Below, in pieces: positions 1-64,000 of a stretch of DNA of 64,000 nt. How positions within the stretch are numbered: position 1 is the first letter of the stretch; every line of letters starts with the position of its first letter. Source of the stretch: Candidatus Epulonipiscium sp. (GTDB lineage Bacteria; Bacillota; Clostridia; Lachnospirales; Defluviitaleaceae). A program made the position numbers and the translations under genes. Under the pieces are notes generated by a model, which worked only from the letters and a program-made list of their open reading frames with translations, was not told the DNA's origin and ran no database searches. Location: positions 1 to 64,000 of the forward strand of contig JAAYQR010000027.1 of assembly GCA_012519205.1 (NCBI GenBank). Reading direction: 5' to 3'.

Positions 1-2
1 AT

Positions 3-72
3 ATGTTCCCACGAACAGTGCTTTCTCAAAAATGACCGAAAAACCATTGACATGTTCCCACGTACAGATGCT
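3..72. repeat. Pair of 20-21 bp direct repeats
   Basis: Two near-identical copies of ATGTTCCCACG(A/T)ACAG followed by GCT lie at 3-22 and 52-72, 49 bp apart. The second copy falls between a TTGACA (47-52) and a TATAAA (72-77), that is, in a 19-nt promoter spacer. The core GTTCCCACGAAC is a short imperfect dyad. This looks like a pair of regulator sites at a promoter, but no coding region follows directly, so the role is unproven. Confidence 0.4.
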
Positions 73-334
73 ATAAAAAATGCCCCACAGACATCAATTC
101 CATCAACTCGATCCATGTGGAGACGGTGGTATTGATGTCAAGAAAAGATAAGTAATGTGTGGAAAAGGCTTGAAATGAAGGTATTCCGAGAGTTGGGGGG
201 AGAAACTGCGGCTCTCGGATTTTTTGTTTTGTGTCAAAACCAAACATATCCACGGTCGGTAGGTCATAGGGTTGAGTTGACAGGTTTGAAATGGAATAGG
301 TTGGGGAGAAAGAATTATTAAATATTTCATGTAT
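73..334. other. Non-coding stretch with a long-range inverted repeat
   Basis: No credible gene is seen. A perfect 9-bp inverted repeat (GACATCAAT at 90-98, ATTGATGTC at 131-139) is followed at 186-230 by a hairpin with a T-run. Promoter-like elements (47-77), a foldable segment and a terminator in this order would fit a small untranslated RNA of about 150 nt or the tail of a lost gene. I do not recognise a known RNA family. Confidence 0.3.
186..230 (+). terminator. Rho-independent terminator
   Basis: Stem CCGAGAG (186-192) pairs with CTCTCGG (212-218) across a 19-nt loop and is followed by ATTTTTTGTTTT. It would end whatever is transcribed from the promoter-like elements near 47-77. Confidence 0.6.
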
Positions 335-364
335 TCATATCAAATCATATTAAATCATATAAAA
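335..364 (+). repeat. Three tandem 10-bp repeats upstream of a promoter
   Basis: TCATATCAAA, TCATATTAAA and TCATATAAAA lie head to tail at 335-344, 345-354 and 355-364, ending three bases before the -35 box. A 10-bp period puts the same face of the helix in register. This is what stacked binding sites for a small DNA-binding protein would look like; the adjacent excisionase-like gene is the obvious candidate, which is inference. Confidence 0.5.
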
Positions 365-367
365 ATG

Positions 368-396
368 TTGAAAAGAAAATAAAAATATGGTATAAT
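368..396 (+). promoter_or_regulatory. Promoter of the HTH/methyltransferase pair
   Basis: TTGAAA (368-373) and TATAAT (391-396) are separated by 17 nt, with a TGG just before the -10 box. It lies 45 nt upstream of the HTH start codon. Confidence 0.6.
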
Positions 397-440
397 ACTA
401 AAGAGTGAAAACCCGAAAAATATATGCGAGGAGATTTGAT

Positions 441-635
441 ATGACTATTGAGAATAATGATAAATGGATTAATCTTGAAGAAGCCGCTGATTACTTGAGC
501 GTAAATAAAGACACTATAAGAAACTGGATTCGAAAAGACATAGGCATTCCAGCACACAAAATAGGTAAGCTGTGGAAGTTTAAAAAATCAGAATTAGACG
601 AGTGGATTAAAAGTGGAAAAAGTGCAAATATTTAG
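441..635 (+). CDS. Excisionase-family helix-turn-helix protein
   Basis: A 64-residue DNA-binding protein of the excisionase/MerR-like HTH_17 type. The pattern LEEAADYLSVNKDTIRNWI followed by KIGKLWKFKKSELDEWI is the family's winged helix-turn-helix: a helix pair, then a beta-hairpin ending in an acidic helix. The start at 441 is chosen because GAGGAGA lies 7 nt upstream; an earlier in-frame start at 405 has no ribosome site. Such proteins act as recombination directionality factors, or as small regulators beside methyltransferase or restriction genes. Here it is 15 nt from a C5 methyltransferase, so a control role is plausible. No integrase is visible in the window. Confidence 0.8.
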   Translation: MTIENNDKWINLEEAADYLSVNKDTIRNWIRKDIGIPAHKIGKLWKFKKSELDEWIKSGKSANI

Positions 636-650
636 AATAGGAGACATAAG

Positions 651-1886
651 ATGAATAGAAATGCTATAAGTTTATTTTCATCTTCTGGAATTGGAGATTT
701 AGGATTAAAAGCAAACAATATTCAAACGGTCATTGGATGTGAGCTGTTACCAGAACGTATGAAACTGTTTTCAAATAACTATCCTGATGCAAAATGTTTT
801 CTAGGAGATATTTGGGAGTTAAAAGAAGAAATTGTTTCGTATTATAGAACACAATATGAAGAAGCACCATTTATGATAATAGCAACTCCGCCATGTCAAG
901 GAATGTCATCAAATGGCATGGGGAAAATGTTAAATGATTATAGAAAAGGTCTTAGACCAAAGATGGACCCAAGAAATCGATTAATAATTCCGGCAGTCAA
1001 GATAATAAAAGAACTTCAGCCAGAGTGGGTAATTCTTGAAAATGTGGCTAATATGGTCAATACACTAATTTTAGACGAGGAAGATAATTTAATAAATATT
1101 ATTGAATATATTAAAAGAGAATTAGGAGATGTTTATTCTGGAGAACCTAAGGTAGTTGATGTGGCGGATTATGGGATTCCTCAACACAGAAGAAGATTGA
1201 TAACAGTATTAACGAGAAACGAAAAAGGAAAAATGGTTTTTGAATCAAATAAAACACTTATTCCGCCGCCAACTCATTCTTCAACAGATACGTTGGTAAC
1301 AAGCCATTGGATTACATTGAGAGAGGCTATTGGTAATCTTCCGCCACTTAGGGCTGAAAAAGGTAAAAACATTGATAAAAAGTTTAATCCATTGCATAAA
1401 GTTCCAATTCTTGATGAGAAGAAGATATTTTGGGTTGATAATACACCTGAAGGTGAGACCGCCTTTAACAATCAGTGTGTAAATCCTGAATGCGGATATA
1501 CAGGAAACCAAAGACACGGAGCCTCTCATAATGAAGAAGGAATAAATAAATACAGTACAGAAACGCCCTTATATTGTGAAAAATGTGGTGCCTTACTACC
1601 TAGACCTTGGGTTGAAGATAAGAAAACAGGTGAAAAACGTTTAATGAAGGGATTTGTGAGCGCTTATAAAAGAATGATGTGGGATGAACCTGCGAGCACA
1701 TTGACCCAAAATTTTCAATTTGCTTGCTCGGATAACAAACTTCATCCAGATCAGTGTAGAGTGTTATCCTTACATGCCTATTACTATTGGAGAAAACGCA
1801 TTGAATTTATTAATAAAGATGATATGGATACAAATGATACACCGACCTTCGTAGAATTCATCAGCCAGCTACAAAAAAGATGTTAG
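651..1886 (+). CDS. C5 DNA methyltransferase, C-terminus replaced by IS66 sequence
   Basis: DNA (cytosine-5)-methyltransferase. Motif I is FSSSGIGDLGL (about residue 9), motif IV is TPPCQGMS with the catalytic Cys82, motif VI is ENV, motif VIII is QHRRRLI, and motif IX ends in CRVLSLH near residue 374. Between motifs VIII and IX is a C4 zinc-ribbon-like insert (Cys276, Cys281, Cys309, Cys312). After LSLH the reading frame runs into AYYYWRKRIEF, which matches the end of an IS66 TnpA (Orf1) protein rather than the expected glutamate and motif X. The last 37 or so residues are therefore foreign and motif X, which helps bind the cofactor, is missing. Activity is doubtful. The HTH gene upstream and NERD gene downstream suggest remains of a defence island. 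Confidence 0.85.
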   Translation: MNRNAISLFSSSGIGDLGLKANNIQTVIGCELLPERMKLFSNNYPDAKCFLGDIWELKEEIVSYYRTQYEEAPFMIIATPPCQGMSSNGMGKMLNDYRKGLRPKMDPRNRLIIPAVKIIKELQPEWVILENVANMVNTLILDEEDNLINIIEYIKRELGDVYSGEPKVVDVADYGIPQHRRRLITVLTRNEKGKMVFESNKTLIPPPTHSSTDTLVTSHWITLREAIGNLPPLRAEKGKNIDKKFNPLHKVPILDEKKIFWVDNTPEGETAFNNQCVNPECGYTGNQRHGASHNEEGINKYSTETPLYCEKCGALLPRPWVEDKKTGEKRLMKGFVSAYKRMMWDEPASTLTQNFQFACSDNKLHPDQCRVLSLHAYYYWRKRIEFINKDDMDTNDTPTFVEFISQLQKRC

Positions 1887-2234
1887 ACCTTTTTGCAAAG
1901 GATGCAGAACATATTTACATTGCCTGTGGATCAACTGACTTCCGCAAGCAAATGATGGATTGGTGGCACTGGTAAACCTACAGTTTAAAATAGAATCATT
2001 TTCAGATAGCTGTGTCTTCATCTTTTGCAATAAAAGAAAAAACTCCATCAAAGTTTTAAGATATAATAAAAACGAATTTATCTTAGCCAGCAAAAAATTA
2101 TTGGAGGGAATGAAATTTCAGTGGCCTAAGAATGCTGCCGAAGTAAAAGAAATTACACTGCAACAGATGCAATGGCTTCTGTAGGGGCTTGAAATGGAGG
2201 AAAAAAAGCACTTCATCCAGTTGAAAAGGGACTT
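1774..2234 (+). mobile_element. Internally deleted IS66 remnant (tnpA tail, tnpB)
   Basis: The segment starts with the end of IS66 orf1 (HAYYYWRKR near 1776), fused in frame to the methyltransferase. It continues from ATG 1880 into IS66 orf2/TnpB: AEHIYIACGSTDFRKQ, then NLQFKIESFSDSCVFIFCN and QQMQWLL. A one-base deletion near 1950 breaks the frame between FRKQ and GLVALV, and a TAG at 2182-2184 replaces what is normally a Glu codon before GLEMEEKK. No TnpC transposase is present and I found no terminal repeats. It is dead and can only be mobilised in trans, if at all. Confidence 0.8.
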
Positions 2235-2371
2235 GACAATCCCATTGGTAAGAGTGATAAAGAATTTAAAAAAATAATATATACAATACAAGCGAAGATA
2301 AAAGATTTAAAAGAAAAACTAAGACGGTTTGCAATAACTTATGAACCAGGTACATCAGTTACATCAGTTAC

Positions 2372-2515
2372 TTGAGGAAAATTGCTAATCTTCCAAAAAT
2401 GTCTTATAATAGGATACAAGCTTTTAATCAGAGAGATAGTAAATAAAATATGGGATTAGAGCCTAACAAATCAAGGAAAAATCAAAAAAATCGTCCCCAA
2501 TGATTCCGAGGGGTG
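2372..2515 (+). mobile_element. RAYT transposase tail with REP-like motif
   Basis: A 24-codon open piece (2372-2446) reads LRKIANLPKMSYNRIQAFN and resembles the C-terminal HTH-like end of clostridial REP-associated tyrosine transposases. It is followed by AATCAAAAAAATCGTCCCC (about 2480-2498) and GAGGGGTGG, a REP-like inverted element. The same block recurs at 8114-8300 with about 80 percent identity. From 2185 to 2371 I see no gene, only a decayed frame reading roughly KIIYTIQAKIKDLKEKLRR. Confidence 0.6.
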
Positions 2516-2638
2516 GTTCGTGATGCAAGAAGATTCGAGAGGAGGGATGTGGATTTAATAAGCAGGATTACTAGTTTTTAAATCGGTCTGGATATAGGTG
2601 TCAGAATACTTAAGAAATATGATAAAGAAGAGGTTGAT

Positions 2639-3337
2639 ATGGGATTTTTAGTGATTTGCTTTTTATTAACATATGCAATTATTGTAATGCTTAGATATAG
2701 AGCATATAATAAATCTAGCTATAAGAATGTAAGTGAGAATAGTTTTTTAAAAACAATCTTTGATAAAGGAAATTATGGGGAGTTCTTAACCTTCAGATAT
2801 CTTGAGAAGTTAGATGGAAATAATAAACTTATGGCTAATTTATACATCCCTAAGTCGGATGGAGCAACAACAGAGATTGATTTAATTATGATTTCCTAAA
2901 CAGGTATATATGTCTTTGAATCAAAGAATTATAGTGGGTGGATTTTTGGCAATGAGAAAGATAAGAACTGGACTCAAATGTTATAAAATAAGCAGAAAAA
3001 TCGATTCTTTAATCCTATACGGCAAAATAATAGTCATATCAATGCACTAAAAAGGGTCGCAGAAATAGATGATAGTTCTTTCTATAAATCATACATAATT
3101 TTTAGCGAGCGCTGTGAATTGAAAAAGATTACTGTTGTATCACCTGATATCAAAGTTATAAAGAGAAATGCATTACCCAAAACGATAAGAGAGGATATAG
3201 CCACTTCGAAAAAATGCCTAACTACTGAAGAGATGAATCAATTATTTTTTAAGCTGCAAAAATATGCAAATGCAGATGAGACCGTCAAAAAGGCTCACAT
3301 TGATAGTGTACAAAAAAAGTTATCACAAGATAACTAA
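2639..3337 (+). pseudogene. NERD (nuclease-related) domain protein with two stop codons
   Basis: One continuous frame of 233 codons encodes an N-terminal membrane helix (residues 2-18), then a NERD domain: GNYGEFLTFRYLEKL, TEIDLIMIS, TGIYVFESKNYSGWIFG. It is interrupted only by TAA at 2897-2899 and TAA at 2984-2986; the frame is otherwise intact to 3337 (SERCELKKITV, then a C-terminal helical tail). The conserved Glu, Asp and Glu-Ser-Lys of the nuclease-like core are readable across the first stop. NERD proteins are thought to act on DNA and often occur in plasmid or defence contexts. Two ochre codons without frameshifts suggest recent inactivation. A recoded gene or sequencing error is less likely but not excluded. 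Confidence 0.75.
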
Positions 3338-3375
3338 GGCTCGGATTAATGCATACCGTCCGCTGGGATGGTACC

Positions 3376-3625
3376 TCAGGACAAATCGTTCCCAATGGTT
3401 TCATTCGTACCAGGGGATCTCCATGTTGCCCCTCCATCTTCTGAAATTACATTGTTGAAATAACTCATTCCTGTAAAAACTTTTTTACTTTCTGTTACCG
3501 TTGTGTTGGGTTCTACCTCATAAACTTCATCAGGTTCTAGTCTTGTTCCTGTATGCTTGTTTATGTACTGTACGGTTACAGTTGGTTTGTCTAGAGGTTC
3601 TAATTCGATAGGGCTTTGGAAAAAA
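3376..3625 (-). pseudogene. C-terminal fragment of a surface-repeat protein
   Basis: On the minus strand an open stretch ending with TGA at 3376-3378 reads PTVTVQYINKHTG, LEPDEVYEVEPNTTVTE and GMSYFNNVISEDG. The beta-rich pattern recalls MucBP-like or other cell-wall repeat domains. There is no start codon or ribosome site and no anchor motif, so it is an orphan fragment. Domain assignment is tentative. Confidence 0.35.
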
Positions 3626-3720
3626 TTGATGTCAGAATATATTACTAGAGATAGATTCTATTATTAACTTTTCTTTTTTATGGAATCAATGCAGCAAAGA
3701 ACATTTATAAGGTGATGAAT

Positions 3721-4440
3721 ATGAGGATTAATAAGTTTATTAGTTCAACGGGATTATGTTCAAGAAGACAGGTTGACGAGTTAATTGAACAGGGAAAAGT
3801 AAAGATCAATGGTAATACAGCTGTAATTGGAGATAGCGTATATCCCGAGGATAGAGTAGAGGTAAATGGCCAGTTGGTAAAGCCAAAGATGACAAAGCTA
3901 TATATTGCCTTAAATAAACCACCAGGTATTACTTGTACGACTGAGAGGCACATAAAAGGCAATATAATTGATTTTATAAATCACCCTGAACGTATTTTTC
4001 CAATAGGAAGGCTGGACAAAGAGTCAGAGGGATTAATTTTGCTTACCAATGATGGGGATATTGTCAATAAAATATTGAGGAATGAAAACGACAATGAGAA
4101 GGATTATATTGTAACTGTAAATAAAGCTATCACACCTGCCTTTATTGAGGGAATGTCAGGTAGAGTGGAGATCTATAATCCTGTTAAGAATGAATATACT
4201 TTGACAAACCGTTGTAAAGTCGAAAAAATAAACGCCAGGACATTTAAAATTACTCTTACTCAAGGATTAAACAGACAAATAAGAAGAATGTGCAGTCATT
4301 TTGGTTATAGGGTTGAGAAATTAAAGCGGATTCGTATTATGAATATTAAATTAAAGAATTTGCCTGTAGGAAAGTGGAGAAATCTGACAGAAGAAGAGAT
4401 AAAGAAAATGATTAGAATCATCGGGGATGGTTCTAGTTGA
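3721..4440 (+). CDS. rluF: 23S rRNA pseudouridine synthase RluF
   Basis: A 239-residue enzyme that isomerises uridine to pseudouridine in 23S rRNA; the RluF subgroup acts at U2604 in E. coli. An N-terminal S4 RNA-binding domain (INKFISSTGLCSRRQVDELI) is followed by the catalytic domain with FPIGRLDKESEGLI, where the Asp of GRLDK is the nucleophile, and by LTQGLNRQIRRMCSHFGY. Similarity to RluF rather than RluB runs along the whole length, including VEKLKRIRIMNI near the end. Three in-frame starts (GTG 3712, ATG 3715, ATG 3721) overlap the ribosome site AAGGTG at 3709; 3721 gives proper spacing. It stands alone inside an otherwise eroded region, so it is probably the core chromosome showing through. 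Confidence 0.88.
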   Translation: MRINKFISSTGLCSRRQVDELIEQGKVKINGNTAVIGDSVYPEDRVEVNGQLVKPKMTKLYIALNKPPGITCTTERHIKGNIIDFINHPERIFPIGRLDKESEGLILLTNDGDIVNKILRNENDNEKDYIVTVNKAITPAFIEGMSGRVEIYNPVKNEYTLTNRCKVEKINARTFKITLTQGLNRQIRRMCSHFGYRVEKLKRIRIMNIKLKNLPVGKWRNLTEEEIKKMIRIIGDGSS

Positions 4441-4495
4441 TTACTTTGTGTATTGGATTACACTTTCTGTAAATAATTTGACAGGAGATGTTTTT

Positions 4496-4537
4496 ATGCC
4501 AAGAGTAGCAAGAAAAGAAAGCAGTACGGGGGTGTAT
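4496..4537 (+). mobile_element. First 14 codons of a RAYT transposase
   Basis: MPRVARKESSTGVY is typical of the N-terminus of RAYT (Y1 transposase-like) proteins, which normally continue HIMLRG. Here the match stops after Tyr and aldehyde dehydrogenase sequence takes over. The ribosome site AGGAG (4483) probably came with it. Confidence 0.65.
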
Positions 4538-5923
4538 GAAAACATGGAATATAAAGAAATTGTAAAAATCGTAAATGAACAAAAAGAATACTTTAATAAC
4601 GGTAAAACACTTGACATTGAATTTCGGCTTGCAGAGCTGAAACGACTTAAATCTGCCATTATAGGTAATGAACAAGAGATTTTAAATGCCCTTAAACAGG
4701 ATTTGTATAAGCCGTTAATAGAATCCTATACCTCTGAGATTGGTTTGATTATTAGAGAAATCAATACTGCTATTAAGAATTTGAAAAAGTGGGCAAAACC
4801 AGAAAAGATCAAATCGACGTTTCTCACTTTCCCCTCAAAGAATTATATTATGGCAGAGCCTTTTGGGGTCTCGCTGATAATCAGTCCATGGAACTATCCT
4901 TTTCAGCTTTCACTGGTACCTCTTGTCGGTGCAATTGCAGCAGGCAATTGCTGTATAATAAAACCTTCGGAGTATTCAGTGGCATCAATTGATGTTATCA
5001 AAAAGCTAATAAACAATACATTTGACAGCAATTATATATTTGTTATTGATGGGGATTCAGAGGTTAGTAAGTACCTGCTTGAGCAACCTTTTGATAAAAT
5101 ATTCTTCACCGGAAGTCCCGAGATTGGGAAGATAGTCATGGAAAGAGCTGCAAAGCATTTGACTTCTGTAACCTTGGAGCTAGGTGGAAAGAGCCCTTGC
5201 GTTGTAGATAAGAATATAAATATTGATATTACGGCAAAAAGAATTTTATGGGGTAAGTTCATGAACGCAGGGCAAACCTGTATAGCCCCCGATTATTTGA
5301 TAGTGCACAAAGATATAAAGGAACAGTTGTATATTGCACTTAAGAAATGGATAACTGTATTTTTTTCGGAAAACCCACAAAATAGTCCAGACTTTGGGCG
5401 TATCATTAACAAGAAACATTTCGACAGGCTTAAAAACTATCTGGTAGAGAGTAAGATTATTTTTGGAGGTAGTTCTAATGAACAAAAACTCTATATTGAG
5501 CCTAGCATTATAGAGATTGATGATTTGAATTCCCCCATTATGCAGGAAGAAATATTTGGTCCTATTCTTCCCGTTGTTGTGTATCATAAGCCACAGGATA
5601 TAAAAGAGATAATAGCACGAAATCCCAATCCTCTTGGCTTCTACCTGTTTTCAACTGATAAAATGTTAATGAAACAGCTGATTCATGGAATTCCTTTTGG
5701 TGGGGGGTGCATTAATGATGTAATCAGTCATGTTACAAATCATAATCTGCCTTTCGGCGGAAGGGGAACAAGTGGTATTGGCAGTTATCATGGGCGATAT
5801 AGCTTTGATGCATTCTCACATAAAAAATCTGTACTTCAGAATGGCTTTATATTTGACATGTCTATGAAATATCCTCCCTATAAGGATATACATACCCACA
5901 TAAGAAAATTTATAATGAAATGA
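4496..5923 (+). CDS. Class 3 aldehyde dehydrogenase with a RAYT-derived N-terminus
   Basis: NAD(P)-dependent oxidation of aldehydes to acids, of the YwdH/ALDH3 type. From Met at 4544 the protein has 459 residues, the usual family length. ISPWNYPFQLSL, FFTGSPEIGKIVM, LELGGKSPC (general base Glu212) and NAGQTCIAPDY (nucleophile Cys246) are all present, as is LPFGGRGTSGIG (numbering from 4544). Upstream in frame, ATG 4496 has an AGGAG site 8 nt away and adds MPRVARKESSTGVY, the signature start of REP-associated tyrosine transposases. So either translation begins at the transposon-derived codon, giving a 16-residue foreign leader, or at 4544 using GGGGGTG at 4528. I give the longer form because its ribosome site is better. 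Confidence 0.85.
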   Translation: MPRVARKESSTGVYENMEYKEIVKIVNEQKEYFNNGKTLDIEFRLAELKRLKSAIIGNEQEILNALKQDLYKPLIESYTSEIGLIIREINTAIKNLKKWAKPEKIKSTFLTFPSKNYIMAEPFGVSLIISPWNYPFQLSLVPLVGAIAAGNCCIIKPSEYSVASIDVIKKLINNTFDSNYIFVIDGDSEVSKYLLEQPFDKIFFTGSPEIGKIVMERAAKHLTSVTLELGGKSPCVVDKNINIDITAKRILWGKFMNAGQTCIAPDYLIVHKDIKEQLYIALKKWITVFFSENPQNSPDFGRIINKKHFDRLKNYLVESKIIFGGSSNEQKLYIEPSIIEIDDLNSPIMQEEIFGPILPVVVYHKPQDIKEIIARNPNPLGFYLFSTDKMLMKQLIHGIPFGGGCINDVISHVTNHNLPFGGRGTSGIGSYHGRYSFDAFSHKKSVLQNGFIFDMSMKYPPYKDIHTHIRKFIMK

Positions 5924-5978
5924 ACCAAATGAGGGGGATATCGTTGGGCAATTATAGGTGATATTGTAGGAATAGTTA

Positions 5979-6027
5979 TTGACATATGACATTAATGAGG
6001 TATAATAAGTATAAGTGACATATGTCA
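5979..6027 (+). promoter_or_regulatory. Promoter with twin TGACATATGTCA operators (locus A)
   Basis: TTGACA (5979-5984) and TATAAT (6001-6006) are 16 nt apart. A perfect palindrome TGACATATGTCA lies downstream at 6016-6027, and an 11-of-12 copy TGACATATGACA (5980-5991) overlaps the -35 box. The half-site layout TGA-N6-TCA is the form bound by Crp/Fnr-family proteins. The same architecture recurs at 25418-25468. Sites over the -35 box and just after the -10 box imply repression. The likely regulator is the Crp/Fnr protein at 28510-29199 or the DUF134 protein; this is inference. Confidence 0.7.
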
Positions 6028-6050
6028 TAAACTATAAGGAGGTGAATAGC

Positions 6051-6329
6051 ATGCCAAGAAGAGATGGAACCGGTCCAATGGGTGCCGGAGCAATGACTGG
6101 AAGAGGTTTAGGAATTTGCACAGGTGCCAATGCAGTAAAGTATGGAGTTGGTCTCGGAATGGGATTAGGCCTTGGACTTGCTTGCAGACGCGGTTTCGGT
6201 CGTGGCTTTGGTAGAGGGTTCTCAGTTAACCAGATCTCCTCGAAAACACAAAAAGAGTTGCTCAATGAACAGAAAACCATGTTGCAAGATCGACTCGAAT
6301 CTATTGATAAGCAATTAGAAAACCTATAA
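6051..6329 (+). CDS. DUF5320 family glycine/arginine-rich protein
   Basis: A 92-residue protein starting MPRRDGTGPMGAGAMTGRG, the hallmark of DUF5320. A Gly-rich middle (residues 24-60, GLGMGLGLGLACRRGFGRGF) is followed by a short coiled-coil-like C-terminal helix (LLNEQKTMLQDRLESIDKQL). The family's molecular role is unknown to me; members sit next to DUF134 and NifX/ORP-like genes, which points to metal-cluster metabolism. The ribosome site AAGGAGGTG ends 7 nt before the ATG. The gene follows the twin-operator promoter and is followed by a terminator and a truncated DUF134, so the rest of its usual operon is missing here and found at 25.5-28.4 kb. Confidence 0.8.
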   Translation: MPRRDGTGPMGAGAMTGRGLGICTGANAVKYGVGLGMGLGLGLACRRGFGRGFGRGFSVNQISSKTQKELLNEQKTMLQDRLESIDKQLENL

Positions 6330-6340
6330 TGGGAATCAGA

Positions 6341-6370
6341 AATAACCAGAGGACGCTCTGGTTATTTTTG
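6341..6370 (+). terminator. Terminator after the DUF5320 gene
   Basis: AATAACCAGAG (6341-6351) pairs with CTCTGGTTATT (6356-6366) around a GACG loop and is followed by TTTG. In locus B a weaker hairpin (AACAG at 25534, CTGTT at 25547) sits in the same place between DUF5320 and DUF134, so it may originally have been an intra-operon attenuator. Confidence 0.7.
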
Positions 6371-6392
6371 ATTAGGATGAAGGTGATGAATT

Positions 6393-6521
6393 GTGGCGAG
6401 ACTGATGAAGTGGAGGAATGTTTGCCGCTTGCCTAAAAGCAATGGAAAATCAAACCGTCATTTATTACACACTTTACCGGCGTCCTATTCCAACAGGCGA
6501 AGCGCCCTAAACAACTGTTGA
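6393..6521 (+). pseudogene. Truncated DUF134 gene
   Basis: From GTG 6393 the frame reads VARLMKWRNVCRLPKSNGK, matching the first 16 or so residues of the intact DUF134 protein at 25578 ([19 protein letters not shown]). It then loses similarity and ends at TGA 6519. A ribosome site (AAGGTGATG) precedes it. Only the first eighth of the gene remains. Bases 6522-6611 hold nothing I recognise. Confidence 0.7.
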
Positions 6522-6611
6522 CGTTCGCTTTTGCTACATCGATAAAAGTGTATTGGCCTAATTAATATTGTAATGGTATTTGTAACTCAAGGTACGACAC
6601 TTATATAAAGT

Positions 6612-8042
6612 TTATATTAATTTTACGGTCATATCGTGACATGGCTTTTCATGAAAAATAATCTTCCAGTCCACTGTTTCTACAGGCTCAAAGTGCAAAG
6701 CAGAACACAAGGCACGAAGTTTTCCTTGTCGGCTATCTCCAAAGGTAATAGCAGCAAGTGAATGTGCTCCACTAATGATACCGACTGCAAAGCAGTCACT
6801 GATAGCTTGCGGTTCCATTGGATTGCGATGTTTTTTGCGAGGTTTATCTCCACTGCTACAGTCACGGACTGAGAAAGATTCATCATCAAGATCTGGTGAA
6901 ATAGTGTAGCTCATTGCAATACAGTGGGATGGAAAATCGTAATCTTCGTCACTAAACATATTGGTTGGAATTTCTTGTAATTTGTATTCCTGTACAGTCA
7001 TTATGTGTAATATATTCGTTACTGGATTCGTAAATTCAATGCGTTCACCCGGGGCATTTATATTGAAATGTGAACTACTGATATTAATAGGGTCATGCTT
7101 AATCATTACATCTAGAGATGATATTGAGGGCTTACGTTTTGTTTGCCAAGGAAAGGCTGATCTCCAGATGACCCAGCCTGAGTTTTGGTCAAGTCCATAG
7201 TGTTTACAAGCTCCATAGCTTTCTATCTCATTCAGCTCGGGAAAACAAGGATTCCACGATAATTTATAACTGTGGGAACATGAAATTGTCTTACCGTTTA
7301 ACACAATTTCCGGACTAATATTGATTGTAATAGGATTTTCAGTTTCAATTTCCTCTTGCTGCTGTTCAGAAAAGTTACTGCCACCATTTTCGGGAGAGAG
7401 TTCCCACTTATCTATAAAGTTAGTAATACGCTTGGCAGGGATTTTAATGCAAAAATCTATAATCAATCCACTACTACAAGAATAGATGGAAGGAATATGC
7501 CATTCTTTATCGTTTAAATTAAAATGAGTTTGGACAGTAATCTCTTTACCTGGTCTTTGCCGCCCAGACTGCCCCCAAAAGTTACCGTCAAAACATACCT
7601 TCCATTCGGGAAGTGATGGCACTGGTGGGATAAAGTCTTCATAGTCTTTTGTGAACTTGATTTTGCTATAGTCGAACTCGGCCTGCAATTGTTTGATATA
7701 GGTAAAAGGGTGCTCCATTGGCTCAAGATATAGCTTCTCACGAATAATGTTCAATACCGCCATTTGTTCTTTGGTAACTGGATTATCCTCTAAAAAAGTG
7801 TCAAACTCCTTCTGGTGCCAACCATGTGCCTGTTCTAAGGCTGCGGTATCACCGCAAGCAAGTAAAAGACACAAAAAATCAGAAAAACTGTTTGCTAGTG
7901 GGTGCACATACTTCCTAGGAGTGTTCATAGGGCTGACGGCAAATACCATTTCTCCAAATCCACGGATAAAGCAAAAATGAATGCCATCATTTAAGCTGAA
8001 GGTAATGTATTTTGCGTTTTCGATAGACTTGAAAGTTCTCAA
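6612..8042 (-). CDS. Uncharacterised 476-residue protein
   Basis: I do not recognise a named domain. The protein is soluble, without signal peptide or membrane helices. It is rich in aromatic residues and Cys, with a helical N-terminal third (LANSFSDFLCLLLACGDTAALEQ; FDYSKIKFTKDYEDFIPPVP) and a beta-rich remainder. Its base composition is visibly higher in GC than its neighbours, suggesting acquisition. The only start in reach is a TTG at 8042 with no ribosome site. The frame stays open for 16 codons more, up to a TAA, without an ATG, and a RAYT remnant lies just upstream, so the 5' end may be truncated. It stands alone on its strand between a truncated DUF134 and the copper operon. Confidence 0.6.
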   Translation of the reverse strand: MRTFKSIENAKYITFSLNDGIHFCFIRGFGEMVFAVSPMNTPRKYVHPLANSFSDFLCLLLACGDTAALEQAHGWHQKEFDTFLEDNPVTKEQMAVLNIIREKLYLEPMEHPFTYIKQLQAEFDYSKIKFTKDYEDFIPPVPSLPEWKVCFDGNFWGQSGRQRPGKEITVQTHFNLNDKEWHIPSIYSCSSGLIIDFCIKIPAKRITNFIDKWELSPENGGSNFSEQQQEEIETENPITINISPEIVLNGKTISCSHSYKLSWNPCFPELNEIESYGACKHYGLDQNSGWVIWRSAFPWQTKRKPSISSLDVMIKHDPINISSSHFNINAPGERIEFTNPVTNILHIMTVQEYKLQEIPTNMFSDEDYDFPSHCIAMSYTISPDLDDESFSVRDCSSGDKPRKKHRNPMEPQAISDCFAVGIISGAHSLAAITFGDSRQGKLRALCSALHFEPVETVDWKIIFHEKPCHDMTVKLI

Positions 8043-8113
8043 GGTATTATTTCTAAATACTGTAATAAAAAAGGAATCATTGATTTAAGAGGATAAAGGA
8101 CAATGATATGTAT

Positions 8114-8300
8114 ATGAAGGAGATTATCATAAAACTAATAAAAGGAAGCCAGTTATCCTTAAGAAAAATTGCTAATCTTCTAGAAATATCTTATAATACG
8201 GTACAAGCTTTGAACTAGAGAAATAGTAAATAAAGTAGGGGATTAAATTATAAATAAATCAAAGGCAAATCAAAAAGAACCGTCCCCAATGATTCAATGA
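8114..8300 (+). mobile_element. Second RAYT tail with REP-like motif
   Basis: ATG 8114 to TAG 8218 encodes LIKGSQLSLRKIANLLEIS, then YNTVQALN, the C-terminal part of a RAYT. The next codons (RNSK, stop) match the end of the copy at 2372-2446. AAGAACCGTCCCC at 8273-8285 is the associated REP-like sequence. It is followed by three near-tandem copies of AATGATTC up to 8310. The catalytic part is absent. Confidence 0.6.
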
Positions 8301-8315
8301 TTCAATGATTACCTA

Positions 8316-8370
8316 TTGACAAAGTATAGTAAAGAATATAATCTATATGTAGATACCCCACTGGGGGTGG
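8316..8370 (+). promoter_or_regulatory. copA promoter with CsoR operator
   Basis: TTGACA (8316-8321) and TATAAT (8337-8342) lie 15 nt apart. Just downstream, ATACCCCACTGGGGGTGG (8353-8370) matches the TACCC-N5-GGGTA type of site bound by the copper-sensing repressor CsoR, which is encoded at the end of the same operon. Bound repressor would cover the start site; Cu(I) should release it. Confidence 0.75.
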
Positions 8371-8401
8371 CGTGGGAAAATGATAAGAATGGGGTGGAAA
8401 T

Positions 8402-10687
8402 ATGGATCAAAAATTTAATGTACAGGGTATGACTTGTTCATCTTGTTCAAGTACAGTCGAAAAGACGGTTGGGAAACTCCCAGGCGTTAAGTCTGTAAAT
8501 GTAAATTTACTTTCAAATAGTATGACTGTTGAATACGATGAAGGCAGTATGGATAATGGCAAGATTATAAGTGCAGTTGAAGGGGCAGGATATAATGCTT
8601 CTGTATTTGTACGGGGAGCAAGTCTTGATAAGCAAAAAGAAAAAGGAGTTAATCCCGTAGAGGAAGAAATAAAGGAAATGAAAAATCGTACAATAATTTC
8701 ATTTGCATTTTTAATTCCTCTAATGTATATATCTATGGGACATATGTTTAACCTTCCTCATCCTAATTGGTTAATAGGACCAGAAAATGCAATAAGCTTT
8801 GCTTTTATGCAATTATTGCTTACCCTACCGATTGTTTATGTTAATCGCAAGTACTATCAAGTTGGTTTTAAAACTTTATTCCATGGCGCTCCAAATATGG
8901 ATTCACTTATAGCTGTAGGTTCAGCGGCAGGATTAGTATATGGGGCATTTGCAATTTTTAGAATTGGATATGGTTTAGGACATAATGATTTAAGCATTGT
9001 TACTAAATATACAAAAGACTTATATTTGGAATCTGCAGCAATGATTTTAGCCCTAATTACGTTTGGTAAACTTTTAGAAATAAGGGCCAAAGGAAGGACG
9101 TCTGAGGCAATATCTAAATTAATGGATCTTGCACCAAAGACAGCATCAGTTATCCGAGGCGGTAATGAAGTTGAAATTTCCGTTGAGGATGTAGTTAAAG
9201 ATGATATAGTAATTGTAAGACCGGGTCAAAGTATACCTGTAGATGGGGTTATTATTGAGGGAAGCTCAGCTATAGATCAATCTGCCTTAACAGGTGAAAG
9301 TATCCCTATAGAGAAAAATATAGGTGATAAGGTAATAGCTGCTACTATAAATAAAACAGGATTTTTCAAATTTAAGGCAGAAAAGGTTGGGGATGATACT
9401 ACGTTAGCAAAAATCATCCAGCTAGTAGAAGAGGCAGGTTCATCTAAGGCGCCCATCGCAAAAATGGCAGATAAGATAAGTGGAGTATTTGTTCCTATAG
9501 TAATGTCCATATCACTAATAAGCATGGTTGTATGGTTACTTTTAGGATATCCTTTTGAATTTGCATTATCCATGGGTATTGCGGTATTAGTAATTTCCTG
9601 TCCTTGTGCCTTAGGATTAGCGACTCCGGTGGCTATTATGGTTGGAACAGGAAAGGGCGCATCCAATGGAATACTAATTAAGTCTGCAGAAGCCCTAGAA
9701 ACACTGCATAGGGTTAAAACTATTGTTCTTGATAAGACTGGTACAATTACAGAAGGTAAGCCTATAGTTACAGATATAATTGTAACAAAGGGAGGAACAA
9801 AACAACATCTATTAGAAATAGCTGCATCTATGGAAAAACCTTCAGAGCATCCATTGGCCGAAGCTATTGTTCAAAAAGCAAAGGAAGAAGGAATATTATT
9901 TAAGGATGTTGATGAATTTAACGCTATTTCCGGAAGAGGTATAGTTGGAAAAATAGATGGGAAACAATATATTGCAGGTAATTTGGCATTAATGAATGAT
10001 AAGAAAATTAATATAGGATCTTTCCAAGATGCCTCGGATTCATTTGCTATGGAAGGGAAAACCCCCCTATATTTTGCAGATGACAGAAGTCTTTTAGGTA
10101 TCATTGCCGTAGCAGATGTAGTTAAACCTACAAGTTACGAAGCCATAAATCAGCTTAAAACTATGGGAATAGATGTAGTAATGCTTACAGGTGATAATAA
10201 GAAAACCGCCGAGGCAATTAGAAGACAATTACACATCGATAGAGTTGTTGCTGAAATATTACCACAAGATAAAGAAAAAGAGATTAGGATTATACAAGAA
10301 GGTGGCAAAAAAGTTGCAATGGTTGGTGATGGTATCAATGATGCACCTGCCTTAGCAAGGGCAGATGTAGGTATAGCTATTGGGGCTGGTACAGATGTTG
10401 CTATTGAGTCGGCAGATATAGTTTTAATGAGAAGTGATTTACTAGATGCTGTTACAGCTATTCAACTAAGCAAAGCTACAATTAAAAATATTAAGGAAAA
10501 CTTATTCTGGGCATTCTTTTACAATAGCTTAGGAATACCATTGGCCGCAGGAGTATTTTTTACAACCTTTGGGTGGAAACTTAGTCCAATGTTTGGTGCT
10601 GCAGCAATGAGTATGAGTTCAGTGTTTGTTGTGTCTAATGCTCTAAGGCTAAAATTATTTGAACCAAAACATGCAAAAGCAAAATAA
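8402..10687 (+). CDS. copA: Copper-exporting P1B-type ATPase CopA
   Basis: ATP-driven Cu(I) efflux pump in the plasma membrane, 761 residues. A single N-terminal heavy-metal-associated domain has MTCSSC (Cys12, Cys15). Membrane helices follow, then the TGES actuator motif. The transmembrane metal site is CPC (400-402 in VISCPCALGLATP), the phosphorylation site is DKTGT (Asp444), the HP motif is SEHPLAEAI, and the hinge is MVGDGINDAPALA. The C-terminal MSMSS helix is typical of copper rather than zinc pumps. Start at 8402 follows GGGGTGG. copZ and csoR follow with short gaps, forming a complete copper-resistance operon. Confidence 0.95.
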   Translation: MDQKFNVQGMTCSSCSSTVEKTVGKLPGVKSVNVNLLSNSMTVEYDEGSMDNGKIISAVEGAGYNASVFVRGASLDKQKEKGVNPVEEEIKEMKNRTIISFAFLIPLMYISMGHMFNLPHPNWLIGPENAISFAFMQLLLTLPIVYVNRKYYQVGFKTLFHGAPNMDSLIAVGSAAGLVYGAFAIFRIGYGLGHNDLSIVTKYTKDLYLESAAMILALITFGKLLEIRAKGRTSEAISKLMDLAPKTASVIRGGNEVEISVEDVVKDDIVIVRPGQSIPVDGVIIEGSSAIDQSALTGESIPIEKNIGDKVIAATINKTGFFKFKAEKVGDDTTLAKIIQLVEEAGSSKAPIAKMADKISGVFVPIVMSISLISMVVWLLLGYPFEFALSMGIAVLVISCPCALGLATPVAIMVGTGKGASNGILIKSAEALETLHRVKTIVLDKTGTITEGKPIVTDIIVTKGGTKQHLLEIAASMEKPSEHPLAEAIVQKAKEEGILFKDVDEFNAISGRGIVGKIDGKQYIAGNLALMNDKKINIGSFQDASDSFAMEGKTPLYFADDRSLLGIIAVADVVKPTSYEAINQLKTMGIDVVMLTGDNKKTAEAIRRQLHIDRVVAEILPQDKEKEIRIIQEGGKKVAMVGDGINDAPALARADVGIAIGAGTDVAIESADIVLMRSDLLDAVTAIQLSKATIKNIKENLFWAFFYNSLGIPLAAGVFFTTFGWKLSPMFGAAAMSMSSVFVVSNALRLKLFEPKHAKAK

Positions 10688-10722
10688 GAAAACAAAATTT
10701 ATTTAAAGGGAGATATAAAGCA

Positions 10723-10950
10723 ATGAAAAAAATAATAGAAATTGAAGGAATGAATTGTGAACATTGTGTAGCCAAAGCTACAAAGGCATTAAATGCGATT
10801 GATGGAGTGGAGGCTAAAGTCAATCTTAAGAAAAAAAGAGCAGTGGTCAATTTAGCGAAAGACTTAGATAAACAGGTATTTATAGATGCTTTAGAAGAAG
10901 CAGAATTTAAGGTTGTATCTATTACAGAAAAAAAGAGTTTATTTAATTAA
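10723..10950 (+). CDS. copZ: Copper chaperone CopZ
   Basis: A 75-residue single heavy-metal-associated domain. It starts MKKIIEIEGMNCEHCVAKAT, giving the MxCxxC Cu(I) ligand motif (Cys13, Cys16). The fold ends with the usual ALEEAEFKVVSI strand. CopZ carries Cu(I) to CopA and can hand copper to CsoR. It lies 35 nt after copA behind AAAGGGAGA. Confidence 0.9.
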   Translation: MKKIIEIEGMNCEHCVAKATKALNAIDGVEAKVNLKKKRAVVNLAKDLDKQVFIDALEEAEFKVVSITEKKSLFN

Positions 10951-10991
10951 CAAATAATAAAAATAAACTTATGGTAGAAAGAGGGTTGGAT

Positions 10992-11255
10992 ATGAAATCA
11001 GATAAGGAAAAAGTAATGCGTCTTCTAAAAACTACAAGGGGTCAAATTGATGGTATCTTAAAAATGGTTGAAGAGGACAGATATTGTATTGACATCTCCA
11101 ATCAACTTATGGCTACACAGGCTATACTACGCAACATCAATAGGGATGTACTCCATGACCATTTAGGAAGTTGTGTACAAGAAGCCTTTGAAGCAGGAGA
11201 ACAGCGTGAAAAGATTACAGAGATAATGGCTATTATTGATAAGCTATCGAAATAA
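10992..11255 (+). CDS. csoR: Copper-sensing repressor CsoR
   Basis: An 87-residue helical repressor of the CsoR/RcnR/FrmR family. The Cu(I) ligand triad is complete and correctly spaced: Cys32, His57 and Cys61 (intervals of 25 and 4 residues, as in M. tuberculosis CsoR), so copper rather than nickel or formaldehyde sensing is expected. RLLKTTRGQIDGILKMVEE forms the first helix. I chose ATG 10992, which has AGAGGG about 7 nt upstream, over an in-frame ATG at 10971 lacking one. It probably represses its own operon through the site at 8353-8370. Confidence 0.9.
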   Translation: MKSDKEKVMRLLKTTRGQIDGILKMVEEDRYCIDISNQLMATQAILRNINRDVLHDHLGSCVQEAFEAGEQREKITEIMAIIDKLSK

Positions 11256-11280
11256 AGTTTTAATCTATCTTATAAGGGAA

Positions 11281-11330
11281 AAATGCCTGTTAGTAACTTG
11301 TTAACTTATTACTAACAGGCATTTTTTATT
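11281..11330 (+). terminator. Terminator of the copper operon
   Basis: AAATGCCTGTTAGTAA pairs with TTACTAACAGGCATTT, followed by TTTATT. A long perfect stem 25 nt after csoR. Confidence 0.9.
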
Positions 11331-11451
11331 AGCGGCAGAGGATTCATTGGTGAATAATTCCTTTTAACGCAAATTTTTAGGGTAAGTGCAAATCCACTAC
11401 AGGTTTATGTGGGAATAAGAGCATAAAATAAGGAACATTAATAATGTATGA

Positions 11452-11481
11452 TTGACAATAGTATGTGACATACAGTATATT
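11452..11481 (+). promoter_or_regulatory. padR promoter with internal palindrome
   Basis: TTGACA (11452-11457) and TATATT (11476-11481) are 18 nt apart. The spacer contains the palindrome GTATGTGACATAC (11461-11473), which resembles PadR-type ATGT-ACAT operators. Autorepression by the PadR protein encoded next is the natural reading. Confidence 0.6.
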
Positions 11482-11498
11482 AAAATAGAGGTGATAAT

Positions 11499-11852
11499 AT
11501 GGAATCTATAGAAGAATTATTTAATTCTCTTGTAGTAGAATTAAAACGAGGAACGACAGTACTTATAGTACTTAGTCAACTTCATTCACATGAATACGGA
11601 TATTCTCTTGTACAAAAATTAGATAATAAAGGAGTTCCAATTGAGGCAGGAACGCTTTATCCCTTACTGCGAAGACTAGAAAAACAGAAATTATTGATAA
11701 GCGAGTGGGATACAAGTGAAAGTAGGCCACGAAAATACTATACTATGAGTGCAGAAGGAAAAAAGGTGTATAAAAGACTTAAAAAAGAATGGAAACAAAT
11801 TTCAAATTTATTAGAGAATGTTCTAGAGGAGGATGAAAATGAATCTAATTGA
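11499..11852 (+). CDS. PadR-family transcriptional regulator
   Basis: A 117-residue winged-helix repressor: HEYGYSLVQKL, then AGTLYPLLRRLEKQKLL and SRPRKYYTMSAEGKKVYKRL, the diagnostic PadR_N pattern. The short C-terminal helix suggests the small PadR-s2 class. It overlaps the next gene by 14 nt, so the two are translationally coupled; PadR/HAAS pairs are a common unit in Firmicutes that respond to envelope or drug stress. Ribosome site GAGGTGATA lies just upstream. Confidence 0.9.
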   Translation: MESIEELFNSLVVELKRGTTVLIVLSQLHSHEYGYSLVQKLDNKGVPIEAGTLYPLLRRLEKQKLLISEWDTSESRPRKYYTMSAEGKKVYKRLKKEWKQISNLLENVLEEDENESN

Positions 11853-12837
11853 TCGTTATATCTATGCAGTAGCTGAATGTTTACCGAATAATATCCGTGA
11901 TGACATTACAAAAGAATTAAGAGCTAATATTGAATATATGTTAACTAATAGCTATACTGAGGAGGATGTATACAGAGTTCTTGAAGAACTAGGCAGTCCA
12001 ATGAATTTGGCCAATGAATATAATCCCCAGAAAAGATACTTAATTGGCCCAGGATATTTTAATAAATATATTGGAATTCTAAAAGTGGTAGTGGGAATTT
12101 GTATTGTTGTTTTTGCAAGTATTTCGATGGTAGATTCCATAATAAACAGATACGGAATGGATTTAATAGATAGGATTGTAGGGATATTTACCAATGTACT
12201 TACAGGAGCATTAGTAGGAACTATGCAAGGGGCTTTTTGGGTTACTTTAATATTTATAATTTTAGAAAGAAGTGGGGTTGAACCAGGATATTTACCAGCC
12301 TTTAGTAGTGAATGGACTCCCGATTTATTGCCAGAAATACCTCTAAATAATAATTTGAAAATTTCTAGGGGTGAAACAATCTTTTCGATATTATCTACCA
12401 TAACATTTACTGCTTTATTATATTTTCAACCGCAGCTTATAGCTATATATATTAGAGATAAAAACAATACCCTAAATATTACATCATTATTTGATATCAA
12501 TAGATTAGAAATATATATAGTTTTTATATTAATATTAGCTGTATTTCAATTAGGTATTTTTGTATGGAAGTATATTACTAAGAGATGGACTATGCCACTT
12601 ATTATATTAAATGCTTTATATAATATACTTATGTGCATACTTTTAATCATTATGTTGTTTGATAATCAGCTATTTAATATTAACTTCATATCCGCATTTT
12701 CTAATCTTGTAAATGGGTCAATTGAAGCCATCACGGTATGGCTTGATAGGGCAAGGTGGATTTTTGTAACATTCTTTATTGGTATTACCACTTGGGATAG
12801 TATAAGGATATTTTATAAATTTAAGGTTTATAAATAA
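11839..12837 (+). CDS. HAAS-domain membrane protein
   Basis: A 332-residue protein whose cytoplasmic N-terminus (IDRYIYAVAECLPNNIRDDI, then ELGSPMNLANEY) is the HAAS signalling domain normally paired with PadR. It is followed by about six hydrophobic segments, consistent with a multi-spanning membrane protein of unknown transport or sensory role. ATG 11839 is preferred over ATG 11833 because AGAGGAGG ends right at 11832. No ATPase partner is adjacent. Confidence 0.75.
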   Translation: MNLIDRYIYAVAECLPNNIRDDITKELRANIEYMLTNSYTEEDVYRVLEELGSPMNLANEYNPQKRYLIGPGYFNKYIGILKVVVGICIVVFASISMVDSIINRYGMDLIDRIVGIFTNVLTGALVGTMQGAFWVTLIFIILERSGVEPGYLPAFSSEWTPDLLPEIPLNNNLKISRGETIFSILSTITFTALLYFQPQLIAIYIRDKNNTLNITSLFDINRLEIYIVFILILAVFQLGIFVWKYITKRWTMPLIILNALYNILMCILLIIMLFDNQLFNINFISAFSNLVNGSIEAITVWLDRARWIFVTFFIGITTWDSIRIFYKFKVYK

Positions 12838-13007
12838 TAAAACTATATTATCATTTCTATATCATGCAAAACCAGATTATTCAATAAAAGATGATTATAT
12901 AAGACTTTATGGAACTACATTAACTACAATTGTAAATTATTGTAATAAGGGTTTCGGTTATAATAAATTTATTATTTGTATTAGTTTTGACGGAAAGGAC
13001 TTTATAA

Positions 13008-14387
13008 ATGAAAGAAGTGACTTGTTTGAATAAAGAGACAAATACAAATCCAATGTTTTCTAAAAGAGATTTAAAACGTTTAATCATACCCCTCATAATA
13101 GAGCAGCTCTTAGCTGTAACCGTGGGTATGGCAGATATTATAATGATTTCTGGGGTAGGGGAAAGTGCTGTTTCGGGGGTATCACTTGTAGATACTATTA
13201 ATATATTACTCATTAATGTTTTTGCGGCTCTAGCCACTGGAGGTGCCGTTATATCTGCCCAGTACATTGGCAAAAAAGAAAAGGAAAATGCAAGGACATC
13301 TGCCAATCAGCTTTTGCTTATTTCAGTTATTATATCCATTGTTATTATGGTTATTGGTCTTACTTATAATAAACTTATCCTGAGTACAATCTTTGGAAAA
13401 GTAGATTATGAAATCATGGAAAATGCTCAGGTTTACTTTTTGCTTTCATTATTGTCATATCCCTTTTTAAGTATTTATAATAGCTGTGCAGCCTTATTTC
13501 GCTCCATGGGGAATTCTAAAGTTTCTATGATGACTTCCTTAGTTATGAATGTGATAAATATATGTGGTAATGCTATCTTAATATTTGGATTTGGTATGGG
13601 GGTGGCAGGGGCAGGTACTGCTACATTAATATCCCGTGTTGTAGCTGCTATTATTGTGTTTGCACTTATACGAAACCCAAGATATGACATCAATATCAAA
13701 AAACATTTTTCTTTAAAACTAAATCCGCATTTTATTAAACAAATTTTACATATTGGCATTCCCAATAGTTTAGAAAATAGTATGTTCCAGGTAGGTAAAA
13801 TACTAGTTATGAGTCTGGTTGCAAGTTATGGTACTTCCTCCATTGCTGCTAATGCAGTGGGTAACACCGTAGGCGGTTTTGCAACACTACCCGGAGTTGC
13901 TACAGGCCTTGCACTGATTACAATTATCGGTCAATGTGTAGGCGCAGGGGACTACGAACAGGCAGTGTATTATACGAAAACCATACTCAAGATCACCTTT
14001 TTATCCCTTGGCATTATTAATGTTCTTTTAATTATTTTTGCCCCTGCTATAGCTGGGGTATATAACTTAACTCCAGAAACCACGAAAATAGCTGTGCAAA
14101 TTATGAGATATCATAGTTTTTGCTGTATGATTATCTGGCCTTTATCATTTACTTTACCAAACACCTTAAGAGCAGCTAGCGATGTAAAGTTTACAATGTT
14201 TATTGCTATTATTTCCATGTGGACTTTTAGAATTGCTTTTAGCTACATATTAGGAAGTATTATTGGTCTTGGGGTATTAGGCATATGGGTTGCGATGACT
14301 ATTGATTGGCTATTTAGGAGTATTTGCTTTACTACGAGGTTTATTAAAGGCGCTTGGAAGGTTCCAATCTCTTATGCAAAACAATAA
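13008..14387 (+). CDS. MATE-family multidrug efflux transporter
   Basis: A 459-residue polytopic membrane protein with twelve predicted helices. The start (RDLKRLIIPLIIEQLLAVTV, then GMADIIMISG) and the mid-protein second half-repeat (LHIGIPNSLENSMFQVGKIL) show the two-fold MATE architecture. Members export drugs or organic cations using a sodium or proton gradient; substrate cannot be read from sequence. Ribosome site GGAAAGGA lies about 10 nt before the ATG. It stands as its own unit; the 170 nt before and 295 nt after contain no further gene. Confidence 0.9.
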   Translation: MKEVTCLNKETNTNPMFSKRDLKRLIIPLIIEQLLAVTVGMADIIMISGVGESAVSGVSLVDTINILLINVFAALATGGAVISAQYIGKKEKENARTSANQLLLISVIISIVIMVIGLTYNKLILSTIFGKVDYEIMENAQVYFLLSLLSYPFLSIYNSCAALFRSMGNSKVSMMTSLVMNVINICGNAILIFGFGMGVAGAGTATLISRVVAAIIVFALIRNPRYDINIKKHFSLKLNPHFIKQILHIGIPNSLENSMFQVGKILVMSLVASYGTSSIAANAVGNTVGGFATLPGVATGLALITIIGQCVGAGDYEQAVYYTKTILKITFLSLGIINVLLIIFAPAIAGVYNLTPETTKIAVQIMRYHSFCCMIIWPLSFTLPNTLRAASDVKFTMFIAIISMWTFRIAFSYILGSIIGLGVLGIWVAMTIDWLFRSICFTTRFIKGAWKVPISYAKQ

Positions 14388-14682
14388 TGCAGTTGCTTTA
14401 TTTGATATGAGATGAATTGCCATATCATATCTTCAAAAGATTATTGCGCGATAGGTAGTAATAGATATTTACAAGGTTTATGAAGATTAAAAATTATAAA
14501 GTTAGATTATATAGAGAATAAAAGCAGCAAATGATTGGTTTAACACATTATAACCTAATTTTAATTAAGATAAGTAATATTTTAGTATTTAGGAAGGATT
14601 TAGGAATATTGTGTAGAAATATATAAGAAGATGAAGGTATTTACAAGTTAATTATGACTTGGATGCTATTGGAGGGATTAAA

Positions 14683-15816
14683 ATGCTCAATGTTTATGAA
14701 GGATTTAGTTCTCATGAAGATACTAAAATTGCAGCTAAAGAAATAATACGGCAGATAAAAAAACCCGGCGTAAGTTATGTAATATTTTTTGCAGCTAATA
14801 CTTATGATTTTGAGCTGCTATCTTCAATAATGAAAGAAGCTTTTACTCATGCAGAGGTTGTAGGATGCACTACGGCAGGTGAAATTTCCCATAATCATTT
14901 GACTCAGAATTCTATATCTGCTATGGCCATATCCTCAAATAACTTTATTACATCTACAACGGTAGTCGAGGATATAAGTACCATACCCATGATGTTTAGG
15001 GATGATTTAATAAAAACTTTTAGAAAAACTGGACTTTCTCTTGAGGATCCTTCTAGTGCCAAAAAAGGTTTTGCACTAACTTTAATAGATGGTTTATCCT
15101 CAGCAGAAGAAAAAACCTTATCTGTCATTAACTCTATATTTAAGTATTCTGGATTTCCCATAATAGGCGGGAGTGCCGGGGATGGACTAGATTTTATTAA
15201 AACCAAGGTTAGTTACAATGGTAATACTTTTACTAATGCAGCGGTAGTAACATTTGTAAATCCAAATTGTAAATTCTATATATTAAAAGAAAACATCTTT
15301 AAACCTGCAGGCAATCACATGGTAGTAACGAGGGCAGACATCAGAGGAAGGATTATATATGAATTAGATAATATGCCTGCCGCTAGGGCCTACGCAGAAA
15401 AACTAGGAATAGGCAAAAAAGACTTACCTAAATATTTTACTACAAACCCCTTGGGAAGAAAAATTGGTGATGACGTTTGGATTGCATCTCCATTTAAAAT
15501 AAACTCAGATGATTCTATTCAGTTTTATTGTCAGGTGCTTACGAACTCGATATTAGAAATACTTAAACCTCTTGATCCGGTAGAAGTTATTAACGAAACC
15601 TCAAGGGAATTGATGAAAAATGTACCCAATCTTAAAGGGATTATTGCAATAAATTGTATTCTTAGGCGATTGCAATTTGAAGAGCAAAAAATAGGCGAAC
15701 AGGTTATGGCTCCTCTTTCTAATTTAGCACCATTGGTAGGGTTTTCCAGTTACGGGGAGCAGCTTAATGGAAAGCATTTAAACCAAACATTAGTATTATT
15801 AGGATTAGGAGAATAG
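14683..15816 (+). CDS. FIST N/C domain sensor protein
   Basis: A 377-residue cytoplasmic protein. The N-terminal FIST domain shows [25 protein letters not shown] and [14 protein letters not shown]; the C-terminal FIST_C segment contains [10 protein letters not shown] and [14 protein letters not shown] modules are thought to bind small ligands, perhaps amino acids, and feed signal transduction. ATG 14683 is preceded by GGAGGG; the in-frame ATG at 14659 has no such site. The soluble chemoreceptor gene starts 2 nt after the stop, so the two probably form a ligand-sensing/chemosensory pair. Confidence 0.88.
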
Positions 15817-15818
15817 CC

Positions 15819-16826
15819 ATGAGAATAGTAAATTTATTTCAAACAAAAAAGAATAGCCCCGCAAATAATTACAACGATAATAATAAAAATGGTTTTTTTA
15901 TAGAAGAGGATGTTCTACTAAAGATAATGAGCACATTTGAAAGCCTAAATAAATTGGTATCAGAAAAAATAGATGGGCTTTTACAAAACGAAGGAAAGTC
16001 AACCAAAAGGGTTAGTGATTTATCCGTAAGTATTTCAGAAACGAATAAAAGTTTGCAGCATATATCCAATAATATTATAAGGTTTTCTGACAATGTAGAA
16101 TCCACAAATGCATTGATAAATAATGTGCTTAGTAATGTGGATATGACTAAAAAGTTAACATATGTAGGCAGTGAAAATATGAATGATGTATCTACTCAAG
16201 TTAATGTTATTATGACAATCATAGATGAGTTTCAAACTGCCTTTGTTGATCTTAAAGATGCGTATACCAATATACAAGAATTCACAGAAATTATCAATAA
16301 TATCGCAAGCCAAACCAATTTATTATCCCTGAATGCTTCCATCGAAGCAGCTAGGGCAGGAGAGCAAGGTAGGGGGTTTGCCGTAGTTGCTGATGAAGTC
16401 AAGAAGCTCTCGGAGGCTACTACCCAAGCCTCTCTTCAAATTGGAAGTACCATAGCCACAATAATGGAGTCGATGGAAGAATTAAACAATAAAACTTCTA
16501 GCGCATCTACTGAAGTAGAAAAGGGAATGCATCTAACAGAAAAGGCTAAAATATCTCTGATGGATATCTTGCAAAATCAAGATGAACTTATTAATCTTGC
16601 TGAGGATTCTGTTAAAGCAACAATGGAGAATTCTAATGTGATAGATACCATTTCTAAAGAACTTATTTCACTAAATACTACCTCGAAACAGGACAAAGAT
16701 AGTCTGGATGGCTTTTTATTGGATACTGAGGTGAAAACAAGTTACTTTATCGATTTAATTTCGTTTTCAGATCAATCCTTAGAAAGTGTTAAGCTATTAA
16801 GAAAGAAACTAAAGAAATGGGGATGA
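15819..16826 (+). CDS. Soluble methyl-accepting chemotaxis protein
   Basis: A 335-residue protein with no membrane helix. The C-terminal signalling hairpin is clear: [20 protein letters not shown], then [19 protein letters not shown]. The first 150 residues are coiled coil. Without its own ligand-binding domain it presumably takes input from the FIST protein encoded immediately upstream and signals to CheA/CheW. That partnership is inference from the 2-nt spacing. No che genes lie in the window. Confidence 0.88.
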
Positions 16827-16859
16827 TTCAGGATTCTTAATTTTAGGGGTTATTATTTC

Positions 16860-17420
16860 TTAATAAAAAAGTAGCCCTGTTACACCGGCTATAATTATAA
16901 CTATAATAGGGTTTAATTTATGTATCCTTAATAAAAGCAAAGAAACTATGAACATAATTATGGCTGTAATATTTACACTAGTATTTTTAACCTGTAATGA
17001 TGAAGTCTCGAAAAATGAAATCAAAATAATGGTACCTGCCGCAGAGGCAATAAGACCTACGGAGCTAGAGCGTAGGCCTTTTAATATGTTAGCAATACTA
17101 TTTATATCCCTGTTTTTCTTAAAAAACTCGTAAAAGAGAATGGAAATAATAAATCCAGATATGATACTTCCAAATGTAGCCACTATAGCACCGGGAATAC
17201 CGGCAATACGTATACCTACAAAGGAAGCAGTGTTGACAACTAAAGGACCAGGTGTCATTTGAGAAATTGTAATGATATCTGTATATTCTTGGAGTGTAAG
17301 CCAATTATAATAATTTACCATCCTATCCTGTATTAATGGGATAATCGCATATCCCCCACCAATACTAAATAAACCAACTTGCAAAAAACTAATAAATAAT
17401 TTTAGAATAGTGTTATTCAT
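16860..17420 (-). CDS. Chromate transporter subunit (short ChrA, second)
   Basis: A 186-residue membrane protein with the chromate-transport domain: GLFSIGGGYAIIPLIQ near the start and ISQMTPGPLVVNTASFVG in the middle. In Firmicutes, two half-length ChrA proteins replace one long transporter. The start is Met at 17420 behind AAGGAGC. It overlaps the partner gene by 8 nt, indicating co-translation. Substrate could be chromate or another oxyanion such as sulfate. Confidence 0.88.
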   Translation of the reverse strand: MNNTILKLFISFLQVGLFSIGGGYAIIPLIQDRMVNYYNWLTLQEYTDIITISQMTPGPLVVNTASFVGIRIAGIPGAIVATFGSIISGFIISILFYEFFKKNRDINSIANILKGLRSSSVGLIASAAGTIILISFFETSSLQVKNTSVNITAIIMFIVSLLLLRIHKLNPIIVIIIAGVTGLLFY

Positions 17421-17991
17421 CTTGAATTGCTCCTTGTTTGTTTTTGAAATAAGTTTGTATGAAAGATAAAATAGAACATAAGACAATTATAGTTATTGCA
17501 TTGATATTAAAAACAAAATTAGCTATGAATGTAATGGGAGCCATTAATGTAAATAGTAATTTTTTTTCTTTTATAATCCCTTGTCCCATATCAACTATCA
17601 AATCAACAATTGTAGCGGCAACTCCCGCTTGCATACCTTTCAAAATTGCTGTAATAATCCTATTATCTCTAAAAGCCTTATAAAAAAAGGATATGACAGA
17701 TAAAATCAATAAAGGTGGTAAAACGGTACCTATACAGCTGATGATTGCACCAGTAATTCCCAATATACGATAACCTACTAATACAGCAATATTAACAGCT
17801 ATGGCACCCGGGGTTGATTGGGCAATTGCAGCCATATCTAGGAGCTCTTCTTGACTAATTAATTCTAAGTCATTGACGAAATACTTGCGTATCATGGGTA
17901 TAGCAATATATCCCCCACCAAAGGTAAAAGCGCTGATAGAGAATGTAATTTTAAAAAGGGTAAAATATAATTTAAGTTTTTCAAATCTCAT
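17413..17991 (-). CDS. Chromate transporter subunit (short ChrA, first)
   Basis: A 192-residue partner of the protein above, first in the operon. It has the same landmarks (FTFGGGYIAIPMIRKY; IAQSTPGAIAVNIAVLVGY) and similar helices. ATG 17991 lies 11 nt from GGAGG, a slightly long gap; an upstream TTG at 18030 has no site. Confidence 0.87.
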   Translation of the reverse strand: MRFEKLKLYFTLFKITFSISAFTFGGGYIAIPMIRKYFVNDLELISQEELLDMAAIAQSTPGAIAVNIAVLVGYRILGITGAIISCIGTVLPPLLILSVISFFYKAFRDNRIITAILKGMQAGVAATIVDLIVDMGQGIIKEKKLLFTLMAPITFIANFVFNINAITIIVLCSILSFIQTYFKNKQGAIQDE

Positions 17992-18184
17992 AAGGGATAA
18001 AACCTCCAATAATTCTAACTTAATATTCAATAGTATACCCTTTGTTCTAACATAAGTAAAATGATATATAGACTATCTTTTTCTATTTATATTTAATTTT
18101 ATATTGCAAGAATATTATAAGGATGATATAATAATGATATCACATATATATCAAATATATATTAAAAATCGTGAGGTGGAGATT

Positions 18185-19207
18185 ATGGAAGAGAAAATTT
18201 TAAAAGCAAAAAAAGGAATGCCTATGTTATTTTTATTCATACTACTTTATGCTATAGCCATTGGCCTAATTATTCTTGGGGGGGCCATAATTGACAAAGG
18301 CGAATCTATAGGGGGCATACCTCTAGCAGTTGGAATCATTGGGATTATTCTTGGTGTTATACCCTTTTTGGGGTTTAAAGTTATAAGGCCCAAAGAGGCT
18401 TTAGTTCTTACACTTTTTGGAGACTATATTGGTACTATTAATGAACCAGGGTTTTATTTTGTTAATCCATTTTCTATAGCAGTTAATCCGGCAGCTAAAA
18501 CACGTCTTGGTCAAAGTGGAGATGTAGATAGTAATGTTCCATTGAATATAGCAACCTTAGCTGAACAAAAAATTATTTATACTAGTGGTAATGATAAAAA
18601 GATATCTCTAAAAATCATGACCCTTAATAATACTAGGCAAAAAGTCAACGATGTTTTGGGAAATCCTGTTGAGATTGGTATTGCTGTTATGTGGAGGGTT
18701 GTAGATACAGCTAGTGCAGTTTTTAATGTTGATAATTTTAAAGAATATCTTTCTTTACAATGTGATAGTGCAGTAAGAAATATTGTGCGTATTTATCCTT
18801 ATGATGTAGCGCAGGGCATTGATACCACAGGGGATGGTGAGCCTGATGAAGGAAGTCTTAGGGGTTCTAGCGCGATAGTAGCTGAACGTATTCGCCAAGA
18901 AATACAAGACAAGGTAAAAGAAGCAGGTCTTGAAATAATTGAAGCCCGTATAACTTATCTTGCATATGCTCCTGAGATTGCAGCAGTTATGCTTCAAAGG
19001 CAACAAGCTAGTGCTATCATTGATGCACGAAAAATGATAGTTGATGGTGCAGTAAGCATGGTGGAAATGGCTATTGAAAAGCTAAACCAAAACGAAGTAG
19101 TAGAATTAGACGAGGAGCGTAAGGCCGCAATGGTATCCAATTTATTAGTTGTATTATGTGGTAACAAAGATGCTCAGCCCATTGTAAATAGTGGAAGTTT
19201 ATATTAA
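18185..19207 (+). CDS. SPFH (band 7) domain membrane protein
   Basis: A 340-residue protein with two N-terminal hydrophobic segments (about residues 13-35 and 40-62). The SPFH domain follows ([20 protein letters not shown]) and then a helical region with [20 protein letters not shown]. Stomatin/flotillin-like proteins scaffold membrane microdomains. The start at 18185 follows GAGGTGGAG. A ribbon-helix-helix gene begins 2 nt after its stop; the pair is seen together in Firmicutes. Confidence 0.88.
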
Positions 19208-19209
19208 AA

Positions 19210-19383
19210 ATGAATGAGAAAAAGAAACAGACTCCCCTTCGTATCTCTTCAAAGTTGTACGAGGAGATTGCATCTTGGGCAGAAGATGACTTTCGATCTA
19301 TTAATGGGCAGATTGAATATCTTCTGACAGAATGTGTAAAATGGAGAAAAAAGGGTGAAAAAGGTATGACTAAGAAATTATAA
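19210..19383 (+). CDS. Arc-like ribbon-helix-helix protein
   Basis: A 57-residue protein: MNEKKKQTPLRISSKLYEEI, then ASWAEDDFRSINGQIEYLL. The strand TPLRIS followed by two helices is the Arc/MetJ ribbon-helix-helix fold, which binds DNA as a dimer. It begins 2 nt after the SPFH gene and ends just before a terminator, so it belongs to that operon. Target genes are unknown. It may equally work as an adaptor for the SPFH scaffold. Confidence 0.75.
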   Translation: MNEKKKQTPLRISSKLYEEIASWAEDDFRSINGQIEYLLTECVKWRKKGEKGMTKKL

Positions 19384-19402
19384 AATTTGATATTTGATTT
19401 TT

Positions 19403-19435
19403 AATAGCACCGATTATTATACCGGTGCTATTTTA
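19403..19435 (+). terminator. Terminator after the SPFH/RHH operon
   Basis: AATAGCACCG pairs with CGGTGCTATT around a short AT-rich loop and runs into TTTAAAT. The roughly 250 nt that follow hold no gene; a perfect 11-bp palindrome CGGATTATCCG occurs at 19507-19517. Confidence 0.8.
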
Positions 19436-19689
19436 AATCATTTTGATAACTATGTTCAAAACCGGATAACTTTTAAGTAAGGTTTTTACATATCATCAAT
19501 TAAAATCGGATTATCCGTAGTATATAGATTATCTAATAGTATTTACACTTTAGAGGAATACATAGTTTAAAAAAACACGAAATGTATTAATTAAAAAAAC
19601 TCTTATTGAATAAAATAAAATAGAATTATATATACTAATCCAGAGCATTTAATTAGCTAATAAAGAGAGGTTATCACAGTGGGAAATAA

Positions 19690-20067
19690 GATTATAGAAG
19701 GTTTATCAGCAATGAATACAACGACTTTGCAAATATCCCCGGACATACAGAAGGTCATATTTCCCTATTTCGTGAAAAGGACCGTGTGCTTATTGCTGCA
19801 GATGCTTTTTGTACAACGAAACAGGAATCTTTAATCTCTGTATTATTACATGATGAACAGATAAGCGGACCACCAAAATATTTGACTACTGATTGGAAAG
19901 CAGGAAAGGATTCAGTAATAGTCCTTAGGGACTTAAAACCATCATTGGTAATATCAAGTCATGGCGAGCCTATGGAAGGTGAAGAACTTAGAAAACATTT
20001 AGAGATGCTAGTTGCAAACTTTGATAAGATTACCGTACCTGAGCAAGGAGTTTTTGTTACCCAATAA
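19690..20067 (+). pseudogene. 5'-truncated metallo-beta-lactamase-fold hydrolase
   Basis: The frame encodes IPGHTEGHISLF and LIAADAF, the HxxGH and aspartate motifs of the MBL fold, then a terminal ISSHGEPM histidine motif. The N-terminal half with the first HxHxDH motif is missing. A GTG with a ribosome site at 19679 opens a different frame (VGNKIIEGLSAMNTTTL), consistent with a deletion plus frameshift. The remaining 126 codons cannot form a full active site. Confidence 0.7.
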
Positions 20068-20169
20068 GAAGAAACTAGATTTTTGGTAGTTCTACTGGAC
20101 TTAGTATTGAATTAAAGAAGGAAATATACCATAATGATAGAAAGGTTAAATTATAAAGGGGGAAATATA

Positions 20170-20895
20170 ATGATACCAACACCGCATATCGAAACAAAAG
20201 ATAAAAGTGAGATTGCACAAACTGTATTAATGCCTGGAGACCCTCTACGAGCTAAATTTATAGCCGACACCTTCCTAACAGATGTAAAGCAGTTTAATAG
20301 TGTTCGGAATGTTTTGGGGTATACGGGGAACTATGAAGAAAAAAGGATTTCTGTTATGGCAAGTGGGATGGGTATGCCTAGTATGGGGATATACTCCTAC
20401 GAGCTTTATAAGTTTTATGATGTAGCAAATATTATAAGAATCGGATCCTGCGGAGGATATACCCCTGATGCAAAACTCTATGATGTAATCCTAGCCAAAG
20501 ATGTATGGAGTGAATCAAATTATGCTAAAGTGCAGGGGGGTTATGAGAGCAATATCATTGAAGGAACAAAGGAACTAAACGAAAGACTTATGAAATATGC
20601 AAAAGAATTAGATATACCAGTGCATTTGGCAAGGATTCATTCTTCCGATGTATTTTATAGGGAAAATTCTAAGGAGTATAAAGATATTTACGATAAATAT
20701 GGTTGCGTAGCTGTGGAAATGGAGGCCTTTGCACTTTTTCATAATGCAAGAATCCTTGGAAAAAATGCAGCATGCCTACTTACGGTATCCGATAACTTAG
20801 CAACTAAAGAAGCAACGACCTCTAGAGAACGACAAAATGCTTTCACAAATATGATGAAAATTGCCCTAGGCGGTGGTGCCGGGTACACAAGTTAA
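20170..20895 (+). CDS. deoD: Purine-nucleoside phosphorylase DeoD-type
   Basis: Phosphorolysis of purine (deoxy)nucleosides to free base and (deoxy)ribose-1-phosphate in purine salvage. The 241-residue length fits the hexameric DeoD class. Landmarks: PTPHIETKDK at the start, VLMPGDPLRAKFIA (phosphate loop), RIGSCGGY, and VEMEAFALFHNA with the ribose-binding Met-Glu. LLTVSDNL carries the catalytic Asp. ATG 20170 follows AAAGGGGG. A strong terminator follows at 20903. An adenine deaminase gene begins 43 kb further on. Confidence 0.93.
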   Translation: MIPTPHIETKDKSEIAQTVLMPGDPLRAKFIADTFLTDVKQFNSVRNVLGYTGNYEEKRISVMASGMGMPSMGIYSYELYKFYDVANIIRIGSCGGYTPDAKLYDVILAKDVWSESNYAKVQGGYESNIIEGTKELNERLMKYAKELDIPVHLARIHSSDVFYRENSKEYKDIYDKYGCVAVEMEAFALFHNARILGKNAACLLTVSDNLATKEATTSRERQNAFTNMMKIALGGGAGYTS

Positions 20896-20902
20896 TAGGT
20901 TA

Positions 20903-20930
20903 GGGGGTGGATTATTCCACCCCCTTTTTA
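20903..20930 (+). terminator. Terminator of deoD
   Basis: GGGGGTGG (20903-20910), loop ATTATT, CCACCCCC (20917-20924), then TTTTTATT. It lies between convergent genes and also overlaps the end of the parvulin gene. Confidence 0.9.
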
Positions 20931-21671
20931 TTCAATAATACTTACAGGATATTTTTTCTTTAACTTTTCTTGGGTTGTTATATAAATTTCCCTTTGTTTA
21001 TTTGCTAGGCATTGGTCTTTGGCTTTATCTTCTACCTCTTCAAAAGAGGGATCTTTTGCCTCGTTAATTTTATCAACTTTAATTATATGATAGCCAAATT
21101 GTGTTTCAACCGGAGAACTTATTTCCCCAATTCCCATGGAAAAAACAACCTTATCAAATTCAGGGACCATTTGCCCCTGGGAAAACTCCCCAAGAGAGCC
21201 TCCAGATTCCTTAGAAGGACAGCTTGAATATTTACCGGCAGCATCAGCGAAATCTAATCCGTCCTTGATTTCTTTTAATATTTTATCTGCTTCCTCTTTA
21301 CTATCAACCAAGATATGCCTTGCATTTATTGTTTTTGGTTGTGCAAACATAATTTTATTTTCGTTAAAATATTTCTTTGCTTCTTCATCACTTACAGAAA
21401 CGGAAGTCATTAACTTGTTGGCAGCATACTGGATAAGTAAAGATTTTTTCATTTGTTCTAAGGCTACCATAAAACTTTCTTCGTTTTCGAAATTATTTTC
21501 CAAGGCATCGGAATAAATTAATTCTTGAGCAATAATTTCATCAAGCAATTGTCTTTGACCCTGAGGATTATTGAACTGTGCCCCTCTTTGGCCTAAACTT
21601 TTCATAAGAGAATGAATATCTGATTGCTTAATTTCCCTACTATCAACTGTAGCTAATACCTTATTTTCCAT
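20928..21671 (-). CDS. Parvulin-type peptidyl-prolyl isomerase
   Basis: A 247-residue protein with a SurA/PrsA-like helical N-terminal domain (residues 1-110). The rotamase domain follows (INARHILVDSKEEADKILKE, GGSLGEFSQGQMVPEFD, ETQFGYHIIKVDKI). Unlike PrsA it has no signal peptide or lipobox, so it should act in the cytoplasm as a foldase or chaperone. The N-terminus (ENKVLATVDSREIKQSDI) resembles other clostridial cytosolic PpiC proteins. It is monocistronic. Confidence 0.88.
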   Translation of the reverse strand: MENKVLATVDSREIKQSDIHSLMKSLGQRGAQFNNPQGQRQLLDEIIAQELIYSDALENNFENEESFMVALEQMKKSLLIQYAANKLMTSVSVSDEEAKKYFNENKIMFAQPKTINARHILVDSKEEADKILKEIKDGLDFADAAGKYSSCPSKESGGSLGEFSQGQMVPEFDKVVFSMGIGEISSPVETQFGYHIIKVDKINEAKDPSFEEVEDKAKDQCLANKQREIYITTQEKLKKKYPVSIIE

Positions 21672-21771
21672 TCAGTAATCTCCTTTATATTTAAATTAAT
21701 TGCCATTAGAAGTGTAACATTATTTACTTAGGTTGTAAAATAAAGTTGTGAATGGATAAGGTTTTATTATA

Positions 21772-23832
21772 TCATGTTCTATTCCAAAAACGTTGTTGAG
21801 CAATAGCAGCAATAAAATCCTTTTCAAAACTAGGATTATTTGCAGCAAAGATTACACCAGCTAAATTGTTTTCTTTTGATCGCTGCATACATAATTGCCC
21901 AGTGGTTGCTACCCCGATGGGCTTATAATGTTTATAAGCTTTATTTACGAATTCCATAACATTATAATTGAAATTCTTTTGGTTTTGTACATTTCCCCCA
22001 ACAATATAAAGGGAATCATACAGAACCGAATCCGATGTAATAAAGGATTTATTAACTGTAATGGTTGAGCCACCAGCCCCAACAACATCTCCAAGTTTTT
22101 CACTTATAATATCTACAAATACGCCACATTTTCCTAGAGCATCGAGGGTATTTCTAACTTCCCTATCATTGAAGTTATTACCAATTATAATTCCGACCTT
22201 TTGTGTGTATGCATAATGTGGTGTATTTGCCTGACTTAGGGCAGGAGAAGATTTTGTTATTTGCACATTGGAGATTTTTGGCGGAACGGCACCGATGTTT
22301 TCAGCAATTATTTTTGCCATTTCTGTATCTACATTTGCGAACATATCAACATTTTGTTGACGAACGGATTTACTTTTTACCATTCCAAGATGATAAATAA
22401 ATAATTCTATTGTATGTTGTTTCTCCACCGGTGACATACTATTCCAAAAGAGTCTAGCCTGGGAAAAATAGTCTGTAAATGAGTCGCTGGGAACCTCTCT
22501 TGTAACATGCCCCTCAACTTTCGTAGGATAATGTGTGAAGCCACCTTCTTCTGGACTTGAAGTTGCAGGGGTGTTGTGGGCTAGGGAATTTTTGCGATAA
22601 TCAACCCTATCAACGTCGATTCTATATCTTGAGTAGCCATCTCTTTGGTTAAAATTCATTTCTACAATAGGCTTATTAATAGGTATTAACTCGATGTTTG
22701 AAGTGCCAAGACGATGATAATCCGTATCCCTATAGGCAAAGGTCCGACCTTGTAAAACAGGGTCATTTGAAAAGTCAATTCCTGGGACAAGGTTGGAAGG
22801 GTCGAAGGAGGATTGTTCTTCCTCTGCAAAGAAATTATTCACCAACTTATTCAAGGTCATTTTCCCAACTATTTCGGGGGGAACAACTTCTTCTGGCCAC
22901 AGTTTTGAGTCATCCAAAACATCAAAATCATATTTAAACTCGTCTTCTTCAGGAATCATTTGAATGCCGAGCCAGTACTCGGGATAGGCCCCCCGCTCAA
23001 TTGCCTCAATCATATCATGTCTATGGAAGTCTGGATCTATTCCACCAATTATATTTGCTTCCTCCAATAATAAAGAATGAACACCAAGTACGGGTTTCCA
23101 TATAAATCGAACAAAGGTTGATTTACCCTGTTCATTTATAAAACGGAACGTATTAATGGGATAGCCTTCCATCATCCTCCAACTTCTTGGGCGACCACGG
23201 TCAGACATGAGCCACATAATAAAATGCGCCGATTCTGGGTTATTTGCGACATAGTCCCAAAGGGTATCGTGGGCAGCTGCTGCCTGTGGGACATCGGTTA
23301 TGGGATTTGGCTTGATTGCATGGGTAAAGTCAGCAAATTTCATTGCATCCGTCATAGCAAATACCGCAAATGAAAGTGCAAGATTATCGTAATTGCCTTC
23401 TTGAGTATAGAATTTGGTTGCAAAACCGCGGACGTCTATAGCTGTATCTTTGGAACCCCTACTACCTATAAAGTTAGAAAACCGAACAAATACAGGGGTT
23501 TTAATTCCGGGCTCCCGTAGGAAACAGGCTTTTGTATACTTTCTCATAGATTTAGTACATTCAAAAATACCGTGCACCCCGAAGCCTCTTGCATGGACTA
23601 CTTTTTCTGGTATTCGCTCCCGGTTAAAATGGGATTGTTTTTTAAAAAAGTGAGAGTCTTGTAATAATGTAGGCCCCCGACGTCCTGCCCTTAGGGACTG
23701 GTCATCATTTGAAATTTTTAATCCGGCGTCGCTCGTTAATTTTTTGCCTTCTCCTGTGTTTCTTTTTTTATACTGTTCTAGTTGTCTAAGTTTTTCATTT
23801 TCCCTGATTTTATTTGGGTCTCTAGATTCCAC
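21772..23832 (-). CDS. katE: Large-subunit catalase (HPII/KatE type), atypical distal site
   Basis: Decomposition of hydrogen peroxide; 686 residues, the size of clade 2 catalases. The N-terminal extension and barrel core carry distal His80 (VVHARG), RGFATKFYT and the proximal heme Tyr367 with Arg363 (GRTFAYRDT). A flavodoxin/DJ-1-like C-terminal domain starts near 550 (QKVGIIIGNNF). Where catalases have GNNTPVF, this protein has ALSFAVF, so the distal Asn (Asn201 in E. coli HPII) is Ser154. That should weaken peroxide handling. Translation starts at GTG with AGGTGG 6 nt upstream. The gene is monocistronic. Spore or oxidative-stress control is possible, but I see no clear operator. Confidence 0.88.
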   Translation of the reverse strand: MESRDPNKIRENEKLRQLEQYKKRNTGEGKKLTSDAGLKISNDDQSLRAGRRGPTLLQDSHFFKKQSHFNRERIPEKVVHARGFGVHGIFECTKSMRKYTKACFLREPGIKTPVFVRFSNFIGSRGSKDTAIDVRGFATKFYTQEGNYDNLALSFAVFAMTDAMKFADFTHAIKPNPITDVPQAAAAHDTLWDYVANNPESAHFIMWLMSDRGRPRSWRMMEGYPINTFRFINEQGKSTFVRFIWKPVLGVHSLLLEEANIIGGIDPDFHRHDMIEAIERGAYPEYWLGIQMIPEEDEFKYDFDVLDDSKLWPEEVVPPEIVGKMTLNKLVNNFFAEEEQSSFDPSNLVPGIDFSNDPVLQGRTFAYRDTDYHRLGTSNIELIPINKPIVEMNFNQRDGYSRYRIDVDRVDYRKNSLAHNTPATSSPEEGGFTHYPTKVEGHVTREVPSDSFTDYFSQARLFWNSMSPVEKQHTIELFIYHLGMVKSKSVRQQNVDMFANVDTEMAKIIAENIGAVPPKISNVQITKSSPALSQANTPHYAYTQKVGIIIGNNFNDREVRNTLDALGKCGVFVDIISEKLGDVVGAGGSTITVNKSFITSDSVLYDSLYIVGGNVQNQKNFNYNVMEFVNKAYKHYKPIGVATTGQLCMQRSKENNLAGVIFAANNPSFEKDFIAAIAQQRFWNRT

Positions 23833-24060
23833 AAAACCACCTACTCTTTCATAAAGTTTTAATAATCCTTTACATATATATGATAGGACTTATAGATTTG
23901 CTCCAAAAAACTTTATGAACTTGTAAATTGATTAAGCTTATAACAAAAAGTAAGAATTTCTTAGTAACGATATAATTCCAGTTTCATACAATATATAGAT
24001 AGATTTACGAGACCTATAAAAAATATCCATGGGTATTGATAGAAAGGAGTAGACCATTAT

Positions 24061-24474
24061 ATGAAGTCTGTTATAAAAAAAACAGTTTATATTTTTTTAG
24101 GCTTTTTATTTTTGATAACGGGAGTTATCGGTGTAATAATACCCATTTTACCAACAACTCCGTTTTTATTAGGGGCTTCATTTTTTTTCGTAAGAGGTTC
24201 TAAATTAATAAACAAATGGTTTTTATCCACAAGACTATATAAGAATAATTTAAAAGACTTCGTAGAATCAAGGGCCATGGCATCAAAAACCAAGGTGAAG
24301 ATTTTATTTTTTGCAACTATTTTATTACTTTTTGCAATTTATTTATTAAATAACATCCATGGAAGAATAGTAATTATCTGTGTTATGCTTTATAAGTATT
24401 ATTATTTTATATTTTGTATAAAAACTATAAGACAAGATAATTCTTGGGGTAAAAAAAGAGTAAGGTTGAGATAG
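24061..24474 (+). CDS. DUF454 (YbaN-like) membrane protein
   Basis: A 137-residue small membrane protein. The family signature is GVIGVIIPILPTTPFLLGAS, followed by a basic loop (FLSTRLYKNNLKDF) and two further helices. Function is unknown; family members sit in the inner membrane. The ribosome site GAAAGGAG is about 12 nt upstream. Confidence 0.85.
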   Translation: MKSVIKKTVYIFLGFLFLITGVIGVIIPILPTTPFLLGASFFFVRGSKLINKWFLSTRLYKNNLKDFVESRAMASKTKVKILFFATILLLFAIYLLNNIHGRIVIICVMLYKYYYFIFCIKTIRQDNSWGKKRVRLR

Positions 24475-24495
24475 AAAATAAATGGAATTATAAAG

Positions 24496-25257
24496 TTAAC
24501 CATTAAAGGGAGCATTATCAGAAAATAAATCTGGATTTTTTTCTAATAATGCCAGGAGAAGATTTGCCATTTTAAAGCTATCACATATTCTTACCTCCGC
24601 ATCACCAAACTGTCCCTTATACATAGCCTTATTTTTTATACAGTAATCATCTACTTTCCAAAAATGATCAGACCATGTCTTGCCACAATGCCTACGGGAG
24701 GGGATAGATATTTCAGTTTCATCAGGTAATACTGTATATAGCTGTTCGTGTTCATCTGTCATTCGCCCAGGGATATCAACCCATTCTTCGACACTGTGTA
24801 TGAATGTGTTTTTCTTAAGATCGACCCCTAAAAGCATGATAGTTGCCTTTTTATCATAAAGCCTTCCCCAGACAGACTGTCTAGCACAAGGGGTATCATG
24901 TTGTTCTTCCCCTGAGACGAATTCCTTAGCATCCCTTCCAAGGGCAGCTATTGAATGGGTTGGGTGCAAAGAGCGAATGACCCCGGGACGTTTCCTAAAG
25001 ATTTCAGGAAGTATACCAACACAGGAGGGAGAGGTTTCTACATAAAACTTGGGATTATTGGTATTAATATAAGACCAAGTATGGGTAGGTAGTATAAGTA
25101 ATCCATCCTTCATATATTCAGATAAGGCATCTAGAACTGTATCAGCTCCCCCTTTAACATCTCCAATACTTTTCATAGATGAGTGTACTAATAAAACTCC
25201 TTTTTTATCAATTCTTAAATTTTCCAAGTCTTTCAGTAGACTTATTTTTGTATGCAT
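24496..25257 (-). CDS. AAC(3)-family N-acetyltransferase
   Basis: A 253-residue member of the aminoglycoside 3-N-acetyltransferase (antibiotic_NAT) family, which transfers acetyl from acetyl-CoA to an amine. Motifs: VLLVHSSMKSIGDVKGGADT, LPTHTWSY, SLHPTHSIAALG and MLLGVDLKKNTFIHSVEE. Chromosomal homologues such as B. subtilis YokD often have no proven role in resistance, so the substrate is open. ATG 25257 follows AGGAGG. It is monocistronic. Confidence 0.85.
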   Translation of the reverse strand: MHTKISLLKDLENLRIDKKGVLLVHSSMKSIGDVKGGADTVLDALSEYMKDGLLILPTHTWSYINTNNPKFYVETSPSCVGILPEIFRKRPGVIRSLHPTHSIAALGRDAKEFVSGEEQHDTPCARQSVWGRLYDKKATIMLLGVDLKKNTFIHSVEEWVDIPGRMTDEHEQLYTVLPDETEISIPSRRHCGKTWSDHFWKVDDYCIKNKAMYKGQFGDAEVRICDSFKMANLLLALLEKNPDLFSDNAPFNG

Positions 25258-25417
25258 AAAATCCTCCTAGCTATTGTTGTGTAGTGGTTTATAAAGTTTA
25301 AGGCTTATATTTCTATATCATAATACCATATATTCATAGTTCAAACCATATGAGGCAAAAAGGAATTTTAGGGTAAATAAAAGTACCTTTCATACAATCA
25401 AACTAGGAAAATGGTTG

Positions 25418-25468
25418 TTGACATATGTCGGTAAGGCGGTATAATATACTTATAAGTGACATATGTCA
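25418..25468 (+). promoter_or_regulatory. Promoter with twin TGACATATGTCA operators (locus B)
   Basis: TTGACA (25418-25423) and TATAAT (25440-25445) are 16 nt apart. TGACATATGTCG (25419-25430) overlaps the -35 box, and a perfect TGACATATGTCA sits at 25457-25468. Layout and sequence match locus A at 5979-6027, including the shared TATAAGTGACATATGTCA stretch after the -10 box. The promoter drives the DUF134/NifX/MinD operon. The rest of 25258-25417 has no gene. Confidence 0.75.
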
Positions 25469-25489
25469 ATAATTACAGGAGGTGAATTT

Positions 25490-25531
25490 ATACTAGGAGA
25501 AGATGGAACTGTCCCGATGAAATTGGTTTAA
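25490..25531 (+). pseudogene. Remnant of a DUF5320 gene (start codon lost)
   Basis: Behind AGGAGGTGAAT, at the spacing used in locus A, codons read ILGEDGTVPMKLV then stop, matching MPRRDGTGPMGAG of the intact DUF5320 protein at 6051. The ATG has become ATA and only 13 codons remain. A small hairpin (25534-25551) follows where locus A has its terminator. Confidence 0.65.
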
Positions 25532-25577
25532 TGAACAGGGGATGCTCTGTTTATTTCTATTGAATTGAGGTGGGGTT

Positions 25578-25958
25578 ATGGCAAGACCAATGAAATGGAG
25601 AAAGGTTTGTGGTTTACCTAAGAATGATAGATTTGGGCCTCTTGATTTATCCATAGATGATAGGGAATATATTAATATGACAGTAGATGAATATGAAACC
25701 ATAAGACTTATTGATTTAGAAGGGTTTACACAGGAGGAATGTGCAAAACAAATGAATGTAGCCCGCACTACTGTACAGGGTATTTATATGGAAGCAAGAA
25801 AAAAGCTGGCCGAATCCCTAGTAAATGGGAAAGTATTATTGATTGAAGGAGGAGAATACCGATTATGTGACGGTCTAGGAAGAAGTTGTGGAAGGGGGTG
25901 CCATAGGAATAGACATGGACGAAGCTTTGCAGATAAGAAAGATGAATCATATGAATAG
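25578..25958 (+). CDS. DUF134 helix-turn-helix protein
   Basis: A 126-residue protein. It starts [20 protein letters not shown] and contains the segment [20 protein letters not shown] followed by [19 protein letters not shown], a sigma-70 region-4-like helix-turn-helix. The Cys/His/Gly-rich tail ([20 protein letters not shown]) could bind a metal or iron-sulfur cluster. DUF134 proteins are predicted DNA-binding proteins found with NifX/ORP-like genes. As first intact gene of the operon behind the twin operators, it could be an autoregulator. That competes with the Crp/Fnr protein at 28510 for the same role. Confidence 0.85.
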
Positions 25959-26000
25959 TTTATTTTAAAAATGTCTAGTAAAATAGAATGGAGGATTCTC

Positions 26001-26369
26001 ATGAAAATAGCAATACCTGTGGATGAAAAAAACATGAATACGAAGGTTTGTATATCTTTTGGTCGTGCCCCATATTTCCTTTTTTATGATACCGAAACAA
26101 AGGAAGGTTTATTCCACGATAACAGTGCGGCAGCAAGTACAGGGGGGGCAGGAATCAAAGCAGCTCAAATGATAGTTGATAATAAAGCCGATATACTATT
26201 AACCCCAAGATGTGGACAAAATGCTGCGAACGTGCTTAAGGCTGCTGATATTAAAATATACAAGACAAATAATATTTCAGTGAAAGATAATATCGATGCT
26301 TTCACAAATGGGAAACTTTCTTTGCTTGAGGAAATCCATGCGGGATTCCATGGGCGTGGAGGAAATTAG
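26001..26369 (+). CDS. NifX/NifB-like (ORP-like) cluster-binding protein
   Basis: A 122-residue protein of the dinitrogenase iron-molybdenum cofactor family: MKIAIPVDEKNMNTKVCISF, FLFYDTETKEG, ASTGGAGIKAAQMIVDNKAD, PRCGQNAANVLKAA. In nitrogen fixers these RNase H-like folds carry FeMo-co precursors. In organisms without nitrogenase, relatives such as the Orange Protein of Desulfovibrio bind Mo-Cu clusters. No nif structural genes lie in this window. The start at 26001 follows GGAGG. It ends 1 nt before the first ATPase gene. Confidence 0.85.
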   Translation: MKIAIPVDEKNMNTKVCISFGRAPYFLFYDTETKEGLFHDNSAAASTGGAGIKAAQMIVDNKADILLTPRCGQNAANVLKAADIKIYKTNNISVKDNIDAFTNGKLSLLEEIHAGFHGRGGN

Positions 26370-26370
26370 T

Positions 26371-27231
26371 ATGAATATAGCTGTATTAAGTGGTAAGGGA
26401 GGAACAGGAAAAACATTAGTATCAGTTAATTTGGCCGCCACAGCAGGGGAATCTATTTATGTGGACTGTGATGTAGAAGAACCTAATGGGCATTTATTTT
26501 TTAGACCACAAGATATTAAGGAAGAAAAGATATACGTCAAAATTCCAACTGTTGAGTATGAGCTTTGTGATGGATGTAGGAAATGTGTTGAGTTCTGTAA
26601 GTTCAATGCCCTTGCTTATACGGGGAAAAACCTTATTGTTTTTGAAGAGATTTGTCACTCCTGTGGCGGATGTCTAATAGTTTGTCCTACGAAAGCATTA
26701 ACTGAAAAGGATAAGGTTATTGGAAAAATACAAAAGGGAGTTTCCAGGCAGGTAGTTGTACATACTGGAACAATGAACATAGGGGAAGCATCGGGAGTGC
26801 CAATCATTAATAAGCTCTTAGAAAAAAACAAAAAAGATCCAAATAAACTAACTATTATTGACTGTCCCCCTGGGAGTGCTTGTATTGTGATGGAAAGTAT
26901 TAAAGACGTAGACTATTGCATCTTAGTGGCTGAACCAACCCTATTTGGGGTTCATAACCTTAATATGGTATTTGAGTTAGTGCAATTATTTAATAAGCCC
27001 TTTGGGGTGGTACTTAATAAATGTTTGAAAGGTGAAAATCCGGCAGAAAAGTTTTGTTTAGAAAGAAACATTAAGATATTAGGCAGAATACCTTTTGATG
27101 ATGAGCTAGGAAGGATGAACTCTAGCGGTAATATTGTAGTTAGAGAAAATGAAAAATATAAATTTATTTTTTCTTCCTTACTAGAAATGATAAAAAGCGA
27201 GGTGCAAAATGAAGCAGCTTCTAATTCTTAG
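26371..27231 (+). CDS. MinD/Mrp-type ATPase with 4Fe-4S insert (first)
   Basis: A 286-residue P-loop ATPase. The deviant Walker A is SGKGGTGKTLVSVN (about residues 7-20); the family signature VDCDVEEPNGHLF follows. A bacterial ferredoxin insert carries two clusters: CDGCRKCVEFCKFNA (about 68-82) and CHSCGGCLIVCPTKA (about 96-110). A TIIDCPPGSAC switch region comes next. Such ATPases (Orp-type in Desulfovibrio, Mrp/Nbp35 relatives) are thought to assemble or transfer metal clusters. ATG 26371 is behind GGAGGA. The 3' end overlaps the next ATPase gene by 23 nt. Confidence 0.88.
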   Translation: MNIAVLSGKGGTGKTLVSVNLAATAGESIYVDCDVEEPNGHLFFRPQDIKEEKIYVKIPTVEYELCDGCRKCVEFCKFNALAYTGKNLIVFEEICHSCGGCLIVCPTKALTEKDKVIGKIQKGVSRQVVVHTGTMNIGEASGVPIINKLLEKNKKDPNKLTIIDCPPGSACIVMESIKDVDYCILVAEPTLFGVHNLNMVFELVQLFNKPFGVVLNKCLKGENPAEKFCLERNIKILGRIPFDDELGRMNSSGNIVVRENEKYKFIFSSLLEMIKSEVQNEAASNS

Positions 27232-28072
27232 TGGCAAAGGTGGCACTGGGAAAACTACAATAGCCAGTGCATTAATAAAGCTTTTTAATGCTAAGGCTTA
27301 CGGAGATTGTGATGTGGATGCACCGAATCTTCATCTTATAACAAGGCAAAATACTAAGCCTATAAAAAATCATTACTATGGTTTACCAAAAGCAAAAATA
27401 AACCCTAAATTATGCATCAAATGTGGTAACTGTATACAAAGTTGTAGATTTGATGCTATCTCATTGAAAAAAATATACACTGTGGATTTATATGCCTGTG
27501 AAGGATGTGGGGTTTGTGGACTTGTCTGTCCTAGAGGGGCCATATCCTTAGAGCCTACTATAGATGGGGAACTCATGCTATATAAAGATAAAGAGGAGGT
27601 TTTTTCGACAGCACAACTTAAAATGGGTAGCGGTACCTCCGGGATGCTTGTAACGGAAGTAAAAAAACAAATGAAATCGGCAGCAGGGGATGAAAATTTT
27701 GCAATTATTGATGGTTCCCCGGGTATAGGTTGTCCCGTAATAGCCTCCCTTAGTGGGGTGGATATGGTTTTAATCGTAGCCGAACCTTCTATATCAGGAA
27801 TTAGTGATATGGAACGGATAATAAAAACTGCCCAAGGATTTGGTACGAAGATAGGGGTATGTATAAATAAATATGATACTAATCTTAGAAATACTAGGAA
27901 TATTCAAGGGTTTTGCGAGAAAAAGGGAATACCTTTTGTAGGGAAAATACCTTTTGATTCGGAAGCGGTAAAAGTCATAAACAATGGTAGTACCATAGTA
28001 GATATAGAGTGCGCATCGGGAGTAGCGGTAAGGAAAATTCATGCTAAGATTATAGATATATTTAAAATATAA
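27209..28072 (+). CDS. MinD/Mrp-type ATPase with 4Fe-4S insert (second)
   Basis: A 287-residue paralogue of the preceding protein, and probably its partner in a heterodimer. Walker A is SGKGGTGKTTIASAL, with GDCDVDAPNLHL after it. The ferredoxin insert is CIKCGNCIQSCRFDA then CEGCGVCGLVCPRGA, and the switch region is IIDGSPGIGCPVIASL. The gene starts inside the previous one (23-nt overlap), implying coupled 1:1 synthesis. Paired ATPases of this type are the core of the Orange Protein operon in sulfate reducers. That comparison is by architecture only. Confidence 0.88.
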   Translation: MKQLLILSGKGGTGKTTIASALIKLFNAKAYGDCDVDAPNLHLITRQNTKPIKNHYYGLPKAKINPKLCIKCGNCIQSCRFDAISLKKIYTVDLYACEGCGVCGLVCPRGAISLEPTIDGELMLYKDKEEVFSTAQLKMGSGTSGMLVTEVKKQMKSAAGDENFAIIDGSPGIGCPVIASLSGVDMVLIVAEPSISGISDMERIIKTAQGFGTKIGVCINKYDTNLRNTRNIQGFCEKKGIPFVGKIPFDSEAVKVINNGSTIVDIECASGVAVRKIHAKIIDIFKI

Positions 28073-28088
28073 AATGGAGGTATAAGAA

Positions 28089-28448
28089 ATGATTAAAATT
28101 GCAGTAGCAAGTGAAGGGAATAGGATAACAGAACATTTTGGTCATTGTGAAAATTTTAATATTTTTGAGGGGGAAGATGGAAAGATTATAAGCGTTGAAT
28201 CTATCCCTAATCCAGGACATAAGCCAGGATTTCTTCCTAATTTCCTAAATGATAAAGGGGTTAATGTAATTATTTCAGGTGGCATGGGTGGAGGAGCCGT
28301 AGATATTTTTAATGAAAAAGGAATAGATGTTTATGTGGGGGTAAAAGGCGATGCCAAAGCAGCAGCAGAAGCATATCTTAAAGGTCACCTAAAAACAACA
28401 GGCTCTATTTGCCATGAACATGAACATCATGATATATGTGGAGAATAA
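28089..28448 (+). CDS. NifX-like cluster-binding protein with His-rich tail
   Basis: A 119-residue second member of the NifX/ORP fold: MIKIAVASEGNRITEHFGHC, NVIISGGMGGGAVDIFNEKG. The C-terminus is metal-ligand rich (CHEHEHHDICGE), which the first copy lacks. It lies 16 nt after the second ATPase and is probably the cluster acceptor or carrier. It is the last gene before the separately transcribed regulator. Confidence 0.87.
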   Translation: MIKIAVASEGNRITEHFGHCENFNIFEGEDGKIISVESIPNPGHKPGFLPNFLNDKGVNVIISGGMGGGAVDIFNEKGIDVYVGVKGDAKAAAEAYLKGHLKTTGSICHEHEHHDICGE

Positions 28449-28509
28449 ATCTAAATTGACTAGATTATTGGCACTAAAAATATAACAACTGTAGACAAGG
28501 AGAAAGGAA

Positions 28510-29199
28510 ATGGATAAAAAGATTCATACTTGTACTCCACATAGGGCATGTATCTCATTGGTTCCGATTTTCAATCATTTAGAAGATTGTCAAATACATG
28601 AAATCATGAAATCTACAAAATCCACTTCATACAAGAAAGGGGAAATGATTTATCGTGCAGGGGATGTTTCAGACTCCCTACATATTGTAAGTGATGGAAA
28701 GGTAAAAATATACCGATTATCCGAATCAGGAAAAGAACAACTGGTGCGTATTTTAGGTCCAGGGGATTTCACAGGGGAACTGGCATTATTTAATGAGTCT
28801 ATTCATGAATCCTATGCAGAGGCCATGGAAGATAGTGATATTTGTATGATTACCCGGGAAGCCTTACAAAGGTTTTTGATGGAATTTCCTTCTATCTCTT
28901 TAATGATTTTATCTGAGTTTTCGAAGAGACTAGAAAAATCAGAAAAACAGGTAACCCGTTTTGCCACCGAAAAGGTTGAGACGAGAATAGCTCTTTTTTT
29001 ATCTGAACGTGTGGAAGATGAAGGTGGGAGAATGGAAATATCATTACCCATGGCTAGAAAGGATTTGGCATCTTATCTAGGAACAACACCTGAAACGTTA
29101 AGCAGGAAATTAACTGAATTTGAAAAGGAGGGGTATATTAAACAGATAGGGTATAAAAAAATCAAAATATTAGATTTAGATGGGTTAATGGATTTGTAG
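28510..29199 (+). CDS. Crp/Fnr-family transcriptional regulator
   Basis: A 229-residue regulator with a cyclic-nucleotide-binding-like jelly roll (GEMIYRAGDVSDSLHIVSDG; RILGPGDFTGELALF), a long dimer helix, and a C-terminal HTH (RKDLASYLGTTPETLSRKLT). Cysteines near the N-terminus (Cys8, Cys14, Cys27) suggest an Fnr-like redox or cluster sensor rather than cAMP binding. Its expected site, TGA-N6-TCA, matches the TGACATATGTCA operators at 5979-6027 and 25418-25468, so it is the first candidate for their regulator. It has its own weak promoter (TTGACT near 28456). Confidence 0.87.
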   Translation: MDKKIHTCTPHRACISLVPIFNHLEDCQIHEIMKSTKSTSYKKGEMIYRAGDVSDSLHIVSDGKVKIYRLSESGKEQLVRILGPGDFTGELALFNESIHESYAEAMEDSDICMITREALQRFLMEFPSISLMILSEFSKRLEKSEKQVTRFATEKVETRIALFLSERVEDEGGRMEISLPMARKDLASYLGTTPETLSRKLTEFEKEGYIKQIGYKKIKILDLDGLMDL

Positions 29200-29236
29200 G
29201 CTCCTGAATTCTTGAAGAATTCAGGGGCTTTTTTAG
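29200..29236 (+). terminator. Terminator after the Crp/Fnr gene
   Basis: CCTGAATTCTT pairs with AGAATTCAGG; GGGGCTTTTTT follows. It closes the metal-cluster/regulator region. Confidence 0.85.
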
Positions 29237-29373
29237 ATAACACCAATAATAATACATAGATAGGATCACTAATTTAGCAGTTGAAAAATAGTATTAGATA
29301 TTATAAGATAAATTTATATATTTTCAGACAATTAAATAGATTATATAATAAAGGATAAGAAAAGGGGGATTAT

Positions 29374-32088
29374 ATGGGAAAAATAGATTTAAAGGGAACT
29401 TGGAACTTTTGTCTGGATAGTGAGAAAATGGGGCTGGATAAGAAATATTATAAAAAATCCTTTGAAGATACAATTGATTTACCAACCACCGTATCGGAAT
29501 CAAAAAAAGGAAGCTATTCTGACAAAATGAATGTGGGTTTTCTCACAGACCCTTATTATTTTGAAGGATATACTTGGTACTCAAAGGATGTAGAATTTGA
29601 AGACACGAAGGAAAAAGAGTTTTTTCTAATATTGGAGAGAACAAGGATTTCTCACCTTTGGATAGATGAAAACTATATCGGAAGTAATGATAGCCTTTGT
29701 ACATCCCATAGATATCGCATTACCCCCTATATAAGTAACAAATCCAAGATTACGATTATGGTTGATAATACTTCCTATTTGATAAAGGGGGGGCATATGA
29801 CCTCTCCTGATACTCAGACAAATTGGAATGGGATAACCGGAGAGATATATATTGAAGAATTAAATAAAGCTTATTTAAGCAAAGTAAGAATATATCCTAA
29901 TGTGGCACAAAATTCAATTGAAGTAAAGTTAACTCTAAATGGAAGCGAAAAGGCTGATATGATAGCATGGACATCGTGTAATCAAAAAGCTTTTTCAAAA
30001 TCTAATTATGAACTTTTAGAAGGAGAAAATACTTTTACATATTACCTTGATAAAAGAGCTCAAACCTGGAGTGAACATAACCCCCAATTATATGATTTAA
30101 TATTAAAATTAAAACAAAACAATGAGACTGAGGATGAGTATAGATTTAGCTTTGGGCTAAGAGAATTTAAAGCGAAAGGAAAGTATTTTGAAATCAACGG
30201 CATGAGAACCTTCTTAAGGGGAAAGCATGACGGGCTTATTTTCCCTCTAACCGGCTATGCTCCTACAGATGTGGAAGAATGGATAAAGATTCTTAAAATG
30301 GCTAAAGAATATGGTATAAATCACTACCGTTTTCATACCTGTTGTCCCCCAAGGGCAGCTTTTATTGCAGCTGATATATTGGGAATGTATATGGAGCCAG
30401 AACTCCCATTTTGGGGGATAGTAACCCAAGAGGGGGAAGAAAACCATGATGAAACCGGACAAAAATATCTTATAGAAGAGGGTTTTCGTATTTTAGATGA
30501 ATTTGGCAATCATCCTTCATTTGTTATGATGTCCATGGGGAATGAATTATGGGGAAGTAAAAACCGTATTAATCAAATTCTCGGGGATTATAGAAAATAC
30601 GATAATAGGCATCTATATACTCAGGGTTCAAATAACTTTCAATTTATGCCTTGTATCTTAGAGAACGAAGATTTCTTTTGTGGCGTGCGTTTTTCTAGAG
30701 ATAGGCTATTTAGAGGCTCTTATGCTATGTGTGATGCACCTCAAGGGCATATACAAACTATGGCACCTAATACAAGTTATAACTATGATGAAATCATACG
30801 ACCCAGCAATATATCGGAAGGGGAAACCAAGGGTGGTAATATTACTATTCAGTATGGAACCAGTACAAAAACGGTTAAGATGGATAGCTCTGGAGAAATA
30901 ATACCAGAAGTTCCTGTAGTTTCCCATGAAATCGGACAATATGCTATGTATCCAGATTTCTCAGAAGTGAATAAATATTTAGGGGTATTGAAACCAAGGA
31001 ACTTTGAAATATTTAAAAATAGATTAGAAGAAAAAAATATGCTTCATATGGCAGATGAGTTTTTTAAGGCTTCGGGTAAATTGGCAGTAGAGTGTTATAA
31101 ATTAGAGCTAGAAACAGCTCTAAGAAGCAATGAGCTAGCGGGATATCAGATTTTAGATTTACAAGATTTTTCGGGTCAGGGAACGGCATTAGTAGGTATT
31201 TTAGATGCATTTATGGAAAGTAAAGGGCTTATATCTTCTAAAGAGTGGAGACAGTTTTGTTATGATAAGGTGATACTTGGAGAACTTAATAAGTTTATTT
31301 TTACTTCAGAAGAAATGCTTATAATGCCCATAAAACTAGCATGCTTTAATCCAAAAGCCATTATTAATCCTAAGATTGAATTTAATATTTCAGAAGGAGA
31401 ACATATCCTCATCTCTAAAGAAAAAACAATAAGAAATCAATATTTTTCCGGGATGCATAAATTAACTGATTTTAAAATTAAACTTCCCAAGGTTTTAGAG
31501 CCAAAGAAATTAACTCTAACTATAAAAATATCTGAAGCAGATATAAAAAATGCTTATGATATATGGATTTACCCTCAAGATATACCTTCTAATAGGGATG
31601 AAGATATAATTATAACCGAAAGTATTGAGGAAGCAAGAAAAAGTCTCAAAGAAGGTAAGAAGGTTCTTTATTATCCACAAGACCTAGATGATATGAATTC
31701 TATTGAGGGCACATATTGTACAGACTTTTGGTGTTATCCTATGTTCAAGTCCATTTCAAAGAGCATGGGTAAACCTGTACCTGTAGGAACCCTTGGGCTT
31801 TGTATCCAAAACAATCATCCTATTTTTAACAATTTTCCTACAGAAAGTCATACAACCCCCCAATGGTATGACATTATCACCAACTCAAGGGCCATGATAC
31901 TGGATGGGGAAAATGTTGAACCTATAGTATGGGTTGTAGACAATTTTGAGAGAAACCACAAATTAGGAATCATCTATGAGTTAACAATCGAGGAAGGAAA
32001 GCTGCTTGTATGTACTTCGAATTTACGAAGGATTAAAAATAGTCATTCAGCAAAATGGTTAGAATACAGCATCATTCAGCAACTTTAG
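29374..32088 (+). CDS. Glycoside hydrolase family 2 protein
   Basis: A 904-residue retaining glycosidase. An N-terminal sugar-binding jelly roll (about 1-170: DLKGTWNFCLDSEKMGLD, FLILERTRISHLWID) and an Ig-like domain are followed by a TIM barrel (about 265-560) with MMSMGNELWG (acid/base Glu391) and VVSHEIGQYAMY (likely nucleophile Glu519). No signal peptide, so the substrate is an imported oligosaccharide. The family covers beta-galactosidase, mannosidase and glucuronidase activities; specificity cannot be assigned. The C-terminal 300 residues form extra beta domains. It is monocistronic, behind AAGGGGG and ahead of a terminator. No transporter for its substrate is adjacent. Confidence 0.85.
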   Translation: MGKIDLKGTWNFCLDSEKMGLDKKYYKKSFEDTIDLPTTVSESKKGSYSDKMNVGFLTDPYYFEGYTWYSKDVEFEDTKEKEFFLILERTRISHLWIDENYIGSNDSLCTSHRYRITPYISNKSKITIMVDNTSYLIKGGHMTSPDTQTNWNGITGEIYIEELNKAYLSKVRIYPNVAQNSIEVKLTLNGSEKADMIAWTSCNQKAFSKSNYELLEGENTFTYYLDKRAQTWSEHNPQLYDLILKLKQNNETEDEYRFSFGLREFKAKGKYFEINGMRTFLRGKHDGLIFPLTGYAPTDVEEWIKILKMAKEYGINHYRFHTCCPPRAAFIAADILGMYMEPELPFWGIVTQEGEENHDETGQKYLIEEGFRILDEFGNHPSFVMMSMGNELWGSKNRINQILGDYRKYDNRHLYTQGSNNFQFMPCILENEDFFCGVRFSRDRLFRGSYAMCDAPQGHIQTMAPNTSYNYDEIIRPSNISEGETKGGNITIQYGTSTKTVKMDSSGEIIPEVPVVSHEIGQYAMYPDFSEVNKYLGVLKPRNFEIFKNRLEEKNMLHMADEFFKASGKLAVECYKLELETALRSNELAGYQILDLQDFSGQGTALVGILDAFMESKGLISSKEWRQFCYDKVILGELNKFIFTSEEMLIMPIKLACFNPKAIINPKIEFNISEGEHILISKEKTIRNQYFSGMHKLTDFKIKLPKVLEPKKLTLTIKISEADIKNAYDIWIYPQDIPSNRDEDIIITESIEEARKSLKEGKKVLYYPQDLDDMNSIEGTYCTDFWCYPMFKSISKSMGKPVPVGTLGLCIQNNHPIFNNFPTESHTTPQWYDIITNSRAMILDGENVEPIVWVVDNFERNHKLGIIYELTIEEGKLLVCTSNLRRIKNSHSAKWLEYSIIQQL

Positions 32089-32089
32089 G

Positions 32090-32128
32090 AATAACTGCAA
32101 TGCCTACCTGGCATTACAGTTATTTTTT
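32090..32128 (+). terminator. Terminator after the GH2 gene
   Basis: ATAACTGCAATGCC pairs with GGCATTACAGTTAT around TACCT and is followed by a run of seven T. Confidence 0.9.
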
Positions 32129-32240
32129 TATGTATTTTAAAATTAATATAAACATGGTATAAAAAAGTTTTAGTCTTTATGTTATAATTTATAAAAAGTG
32201 AAATACTAAATTATAATCATATTTACAAGGATGATACATT

Positions 32241-33974
32241 ATGAAGATATTACTTAAATATTTAAAGCAATATTATATACCTTTTTTAGCAGCTATAATT
32301 TGTTTAAGTCTGGAGACTTTTATAGATTTATTACAGCCCACATTTATGTCACGGATAGTAGATATTGGGGTTGCTGCTAAGGACTTAGATTATATAATGA
32401 AAACAGGATTTATCATGCTGGGAATAACGGGAGCAGGGGCCATAATGGCAATTGCAAGAAGTATATTGGCTACTACTATATCCCAAAAGGTTGGTGCTTC
32501 CCTCAGACTTTGGTTATTTACAAAAGTTCAGTCTTTATCTTTAAAAGACATTGATAACTTTGATACAGGTTCTTTGATTACAAGACTTACTAATGATGTT
32601 ACTCAGGTTCAAAATTTTGTCATGGGGATTATGAGGATATTCGTAAAGGCCCCATTGCTTTTTATAGGCAGCATAATTATGACTTTTGTACTTAGTCCGA
32701 AGATGGCATTTATTATAGTTATTTTAATACCCATTATCAGTTTTCTTATGTACTTGAATCTAAAAAAAGCATATCCCTTTTTTGCAAGGGTACAAAGGGC
32801 ACTGGACAAGGTAAATATCAAAATGAGGGAATACTTACAAGGGGTTCGGGTAGTTAAGGCCTATAATCAATTTGATTATGAAAAAGAAAGCTTTGATGAA
32901 GTAAATCTAAGATTGCAAGAAACATCAAAACAGTCTATGGAATTAGTTGCAATCTTCTTACCTCTGATAACCTTAGTTGTAAATTTGGGAATTGTATTTA
33001 TTTTATGGCTAGGGGGTATGGAAATTAATAAAGGAAATCTACAAGTAGGCAAGATTATTGCTATCGTAAATTATATGATACAAATATTAACCTCTTTAAT
33101 TATGATTTCTAATATTATTACTACTTTAGTAAGGACAATGACATCCCTAGAGAGGATTGAGGATGTTCTAGATACAGAAGACACTATAACTTATGATAAT
33201 CAAAAAGATAATTGGAAGATAGAAAAGGGAAGAATTGATTTTATCAATGTTCATGCCAGTTATTCAAAAAACACGGAGTCCAATGTTTTAAATGACATTT
33301 CTTTTACCTGTATGCCAGGGGAAACCTTAGGGATAATTGGATCTACAGGTTCAGGTAAAACAACCTTGGTACATCTTATAATGGGATATTATGATTATAT
33401 AAAAGGTAGTATCAAAATAGATGGACAAGATATAAGTCATATTAATCCAAAACTAATTCGCAATCAGGTTGCTATCGTATCCCAAAAGGCATTGCTATTT
33501 AGTGGAACTATTAAAGAAAATATTCTTTGGGGTAAAAAAGATGCAAGTATGGATGAAATAAAAAATGCAGCAAAGATTGCCCAAGCACATGACTTTATAG
33601 ATAGTTTCAAAGGTGGTTACGATACTTATTTAGGACAAGGAGGCGTAAACCTATCCGGGGGACAAAAACAAAGAATTTCTATTGCCCGCGCAATCATAAA
33701 AAGACCTAAAATACTGATCTTAGACGATTCTACCAGTGCTGTTGATGTAACTACAGAGGCTAAAATAAGAAAAGGTATTGGGGATTTTTCAAAGGATATG
33801 ACAACTATAATTATTGCCCAAAGAATACAATCCATAATGGGGGCAGACCAAATATTAGTCTTAGAAAATGGTGAGGTTGTGGGAAAAGGGAATCACGAGG
33901 AGTTAATAGAATCCTGTAAAGTATATCAGGATATTTATGATTCACAAATTGGAAGGACGGCGACAGTATCATGA
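32241..33974 (+). CDS. ABC exporter half with degenerate ATP site
   Basis: A 577-residue fusion of a six-helix permease domain (residues 1-310) and an ATPase. Walker A is GSTGSGKTT, the signature is LSGGQKQR, and Walker B reads ILILDDSTSAVD, in which the catalytic Glu is Asp. The H-loop histidine is Gln (IIIAQRIQSI). Both changes mark the non-hydrolysing site of heterodimeric exporters (TM287/288, BmrCD and LmrCD type). The stop overlaps the start of the next gene (ATGA), so the two halves are co-translated. Substrate is probably a drug or lipid; this cannot be read from sequence. Confidence 0.92.
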   Translation: MKILLKYLKQYYIPFLAAIICLSLETFIDLLQPTFMSRIVDIGVAAKDLDYIMKTGFIMLGITGAGAIMAIARSILATTISQKVGASLRLWLFTKVQSLSLKDIDNFDTGSLITRLTNDVTQVQNFVMGIMRIFVKAPLLFIGSIIMTFVLSPKMAFIIVILIPIISFLMYLNLKKAYPFFARVQRALDKVNIKMREYLQGVRVVKAYNQFDYEKESFDEVNLRLQETSKQSMELVAIFLPLITLVVNLGIVFILWLGGMEINKGNLQVGKIIAIVNYMIQILTSLIMISNIITTLVRTMTSLERIEDVLDTEDTITYDNQKDNWKIEKGRIDFINVHASYSKNTESNVLNDISFTCMPGETLGIIGSTGSGKTTLVHLIMGYYDYIKGSIKIDGQDISHINPKLIRNQVAIVSQKALLFSGTIKENILWGKKDASMDEIKNAAKIAQAHDFIDSFKGGYDTYLGQGGVNLSGGQKQRISIARAIIKRPKILILDDSTSAVDVTTEAKIRKGIGDFSKDMTTIIIAQRIQSIMGADQILVLENGEVVGKGNHEELIESCKVYQDIYDSQIGRTATVS

Positions 33975-35800
33975 AAGATAAAGACATAAAAAGCCCAATG
34001 CCTAAGGAAACAACGGAAAGATATAGGCCTGGTGGATTAGGCCTCCTGGGTAGAGAAGTTGTAAAAGCCAAAAATATAAAAGGGACCCTTCTAAGACTTT
34101 GGGATTATTTCAAAAAAGAAAAAGTAGGTTTAGGTATTATATTTATATTAACAATTATAAGTGCATTAATGGGGCTTTTGGCTCCTTATTATATAGGCAA
34201 GGGTATTGATGTTATAAGCAGTACGATAGATTTTGATAAATCAGCATTGATTGTAGTTGGGATACTTTTACTTATAGTATATCTACTAGATGCTGTAATT
34301 ACCTTTATGCAGGGATTTATGATGGCAAGAGTATCCCAAAGGGTTATCTATTATCTAAGAAAAAGCTTATTCGAAAAGCTTCAAAAACTACCTTTAGGTT
34401 TTTTTGATACCCATTCCCATGGGGAATTAATGAGTCGTTTAGCCAATGATATCGATAATATTAGTGATACCATTGCCTCATCCATGACTCAGTTTATATC
34501 AGGGGTTATTATGATAGTTGGGGCTTTTGTGATGATGTTAATATTAAGTCCCATATTAACCCTTGCAGGGCTTGTACCTATTCCCCTAATGTTTATTTTA
34601 ACTAGAACCATAACTGATAGGACAAAACCACTTTTTAGACAACAACAAGAGGAATTGGGAAATCTAAATGGGGTAATCGAAGAATCTATTTCAGGAATTC
34701 ATGAAGTTAAGGCCTTTAATAGGGAAAATGAAATAATAGATGAGTTTCAAAGGCTTAATGAAAGGCTTCTTAGAGCAGGAACAAAAGCTCAAATTTGGAG
34801 TGGATTTTTGATGCCACTTATGAATGTTATAAGTAATATAGGATTTGCAGCAGTTTCTTATGTCGGGGGTTATTTAGCTGTAAAATCAGCAATAACCTTA
34901 GGTATTATTGCAAGTTTTATAAGCTATTCCAAACAATTTACAAGACCGCTTATTACCTTGTCAAATATATATAACACTTTACAGACCGCCATAGCAGGGG
35001 CTGAGAGGGTCTTCGAAATACTGGATGAAGAAGAAGAGGAAAAAGATAGTCCTCAGGCGGAGATTTTACAAAATCCAAAGGGGGATGTTAGTTTTAAGAA
35101 TGTTAGTTTTGGCTATAATGAAGGAAATTATATTTTAAAGGATGTAAGTTTTGATGTTAAGGCAGGAGAAACAGTGGCCCTAGTTGGATCTACAGGAGCA
35201 GGGAAAACTACAATTATTAATTTGATTACAAGATTTTATGAGGTATCCAAAGGAAGTATAGAAATAGACGGTAAGGATATTAAAAAATATACTAGGGAGA
35301 GCCTTCGAAAAAGTTTTGGTGTTGTTTTGCAAGACACCTATCTTTTCTCAGAAACAATAAAAAATAACATCAAATATGGAAATACGGAAGCTACTGATGA
35401 AGAAGTAATCAAGGCAGCTAAAATGTCGGGAGCCCATAATTTTATAAAAAATCTTCCTAAGGGATATGATACGATTATTATAGAAAGCGGCAGAAATCTA
35501 AGCCAAGGGGAAAGACAACTACTTGCAATCACTAGGGCTATATTAAGTAATAACTCAATACTGGTTTTAGATGAGGCAACCAGCAATGTAGATACCAGAA
35601 CGGAAAAAAATATTCAAAAGGCCATGTTAAAACTTAAAAAGGGGAAAACTAGTTTTATTATAGCTCATAGACTTAGTACCATAAGAGATGCCGATACCAT
35701 AATGGTTATAGATGATGGCAAAGTATTAGAAAAGGGTAATCACGAAAAGTTAATTGCTTTAGGAGGAAGGTATAAGAAAATGTGCATGGACACCATATAA
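33971..35800 (+). CDS. ABC exporter half with canonical ATP site
   Basis: A 609-residue partner of the gene above. It has a basic cytoplasmic N-terminal extension of about 55 residues, six membrane helices, then an ATPase with GSTGAGKTT, LSQGERQLL, LVLDEATSNVD and IIAHRLST. Its own Walker B Glu and H-loop His are intact. In heterodimers the asymmetric pair yields one active and one degenerate nucleotide site. ATG 33971 overlaps the upstream TGA by 4 nt. Confidence 0.92.
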   Translation: MKDKDIKSPMPKETTERYRPGGLGLLGREVVKAKNIKGTLLRLWDYFKKEKVGLGIIFILTIISALMGLLAPYYIGKGIDVISSTIDFDKSALIVVGILLLIVYLLDAVITFMQGFMMARVSQRVIYYLRKSLFEKLQKLPLGFFDTHSHGELMSRLANDIDNISDTIASSMTQFISGVIMIVGAFVMMLILSPILTLAGLVPIPLMFILTRTITDRTKPLFRQQQEELGNLNGVIEESISGIHEVKAFNRENEIIDEFQRLNERLLRAGTKAQIWSGFLMPLMNVISNIGFAAVSYVGGYLAVKSAITLGIIASFISYSKQFTRPLITLSNIYNTLQTAIAGAERVFEILDEEEEEKDSPQAEILQNPKGDVSFKNVSFGYNEGNYILKDVSFDVKAGETVALVGSTGAGKTTIINLITRFYEVSKGSIEIDGKDIKKYTRESLRKSFGVVLQDTYLFSETIKNNIKYGNTEATDEEVIKAAKMSGAHNFIKNLPKGYDTIIIESGRNLSQGERQLLAITRAILSNNSILVLDEATSNVDTRTEKNIQKAMLKLKKGKTSFIIAHRLSTIRDADTIMVIDDGKVLEKGNHEKLIALGGRYKKMCMDTI

Positions 35801-35870
35801 ATATTGTGTATATGTATTATAAGCGGCTCCTTAGAATATATTATAGTAAAAATGTTAAAAGGAGTACGCT

Positions 35871-36680
35871 ATGGGAAATATAAAGTATAAGAAGGAAATC
35901 GGGATTTTGTTTTTATTTGTGTTTGCGTATTTTTTTGGGAGCAGAGTTGCAATGCTTACAGATTCCTCTGCAAAGGAGGCCATAAGTACGTCTTATGAAG
36001 AAAACTGGGGTCTTGGGTTTTCTACAGCAGGGCAGCCGCCAACAGCCAATGCAACAGCAGAAGAACTAAAAAAATATAATGCTTATTATATAGGGGATAC
36101 CGGCGAAAAGATTATATATTTAACTTTTGATGCGGGATATGAAAATGGCTACACTTCCACTATACTAGATGCATTAAAAAAACATAATGTTCCTGCTAGT
36201 TTTTTTCTCGTTGGCAACTATATTAAAACCAGCCCTGACTTAGTAAAACGAATGGTCGAAGAGGGGCATCATGTGGCTAATCATACTTATTCTCATCCTA
36301 ATATGTCTCGAATATCCACGAAAGAAGCTTTTTGTAAAGAACTTGAAGAATTAGAAAAGGCGTTTGAGGGGGCGACAGGACAAAAGATGGTAAAATACTA
36401 TAGACCGCCCCAAGGAAAATATAGTGTAAGTAATTTGAAAATGGCAGATGAATTAGGGTATAAGACCTTCTTTTGGAGCCTTGCCTATGTGGATTGGTAC
36501 AATGACAAGCAGCCCTCTAAGGAAGAAGCATTTAAAAAGCTCCTAGGTAGAATCCACCCTGGGGCAATAGTTCTTCTTCATAGCACATCCAAGACAAACT
36601 CAGAAATTTTGGATGAACTTCTTGAAAAGTGGAAGGAGATGGGATATACGTTTGGAACCTTGGATGATGTGATTCAGTAG
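35871..36680 (+). CDS. pdaA: Spore-cortex polysaccharide deacetylase, PdaA-type
   Basis: A 269-residue NodB-fold enzyme. A single N-terminal membrane helix (residues 10-24) is followed by ENWGLGFSTAGQPPTANAT, the PdaA-specific segment, then the metal/catalytic motifs TFDAGYENG and HTYSHPNMS, and RPPQGKYS. PdaA removes acetyl groups from N-acetylmuramic acid so that muramic delta-lactam can form in the spore cortex; it is needed for germination. It marks the organism as spore-forming. The start at 35871 follows AAAAGGAG. In B. subtilis the gene is forespore-specific; I cannot confirm a sigma-G promoter here. Confidence 0.9.
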   Translation: MGNIKYKKEIGILFLFVFAYFFGSRVAMLTDSSAKEAISTSYEENWGLGFSTAGQPPTANATAEELKKYNAYYIGDTGEKIIYLTFDAGYENGYTSTILDALKKHNVPASFFLVGNYIKTSPDLVKRMVEEGHHVANHTYSHPNMSRISTKEAFCKELEELEKAFEGATGQKMVKYYRPPQGKYSVSNLKMADELGYKTFFWSLAYVDWYNDKQPSKEEAFKKLLGRIHPGAIVLLHSTSKTNSEILDELLEKWKEMGYTFGTLDDVIQ

Positions 36681-36831
36681 AACTCCAATTATATATATAT
36701 TAAATTAAGTTATTTTTGTATACAGTAGGACATAAAGTGAGCTAATTCAGTGGTCGCTTTTTGGAGTTGTTTTTTTCGGGTAAATATACAATTCTAAAAT
36801 GATCGGGTTTTTTCCAATAAAATTTCATATG

Positions 36832-37671
36832 TCAAACTATTTTTATCATTTCTCCCGCCTGAACTTCAATAATTTCATTATCATATTGAAACCAAATAGG
36901 AATACTGGAAGGGTTTTTTACCATTTTACCATCAACACTAAATATCAATCGATTATAGGCATTGATATAATCATATATCTCAATATTTGTTCCATACCAG
37001 ATATCCTCCCTATTACCTATATGTTTGGCAAAATCCTCAATCAGATTCCAGTTATTATCTTCTTCGAACTCATAACTATGCCCCCATAGATAAAATAAGT
37101 AGGGTTCTTGATTTATCTTATCCTCAATAAATTTACTTGTAAGGTTCTGGAATTGCGTAGAATTATGATGACAGGTTGCAGTAAGTCTCAACCAATCTTT
37201 GGGAATTCTAAAATCATTAGTTGAAATAACGGTCCTAGCATATGCAATGCCACATATCTTAAGGGCTGCTACTATATCATCACTATATGTACCAAAGGGG
37301 TATGCCATACCACGAACAATTGTGCTAAATTGTTCCTCAAGATTTTCTCTATCCTTTATTATTTCATTAATAACCATATTAGAGGGCAATTGTTCGAGAA
37401 AAGGATGGGTTAACGCATGAACTGCGATTTCTAGATTGGTGTCTTTGAAAGTTTTTGTAATCTGCTCTTTGGTCATCCTACGATGAATATGTCCCTTGGG
37501 ATAAGTTGTTCCTTCTTTTGCATATAGACCACTATTTAAATTAAAAGTACCCTTTAGTCCATAATTCTTCATAATTTCAACAAGCTTGATATCTTGCTCA
37601 ACTCCATCATCATAGCTTAAGGTTAATGCCTTTGTTCTCCCTTTAGGAAATCTTAAAAAAATACTTGACAT
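36832..37671 (-). CDS. NodB-like polysaccharide deacetylase family protein
   Basis: A 279-residue cytoplasmic protein. It starts MSSIFLRFPKGRTKALTLSY with DDG (metal Asp) after it, then EIAVHALTHPFLE (metal His) and MAYPFGTYSDD. The extended C-terminal region (WGHSYEFEEDNNWNLIEDF) resembles a subfamily found with carbohydrate genes. No signal peptide is seen, so its substrate is probably a soluble sugar derivative. ATG 37671 is preceded by AAAGGAGTG. It is monocistronic and convergent with pdaA. Confidence 0.82.
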   Translation of the reverse strand: MSSIFLRFPKGRTKALTLSYDDGVEQDIKLVEIMKNYGLKGTFNLNSGLYAKEGTTYPKGHIHRRMTKEQITKTFKDTNLEIAVHALTHPFLEQLPSNMVINEIIKDRENLEEQFSTIVRGMAYPFGTYSDDIVAALKICGIAYARTVISTNDFRIPKDWLRLTATCHHNSTQFQNLTSKFIEDKINQEPYLFYLWGHSYEFEEDNNWNLIEDFAKHIGNREDIWYGTNIEIYDYINAYNRLIFSVDGKMVKNPSSIPIWFQYDNEIIEVQAGEMIKIV

Positions 37672-37985
37672 ATTAAATCACTCCTTTATACGACATTTGC
37701 ATGATTCGTTATTAGCATAGGATAACTCTGATAAAGTTATTAAAAAAATTTTCAATTATAATCTTAGTACTATAGCTTATCAGGGATTATATATTTTCCT
37801 ATAGTTTATATTATAATAGTAATTTGTTAAATTATATATAGTTTTAGTTATAAATTTTAGGAATTTGTATATGCATAATAAACCTATACAGGTAGACACT
37901 AATATATAGTATTATAAGAAAAATGTAGAACTTTATAATTGTTAAGTAGTTTTTCATAATATAAAGAACAGGAGAAAATAATATA
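37672..37985. other. Divergent intergenic region
   Basis: 314 nt between divergent genes. It holds a short stem (ATAACT at 37722, AGTTAT at 37735-37740) followed by A/T runs, and several AT-rich promoter-like stretches such as TATAGTATTATAAG near 37905. No gene is seen and no operator could be defined. Confidence 0.4.
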
Positions 37986-39455
37986 ATGGGAACTAGTACA
38001 GTAATTCAAACGGGATGGAATTTTGATAATAGTTATTCTAATCTCCCCAAATCATTTTTTACAATTGTAGATCCGACTCCGGTTTCCGATCCTAAACTAA
38101 TAGTTTTTAATGATTCTTTGGCAGATTTTCTTGGTCTAAATTCTATGGAACTAAAAAGCAGATATGGGGCAGAAGTATTTGCTGGCAATGAAATCCCCAA
38201 AGGAGCATTGCCCTTAGCAGAAGCCTATGGGGGGCATCAATTTGGATACTTTACTATGTTAGGGGACGGAAGAGCTATACTAATCGGTGAACAGATAACT
38301 CCTCAAGGGGAGAGATTCGATATTCAGCTAAAGGGTTCTGGGAGGACCCCCTATTCTAGGAGAGGTGATGGGCGAGCGGTTCTTGGACCTATGCTAAGAG
38401 AATTTATAATTAGTGAAGCAATGTATGGCCTTGGTATACCTACTACTCGGAGTTTGGCTGTAGTAATAACCGGTGAAAAGGTATATAGGGAAACAAATCT
38501 ACCCGGAGCAATTTTAACACGGGTTGCTTCTAGTCACATAAGAGTCGGCACATTTCAATATGCTTCAAGACTTCTAGGTATAAGAGATGTTAAGCATCTT
38601 GCTGACTATACCTTAAACAGGCATTATAAAGATATATTATCTAGTGATGAACCGTATCTTTTATTACTTAGAGAAGTAATAAAACGACAGGCTTCCTTAA
38701 TAGCTAAATGGATGCTAGTAGGTTTTGTCCATGGAGTGATGAATACGGACAACATGGCTATAAGTGGTGAAACCATTGATTACGGTCCCTGTGCCTTTAT
38801 AGATATTTACAACCCAGATACTGTCTTTAGTTCTATTGATACCCGCGGTCGCTATGCATATGGCAAACAACCCGATATTGCTGCATGGAATCTTGCTAGA
38901 TTTGCAGAAACCCTATTGCCCTTACTTCATGATAACGAGGATAAGGCCATAAAGATAGCAGAAGATGAAATTTATAATTTTAATAAGCTATACCATCAAA
39001 ATCTGATTACTGGAATGAGGGCAAAGTTAGGAATATTTAATAAAGAATCAGAAGATGAAACTTTAGTTAAAGATTTTTTAAATTTAATGCATAAACACAA
39101 ATCAGATTATACCAATACATTTCTTGCATTAACTTTTAATAAGAAATATGATCTTAGTCTAGTTGATACCATAGAATTTATCCAGTGGTATCAACGTTGG
39201 CAGGCTAGATTAAAAAGGCAGGAGCAATCGAAAGAGAAAGTGCATCAGTTGATGAAAAATAGTAACCCTGCGATAATTCCGCGTAATCATAGGGTAGAAG
39301 AGGCTTTAGATGCAGCACAAGATGAGAATTATGATGTAATGAATAAATTACTTAAGGCTTTATCAGATCCTTATGCCCATTCCTTAGAGCAAACAGAGTA
39401 TTCCATAATACCTGATACAAAAAATTGCTCCTATAGAACCTTTTGTGGTACTTAA
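37986..39455 (+). CDS. selO: Protein adenylyltransferase SelO (YdiU/UPF0061)
   Basis: A 489-residue pseudokinase-fold enzyme that transfers AMP from ATP to Ser, Thr or Tyr of target proteins, linked to redox control. Landmarks: [20 protein letters not shown], the glycine-rich [44 protein letters not shown] (catalytic/metal Asn and Asp) and IDYGPCAF. The terminal YRTFCGT contains the single Cys typical of bacterial forms. It is monocistronic. A terminator follows at 39470. Confidence 0.92.
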
Positions 39456-39469
39456 AATAGATAACAAAA

Positions 39470-39502
39470 AGCCGATTGTCTAAAAAGCAACAATCGGCTA
39501 TT
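39470..39502 (+). terminator. Terminator of selO
   Basis: AGCCGATTGT (39470-39479) pairs with ACAATCGGCT (39490-39499), followed by ATTTA. The T-run is weak. Confidence 0.7.
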
Positions 39503-39505
39503 TAC

Positions 39506-39798
39506 CATACCCTATTCATTTAATATTGTACACAATTTGATTACTATTCATTCCTTCCAAGTGAAAAACATAACGTTTAATACTTATTAATAAAATTAAC
39601 AAAAAACAAATAACAAATATTTAATAGTTTTGGAGTTTAAAAAGGTAATAATTTAACACAAAAACTTGACAAAAATCTGATAAGAAAGTCAAAAAGAAAT
39701 TTCATAACACGAATTTAACTAATAAAAAAACCCTAACTTCATAACTAACTACTGAATACCAAATACTTGATAAAACGGTAATGAGTGAATAGGGTATG
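39506..39798. repeat. 293-bp AT-rich segment bounded by 13-bp inverted repeats
   Basis: CATACCCTATTCA at 39506-39518 is the exact reverse complement of TGAATAGGGTATG at 39786-39798. No open frame of interest lies between, and I see no clear target-site duplication. Just outside the right arm is a hairpin GGAAGAA-AATTTGC-TTCTTCC (about 39801-39820). It could be a small miniature element or a long-range regulatory structure before the J-like/Hsp70 operon. The gene-free interval 39456-39996 otherwise contains an extended -10 promoter (TGATATAAT near 39946-39954) for the downstream gene. Confidence 0.4.
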
Positions 39799-39996
39799 TG
39801 GGAAGAAAATTTGCTTCTTCCTTAAATTCATTATAGCACAGATTATCAAAAAGTAAAGGGGAAATTCATTTTTTTAAGGATTTAAATTAAAAATATAATA
39901 ATATGAAAGGTTTTCTAAGGAGTGTATTCAAAATTTATCCAAATGTGATATAATTTAATGACGTAGCTTTGTGAAAATTAAAAACGGGGTGAAAAA

Positions 39997-42900
39997 ATGA
40001 ATAAAAAAGAGATTTTTAAAATTTTGAACATATCCGAAACCAAAGATAGCAATATAATAAAAAATGCCTATCGAAAAAAGCTGGTAGGAGTCAATCCCGA
40101 AGATAATCCACAAGGTTTTAAAGTCCTTAGAGAAGCCTATGAAGAAGCTATCAGATTAATAAATATTCAAGAAGAGGAAATATTAGATACACCTATTAAT
40201 CGGTGGATACAAAAAGTTGAGCATACTTATAATAAATTATCTACAAGAATTAATATAGATTCTTGGAAAGAACTTTTTGAAGATGAAATATGTAACGAAT
40301 TTGATACGGCTAATGAAGTTAGGGAGGCTTTTTTAGTATTTTTGATGGAACATTATCGTTTACCAGTTGAAATATGGCAGATCATAGAAGAAAAATTTGA
40401 ACTTGTAGATATAAAGGAAGAATTATATGAAAAATTTCCGGCAAACTTCGTTAACTTTGTTATGGAAACTCCAGAAAGCAAAGGATGGATAGACTATACT
40501 TTGTTTGAAGGAAATGATGAAGCAGATATAGATGAATTTATAAATGAATATTTATTCCTAAGAAGTATTAACGATAATAAGGAATACGATAAAATACAAA
40601 AGGTACAAGAACAAATAGAAAAAATTCAAAAAATGAATATTTCACATCCCTATTTTGATATAGAAAAAATGCGTTATTGGCTAGAGCAACAGGATTATGA
40701 AAAGGCCATGGAAATCTCAGAAAACCTCCGGGCTAAAAATTATGAGGATTTGTATATTTTGTATTATCTTTCTTTAGAGAGTCTTGAAAGAGGGGAATTA
40801 GAAAAGGCTTATAAGGAATGTGAGGGAATCTTAGAAATAGATCCCAATCATTTTGGAGCTAAAAAAAATATTTGTTCTTATTATTATAAAATAGGAGAAT
40901 ATGAAAGAGCAAAAGACGGGTACATAGAATTATTAGAATTAGATAGCTATAATGAAAGCTTAATTGAAGGGTTACAGCAGGTGAACGAAGCCTTAATGAA
41001 AATATATAAAGAAAGAATAGAAAAGGATCCGGAAAATAAAAAGTATAAGCTAGAATTAGGATGGTGTTTATATCAAAATGGTTTGTATGAGGATTCTATA
41101 TCTTTAATAGAAGACATTACATTAGATGATAACATTTATTATGAATATTATAATTTGATTTCTCGTAACTATATGGCTGTGGAAAAATATAAAGAGGCTC
41201 TACCCTCCATTAATATATGGTTAAAGGAAATCATTAAACTAGAAGACGATGGAACAAAAGAAACTAGAAATAAACTAAGGAAATTGCCATTAGCATATTA
41301 TCTTTTATCAAGATGTTATTATGGTTTAGAGGGACAGGAAAAAGATAAGGATACTCTAAAGAAGAGATTGAAATATATTGATTTAGCTATCAAGGCAGAA
41401 GATGGGGGAAATGACCTACTTAAATATATGTCAGAAAAAACCCATACCCTCTTAAAACTGGAAGATTTTAAAACTTGTATTGATGTTTGTGATGAAATCT
41501 TAAAAATAAGCGATAGGTATTTTCCTGCCTATATATATAGACAAGAGGCTTACTACAATCTAAAAATGGGGCAGGAAGTTATTGATGATTATTACAGGGC
41601 CATAGAGATATATGGGGGATACCAAAAGCCATATGTACTGGCAGCTAAGGTTTTTATAATATTTGAACAATATAAAGAGGCGTCGGGAGTTATTGAACGT
41701 GCAAAGGCAGCTAAGATAGAAAGCAATGATTTAGCATTTCAGGAATTGAGAATAAAAAGATCCCTTGCAAAGGATTATGAGGAAAGAAAAAAAGTAGCAA
41801 AAGAGATTAAAAATCTATATATTGAAGTACAAGAAGAACACGGAGATATAGAAGATATATCGTTAATTCTTCATGAATTAGCTCTTTGTTACTATAATAT
41901 GAGGGAAAATGAACTTGCCCTAAAGGCCATAGGAGATAAACTAAGTCTTAATAAAACTGATGGTAGTTTAGAGTTAAAGGGTAATATACTTTATGATATG
42001 GAGAAGTATGAAGAAGTAATTGATATATATAAGGAGTTTATACAAAGATACCCAAGCTATAATTATGCCTATTATATAACAGGACTTTGTTATGAAAGAT
42101 TGGATAAAGAAGACGAAGCCCTTGATAATTATTTGAAGGTTATTAAGGTTGATTCGGAATATGAATACGTTTATTATAGGCTCATGATTATATACAAAAA
42201 CCGTTATAGAAGGAGTTATAGGAAAGAATATTATCAAATGGCAGTAGAGTATGGCAAACGGCAAGTACAAATAAAACCTGATTGTTATTATTATAATGAA
42301 TTAGGGCGGCTCTATATGGATGGATATGATCTAGATAAAGCATTAGAAGCCTTTAATGAAGCATTAAAATATGAAGAGGTATATGTATACAATAATGTGG
42401 GACTTGTTAATAAAATCCTAGGTAATCTACAAGAAGCCCATAAGTATTACAAACTTGCAATAACACATCAAAAGGATGATTTGACTCCTTACTGGAATAT
42501 AGCAGATTACTATAAAATAACAGGGGAATATGAAAAGGCTATTAAAACTTATGAGGTGTTAATTCAAAAAGCCGAATCCCCCAAAAAAGCTATTGAAAAA
42601 TTAGCAGACTTATATGGGCAGATGGGCAGATGGGATGAGGCTATAGAACAGTATAAAAGGGTCCTAGAGCTTGTGAAAGGTTGGGAAATGGACTATCTAC
42701 TAAATGTTGGGCAGATTTATTGTTATTCCGGAGACGAAAAAGAGGCTTTAATATACTACCAAAAAGCTATAAAAAAATACAAGAATAAAAGTCAACCCTA
42801 TAGTCATATGGGAACGTACATGCGTTTAATAAAAGGAGATAATAGGGAGGCTCTAAAATATTATAAGAAGGCTTATAAGGTTGCTCTAAGGTATGAAGGT

Positions 42901-43341
42901 GAATCTTATAGGGGTATGGAGGGGCTACTAGGAGATATATTAGATGTCCTAAAGGCGTTAGGAAGACAAAAAGAAGGTATACACTATAAGAGTGAATTAT
43001 ATAATTATATAAGGAGAAAATATGGCGGCATAGAAAATTGGTTAGGTGATTTAGGATACCGTAAAGCAAGGATATATTGCATTGCAAAATGTAATTATAG
43101 CACTGGTGATTATGAAAAGACAAAATATTATATGAATTTTATGAAAGAGAGTTATAATTGTAGAACTTGTTCTTTTCATATTTGTATTGAATACCTAGAA
43201 GTAGAGGGAATGTTACTAGAAATGGAAAGCGATTACAAAGGAGCTTTAGAAAAATATAAAAAATCATTAGAAGTTTATCCAAATAATTCGGATGCATTAA
43301 TAAAAATAAGAGAACTGAAACAAAAAATAGGAGAGAATTAG
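39997..43341 (+). CDS. Giant TPR protein with degenerate J-like domain
   Basis: An 1114-residue protein. Residues 1-55 ([32 protein letters not shown]) look like a J domain of the type that partners HscC-class Hsp70. The HPD motif that normally triggers Hsp70 ATPase reads NPED ([10 protein letters not shown]), with His replaced by Asn. From about residue 215 to the end it is a long array of tetratricopeptide-like repeats (for example [45 protein letters not shown]), which should bind substrate or partner proteins. There is no signal peptide. The Hsp70 gene starts 2 nt after its stop, so they form one functional unit. Confidence 0.85.
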
Positions 43342-43343
43342 GT

Positions 43344-45041
43344 ATGATTATAGGCATTGACTTGGGAACAACTAATAGCTTGGTAGCATATTTTACGGAA
43401 AATGGACCTAAAATAATCCCTAATCGATTAGGGAAGAACCTTACACCATCGGTAGTTAGCATGGATGAAGATGGGCAGATTTATGTAGGAGAAACAGCTA
43501 AAGAAAGAAGGCTTTTATGTCCTGATAGAAGTGCTTATATTTTTAAAAGGGATATGGGAAGTAAAAAGGAGTTTCAGTTGAAGGATAAGATGTTTTCCGC
43601 CGAGGAACTATCTTCATTTATTCTTCGTTCACTTAAAGAGGATGCAGAAGTTTTTTTAGGTCAAGAGGTAACAGAAGCAGTAATCAGTGTTCCAGCATAC
43701 TTTAATAATGCTAGAAGGAAGGCAACTAAAAGAGCTGGCGAACTGGCCGGTCTTAAGGTAGAGCGGATTATTAGTGAGCCTACAGCAGCGGCAATAGCTT
43801 ACGGTTTGTATCAAAACAATAGGGATATGAGGTTCTTGGTTTTTGATTTAGGGGGAGGAACCTTTGATGTATCAATTCTAGAACTTTTTCAAAACATATT
43901 AGAAGTCCATGCTGTAGCAGGAGATAATTTTCTTGGAGGAGAAGATTTTACAGAGGTACTGGAGAATATGTTCCTAAGTGAAAAAAATATAGATCCTAAG
44001 GAAATAGACCATAAGACATTAGTACATATTAAAAAGCAGTCAGAAAAGTGTAAAAAGAGGTTTAGGACAGAAAAGAATCCTATTATGTCTTGTAAGATTA
44101 ATGACGAAATTATAGATATGATGGTAGATATAGAAAAGTATGAAAAAAGATGTGAGAAGTTATTAGAAAGAATTAAAGACCCTATTAAAAGAAGTTTATC
44201 CGATGCTAATTTAAAGCTTTCGGATATAGATCAGGTAATAATGATAGGAGGAGCGACAAGACTGCCAATAATCCATAAACTCGTTAGTAAACTATTTAGG
44301 GTACTTCCTAATGTCAGCATAGATCCAGATGAAGCTGTTGCCCTAGGGGCAGCCATTCAGGGGGCAATGAAGGAAAGAAACGAAGCGATAAAGGAAGTAG
44401 TTTTAACCGATGTATGTCCTTTTACCCTAGGCACAGAAGTTGTAAGGGAAATAGAAGAAGGGCGATTTGAATCAGGCTATTTTTGCCCGATTATAGAAAG
44501 AAATACGGTTATCCCGGCTAGTAGAACGGAACGACTATATACCGTAAGGAATAATCAAACTAAAATCCGAATAAATGTACTCCAGGGGGAAAGTCGCTTT
44601 GCATCTAATAATTTATCCATAGGAGAAATAACCGTAGAAGTTCCTAAATCAAAAGCAGGGCAAGAAGGAATAGATGTGACCTATACCTATGATATTAACT
44701 CAATATTAGAAGTCCAGATTAAGGTTGTTTCAACGGGGGAAATTAAAAAGGCAATTATAAAAGGTCAAAATGTAGATATGACAGATGATGAAATAGAAAA
44801 AAGGATGGAAGAATTATCATATCTTAAAATACATCCAAGAGAACAAGAAGCCAATAAGCTTTTATTATTAAAGGCAGAAAGGCTTTATGAAGAAAGTATA
44901 GGGGATATTAGAAAGAAATTAGAATACGAACTTACTAAATTTGATGAGATTCTTAATAAAAAAGACAAATATAAGATAGAAAAAGGACGAAAAAGGCTCC
45001 AAGATATAATAGATGAGATATTAAAAGAAATAGATTTCTAA
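43344..45041 (+). CDS. HscC-like Hsp70 chaperone
   Basis: A 565-residue Hsp70. The ATPase domain shows [53 protein letters not shown] and [12 protein letters not shown]. The substrate-binding domain shows [13 protein letters not shown] and [11 protein letters not shown]. The shortened C-terminal lid and [16 protein letters not shown] put it with HscC rather than DnaK; it lacks the DnaK EEVD-like tail and grpE/dnaJ neighbours. HscC-type chaperones act on a few specialised clients. Translation is coupled to the J-like/TPR gene upstream. Confidence 0.88.
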
Positions 45042-45064
45042 TATTTAGGTGGTACTAATCATAA

Positions 45065-45092
45065 AAAATAGGGAACTTAAGTTCCCTATTTT
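45065..45092. terminator. Bidirectional terminator between Hsp70 and serS
   Basis: AAAATAGGGAAC pairs with GTTCCCTATTTT, a near-perfect dyad usable in both directions. It overlaps the last codons of serS. Confidence 0.85.
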
Positions 45093-46363
45093 ATTTTGTC
45101 TTTTCCACCCATATACGGTTGTAGGGCAGTTGGAATGTTTATAGAGCCATCGGCATTTAGATTGTTTTCTAAAAAAGCTATGAGCATTCTTGGAGGAGCA
45201 ACTACGGTGTTATTTAGGGTATGAGCAAAATATCTGCCATCTTCTCCAAAAACACGAATTTTTAGGCGACGGGCTTGGGCATCCCCTAGATTAGAACAGC
45301 TTCCCACCTCGAAATACTTTTGTTGTCTTGGGGACCAAGCTTCTACATCTACAGACTTTACCTTTAGGTCTGCTAGATCACCGGAACAGCATTCTAAGGT
45401 TCTTACAGGAATATCAAGGGAGCGGAATAAATCCACAGTGTTTTGCCAAAGTTTATCAAACCACATATTACTATCTTCAGGCTTACATACAACTATCATT
45501 TCTTGTTTTTCAAATTGATGGATACGGTATACCCCTCTTTCCTCTATTCCATGGGCTCCTTTTTCTTTTCTAAAGCAAGGTGAGTAACTAGTTAAGGTAT
45601 GGGGCAGAGAATCTTCTTGAACGATAGTATCAATGTATTTACCTATCATCGAATGCTCACTAGTTCCAATTAGGAATAGGTCTTCCCCTTCTATCTTATA
45701 CATCATTGCCTCCATTTCATCGAAGCTCATAACACCAGTAACTACGTCACTGCGAATCATAAAAGGAGGGATGCAGTAGGTAAAGCCCCTATCAATCATA
45801 AAGTCTCTTGCATAGGAAATAACTGCAGAATGAAGCCTTGCAATATCCCCTAAAAGATAGTAAAAACCATTACCAGCAACCTTTCTAGCACTGTCCAAAT
45901 CAATACCATTGAGTTTTTCTATGATTTCTACATGGTAAGGGATTTCGAAGTTAGGCACGATAGGTTCACCGTAACGCTGTACTTCTACATTTTCACTGTC
46001 ATCTTTTCCAATAGGTACGCTAGGATCGATTATATTTGGTATGATCATCATTATGTTTTTGATTTTTTCTGCTAATTCACCTTCTTTAGCTTCTAATTCT
46101 GTTAGATATTTTGAGTTAGCTGCTACTTGACTTTTTAGTTCTTCAGCTTCACCTTTTTTTCCTTGAGCCATCAAACCACCAATTTGTTTTGAAATTTTAT
46201 TTCTTTGTGCCCTTAGGTCGTCAGCTTCCTGTTGGGTAGCCCTGTTCTCCAAGTCTAGGGCGATAACTTCATCCACTAGGGGTAATTTACTATCTTGGAA
46301 CTTGTTTTTAATGTTTTGCTTTACGATTTCTGGGTTTTCCCTTAAGAATTTTAAATCTAACAT
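45086..46363 (-). CDS. serS: Seryl-tRNA synthetase
   Basis: A 425-residue class II synthetase that charges tRNA-Ser. The N-terminal coiled-coil arm is residues 28-100. Motif 2 is CFRKEKGAHGIEERGVYRIH, with HQFEKQE after it; motif 3 is NNTVVAPPRMLIAFLEN. TSEHSMIGKY is also present. The start is ATG 46363 with AAGGAG 8 nt upstream. An apparent 70-codon extension of the frame upstream is the T-box leader, not protein. The transcript starts at a promoter near 46640-46669. Confidence 0.95.
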   Translation of the reverse strand: MLDLKFLRENPEIVKQNIKNKFQDSKLPLVDEVIALDLENRATQQEADDLRAQRNKISKQIGGLMAQGKKGEAEELKSQVAANSKYLTELEAKEGELAEKIKNIMMIIPNIIDPSVPIGKDDSENVEVQRYGEPIVPNFEIPYHVEIIEKLNGIDLDSARKVAGNGFYYLLGDIARLHSAVISYARDFMIDRGFTYCIPPFMIRSDVVTGVMSFDEMEAMMYKIEGEDLFLIGTSEHSMIGKYIDTIVQEDSLPHTLTSYSPCFRKEKGAHGIEERGVYRIHQFEKQEMIVVCKPEDSNMWFDKLWQNTVDLFRSLDIPVRTLECCSGDLADLKVKSVDVEAWSPRQQKYFEVGSCSNLGDAQARRLKIRVFGEDGRYFAHTLNNTVVAPPRMLIAFLENNLNADGSINIPTALQPYMGGKDKIK

Positions 46364-46384
46364 AATTTCACTCCTTGTATAGTA

Positions 46385-46632
46385 TGGATTTCTTAACAAT
46401 AAAAAAACCCTCCAACCCATCAATAAATATGGGACGAAAGGATCCGTGTTGCCACCCAAATTGTCATATAAAAATGACCACTTTATAGTACGATAAAGGG
46501 TACTAATCTTAGGCTTATGCCCATAGCTCAGAAAGTGGAAAGATTTACTATTTCGCCGATTTACACCAGCCATCGGCTCTCTAAAGAAATTTATAAATCG
46601 TAGCTTTCATCAATGCTATTTTAATTTATATC
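46385..46632 (-). promoter_or_regulatory. T-box riboswitch (Ser) controlling serS
   Basis: On the minus strand the leader has stem I with the AGAGAGCCGATGGCTGG region, a specifier loop CTG-AGC-TA (AGC, serine, at 46528-46526), and the conserved T-box TTTGGGTGGCAACACGG (46460-46444). The terminator follows (CCCAT-loop-ATGGG plus GGAGGG, then a T-run near 46407-46401). Uncharged tRNA-Ser with a GCU anticodon should stabilise the antiterminator and switch serS on. Confidence 0.9.
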
Positions 46633-46639
46633 TTAATGT

Positions 46640-46669
46640 ATTATATAACCATTTATACTAATTTGTAAA
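46640..46669 (-). promoter_or_regulatory. serS promoter
   Basis: Minus-strand TTTACA (46669-46664), an 18-nt spacer and TATAAT (46645-46640) lie just upstream of the T-box leader. Confidence 0.7.
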
Positions 46670-46740
46670 GGCTAATAATAACAATATAGATTTTAGGATA
46701 AAAAATCCAAGGTAGATAATTTGATTTATTGTGATGATTG

Positions 46741-46769
46741 TTGCAAGTTTAAAAAATATACTATATAAT
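46741..46769 (+). promoter_or_regulatory. Amylase gene promoter
   Basis: TTGCAA (46741-46746) and TATAAT (46764-46769) are 17 nt apart, giving a leader of about 140 nt before the amylase start. Confidence 0.6.
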
Positions 46770-46850
46770 GATATGGCAATAAGAATATATAAATAAAAGA
46801 TATTAAGCTATTTTTTGTTAAAACCTAACAATAAAAGGAAGGGTTTTAAA

Positions 46851-46882
46851 TAGTTAAATAATATAATATATTTATTTAACTA
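46851..46882 (+). promoter_or_regulatory. Inverted repeat in the amylase leader
   Basis: TAGTTAAATAA (46851-46861) and TTATTTAACTA (46872-46882) form an 11-bp perfect inverted repeat in the untranslated leader, 25 nt before the ribosome site AGGAGGAAGG. It could be a repressor operator or an mRNA-stabilising hairpin. It has no T-run, so it is not a terminator. Confidence 0.45.
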
Positions 46883-46915
46883 TCTAAAATAAATATAATA
46901 TAGGAGGAAGGTATT

Positions 46916-49900
46916 ATGAAAGAAGGTTTTAGGAGGAGGCTTAGTATAATTGTAACGCTGATACTTACATTTGTTACAATTATGGGGGGAATCCAGTATG
47001 ATACCCCAAAAGCATTTGCAACAACCAATGGCACAACGGTACATTTTTATAAGCCGTCGGATTGGGGCAAAGTTAATATTTATTATTATGATGATGGTGG
47101 GGAAGCACAGGCTTGGCCAGGGGAATCGATGAATTCTACAGGGGGGAATTGGTATGAATTCAGAATAGATTCTATGAAAGCTCCTAATGTTATTTTTAAT
47201 GATGGGGCGGGAAGACAGATTCCAGGCCAAAATCAACCAGGCATATCTATAACATCTGAAATATGGTATAAAGATGGTAAAATAACTTCGAATAATCCTG
47301 ATTTGCCTAAAGGAGATATTAGTATAAATATCGAAAAACCAGATTTTTGGGATGAAATATGGATATGGTATGATGGGGATTTATCAACCCCGGCATGGGA
47401 TACTACTGTATTAAGAAGTTCGCCTGGGGATATGGAGAACTATAGGGTAAATTGGTATACAAAAAAGATTAAAAGTACTGATAAAGTAGAGTTTTTATTT
47501 AATGATGGAACATGGAATAAAAAGCTAGATAACAATGGACGAGATTTTGAAACTACTAAAGATATTTGGATTAAGAAAGATGGAACAATACTCTATGAGG
47601 ACCCGATAAAAGATATAAAGCCAGTTTCAATTGAACTTGATGGGGTATCCATGATGGATGTAGGGGATACGATTACAATAACATCTACAATAGTTTATAA
47701 TGATGGGACGAGGGTACAAAAAGATGTAAATTGGATTATTGATGATTCATCCTTGGCTAGTATTGCAAACTTAATTAGTAAAGAAACTAAAATAACTGCA
47801 ATAAAAGCAGGGGAACTATCATTAACAGCAACATTCGAAGACTTAACAGCAACCAAAAAAATTTCTATTACAGAGATAGAAGTATCAGATGAGTACATAA
47901 AGGTATTTTTTAAATCCCCTTGGGATACAGCAAAGATATATTATTGGGCTACAGAACCTGCATTGCCTTCAGTTAACTGGCCAGGAGTAAATATGACTCT
48001 TGAAGGGGATGGATGGTATAGTTACACTCTTGATGGAATAGAAGCAGCAAACTTAATATTTAACAATGGTTATGGTTCTCAAACAGAAGATTTAAAAAGG
48101 ACTTCCGGAGAATGGTTTTATTATAATAATAGTTGGACGGATAAAGATCCAAGAATAGATATAACACCACCAATAATTACTGCAAACCCAAAGCCGGGAA
48201 TATATGAAGAGGATACCCTAATTTTAAGTCTAACTGCAAAGGATAATGCAGATATAAATCCCAAAATATATTACACTACTGATGGGTCAGAACCAACTAT
48301 TAATAGTGATTTATACAAAGAAGATATTATAATAAACAAAGATACAATCATAAAGGCAATAGCTGTTGATAAAGCAGGAAATACGTCCACAGTTTATGTT
48401 TTGGAATACACATTAAATCAGGATACAACACCCCCTGTCGTAGTGGCAAATCCACCATCAGGAAGATATTTAACAGCTCAAAACGTAACTTTTACAGTTT
48501 CGGATAATAAAGATTCTTCACCTAAACTTTATCTTTCAACTGATGGAAGAACTCCAGAGTTAACGGACGTTTTTTTGTATAATGGGCAAACGATTGCACT
48601 AAATAAAGATACAGTTATACGCACGATTGCCATAGATGCCTCTGGAAATAAAACGGAAAATTATTTTACCTATAATATAGGAGAATATAAATCGGAAGAT
48701 TTCAGGGAAGAGACGATATATTTTGTTATGACAACGAGATTCTATGATGGAGATCCATCTAATAACGTTCATTGCTGGGATGATGAACAGGCAAAAAATC
48801 CGGATAGTGATCCTGCTTGGAGAGGAGATTTTAAAGGTCTTACCGAAAAGCTTGATTATATTAAAGCTTTAGGATTTAGTGCGATATGGGTAACACCTCC
48901 AGTTAAAAATGCCAGTGGATATGACTACCATGGCTACCACGCAATCAATTTTAGCGAAATAGACCCTAGGTATAAAACAAAATACGATAATTCAGCAGAA
49001 GAAGCATATCAGAAATTCATCGATGCAGCCCATTCAAAAGGTATGAAAGTAATTCAAGATATAGTTCTTAATCATACCGGAAACTTTGGAGAAGAAAATA
49101 TCTTCCCAATGTTTACTAGAAACGATACGACTGGGCTAAACGAACCGATAGAAGAAGCCTTAACAAGGATTGATAATGGTAGATTACCAGATAATTATGA
49201 TAGCTTAAATCCGAATATTCAATATGGTGCAAGAATTGATGCGATGAAGGAAGATAAAAACGATATAAATCATATTTATCACCATGAAAAAAGTTTGGAT
49301 TGGGAAGGATATACTTGTCAAACCGGACAAATTGCCGGGGATTGTGTAGATTTAAATACAGAAAATCCATATGTTGCGGATTATTTAGTTGATGCCTATG
49401 CTAAATATATCAATATGGGGGTTGACGCTTTTAGAATTGATACCGTAAAACATGTATCAAGATTAACTTTTAACAATGAGTTCATACCTAAGCTACAGGC
49501 TGTAGGAGGAGAAAATTTCTACATGTTTGGTGAGGTTTGTACAAGAGTAAGGGATGTTTGGAATAGAGATAATCCAGCACTTTCAACACCTTTTTACACA
49601 TGGAAGGAATCAAAAAATTATTCATGGGGTGATAGACTTACTAATGAGGCCAGCGTGGAACAAAATTACTATGATAACCAATCAGTATCTACTCAGCCAT
49701 CTAGTGATAATACATTTTTGAGAGGAAATACCTATCATACCCCTGATATAAGCATGAAATCGGGACTTGATGTTATCGATTTCCCTATGCATTGGAATTT
49801 TGCAGATGCAAGGGATGCATTTAGAGTAGCTATTTATGGGGATTCAACTTATAATGATGCAACGTGGAATGTGGTATACGTTGACTCCCATGATTATGCT

Positions 49901-50530
49901 CCGGATTGTGCACCGGAAAACCAAAGATTTGCTTTAGGCCAAGATGTTTGGGCTGAGAATTTAAGTTTAACCTTTACATTTAGGGGTATTCCTTGCTTAT
50001 ATTATGGAAGTGAAATAGAATTCCAAAAAGGTAAACCTATTGACGTAGGTCCTAATGCTCCATTGAGTCAAACAGGCAGGGCGTACTTCGGAGACTATAT
50101 AGAAGGAAATGTTCAGGTAAGTGATTTTGGAGTATATTCTAATGCGACAGGAACAATGGCTGAGACTTTAAGTCATCCTTTAGCACAGCATATAACCCGA
50201 TTGAATAGAATAAGAAGAGAAATACCGGCATTACAAAAAGGGCAATATTCAGTGCAAGATATCAATGGCGGTGGAATGGCCTTTAAGAGAAGATATACAG
50301 AGAACGGAGTAGATAGTTTTGCTCTAGTTACTATTTCAGGAAATGCTACATTTAACAATATTCCTAATGGAAAATATGTAGATGCAATAACCGGGCAAGT
50401 GATTCATGTAACGAATGGTAGCCTTAGTGCAAATTGTAATGGAAAGGGAAATATGAGGATATTTGTACTGGATACACCACAAAATCCTGCTCCAGGCAAA
50501 ATAGGAAACGATACTAGATACTTATATTAA
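46916..50530 (+). CDS. Secreted multi-module alpha-amylase (GH13)
   Basis: A 1204-residue exported starch-degrading enzyme. A signal peptide (1-35, cleaved after AFA) is followed by starch-binding CBM25/26-like modules at about 40-120, 135-220 and 325-410 (VHFYKPSDWGKVNIYYY type). A Big_2-like Ig module is at about 235-320, and two CHB_HEX_C-type modules are at about 415-500 and 503-590 (TPPIITANPKPGIY; TPPVVVANPPSGRY). The GH13 barrel runs from about 598 with nucleophile Asp842 (DAFRIDTVKH), acid Glu873 (FGEVCTR) and Asp993 (VDSHDYA). A C-terminal beta domain ends the protein. There is no sortase or S-layer anchor, so it is released or bound through the CBMs. It is monocistronic with its own promoter and terminator. 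Confidence 0.9.
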   Translation: MKEGFRRRLSIIVTLILTFVTIMGGIQYDTPKAFATTNGTTVHFYKPSDWGKVNIYYYDDGGEAQAWPGESMNSTGGNWYEFRIDSMKAPNVIFNDGAGRQIPGQNQPGISITSEIWYKDGKITSNNPDLPKGDISINIEKPDFWDEIWIWYDGDLSTPAWDTTVLRSSPGDMENYRVNWYTKKIKSTDKVEFLFNDGTWNKKLDNNGRDFETTKDIWIKKDGTILYEDPIKDIKPVSIELDGVSMMDVGDTITITSTIVYNDGTRVQKDVNWIIDDSSLASIANLISKETKITAIKAGELSLTATFEDLTATKKISITEIEVSDEYIKVFFKSPWDTAKIYYWATEPALPSVNWPGVNMTLEGDGWYSYTLDGIEAANLIFNNGYGSQTEDLKRTSGEWFYYNNSWTDKDPRIDITPPIITANPKPGIYEEDTLILSLTAKDNADINPKIYYTTDGSEPTINSDLYKEDIIINKDTIIKAIAVDKAGNTSTVYVLEYTLNQDTTPPVVVANPPSGRYLTAQNVTFTVSDNKDSSPKLYLSTDGRTPELTDVFLYNGQTIALNKDTVIRTIAIDASGNKTENYFTYNIGEYKSEDFREETIYFVMTTRFYDGDPSNNVHCWDDEQAKNPDSDPAWRGDFKGLTEKLDYIKALGFSAIWVTPPVKNASGYDYHGYHAINFSEIDPRYKTKYDNSAEEAYQKFIDAAHSKGMKVIQDIVLNHTGNFGEENIFPMFTRNDTTGLNEPIEEALTRIDNGRLPDNYDSLNPNIQYGARIDAMKEDKNDINHIYHHEKSLDWEGYTCQTGQIAGDCVDLNTENPYVADYLVDAYAKYINMGVDAFRIDTVKHVSRLTFNNEFIPKLQAVGGENFYMFGEVCTRVRDVWNRDNPALSTPFYTWKESKNYSWGDRLTNEASVEQNYYDNQSVSTQPSSDNTFLRGNTYHTPDISMKSGLDVIDFPMHWNFADARDAFRVAIYGDSTYNDATWNVVYVDSHDYAPDCAPENQRFALGQDVWAENLSLTFTFRGIPCLYYGSEIEFQKGKPIDVGPNAPLSQTGRAYFGDYIEGNVQVSDFGVYSNATGTMAETLSHPLAQHITRLNRIRREIPALQKGQYSVQDINGGGMAFKRRYTENGVDSFALVTISGNATFNNIPNGKYVDAITGQVIHVTNGSLSANCNGKGNMRIFVLDTPQNPAPGKIGNDTRYLY

Positions 50531-50540
50531 TTATAAAGAG

Positions 50541-50571
50541 GCCTTATCCCAATTTGGGATAGGGCTTTTTT
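50541..50571 (+). terminator. Terminator of the amylase gene
   Basis: GCCTTATCCC (50541-50550) pairs, with wobble, to GGGATAGGGC (50556-50565), followed by TTTTTTA. Confidence 0.85.
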
Positions 50572-50648
50572 ATGTAATAGGAAGATACATTTCTATGCTA
50601 TAATGATATAGGCATGACAAGAAGCATTATACAAACAGGTGGGATATT

Positions 50649-51536
50649 ATGAAAAGATTTAAAAAGATATATGTGGAAATAACTAATGCATGCAATCTAT
50701 CTTGCACTTTTTGCCCTAAGTCAAATAGAAAACCCCAATTTATGTCCATAGAAAACTTTAGAAAGATATTAAATCAAATAAGCCCCTACACCGAATATAT
50801 ATATTTTCATGTTAAAGGGGAACCGCTTTTACATCCCGACATAGATAAGTTTTTAGATATAAGTTATGAAAAGGGTTTTAGAGTTAATATAACAACAAAT
50901 GGGACTCTTATAGATAAGGTTAGGGACAAAATAATAATGAAAAAATCCCTAAGGCAAATAAATTTTTCCCTTCATAGCCTATCGGGAAATCAAGGATATA
51001 CCAGTGAAAAATCTTATATGAAAGATATTATTTCATTCACAAAGGAATCTATGGAAAAAACCAATCTTCTTATATCTCTAAGATTTTGGAATTTGAATTA
51101 TGATGCTGGAATAAATGGGAGTATGGAAAGTAACAGGGGATTGCTTGAAATAATAGAAAAGGAATTCAAACTTCCATATAAAATAGATGAAAAGGTTATG
51201 CCTGGTAGGGGGATTAAGATTGCAGAGAGGGTATATATTAATCAGGATTATGAGTTTGCATGGCCGAATTTGAAAGAAAAAGAAGATGATGGAAGGGGCT
51301 TTTGCTATGGTCTTAGAAAGCAGGCGGCGATACTGGTTGATGGAACTGTAGTTCCTTGTTGTCTGGATGGGGAAGGAATAATTAATTTAGGTAATATCCA
51401 CAATGTCGACTTTTCAAGAATTATAGAATCTAAAAGAGCAAAAGAAATATATGAGGGCTTTTCTAAGAGGTATGCAATAGAGGAATTATGTAGAAAATGC
51501 GGATATAAGAAAAAGTTTAATAATAATAATGAATGA
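50649..51536 (+). CDS. Radical SAM/SPASM domain protein
   Basis: A 295-residue iron-sulfur enzyme that cleaves S-adenosylmethionine to start radical chemistry. The cluster motif is CNLSCTFC (Cys15, Cys19, Cys22), with VKGEPLLHP and NITTNGTL in the barrel. A SPASM-type auxiliary-cluster region (FCYGLRKQAAILVDGTVVPC, CLDGEG; ELCRKCGYKKKF) is at the C-terminus. SPASM proteins often mature peptides or proteins, but no peptide substrate gene is seen nearby. Its product is unknown to me. Confidence 0.85.
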   Translation: MKRFKKIYVEITNACNLSCTFCPKSNRKPQFMSIENFRKILNQISPYTEYIYFHVKGEPLLHPDIDKFLDISYEKGFRVNITTNGTLIDKVRDKIIMKKSLRQINFSLHSLSGNQGYTSEKSYMKDIISFTKESMEKTNLLISLRFWNLNYDAGINGSMESNRGLLEIIEKEFKLPYKIDEKVMPGRGIKIAERVYINQDYEFAWPNLKEKEDDGRGFCYGLRKQAAILVDGTVVPCCLDGEGIINLGNIHNVDFSRIIESKRAKEIYEGFSKRYAIEELCRKCGYKKKFNNNNE

Positions 51537-51629
51537 TTGTGTTTACATTAAATAAGAACTATGTAATAATAAAAAGTTGTACGAAGTAAGATTGAACCTA
51601 ATAATTATGCTATGAAGTGAGGAAAGAGA

Positions 51630-53138
51630 ATGAAGATTGGATTTGATCATAAAAAATACTTGGAAGAACAATCAAAATATATTTTGGAAAGAGTAAATAA
51701 TTACGACAAGCTTTACCTAGAATTTGGAGGGAAGCTATTATATGATCTTCATGCCAAAAGAGTTTTACCCGGATTTGACGAAAATGGAAAAATTAAGCTT
51801 CTGCAGAAGATAAAAGAAAAGGTAGAAGTGATAATCTGTGTTTATGCAGGTGATATCGAAAGGAATAAAATAAGAGGAGATTTTGGGATTACATATGACA
51901 TGGATACCCTAAGGCTTATTGATGATTTAAGAAGATATCAATTGGACATCAACAGTGTTGTGATAACTAGGTTTGATGGACAGCCGGCAACAACAGTTTT
52001 TATCAATAAATTAGAACGAAGAGGAATAAAAGTTTATACCCATAGAGCCACTCAAGGATATCCGACGGATATAGATACCATTGTAAGTGATGAGGGATAT
52101 GGGCAAAATCCTTATATAGAGACCACAAAACCAATCGTTGTAGTAGCGGCTCCGGGCCCTGGTAGTGGTAAACTAGCAACCTGCCTTAGTCAATTATATC
52201 ATGAATTTAAAAGGGGAGTAGTAGCAGGATATTCAAAGTTTGAAACTTTTCCTGTATGGAATGTACCATTAAAACATCCCTTGAATATTGCATATGAAGC
52301 TGCCACAGTAGACCTTAAGGACGTAAATATGATTGATTCCTTTCATGTAGATGAGTATTCAGAAATTGCGGTAAACTACAATAGGGATATAGAAACCTTC
52401 CCTGTTTTAAAAAGAATTATAGAAAAAATCACAGGTAAGGAATCCATATATAAATCTCCAACGGATATGGGAGTTAATAGAGTGGCTTTTGGCATTATTG
52501 ATGATGAGATTATAAAAGAAGCCTCAAAACAGGAAGTTATAAGAAGATATTTTAAGACGGGTTGTGAGTACAAAAAGGGATATGTAGATAGGGATACTTT
52601 TGAAAGAATCAAACTCATCATGGAGGAACTTAATCTAAAGGAAGAAGATAGAAATGTGGTTGTTCCTGCTAGAATTAGGTTAGAACAATTAAGAGAAACT
52701 ACCAGGAGAACTGATGCTTGTTCTGTTGTAGCAATAGAGCTCGAAGACAGAACAATCTTAACGGGAAAAAGTTCTAATTTAATGGATGCAACTGCAGCAG
52801 TGATACTTAATGCAGTTAAGCATTTAGCCAAAATATCAGATGAAATTCCTTTGATTTCTCCTGTGATATTAGAACCTATTTTAAATTTAAAAACTAGAAC
52901 CTTAGGCAGTATAAATCCAATACTAGATTGTGAAGAAATACTTATTGCTCTTAGTATATGTGCCGCAACTAACCCGGTTGCACAGATTGCCATGGATAGA
53001 TTAGGTATGCTAAAAGGCTGTCAAGCTCACTCGACAACGATAATAAGCAGAAATGATGAACAAATTTTTGGGAAACTAGGTATCGATATTACCTGTGATC
53101 CTGAATATGCTACGCAAAATCTTTACTATAATATTTAG
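51630..53138 (+). CDS. DUF1846 domain-containing protein
   Basis: A 502-residue protein matching DUF1846 along its full length: [58 protein letters not shown]. The last is a P-loop-like segment. The family is widespread in Firmicutes and has a known fold, but I know of no established reaction. Nucleotide-dependent activity is suggested by GPGSGK. ATG 51630 follows GTGAGGAAAG. It is monocistronic. Confidence 0.9.
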
Positions 53139-53165
53139 GCATTATCCAAATTTATAATAATGCTG

Positions 53166-53194
53166 TTGACAAAAATAAATGCCGGTGCTATTAT
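53166..53194 (+). promoter_or_regulatory. trpBA promoter
   Basis: TTGACA (53166-53171), a 17-nt spacer and an extended -10 TGCTATTAT (-10 hexamer TATTAT at 53189-53194). Confidence 0.65.
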
Positions 53195-53259
53195 TTTGGT
53201 ACTGGGTATACAGTTTACTGGGTTATTCGTTTAATTTTATATGATATAAACCTATGAGC

Positions 53260-53507
53260 AAGAGGAGTAGGAATTATTAGTTGTATAAAGAGAGCCGCTA
53301 GATGGTGGAAATGCGGTTACAAGTATTATTCTGAATGGACTTGTGAGGGAAGTCTGAAATTATTAAGTACGAACTTACGGGAACCCGTCCGTTATCAGGG
53401 GGATGTATATGATAGTATACAGTTAGAGTGGGCTTTTTAGCCAATTTGGGTGGTACCGCAGAAGTATAAGCTTTTGTCCCTGTTTTAGGGATGAAGGCTT
53501 TTTTTAT
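53260..53507 (+). promoter_or_regulatory. T-box riboswitch (Trp) controlling trpBA
   Basis: Stem I begins near 53260 and contains AGAGAGCCGCTAGATGGTGG. The specifier loop CTGAATGGAC holds TGG (tryptophan) at 53336-53338. The T-box TTGGGTGGTACCGC lies at 53446-53459, and the terminator pairs AAGCTTTTGTCCCT with AGGGATGAAGGCTT before seven T. Uncharged tRNA-Trp should allow read-through into trpB, 23 nt further on. Confidence 0.92.
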
Positions 53508-53529
53508 TTTGAAAAAAGGAGAATGTAAA

Positions 53530-54714
53530 ATGTCAAAAGGAAGATTTGGAATTCATGGAGGGCAATATGTTCCAGAAACTTTAATGAACGCGCTCATAGA
53601 ACTAGAAGAGGCATATAATTACTTTAAAAAGGATCCAAAGTTTAGGGAAGAACTAAAAGATTTATTGGATAATTATGCAGGGAGGCCGTCCTCACTTTAT
53701 TATGCCAAAAAGATGACCGAAGATTTAGGGGGGGCTAAGATTTACCTTAAGCGAGAAGATTTAAACCATACAGGGTCCCATAAGATAAACAATGTTTTGG
53801 GTCAAGTGTTATTAGCTAAAAAAATGGGTAAGACTAGGGTTATTGCAGAAACAGGAGCAGGACAGCATGGGGTGGCAACCGCTACGGCTGCAGCCCTAAT
53901 GGGGATGGAATGCGAAATATATATGGGTAAGGAGGATACCGACCGCCAAGCACTTAATGTTTTTCGTATGGAACTTTTAGGAGCTAAGGTTCATCCTGTT
54001 ATTAGTGGAACCCAAACTTTAAAAGATGCTGTAAATGAAACTATGAGAGAATGGACTAAAAGAATAGATGACACTCATTATGTTTTAGGATCGGTTATGG
54101 GACCCCATCCATTTCCAACTATAGTTAGGGACTTTCAAAGTATTATTGGCCGTGAAGCAAGAAATCAAATTTTAGAACAAGAAAAAAGACTCCCTAATGT
54201 TGTTATGGCTTGCGTTGGCGGGGGAAGTAATGCAATAGGATTGTTCTATGATTTTATCAAGGATAAAGATGTTCGCCTCATTGGTTGTGAAGCGGCAGGA
54301 TACGGGGTGGATACAGATAAAACTGCTGCAACCATGGCAACAGGAACTCTAGGAATATTCCATGGAATGAAGTCTTATTTTTGTCAAGATGAATATGGTC
54401 AAATTGCACCGGTATACTCTATTTCAGCAGGACTTGATTATCCAGGAGTAGGGCCGGAACATGCAAATCTTAAGGATATGGGTAGGGCAGAGTATGTGCC
54501 GGTTACGGATGATGAAGCTGTAGGAGCTTTTGAATATTTATCAAAAATTGAAGGGATTATTCCGGCAATTGAAAGTGCCCATGCAGTTGCCTATGCTAAG
54601 AAATTAGCTCCAACCATGGGTAAAGATGAAATTATTATAATTTGCCTTTCAGGTAGAGGGGATAAAGACGTGGCAGCCATGGCACGTCATAAGGGGGTAA
54701 AAATATATGAATAA
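53530..54714 (+). CDS. trpB: Tryptophan synthase beta chain
   Basis: A 394-residue PLP enzyme joining indole and serine to make tryptophan. Landmarks: [34 protein letters not shown] (PLP Lys85), AETGAGQHG (Glu107) and VGGGSNAIG (phosphate loop). It is the TrpB1 type that works with TrpA. ATG 53530 follows AAAGGAG; an in-frame ATG at 53491 lies inside the terminator hairpin and is not used. The gene overlaps trpA by 8 nt. No trpE, G, D, C or F is present next to it, so the pair may serve indole or indole-glycerol-phosphate salvage. Confidence 0.95.
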
Positions 54715-55477
54715 ATTAGAAAAAGTTTTTTTAAACAATAAAGCATTTATTCCTTTTATAACTGCCGGAGACCCATCTATAGAGATAACCAAAGAATTGG
54801 TTATAGGAATGGCTAAGGCTGGAGCAGATTTAATAGAGTTAGGGATTCCCTTTTCGGACCCCGTTGCGGAAGGACCTATAATCCAAGAGGCAGATGGTCG
54901 TGCATTATCAGGAGGAACAACCACGGATAAAATCTTTGATATGGTCAAGGAAATACGCAAAACCTGTGATATACCCATTGCATTTATGACTTATGCCAAT
55001 CCGATTTTTACCTATGGTACTGAAAGATTTATGAAAAGATGTAAAGAAGTAGATGTATCTGCCGTAATCGTCCCAGATATACCTTATGAAGAAAAAGAAG
55101 AACTTTTGCCCTATTGTAGGGATTATGGAATTACTATGATTTCCATGATTGCCCCTACATCTAAAGATAGAATTCATATGATTGCTAAGGAAGCAGAAGG
55201 TTTTATTTACTGCGTGTCTTCTATGGGAGTAACGGGGGTAAGGGAAAAAATTAATGAAAATATCAAGGAAATGATAAGGCTTGCTAAAGAAGTCAAAGAT
55301 ATTCCCTGTGCCATAGGTTTTGGTATATCGACAAAAGAACAAGCAGGTAACATGGCTAAAATATCAGATGGTATAATAGTAGGAAGTGCCATAGTTAAGA
55401 TAATAGCTAAATATGGTATGAATTGTACCCCCCATGTTATTGATTATATTAAAGAAATGAAAAAGGCGATTTCATAA
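54707..55477 (+). CDS. trpA: Tryptophan synthase alpha chain
   Basis: A 256-residue TIM barrel that splits indole-3-glycerol phosphate into indole and glyceraldehyde-3-phosphate and channels indole to TrpB. Catalytic Glu44 ([12 protein letters not shown]. coli Glu49) is present. The second catalytic acid, Asp60 in E. coli, is Glu55 here (DPVAEGP). The phosphate site ([18 protein letters not shown]) is intact. ATG 54707 overlaps trpB by 8 nt, so the complex is made in register. Confidence 0.94.
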
Positions 55478-55525
55478 TGGTGTCTAGTACTTCTGTCATT
55501 GGTTATTAGAAAAGGGTTGGGTGAG

Positions 55526-56368
55526 ATGATTAAAAAGGTTATTGGGATATTATCTATTGTTGCTTTAATCATAACGGGTATTTATACCATTAGGCCTTCT
55601 AATTCTTCATTGCAGATTTTTTTGGGAGGTCAAGAATATACGTTAAAATATAGCCTTAAAGGGGGATATATTGAATATGATGGGGATAAACATAGCCTAA
55701 AATCGTATAAAAATAATGTTATTGTGGATATAGCTATAGGAGATATTGACTCCGATGGGAAGGATAATATTTTAGTACTAGAAGGAAGGAAAAACTCTAG
55801 GTTTGCCGACCGATTGATTATTTATGATGTATCTACCACTTCCAATAAATTACATGTCAGTAAAAGGTATGAAAACAATATGGGCGCCATAAGACCATGG
55901 AAGATTGAATTATGCGAAATAGATGCAGATAATAATCCGGAAATCTTCATTATCGTAAATAAGACAATTCAAGAATCTTCTGAACTTCAAAACAGACCTT
56001 TCTTTTTTAACTTCAAAGAAGATAAATTAGTGAAGAAATGGACCGGTTCAAAATTAAGAGCGCCTTTTAGCAAGGCTTCTTTTGGGGATCTAAATGGCAA
56101 TGGAAGTGATGAATTTATAGTTGTGGAGGAGATAGGAACGGGTGAATTTATTATATCCGCATACTATTGGTTTGGATTTGGATTCATACTTCAAGGGGAA
56201 AGTCATATATATGATAGAGTTGATTCCATCAGTATAGAAAAAAGCGATGGAAATGTTTTTATAAAAGCTAGAGTTAAGGATAGAAATATGGTAAAATCTG
56301 TTGTATTAGAACCTTCTTCAGAAAAGACGGAAAATGATATTTATTTATTAAAAGAGAGGGGTAATTAG
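55526..56368 (+). CDS. Membrane-anchored FG-GAP/VCBS-like repeat protein
   Basis: A 280-residue protein with an N-terminal signal anchor (residues 5-21). The exported domain has calcium-binding-like beta-propeller motifs: AIGDIDSDGKDNILVLEG, EIDADNNPEIFII and FGDLNGNGSDEFIVVEE, typical of FG-GAP/VCBS repeats. The function is unknown. The next gene starts directly after the stop, so the two extracytoplasmic proteins probably work together. It follows trpA by about 50 nt with no terminator between, so it may be read through from the Trp T-box transcript. Confidence 0.75.
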   Translation: MIKKVIGILSIVALIITGIYTIRPSNSSLQIFLGGQEYTLKYSLKGGYIEYDGDKHSLKSYKNNVIVDIAIGDIDSDGKDNILVLEGRKNSRFADRLIIYDVSTTSNKLHVSKRYENNMGAIRPWKIELCEIDADNNPEIFIIVNKTIQESSELQNRPFFFNFKEDKLVKKWTGSKLRAPFSKASFGDLNGNGSDEFIVVEEIGTGEFIISAYYWFGFGFILQGESHIYDRVDSISIEKSDGNVFIKARVKDRNMVKSVVLEPSSEKTENDIYLLKERGN

Positions 56369-58657
56369 ATGTCAAAGAGGAATATTGCGATTTTTTTAGG
56401 TATTATTATGATGCTATCAGGCTGTAGTAAAAATGTTGAAACTCCCGTAGATAACTCGGCAGAAACTAATGCCATGGATAAAAAAATTCAAATAACGGAT
56501 AGAGAAGAGACTGTCCTACCTGATGGCATAAGTTTAGTATGGAGGAATACATCAGAGTATTCTAATGAGGAGGTACCCTTTATAGCAACTAATTATACCC
56601 CGAAGGTTCCAAAGTATAATGTTGATAAAAACTTAGGCAATATAGTGAATATTTCACGCTTTGAAGGCCTTTCTAAGGAACAAGTTGGAAAATTAGCTAA
56701 TAATGGATTCGTTGTTCTAAATCCCAATCCAGACAATGCCTACCATTATATGAAAATGTATGATATCTATGAGGAAAATGAATACAAATATATACCTAGT
56801 TTTATTTCAGTAGATGTAGCCCTTCATATGTACCATAAATTTTTTGATGAAACTCTAAAATCTGTAGAAAAAGAACATTTAAATGAAGCATTAAAAGAAC
56901 TCACTAAAAGTATGTTAGATAAAACCAAAGCCTTATACCTACAAGCCCCTAATGAAGAAATAAAAAAAGATTTAGGAGATATTATGATATATTTCTCTGT
57001 TGCCAATAATCTTATCAACAGTACCTATGGGGATATACCCAAGGAGCTTATACCTATTGCTGAAAGAGAAATAAATGAAATTAAAAACACCAGTGGTTAT
57101 ATTAAATCCCCTTTGTTTGGTTTTGATATTAACTATGAGCAGTTTATAGCAAGAGGGCATTACACAGAGGATGAAGACTTAGAATCCTACTTTAAAACTA
57201 TGATGTGGTACGGTTTGATTGGATACCCCTTTGAAGATGAGAGTGGAAGTTTTAATTATGATTTTATTGAAAAATCAATGATGATAACATACATTTCATT
57301 TTTGGAGATGAATGGTAGCAATGATATTGCTCTTTGGGATAAGATATACTCCCCTACTAATTTTTTTGTAGGCCAGTCCGATGATATTAATATCTTTAAT
57401 ATGAAGGAATTAATGATAAAGGTATACGGTGAAAATCTAACCCTGGGAAGTATCAAAGATGAAAAATATCGGAGCAAACTAGAAAAAGAAATAAAAAATC
57501 TTCCGATGCCGCAAATACAAAACAAATTGGTAACAGGGGCAGTAGATACCCCCACCAAAAGGCAGTTTAGGTTTATGGGGCAAAGGTATACTCTAGATGC
57601 CAATATCATGCAAGAATTAATGTTTCCTATCGAAAGGCCCATTCCTACAGGACTAGATGTTGCAGGAGCCTTTGGTAATAAGAGAGCCCAGAATATTGCC
57701 AAAGAATATAATTTGTATAAACTAGACGAAAAAGTGTATTCTAGTAATTTGGATAAGATGGAGAAAAAGGTTCAGGCCCTAGGCCAAGGAGACTGGCAGA
57801 GGAATATGTATAACGGTTGGCTGTGGACATTAAAAGCTCTTTGGACAAAAAAAGACAGTGTAGAAGGATTTCCAATGTTTATGCAAAATCAAGCTTGGGA
57901 AGATAAAAACATATCCAGTGGCTTGGGCTCTTATGCAGAACTTAAACATGATACAATACTTTATACAAAACAACCTGTAGCAGAAAAGGGTGGAGGAGAA
58001 GAGTTAGAAGAATACATACCTAATTATGTAGAGCCAGCAGTTGAGGTGTACGATAGGTTGCTATGGCTAGTAAAGTATTCTAAAGTTAATTTAGAAAAAA
58101 GGGGCCTATTACCTGAGGAAAAAGCCTTTGCCTTAGAAAGCATGGAAGAGGTTTACGAATTATTTAGGACCTGTGCAGTGAAAGAATTAGAAAATATACC
58201 TATTACTGAAGAGGAAAATAGAAGTCTGAAGTATATTGGAGGAAGCTTAGAATATATTGACGATTCCTTAGCATCTTATTATAGGCAGCCTAAAAGCTCT
58301 GCGGTCATTTCTGATGTAGCTGGTATAGCTGATACAGGAGAATTTTTGGAAATTGGTACAGGATTACCTAATGATATCCTAGTAGCCACCTATAATAATA
58401 ATGGGAAGGTATATTTGACTAGAGGGGTCGTGTATAGTTACTATGAATTTTTATGTGATAAACCTTTGACAGATGAAGAGTGGCATGAGCAGTTAGGTAT
58501 TAGAAAAATGAAAGATGGGGAATGGGAATGGGAACAAATCGTTCCAGAACTTCTTCAAAAAGGTGCCCCTGCACAGCCTAAATGGATGGGTTCATTTAAA
58601 TCTTTCGAGGAAAATAAAATAAATATACCAGGTATAGAATATATAATAGAATACTAA
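56369..58657 (+). CDS. DUF3160 lipoprotein
   Basis: A 762-residue exported lipoprotein: signal peptide with lipobox LSGC (Cys19), a linker, then a DUF3160 domain covering most of the length (SKEQVGKLANNGFVVL, IPSFISVDVALHMYHKFFDE, QALGQGDWQRNMYNGWLWTL). Function is unknown. Its ATG abuts the upstream stop codon, linking it to the FG-GAP-like gene. A terminator follows. Confidence 0.85.
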   Translation: MSKRNIAIFLGIIMMLSGCSKNVETPVDNSAETNAMDKKIQITDREETVLPDGISLVWRNTSEYSNEEVPFIATNYTPKVPKYNVDKNLGNIVNISRFEGLSKEQVGKLANNGFVVLNPNPDNAYHYMKMYDIYEENEYKYIPSFISVDVALHMYHKFFDETLKSVEKEHLNEALKELTKSMLDKTKALYLQAPNEEIKKDLGDIMIYFSVANNLINSTYGDIPKELIPIAEREINEIKNTSGYIKSPLFGFDINYEQFIARGHYTEDEDLESYFKTMMWYGLIGYPFEDESGSFNYDFIEKSMMITYISFLEMNGSNDIALWDKIYSPTNFFVGQSDDINIFNMKELMIKVYGENLTLGSIKDEKYRSKLEKEIKNLPMPQIQNKLVTGAVDTPTKRQFRFMGQRYTLDANIMQELMFPIERPIPTGLDVAGAFGNKRAQNIAKEYNLYKLDEKVYSSNLDKMEKKVQALGQGDWQRNMYNGWLWTLKALWTKKDSVEGFPMFMQNQAWEDKNISSGLGSYAELKHDTILYTKQPVAEKGGGEELEEYIPNYVEPAVEVYDRLLWLVKYSKVNLEKRGLLPEEKAFALESMEEVYELFRTCAVKELENIPITEEENRSLKYIGGSLEYIDDSLASYYRQPKSSAVISDVAGIADTGEFLEIGTGLPNDILVATYNNNGKVYLTRGVVYSYYEFLCDKPLTDEEWHEQLGIRKMKDGEWEWEQIVPELLQKGAPAQPKWMGSFKSFEENKINIPGIEYIIEY

Positions 58658-58660
58658 ATT

Positions 58661-58697
58661 AAAAGGGGCAGCATATAGAGTTAGGCTGCCCTTTTTA
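58661..58697 (+). terminator. Terminator after the DUF3160 gene
   Basis: AAAAGGGGCAGC (58661-58672) pairs with GCTGCCCTTTTT (58685-58696). It is the first clear terminator after the trpBA leader. Confidence 0.9.
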
Positions 58698-58733
58698 ATA
58701 GTTAGATTTTTGGAATAAAGTAGAGAGGATTTA

Positions 58734-60212
58734 CTACATTTTCCCCAATGTGGAAGATGTATTAGATTTTCCTATTATTTCATTAGGTAAAACCTCAGAT
58801 ACCCCAGTAGATTCCGGCAAGGAAAGCGGAGCTATAGGCACTGCATAATTTGTGAATAACTCGACATCGGGATTATTGGTTTTAGTTTTGAACCATTCTT
58901 TTATTTTTGATAGATCCTCTATTGGAAGTTCGTGGGATACATTTATTGTTGCAATGATTATTTCTTTCATCTCTTCATTTTGGGATTTGAAGGTTTTGGC
59001 CCTTCCGATAGATAAATCAGTAATTTCAGGGTAAAGGGTCCTTATTTCATTATAAAGACCTTTAACATCAAATTCATAATTAAGTTTGTATTTATAGAGC
59101 TCATTTTCCAAGAGTTCTATTTTCTTATCCCTATCACCTAAAGCAATTTGGTTGTTTTGGTAAAGCTCCTCATTTATGATTCGTTTCACATCGTCCTGCC
59201 CTAAAGAAGTAGGGGTATCGCTTTGGGTAATCCTTAGATTTAAATTGTCAAGTTTATATTGACTTAGTTTATTATTTAATACTTCTACGGAATCCGCATT
59301 TATCCTACTTCCAAATACAATCACTTCTAAGGTATTGTTTGCGCTATCAAGATATTTATTTAGTACCCTCGTATTTTCAAATATAAATTCTTTCTCAATA
59401 AAAGTATTTATACTGCTTTCAGTGATGGTATCCTTTACAATACCGTACCCAAGGTAAATACTTGGAAGAATCGTAAGAATACCTATAGCATATATGAGCA
59501 ACTTAACCCGCTTTTCAGCAACAGAATCTATGTAGGTCTTTTTGGGAATACCCATTATTTTAATGATTATGAAGGTTGCAATGCATATGAAGAAACTATT
59601 GATAAAAAAGAGATAGAATGCCCCGAAAAAGTATTTCATTTCCCCCATTGCAAGTCCATACCCGGCAGTGCATAAGGGGGGCATTAAGGCTGTAGCTATA
59701 GCAACCCCGGGAATAACATTACTCTTTTCTTTTCTAGTAACTCCAATTATACCGGCCGTTCCTCCAAATATAGCAATCAAAACATCCCAAATGGTGGGGG
59801 TGGTACGGGCTAGTATTTCCGAACGGGCTGTAGAAATAGGACTCAATTTAAAATATACATAGGATGTGATAATGCAAATGATAATCTGGAGCATAAGTCC
59901 TAAAAATGCCTTTCGAACCAATTTAAGATTATTGGTAGCCAATCCATAACCCATGGTCATAATAGACCCCATAAGTGGGGAGATTAGCATAGCTCCTATT
60001 ATTATGGCTGTAGAATTCATATTAAGTCCAATGGAGGCAATAAAGATTGCCAGTATCAGTATAACCGCATTAGAGCCCTTAATACGAGAAGAACTTTGCA
60101 TAGTGTTATGTATTTCTTCGTTAGAGGCTTTATCGGTATCAAGCCTAAAACTTGATACCATCATTTTCTTAAAAGATACAAAAATTTTATTTTCAAAAAT
60201 CGAATTGAACAT
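58734..60212 (-). CDS. DUF389 (TIGR00341-type) membrane protein
   Basis: A 492-residue membrane protein. The N-terminal hydrophobic region carries LNMNSTAIIIGAMLISPLMG and GVAIATALMPPLCTAGYGLA, the family's two repeats. A long cytoplasmic or extracytoplasmic C-terminal domain (about 260-490) follows. The role is unknown. The start at 60212 places AGAGGG 9 nt upstream; ATG 60221 would abut that site. Confidence 0.85.
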   Translation of the reverse strand: MFNSIFENKIFVSFKKMMVSSFRLDTDKASNEEIHNTMQSSSRIKGSNAVILILAIFIASIGLNMNSTAIIIGAMLISPLMGSIMTMGYGLATNNLKLVRKAFLGLMLQIIICIITSYVYFKLSPISTARSEILARTTPTIWDVLIAIFGGTAGIIGVTRKEKSNVIPGVAIATALMPPLCTAGYGLAMGEMKYFFGAFYLFFINSFFICIATFIIIKIMGIPKKTYIDSVAEKRVKLLIYAIGILTILPSIYLGYGIVKDTITESSINTFIEKEFIFENTRVLNKYLDSANNTLEVIVFGSRINADSVEVLNNKLSQYKLDNLNLRITQSDTPTSLGQDDVKRIINEELYQNNQIALGDRDKKIELLENELYKYKLNYEFDVKGLYNEIRTLYPEITDLSIGRAKTFKSQNEEMKEIIIATINVSHELPIEDLSKIKEWFKTKTNNPDVELFTNYAVPIAPLSLPESTGVSEVLPNEIIGKSNTSSTLGKM

Positions 60213-60318
60213 ATATTTCATCCCTCTAAATTAGTTTATTTTAATTAGTATTATATATTATTATAGAGGATTTTCAAATATTATGTTCTTTTTTAACGAA
60301 AAAGGTGAAAATAAATTC

Positions 60319-61425
<1,107 letters not shown>

Positions 61426-61457
61426 CTATTTGTATTTTGAAGAACCTTAGTGGGTTG

Positions 61458-61628
61458 TTAGTCAAGATGGTTATCGATATAATTTATCATTTTTTCTCTT
61501 TCTTGTATACTTTCGATTATTTTTTCCTTTAATTTAGGGCTATGATCCTTAGATAATTCTTTAATGGCATGTTCTTGTTTATCAATGGCATCTTTTTTGA
61601 TTTCTTCATAAGAGCGATTATCGCCCAT
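61458..61628 (-). CDS. Small acidic/basic helical hypothetical protein
   Basis: A 56-residue protein: MGDNRSYEEIKKDAIDKQEH, LSKDHSPKLKEKIIESIQER, ending NYIDNHLD. It is highly charged and predicted all-helical, with no membrane segment. AGAAAGGGG lies upstream at good spacing. I do not recognise a family. It precedes mnmA on the same strand by about 45 nt and may be co-transcribed. Confidence 0.55.
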   Translation of the reverse strand: MGDNRSYEEIKKDAIDKQEHAIKELSKDHSPKLKEKIIESIQEREKMINYIDNHLD

Positions 61629-61679
61629 TTTAAAAACCCCTTTCTAGATTATTAAATTTACAATATTTATTATTCCCAT

Positions 61680-62246
61680 TTACTCCGTATACATGAATTT
61701 AATATCTGCATCATACAACCTCTTATACAATCTATACTTATTATGCATTTTACTAGTTGTCATAAAAACATTAGTAAAAAACTCCCATAAAAATACCCAG
61801 CCACCTATGAAAATACCCTCATGTATAACTTGCAAGATTATATTTTCTGTTTCCATAAAGAAAAAATATCCGATAGTCAATAAAAACACAGCAAATAGAA
61901 AATCGTATAAGGTTTTTTTGTGTAAATCTAATCTGGATATATTTAGCTTTTCGAGGGCATATTTATAATAATTTTTATAAGCAGAAAGTAGGGCTGTTTC
62001 TTTTTTGGGGGCTTTTTTATTTAAAGGAATATAAAGGACAATATTAATATTAAAATTTAGCGGTATATCTTCTGAGGAATTGATTATGAAATCATTAAAT
62101 TCATCTTCTATATCCCTTTTTTTAAAAGGAGAAGGATCCCAATCATCATAAACGTCATCATAATCATCGAGGGATACTTCAATTAAATAGGATTTAGAAG
62201 TCTCATCAAATTTATATATTTTTTGAAAGTATTTTTTCTTTCTCAT
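61680..62246 (-). CDS. Hypothetical membrane protein
   Basis: A 188-residue protein of unknown family. It has a cytoplasmic N-terminal half rich in Asp, Lys and Tyr (IEVSLDDYDDVYDDWDPSPF), then two hydrophobic segments (FLFAVFLLTIGYFFF; EGIFIGGWVFLWEFF) and a basic tail. I prefer ATG 62246 (TGGGTG upstream) to the in-frame GTG at 62255. Two-helix proteins with acidic cytoplasmic domains are common in stress or sensory roles, but nothing specific can be claimed. Confidence 0.6.
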   Translation of the reverse strand: MRKKKYFQKIYKFDETSKSYLIEVSLDDYDDVYDDWDPSPFKKRDIEDEFNDFIINSSEDIPLNFNINIVLYIPLNKKAPKKETALLSAYKNYYKYALEKLNISRLDLHKKTLYDFLFAVFLLTIGYFFFMETENIILQVIHEGIFIGGWVFLWEFFTNVFMTTSKMHNKYRLYKRLYDADIKFMYTE

Positions 62247-62389
62247 AATTATCACCCAGAATTATTATAGTGCATTTTTTATGATTGTGCATATACTTTT
62301 ATAAGAATATATGAACTGTATGCTTTTAAATAAATTGTGATATAATCAATACTAGTATATACAATTGACAGAAAGGAATACATATATTC

Positions 62390-63337
62390 ATGGAGAGTAA
62401 AAAGTTTTTTAAAAATCAGTACTATGTTATAGCAATTGCTATTTTTTGCTCAGTTTTATGGGGAAGTGCTTTTCCTGTTTTAAAGGTTAGTTATGAAGAA
62501 ATCGGGCTAGGAGCAGATGATTTTTACGGTAAGATTGTATTTGCAGGAATGAGATTTTTTCTTGCAGCTATTTTTTTGTTTATTATTATTCAATGGGTAA
62601 TTAAAATACCTCTTAAAGTGGATAAAAAGACGTTTTTTGAACTTTTTATTTTAGGGATGTTTCAAACAGCATTACAGTATTTCTTTTTTTATAATGGTCT
62701 TGCCCATACCACAGGAATAAAAGGTTCAATATTGGGTTCTATAGGGACGTTTTTTGTTGTTTTATTTGCCCATTATATATACCAGGATGATAGAATGGAT
62801 ATTAAAAAGGTTATAGGCCTTATAACAGGATTTGGGGGTATTATTATAGCTAATTTGGGTAAGGGCGGTGGACAAGCATTTACCCTATCCTTTTCTTTTG
62901 TAGGAGAGGGATTTATGATTTTGTCAGGGCTTGTTAGTGCATGGGGTACTATTTTGGCTAAAAAACTAGCAAAAGATATTCACCCTTTTGTAGTAACAGG
63001 ATGGCAGATGTTTTTGGGGGCTATTGCAATGCTTTTGTTCGGAGTTACCGGTAGTAAATCTTGGATGGCCTTTTCATTTACCCCTAAGGCATGGATTTTA
63101 TTTATTTATTCCGCCTTATTATCGGCAGTAGCCTTTGCACTTTGGTACGGCTTATTAAAATATAATAAGGCAGGAGAAATAACATTATATCGTTTTATGA
63201 CCCCTGTATCTGGTAGTTTACTATCTGCCATTTTTATTCCAGGAGAAACTTTCACCGTAGGGCTACTTTGGGGAATTATTTTAGTATCTGTGGGATTTTT
63301 AGCCGTTAACGGGCGTAAAAATAACCTGAAAGTATAA
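62390..63337 (+). CDS. EamA/DMT-family transporter
   Basis: A 315-residue ten-helix transporter with two EamA repeats (AIFCSVLWGSAFPVLKVSYE; LSGLVSAWGTILAKKLAKDI). The family exports amino acids, nucleobases or other metabolites; the substrate is not predictable. An extended -10 (TGTGATATAAT near 62334) lies upstream. The adenine deaminase gene follows 70 nt downstream on the same strand, so a purine-related cargo is conceivable but unproven. Confidence 0.88.
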   Translation: MESKKFFKNQYYVIAIAIFCSVLWGSAFPVLKVSYEEIGLGADDFYGKIVFAGMRFFLAAIFLFIIIQWVIKIPLKVDKKTFFELFILGMFQTALQYFFFYNGLAHTTGIKGSILGSIGTFFVVLFAHYIYQDDRMDIKKVIGLITGFGGIIIANLGKGGGQAFTLSFSFVGEGFMILSGLVSAWGTILAKKLAKDIHPFVVTGWQMFLGAIAMLLFGVTGSKSWMAFSFTPKAWILFIYSALLSAVAFALWYGLLKYNKAGEITLYRFMTPVSGSLLSAIFIPGETFTVGLLWGIILVSVGFLAVNGRKNNLKV

Positions 63338-63407
63338 ATAGGAATAATATGAAGTAATTACCTATAATATTAAAGAAGACAATTTTTATGAGTTAAAGGA
63401 GTATTGT

Positions 63408-64000
63408 ATGGGATATAATAATTTTAAAAAGGCTTCTCAAATTGCCTTGGGAAAGGCTAAGGCAGATTTAGTATTAAAAAATGCCAACATAATCAATGTT
63501 TTTAGCGAAGAAATAATCAAAGGCGATATAGCTATAAATGGTGGAATAATCATTGGTATTGGTGAATACGAGGGAAAAACGGAACATAATTTGGGAGGAA
63601 AGTTCGTATGCCCAGGGTTTATTGACTCTCATTTGCACTTAGAATCTACCCTAGTCCCGCCGCCAATACTACTTCATAATGCTGTTTTGTTCGGAACGAC
63701 TACCTACATTGTAGACCCCCATGAATCTGTTAATGTAAGCGGTTTAGATGGACTCGATTATATATTAGAGCAAACTAAAGATGTTCCTGCTAATGTTTTT
63801 GTTATGATACCATCTTGTGTACCGGCAGCCCCTATGGAGGATAATGGGTATGAGTTCGGTGTAAATGAAATGAAAAGATACATTAATAACGAAAGAATAT
63901 TAGGGCTTGGGGAAGTTATGGATTATAATGCAGTAATAAATGCAGATATCTCCATGTTTGAAAAGCTCAACCTATTTAAAAATAAAATAATAGATGGCCA
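63408..64000 (+). CDS. ade: Adenine deaminase (partial, runs off the window)
   Basis: The first 197 residues of an amidohydrolase converting adenine to hypoxanthine and ammonia. The N-terminus reads NFKKASQIALGKAKADLVLK, then GFIDSHLHLESTLVPP with the HxH metal motif followed by ES, and TTTYIVDPHESVNVSG, all characteristic of Ade. ATG 63408 follows AAAGGA. With deoD this gives adenosine salvage through adenine. No purine riboswitch was seen in the 70 nt upstream. Confidence 0.9.
   Translation, partial: MGYNNFKKASQIALGKAKADLVLKNANIINVFSEEIIKGDIAINGGIIIGIGEYEGKTEHNLGGKFVCPGFIDSHLHLESTLVPPPILLHNAVLFGTTTYIVDPHESVNVSGLDGLDYILEQTKDVPANVFVMIPSCVPAAPMEDNGYEFGVNEMKRYINNERILGLGEVMDYNAVINADISMFEKLNLFKNKIIDG

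Follow-up and report, generated by a model that had tools for sequence, protein, structure and literature searches.

The stretch analysed, 64,000 nucleotides of a Candidatus Epulonipiscium sp. contig (JAAYQR010000027.1, positions 1 to 64,000 of the forward strand; hereafter the window), carries two related operon fronts 19 kb apart, here called loci A and B (Table 1). Direct reading of the sequence bears out the anatomy that the initial annotation gave for locus A, viz. a twin operator, an intact DUF5320 gene, a hairpin and a DUF134 gene that is cut short; the truncation is real, and it leaves 17 codons rather than the reported figure of about 16. The description of locus B likewise stands, with a twin operator, a DUF5320 stump of 13 codons whose ATG has become ATA, a hairpin, an intact DUF134 gene and the rest of the operon. 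The losses are complementary, as had been stated, with DUF134 cut at A and DUF5320 reduced to a stump at B. In nucleotide alignment the homology of the two loci extends past the promoter: for the leader, the hairpin plus downstream sequence and the DUF134 start, none of 1000 dinucleotide shuffles matched the observed score, while the DUF5320 stump alone aligns more weakly (3 of 1000 shuffles), and BLASTN aligns A with B at 75% identity over 112 nt (E about 3e-16).

Table 1. Features of loci A and B, with coordinates in the window
Feature	Position	Strand	Remarks
Locus A block	5971-6446	+	Probably acquired cluster I operon front; 83-88% nucleotide identity to 11 loci (L074-L084)
Promoter A	5979-6006	+	-35 TTGACA 5979-5984, -10 TATAAT 6001-6006, spacer 16 nt; read from sequence
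Operator site 1 of A	5980-5991	+	TGACATATGACA, overlaps -35
Operator site 2 of A	6016-6027	+	TGACATATGTCA, perfect palindrome
DUF5320 gene, intact	6051-6329	+	92 aa, PF17253
Hairpin core stem of A	6344-6363	+	Between DUF5320 and DUF134, T run after
DUF134 remnant	6393-6443	+	17 codons, GTG start; from alignment with B and cluster I
NADPH-dependent FMN reductase-like gene fragment	6451-6543	-	Fused to DUF134 remnant; name read from sequence, not from an HMM
Locus B	25418-28448	+	Twin-site promoter, DUF5320 stump, hairpin, DUF134, NifX/MinD/MinD/NifX
Promoter B	25418-25445	+	-35 TTGACA 25418-25423, -10 TATAAT 25440-25445
Operator site 1 of B	25419-25430	+	TGACATATGTCG, overlaps -35
Operator site 2 of B	25457-25468	+	TGACATATGTCA
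DUF5320 stump of B	25490-25531	+	ATA (was ATG), 12 further codons, TAA; aligned with A and relatives
Hairpin of B	25533-25552	+	Upstream of DUF134, retained
DUF134 gene, intact	25578-25958	+	126 aa, sigma-70 region-4-like HTH; PF02001, Sigma70_r4_2 26.8 bits
NifX-like protein (Nitro_FeMo-Co)	26001-26369	+	PF02579
MinD/ParA-type ATPase, ferredoxin insert 1	26371-27231	+	CbiA/ParA + Fer4
MinD/ParA-type ATPase, ferredoxin insert 2	27209-28072	+	CbiA + Fer4
NifX-like protein	28089-28448	+	PF02579, 79 bits; matches C-terminal half of MrpORP
Crp/Fnr-family regulator after operon B	28510-29199	+	PF00027, PF13545; Fnr-like

Both proteins belong to the families named, the A product scoring 100 bits against PF17253 and the B product 74.3 bits against PF02001 (gathering score 27 bits in each case). 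DUF5320 is intact at A only and is present in a single copy in the genome, and the intact DUF134 of the operon type is that of B, a second DUF134 (contig C14) being of a distant type. Operon B is probably an iron-sulfur or metal-cofactor operon.

The unsplit gene order was looked for in relatives and is present there as DUF5320-hairpin-DUF134-NifX-MinD-MinD-NifX. A search of 295 genomes of the order found the twin-site pattern in 23, and in Anaerotignum (G231, L052) the twin site heads DUF5320, DUF134, NifX, MinD, MinD and NifX genes that are all intact. A protein search with the DUF5320 of A returned 37 loci, about 20 of which have operator, DUF5320, DUF134 and NifX/MinD in that order; these comparisons establish the unsplit operon as a genuine and frequent arrangement in Clostridia. 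One close operon group among these loci, denoted cluster I (L074-L084, with L101), is spread over hosts from several orders, namely Clostridium acetireducens, Eubacterium aggregans, Oscillibacter ruminantium, Anaerotignum and a Tissierellaceae metagenome-assembled genome (MAG). The E. aggregans and Tissierellaceae copies are 96.7% identical over 2.8 kb and 77% beyond DUF134, and the front made up of operator, DUF5320 and DUF134 seems to have a recombination history apart from that of the NifX-MinD genes. The fall from 96.7% to 77%, seen between L077 and L078, comes just past DUF134, at L078:9671. The operon of L078 adjoins serine recombinases. Close to that of L082 are genes for a type IV (conjugative) coupling protein and for a DUF3991/Toprim protein, and it is adjoined by an ArsC-like gene and by ACR3, above its cut-off. 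In C. acetireducens (L075 6757-8940) a second, truncated operon front lies 2.2 kb upstream of the complete copy, and the insert between the two fronts probably bears a transposase. An apparent insertion in the DUF5320 gene of L101 proved to be a run of N.

Locus A resembles this group closely, with 83-88% nucleotide identity to the 11 loci over about 470 bp, from the promoter to DUF134 codon 17, and is nearer to E. aggregans (88.4%) than to Anaerotignum of its own order (84.5%). The homology ends abruptly on both sides, near 5971 and at 6443-6446. The DUF134 remnant lies within a 43-codon frame that continues into the antisense of another gene, and the adjoining 31-codon antisense fragment, which is FMN reductase-like, matches a gene of L101 at 81% amino acid identity over 31 residues (E 7e-12) and 89% nucleotide identity over 91 bp. 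Around A there are only repeats and gene fragments; inspection of the locus for an intact recombinase or att site found none, and its neighbour genes have no long match in the family genomes, so that an empty site was not demonstrable. Two repeats, at 2371-2506 and 8158-8295, flank the A region, are 85% and 82% alike in two parts, carry CCCCAATGATTC tails and read like the ends of a degraded transposase gene. The translated segment 2211-2321 shows a short match (43% identity over 37 aa, E 9e-7) to the ArsC-like protein next to the L082 operon, in the C-terminal part of the latter, and is possibly more debris of the same type of island. The GC content of the A block, 42.4% compared to 34.2% for the window and 43-46% for cluster I, lends weak support to a foreign origin, a glycine-rich gene raising GC by itself.

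The pair had been read as one operon duplicated here, whose functions were then divided between the copies. Part of what such a history would leave is indeed present, since both promoters are kept, the losses are complementary and an ancestral unit with both genes exists. Loci A and B also have in common an exact 18-mer, TATAAGTGACATATGTCA, at site 2 (6010-6027 and 25451-25468), which cluster I does not possess and which could have arisen by convergence towards the resident regulator or by local conversion, or could be ancestral; and a tree of the leader only (218 DNA columns, without DUF5320) does not reject A and B as sisters (AU p 0.45), although this tree is too short to decide and B forms a long branch in it. 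Duplicates, however, would be equally distant from outside operons, and the synonymous distances differ. Compared to cluster I, the DUF5320 gene of A is 62-78% identical at fourfold sites with dS of 0.27-0.44, the members of the cluster among themselves having dS of 0.21-0.49, whereas the DUF134, MinD and NifX genes of B show mostly 21-48% fourfold-site identity (57% in one 14-site comparison) and dS from about 1.6 to saturated, mostly saturated. Over 209 columns A is 70% identical to B, far below its 80-88% identity to cluster I. In the alignment columns that the two loci share, A goes with cluster I against B in 39-46 and with B against cluster I in 8-18 (site-pattern test, p 0.0075 to 7e-7). 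DUF5320 is moreover absent from all 7 other genomes of the family, and A resembles operons of foreign lineages more than it does the resident B, as is expected of a xenolog. The claim of duplication is thus not upheld, the dS values and site patterns grouping A with cluster I; a duplication in this lineage followed by reciprocal loss seems to us very unlikely.

By the sequence comparisons, cluster I has moved among hosts that are only distantly related, and A goes with that group. Locus A was cut at DUF134 codon 17 and joined to gene debris, while B, the older and more diverged operon, lost most of DUF5320 and kept its operator, hairpin and DUF134. The A fragment would thus have come by horizontal transfer, and the loss at B would have been a separate one. 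The complementarity of the two loci would then stem from transfer and independent loss rather than from duplication and subfunctionalisation. We consider it likely, taken as a whole, that A is a transferred and broken foreign operon front and B an older operon that lost DUF5320 on its own, with control of A in trans by DUF134 as the inferred link between them. When the 470-bp A block is used for a tree, A lies nearest cluster I and most forks are left open. In AU tests a cluster I that excludes A has p 0.060 and a clade uniting A with cluster I is opposed at p 0.0125, so that the tree does not fix the exact branching of A inside or around cluster I. The place of B among its relatives is not settled by a DUF134 tree.

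A scan of the 2.13-Mb genome for the twin-site promoter gives exactly two hits, 5979-6026 and 25418-25467, and a reversed control pattern gives none. DUF134 exceeds its cut-off in all 23 operator-bearing genomes of the order compared to 75 of the 272 others (Fisher p 1.4e-12, a value that is overstated since the genomes are not phylogenetically independent). Across 29 loci chosen by protein, the ATATG core of site 2 is invariant and the partner site starts about 35-39 bp upstream; several DUF134 genes picked by DUF134 alone have similar paired sites near -30 and -66, and the upstream regions of distant DUF134 types contain no such pairs. These patterns make DUF134 the probable operator-binding protein, which would control the operon that encodes it. 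Sitting on paired TGRCATATGYCA sites, over the -35 and just past the -10, it would repress or tune its own promoter, this placement of the sites suggesting repression. In the literature we found no description of a DUF134 regulator; for the operator, the one possible match was a paper about binding motifs in E. coli.

The candidate binder that competes with DUF134 is a Crp/Fnr-type protein, for instance the one encoded directly after operon B. Crp-type genes also lie near several of the relatives, and the half-sites TTGAC-N4-GTCAA resemble Crp/Fnr sites. Such sites usually have a variable spacer, however, whereas the ATATG centre does not vary in the protein-selected loci, and the sites are also found upstream of DUF134 genes of other families, so we regard a Crp/Fnr-type binder as unlikely. 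If, and only if, DUF134 is the operator binder, the DUF134 of B would be expected to control the DUF5320 of A in trans, since A has kept both sites; co-regulation of the two loci is accordingly a plausible prediction, and the acquired piece could make up for the gene lost from the resident operon.

The hairpin that follows DUF5320 has a folding z-score of -9.8 in locus A and of -3.1 in locus B. Across nine loci all 72 cells pair, five of them being changed on both sides, and none of 500 shuffles reached the observed covariation score. Either as a partial terminator or as a site of processing, the hairpin may determine how much DUF5320 is made relative to the other operon products.

Whether the arrangement serves the cell is a separate matter. 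The retention of each gene at one locus had been taken to imply that both proteins are still needed; this is not supported, since genomes of the family that carry the operator-DUF134 operon lack DUF5320 altogether. In one of these (G070) the DUF5320 Shine-Dalgarno sequence is joined straight to the 3' arm of the hairpin and the rest of the gene is gone, in another (G049) gene and hairpin are both gone, and genome-wide searches of the two found no DUF5320 elsewhere. Only 6 of the 22 other operator-bearing genomes of the order have a DUF5320 match. Given these absences DUF5320 is often dispensable, and its pairing with the loss at B is therefore no proof of need. Two DUF5320 matches per genome were seen in G144, G272 and G290, adjacent in G144 and G290, and some of them partial. 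Searches for DUF5320 gave one weak match in plasmids and none in phages, and no description of it was found in the literature.

Locus A might thus be transferred debris with no role, its DUF5320 a dying passenger whose pairing with the loss at B is coincidental. The cut DUF134 fused to an FMN-reductase fragment, the other gene fragments nearby and the dispensability of DUF5320 in relatives would all fit, as would the changes specific to A in this gene, five synonymous and six nonsynonymous, which are consistent with weak constraint and whose number is too small to reveal selection after the fragment arrived. Against this, the DUF5320 frame is open and its changes are conservative, the promoter, both operators, the Shine-Dalgarno sequence and the hairpin of A are all intact, and its site 2 has become a perfect palindrome relative to cluster I. 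We hold debris to be a real, if minority, possibility. More tentatively still, a mobile front cassette of twin operator, DUF5320 and part of DUF134 may have repaired a resident operon without DUF5320 in trans; the fragment would have joined the regulon at once, the resident DUF134 recognising the operator that fragment and operon share. We find this repair somewhat doubtful.

For transfer followed by independent loss, the wider lesson is that a pattern which looks like textbook subfunctionalisation can come about without a duplication, and that synonymous distances tell the two histories apart. DUF134, a widespread family of unknown function, gains a candidate operator in the paired sites at the promoter, and is placed in what is probably an operon for iron-sulfur or metal cofactors, similar to the orange-protein/MrpORP system.

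Like the pairs described by the duplication-degeneration-complementation model, A and B are homologous loci with complementary gene losses; unlike them, they are not each other's duplicates and A appears to have been acquired horizontally. The cluster I operons (Anaerotignum sp. MB30-C6, E. aggregans, O. ruminantium and C. acetireducens) share the twin-site promoter and the gene order through MinD, MinD and are unsplit, unlike A and B, although the DUF134 frame of C. acetireducens is broken. In many of them DUF134 is separated from NifX by a scaffold gene of the NifU_N (IscU-like) type (L082 9717-10124), and the operons of L078 and L082 include an MBL-fold gene and an Mrp ATPase, all of which are absent from B. 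The MrpORP/orp system of Desulfovibrio vulgaris (PMC6345978) has paired MinD-like ATPases with ferredoxin motifs (Orp3/Orp4) and a NifX/ORP-like domain, as B does, and an Mrp ATPase of the kind found in the relatives of B. In B and these relatives the Mrp and ORP halves are separate proteins, which fall below the MrpORP cut-off (NF041136, 450), the second NifX of B scoring 108 bits (positions 265-365) and the L078 Mrp 351 bits. The orp operons of D. vulgaris use sigma-54 (PMC6345978), whereas the promoter of B looks to be of the sigma-70 type with palindromes, and DUF134 stands in B in place of the regulator of the orp system.
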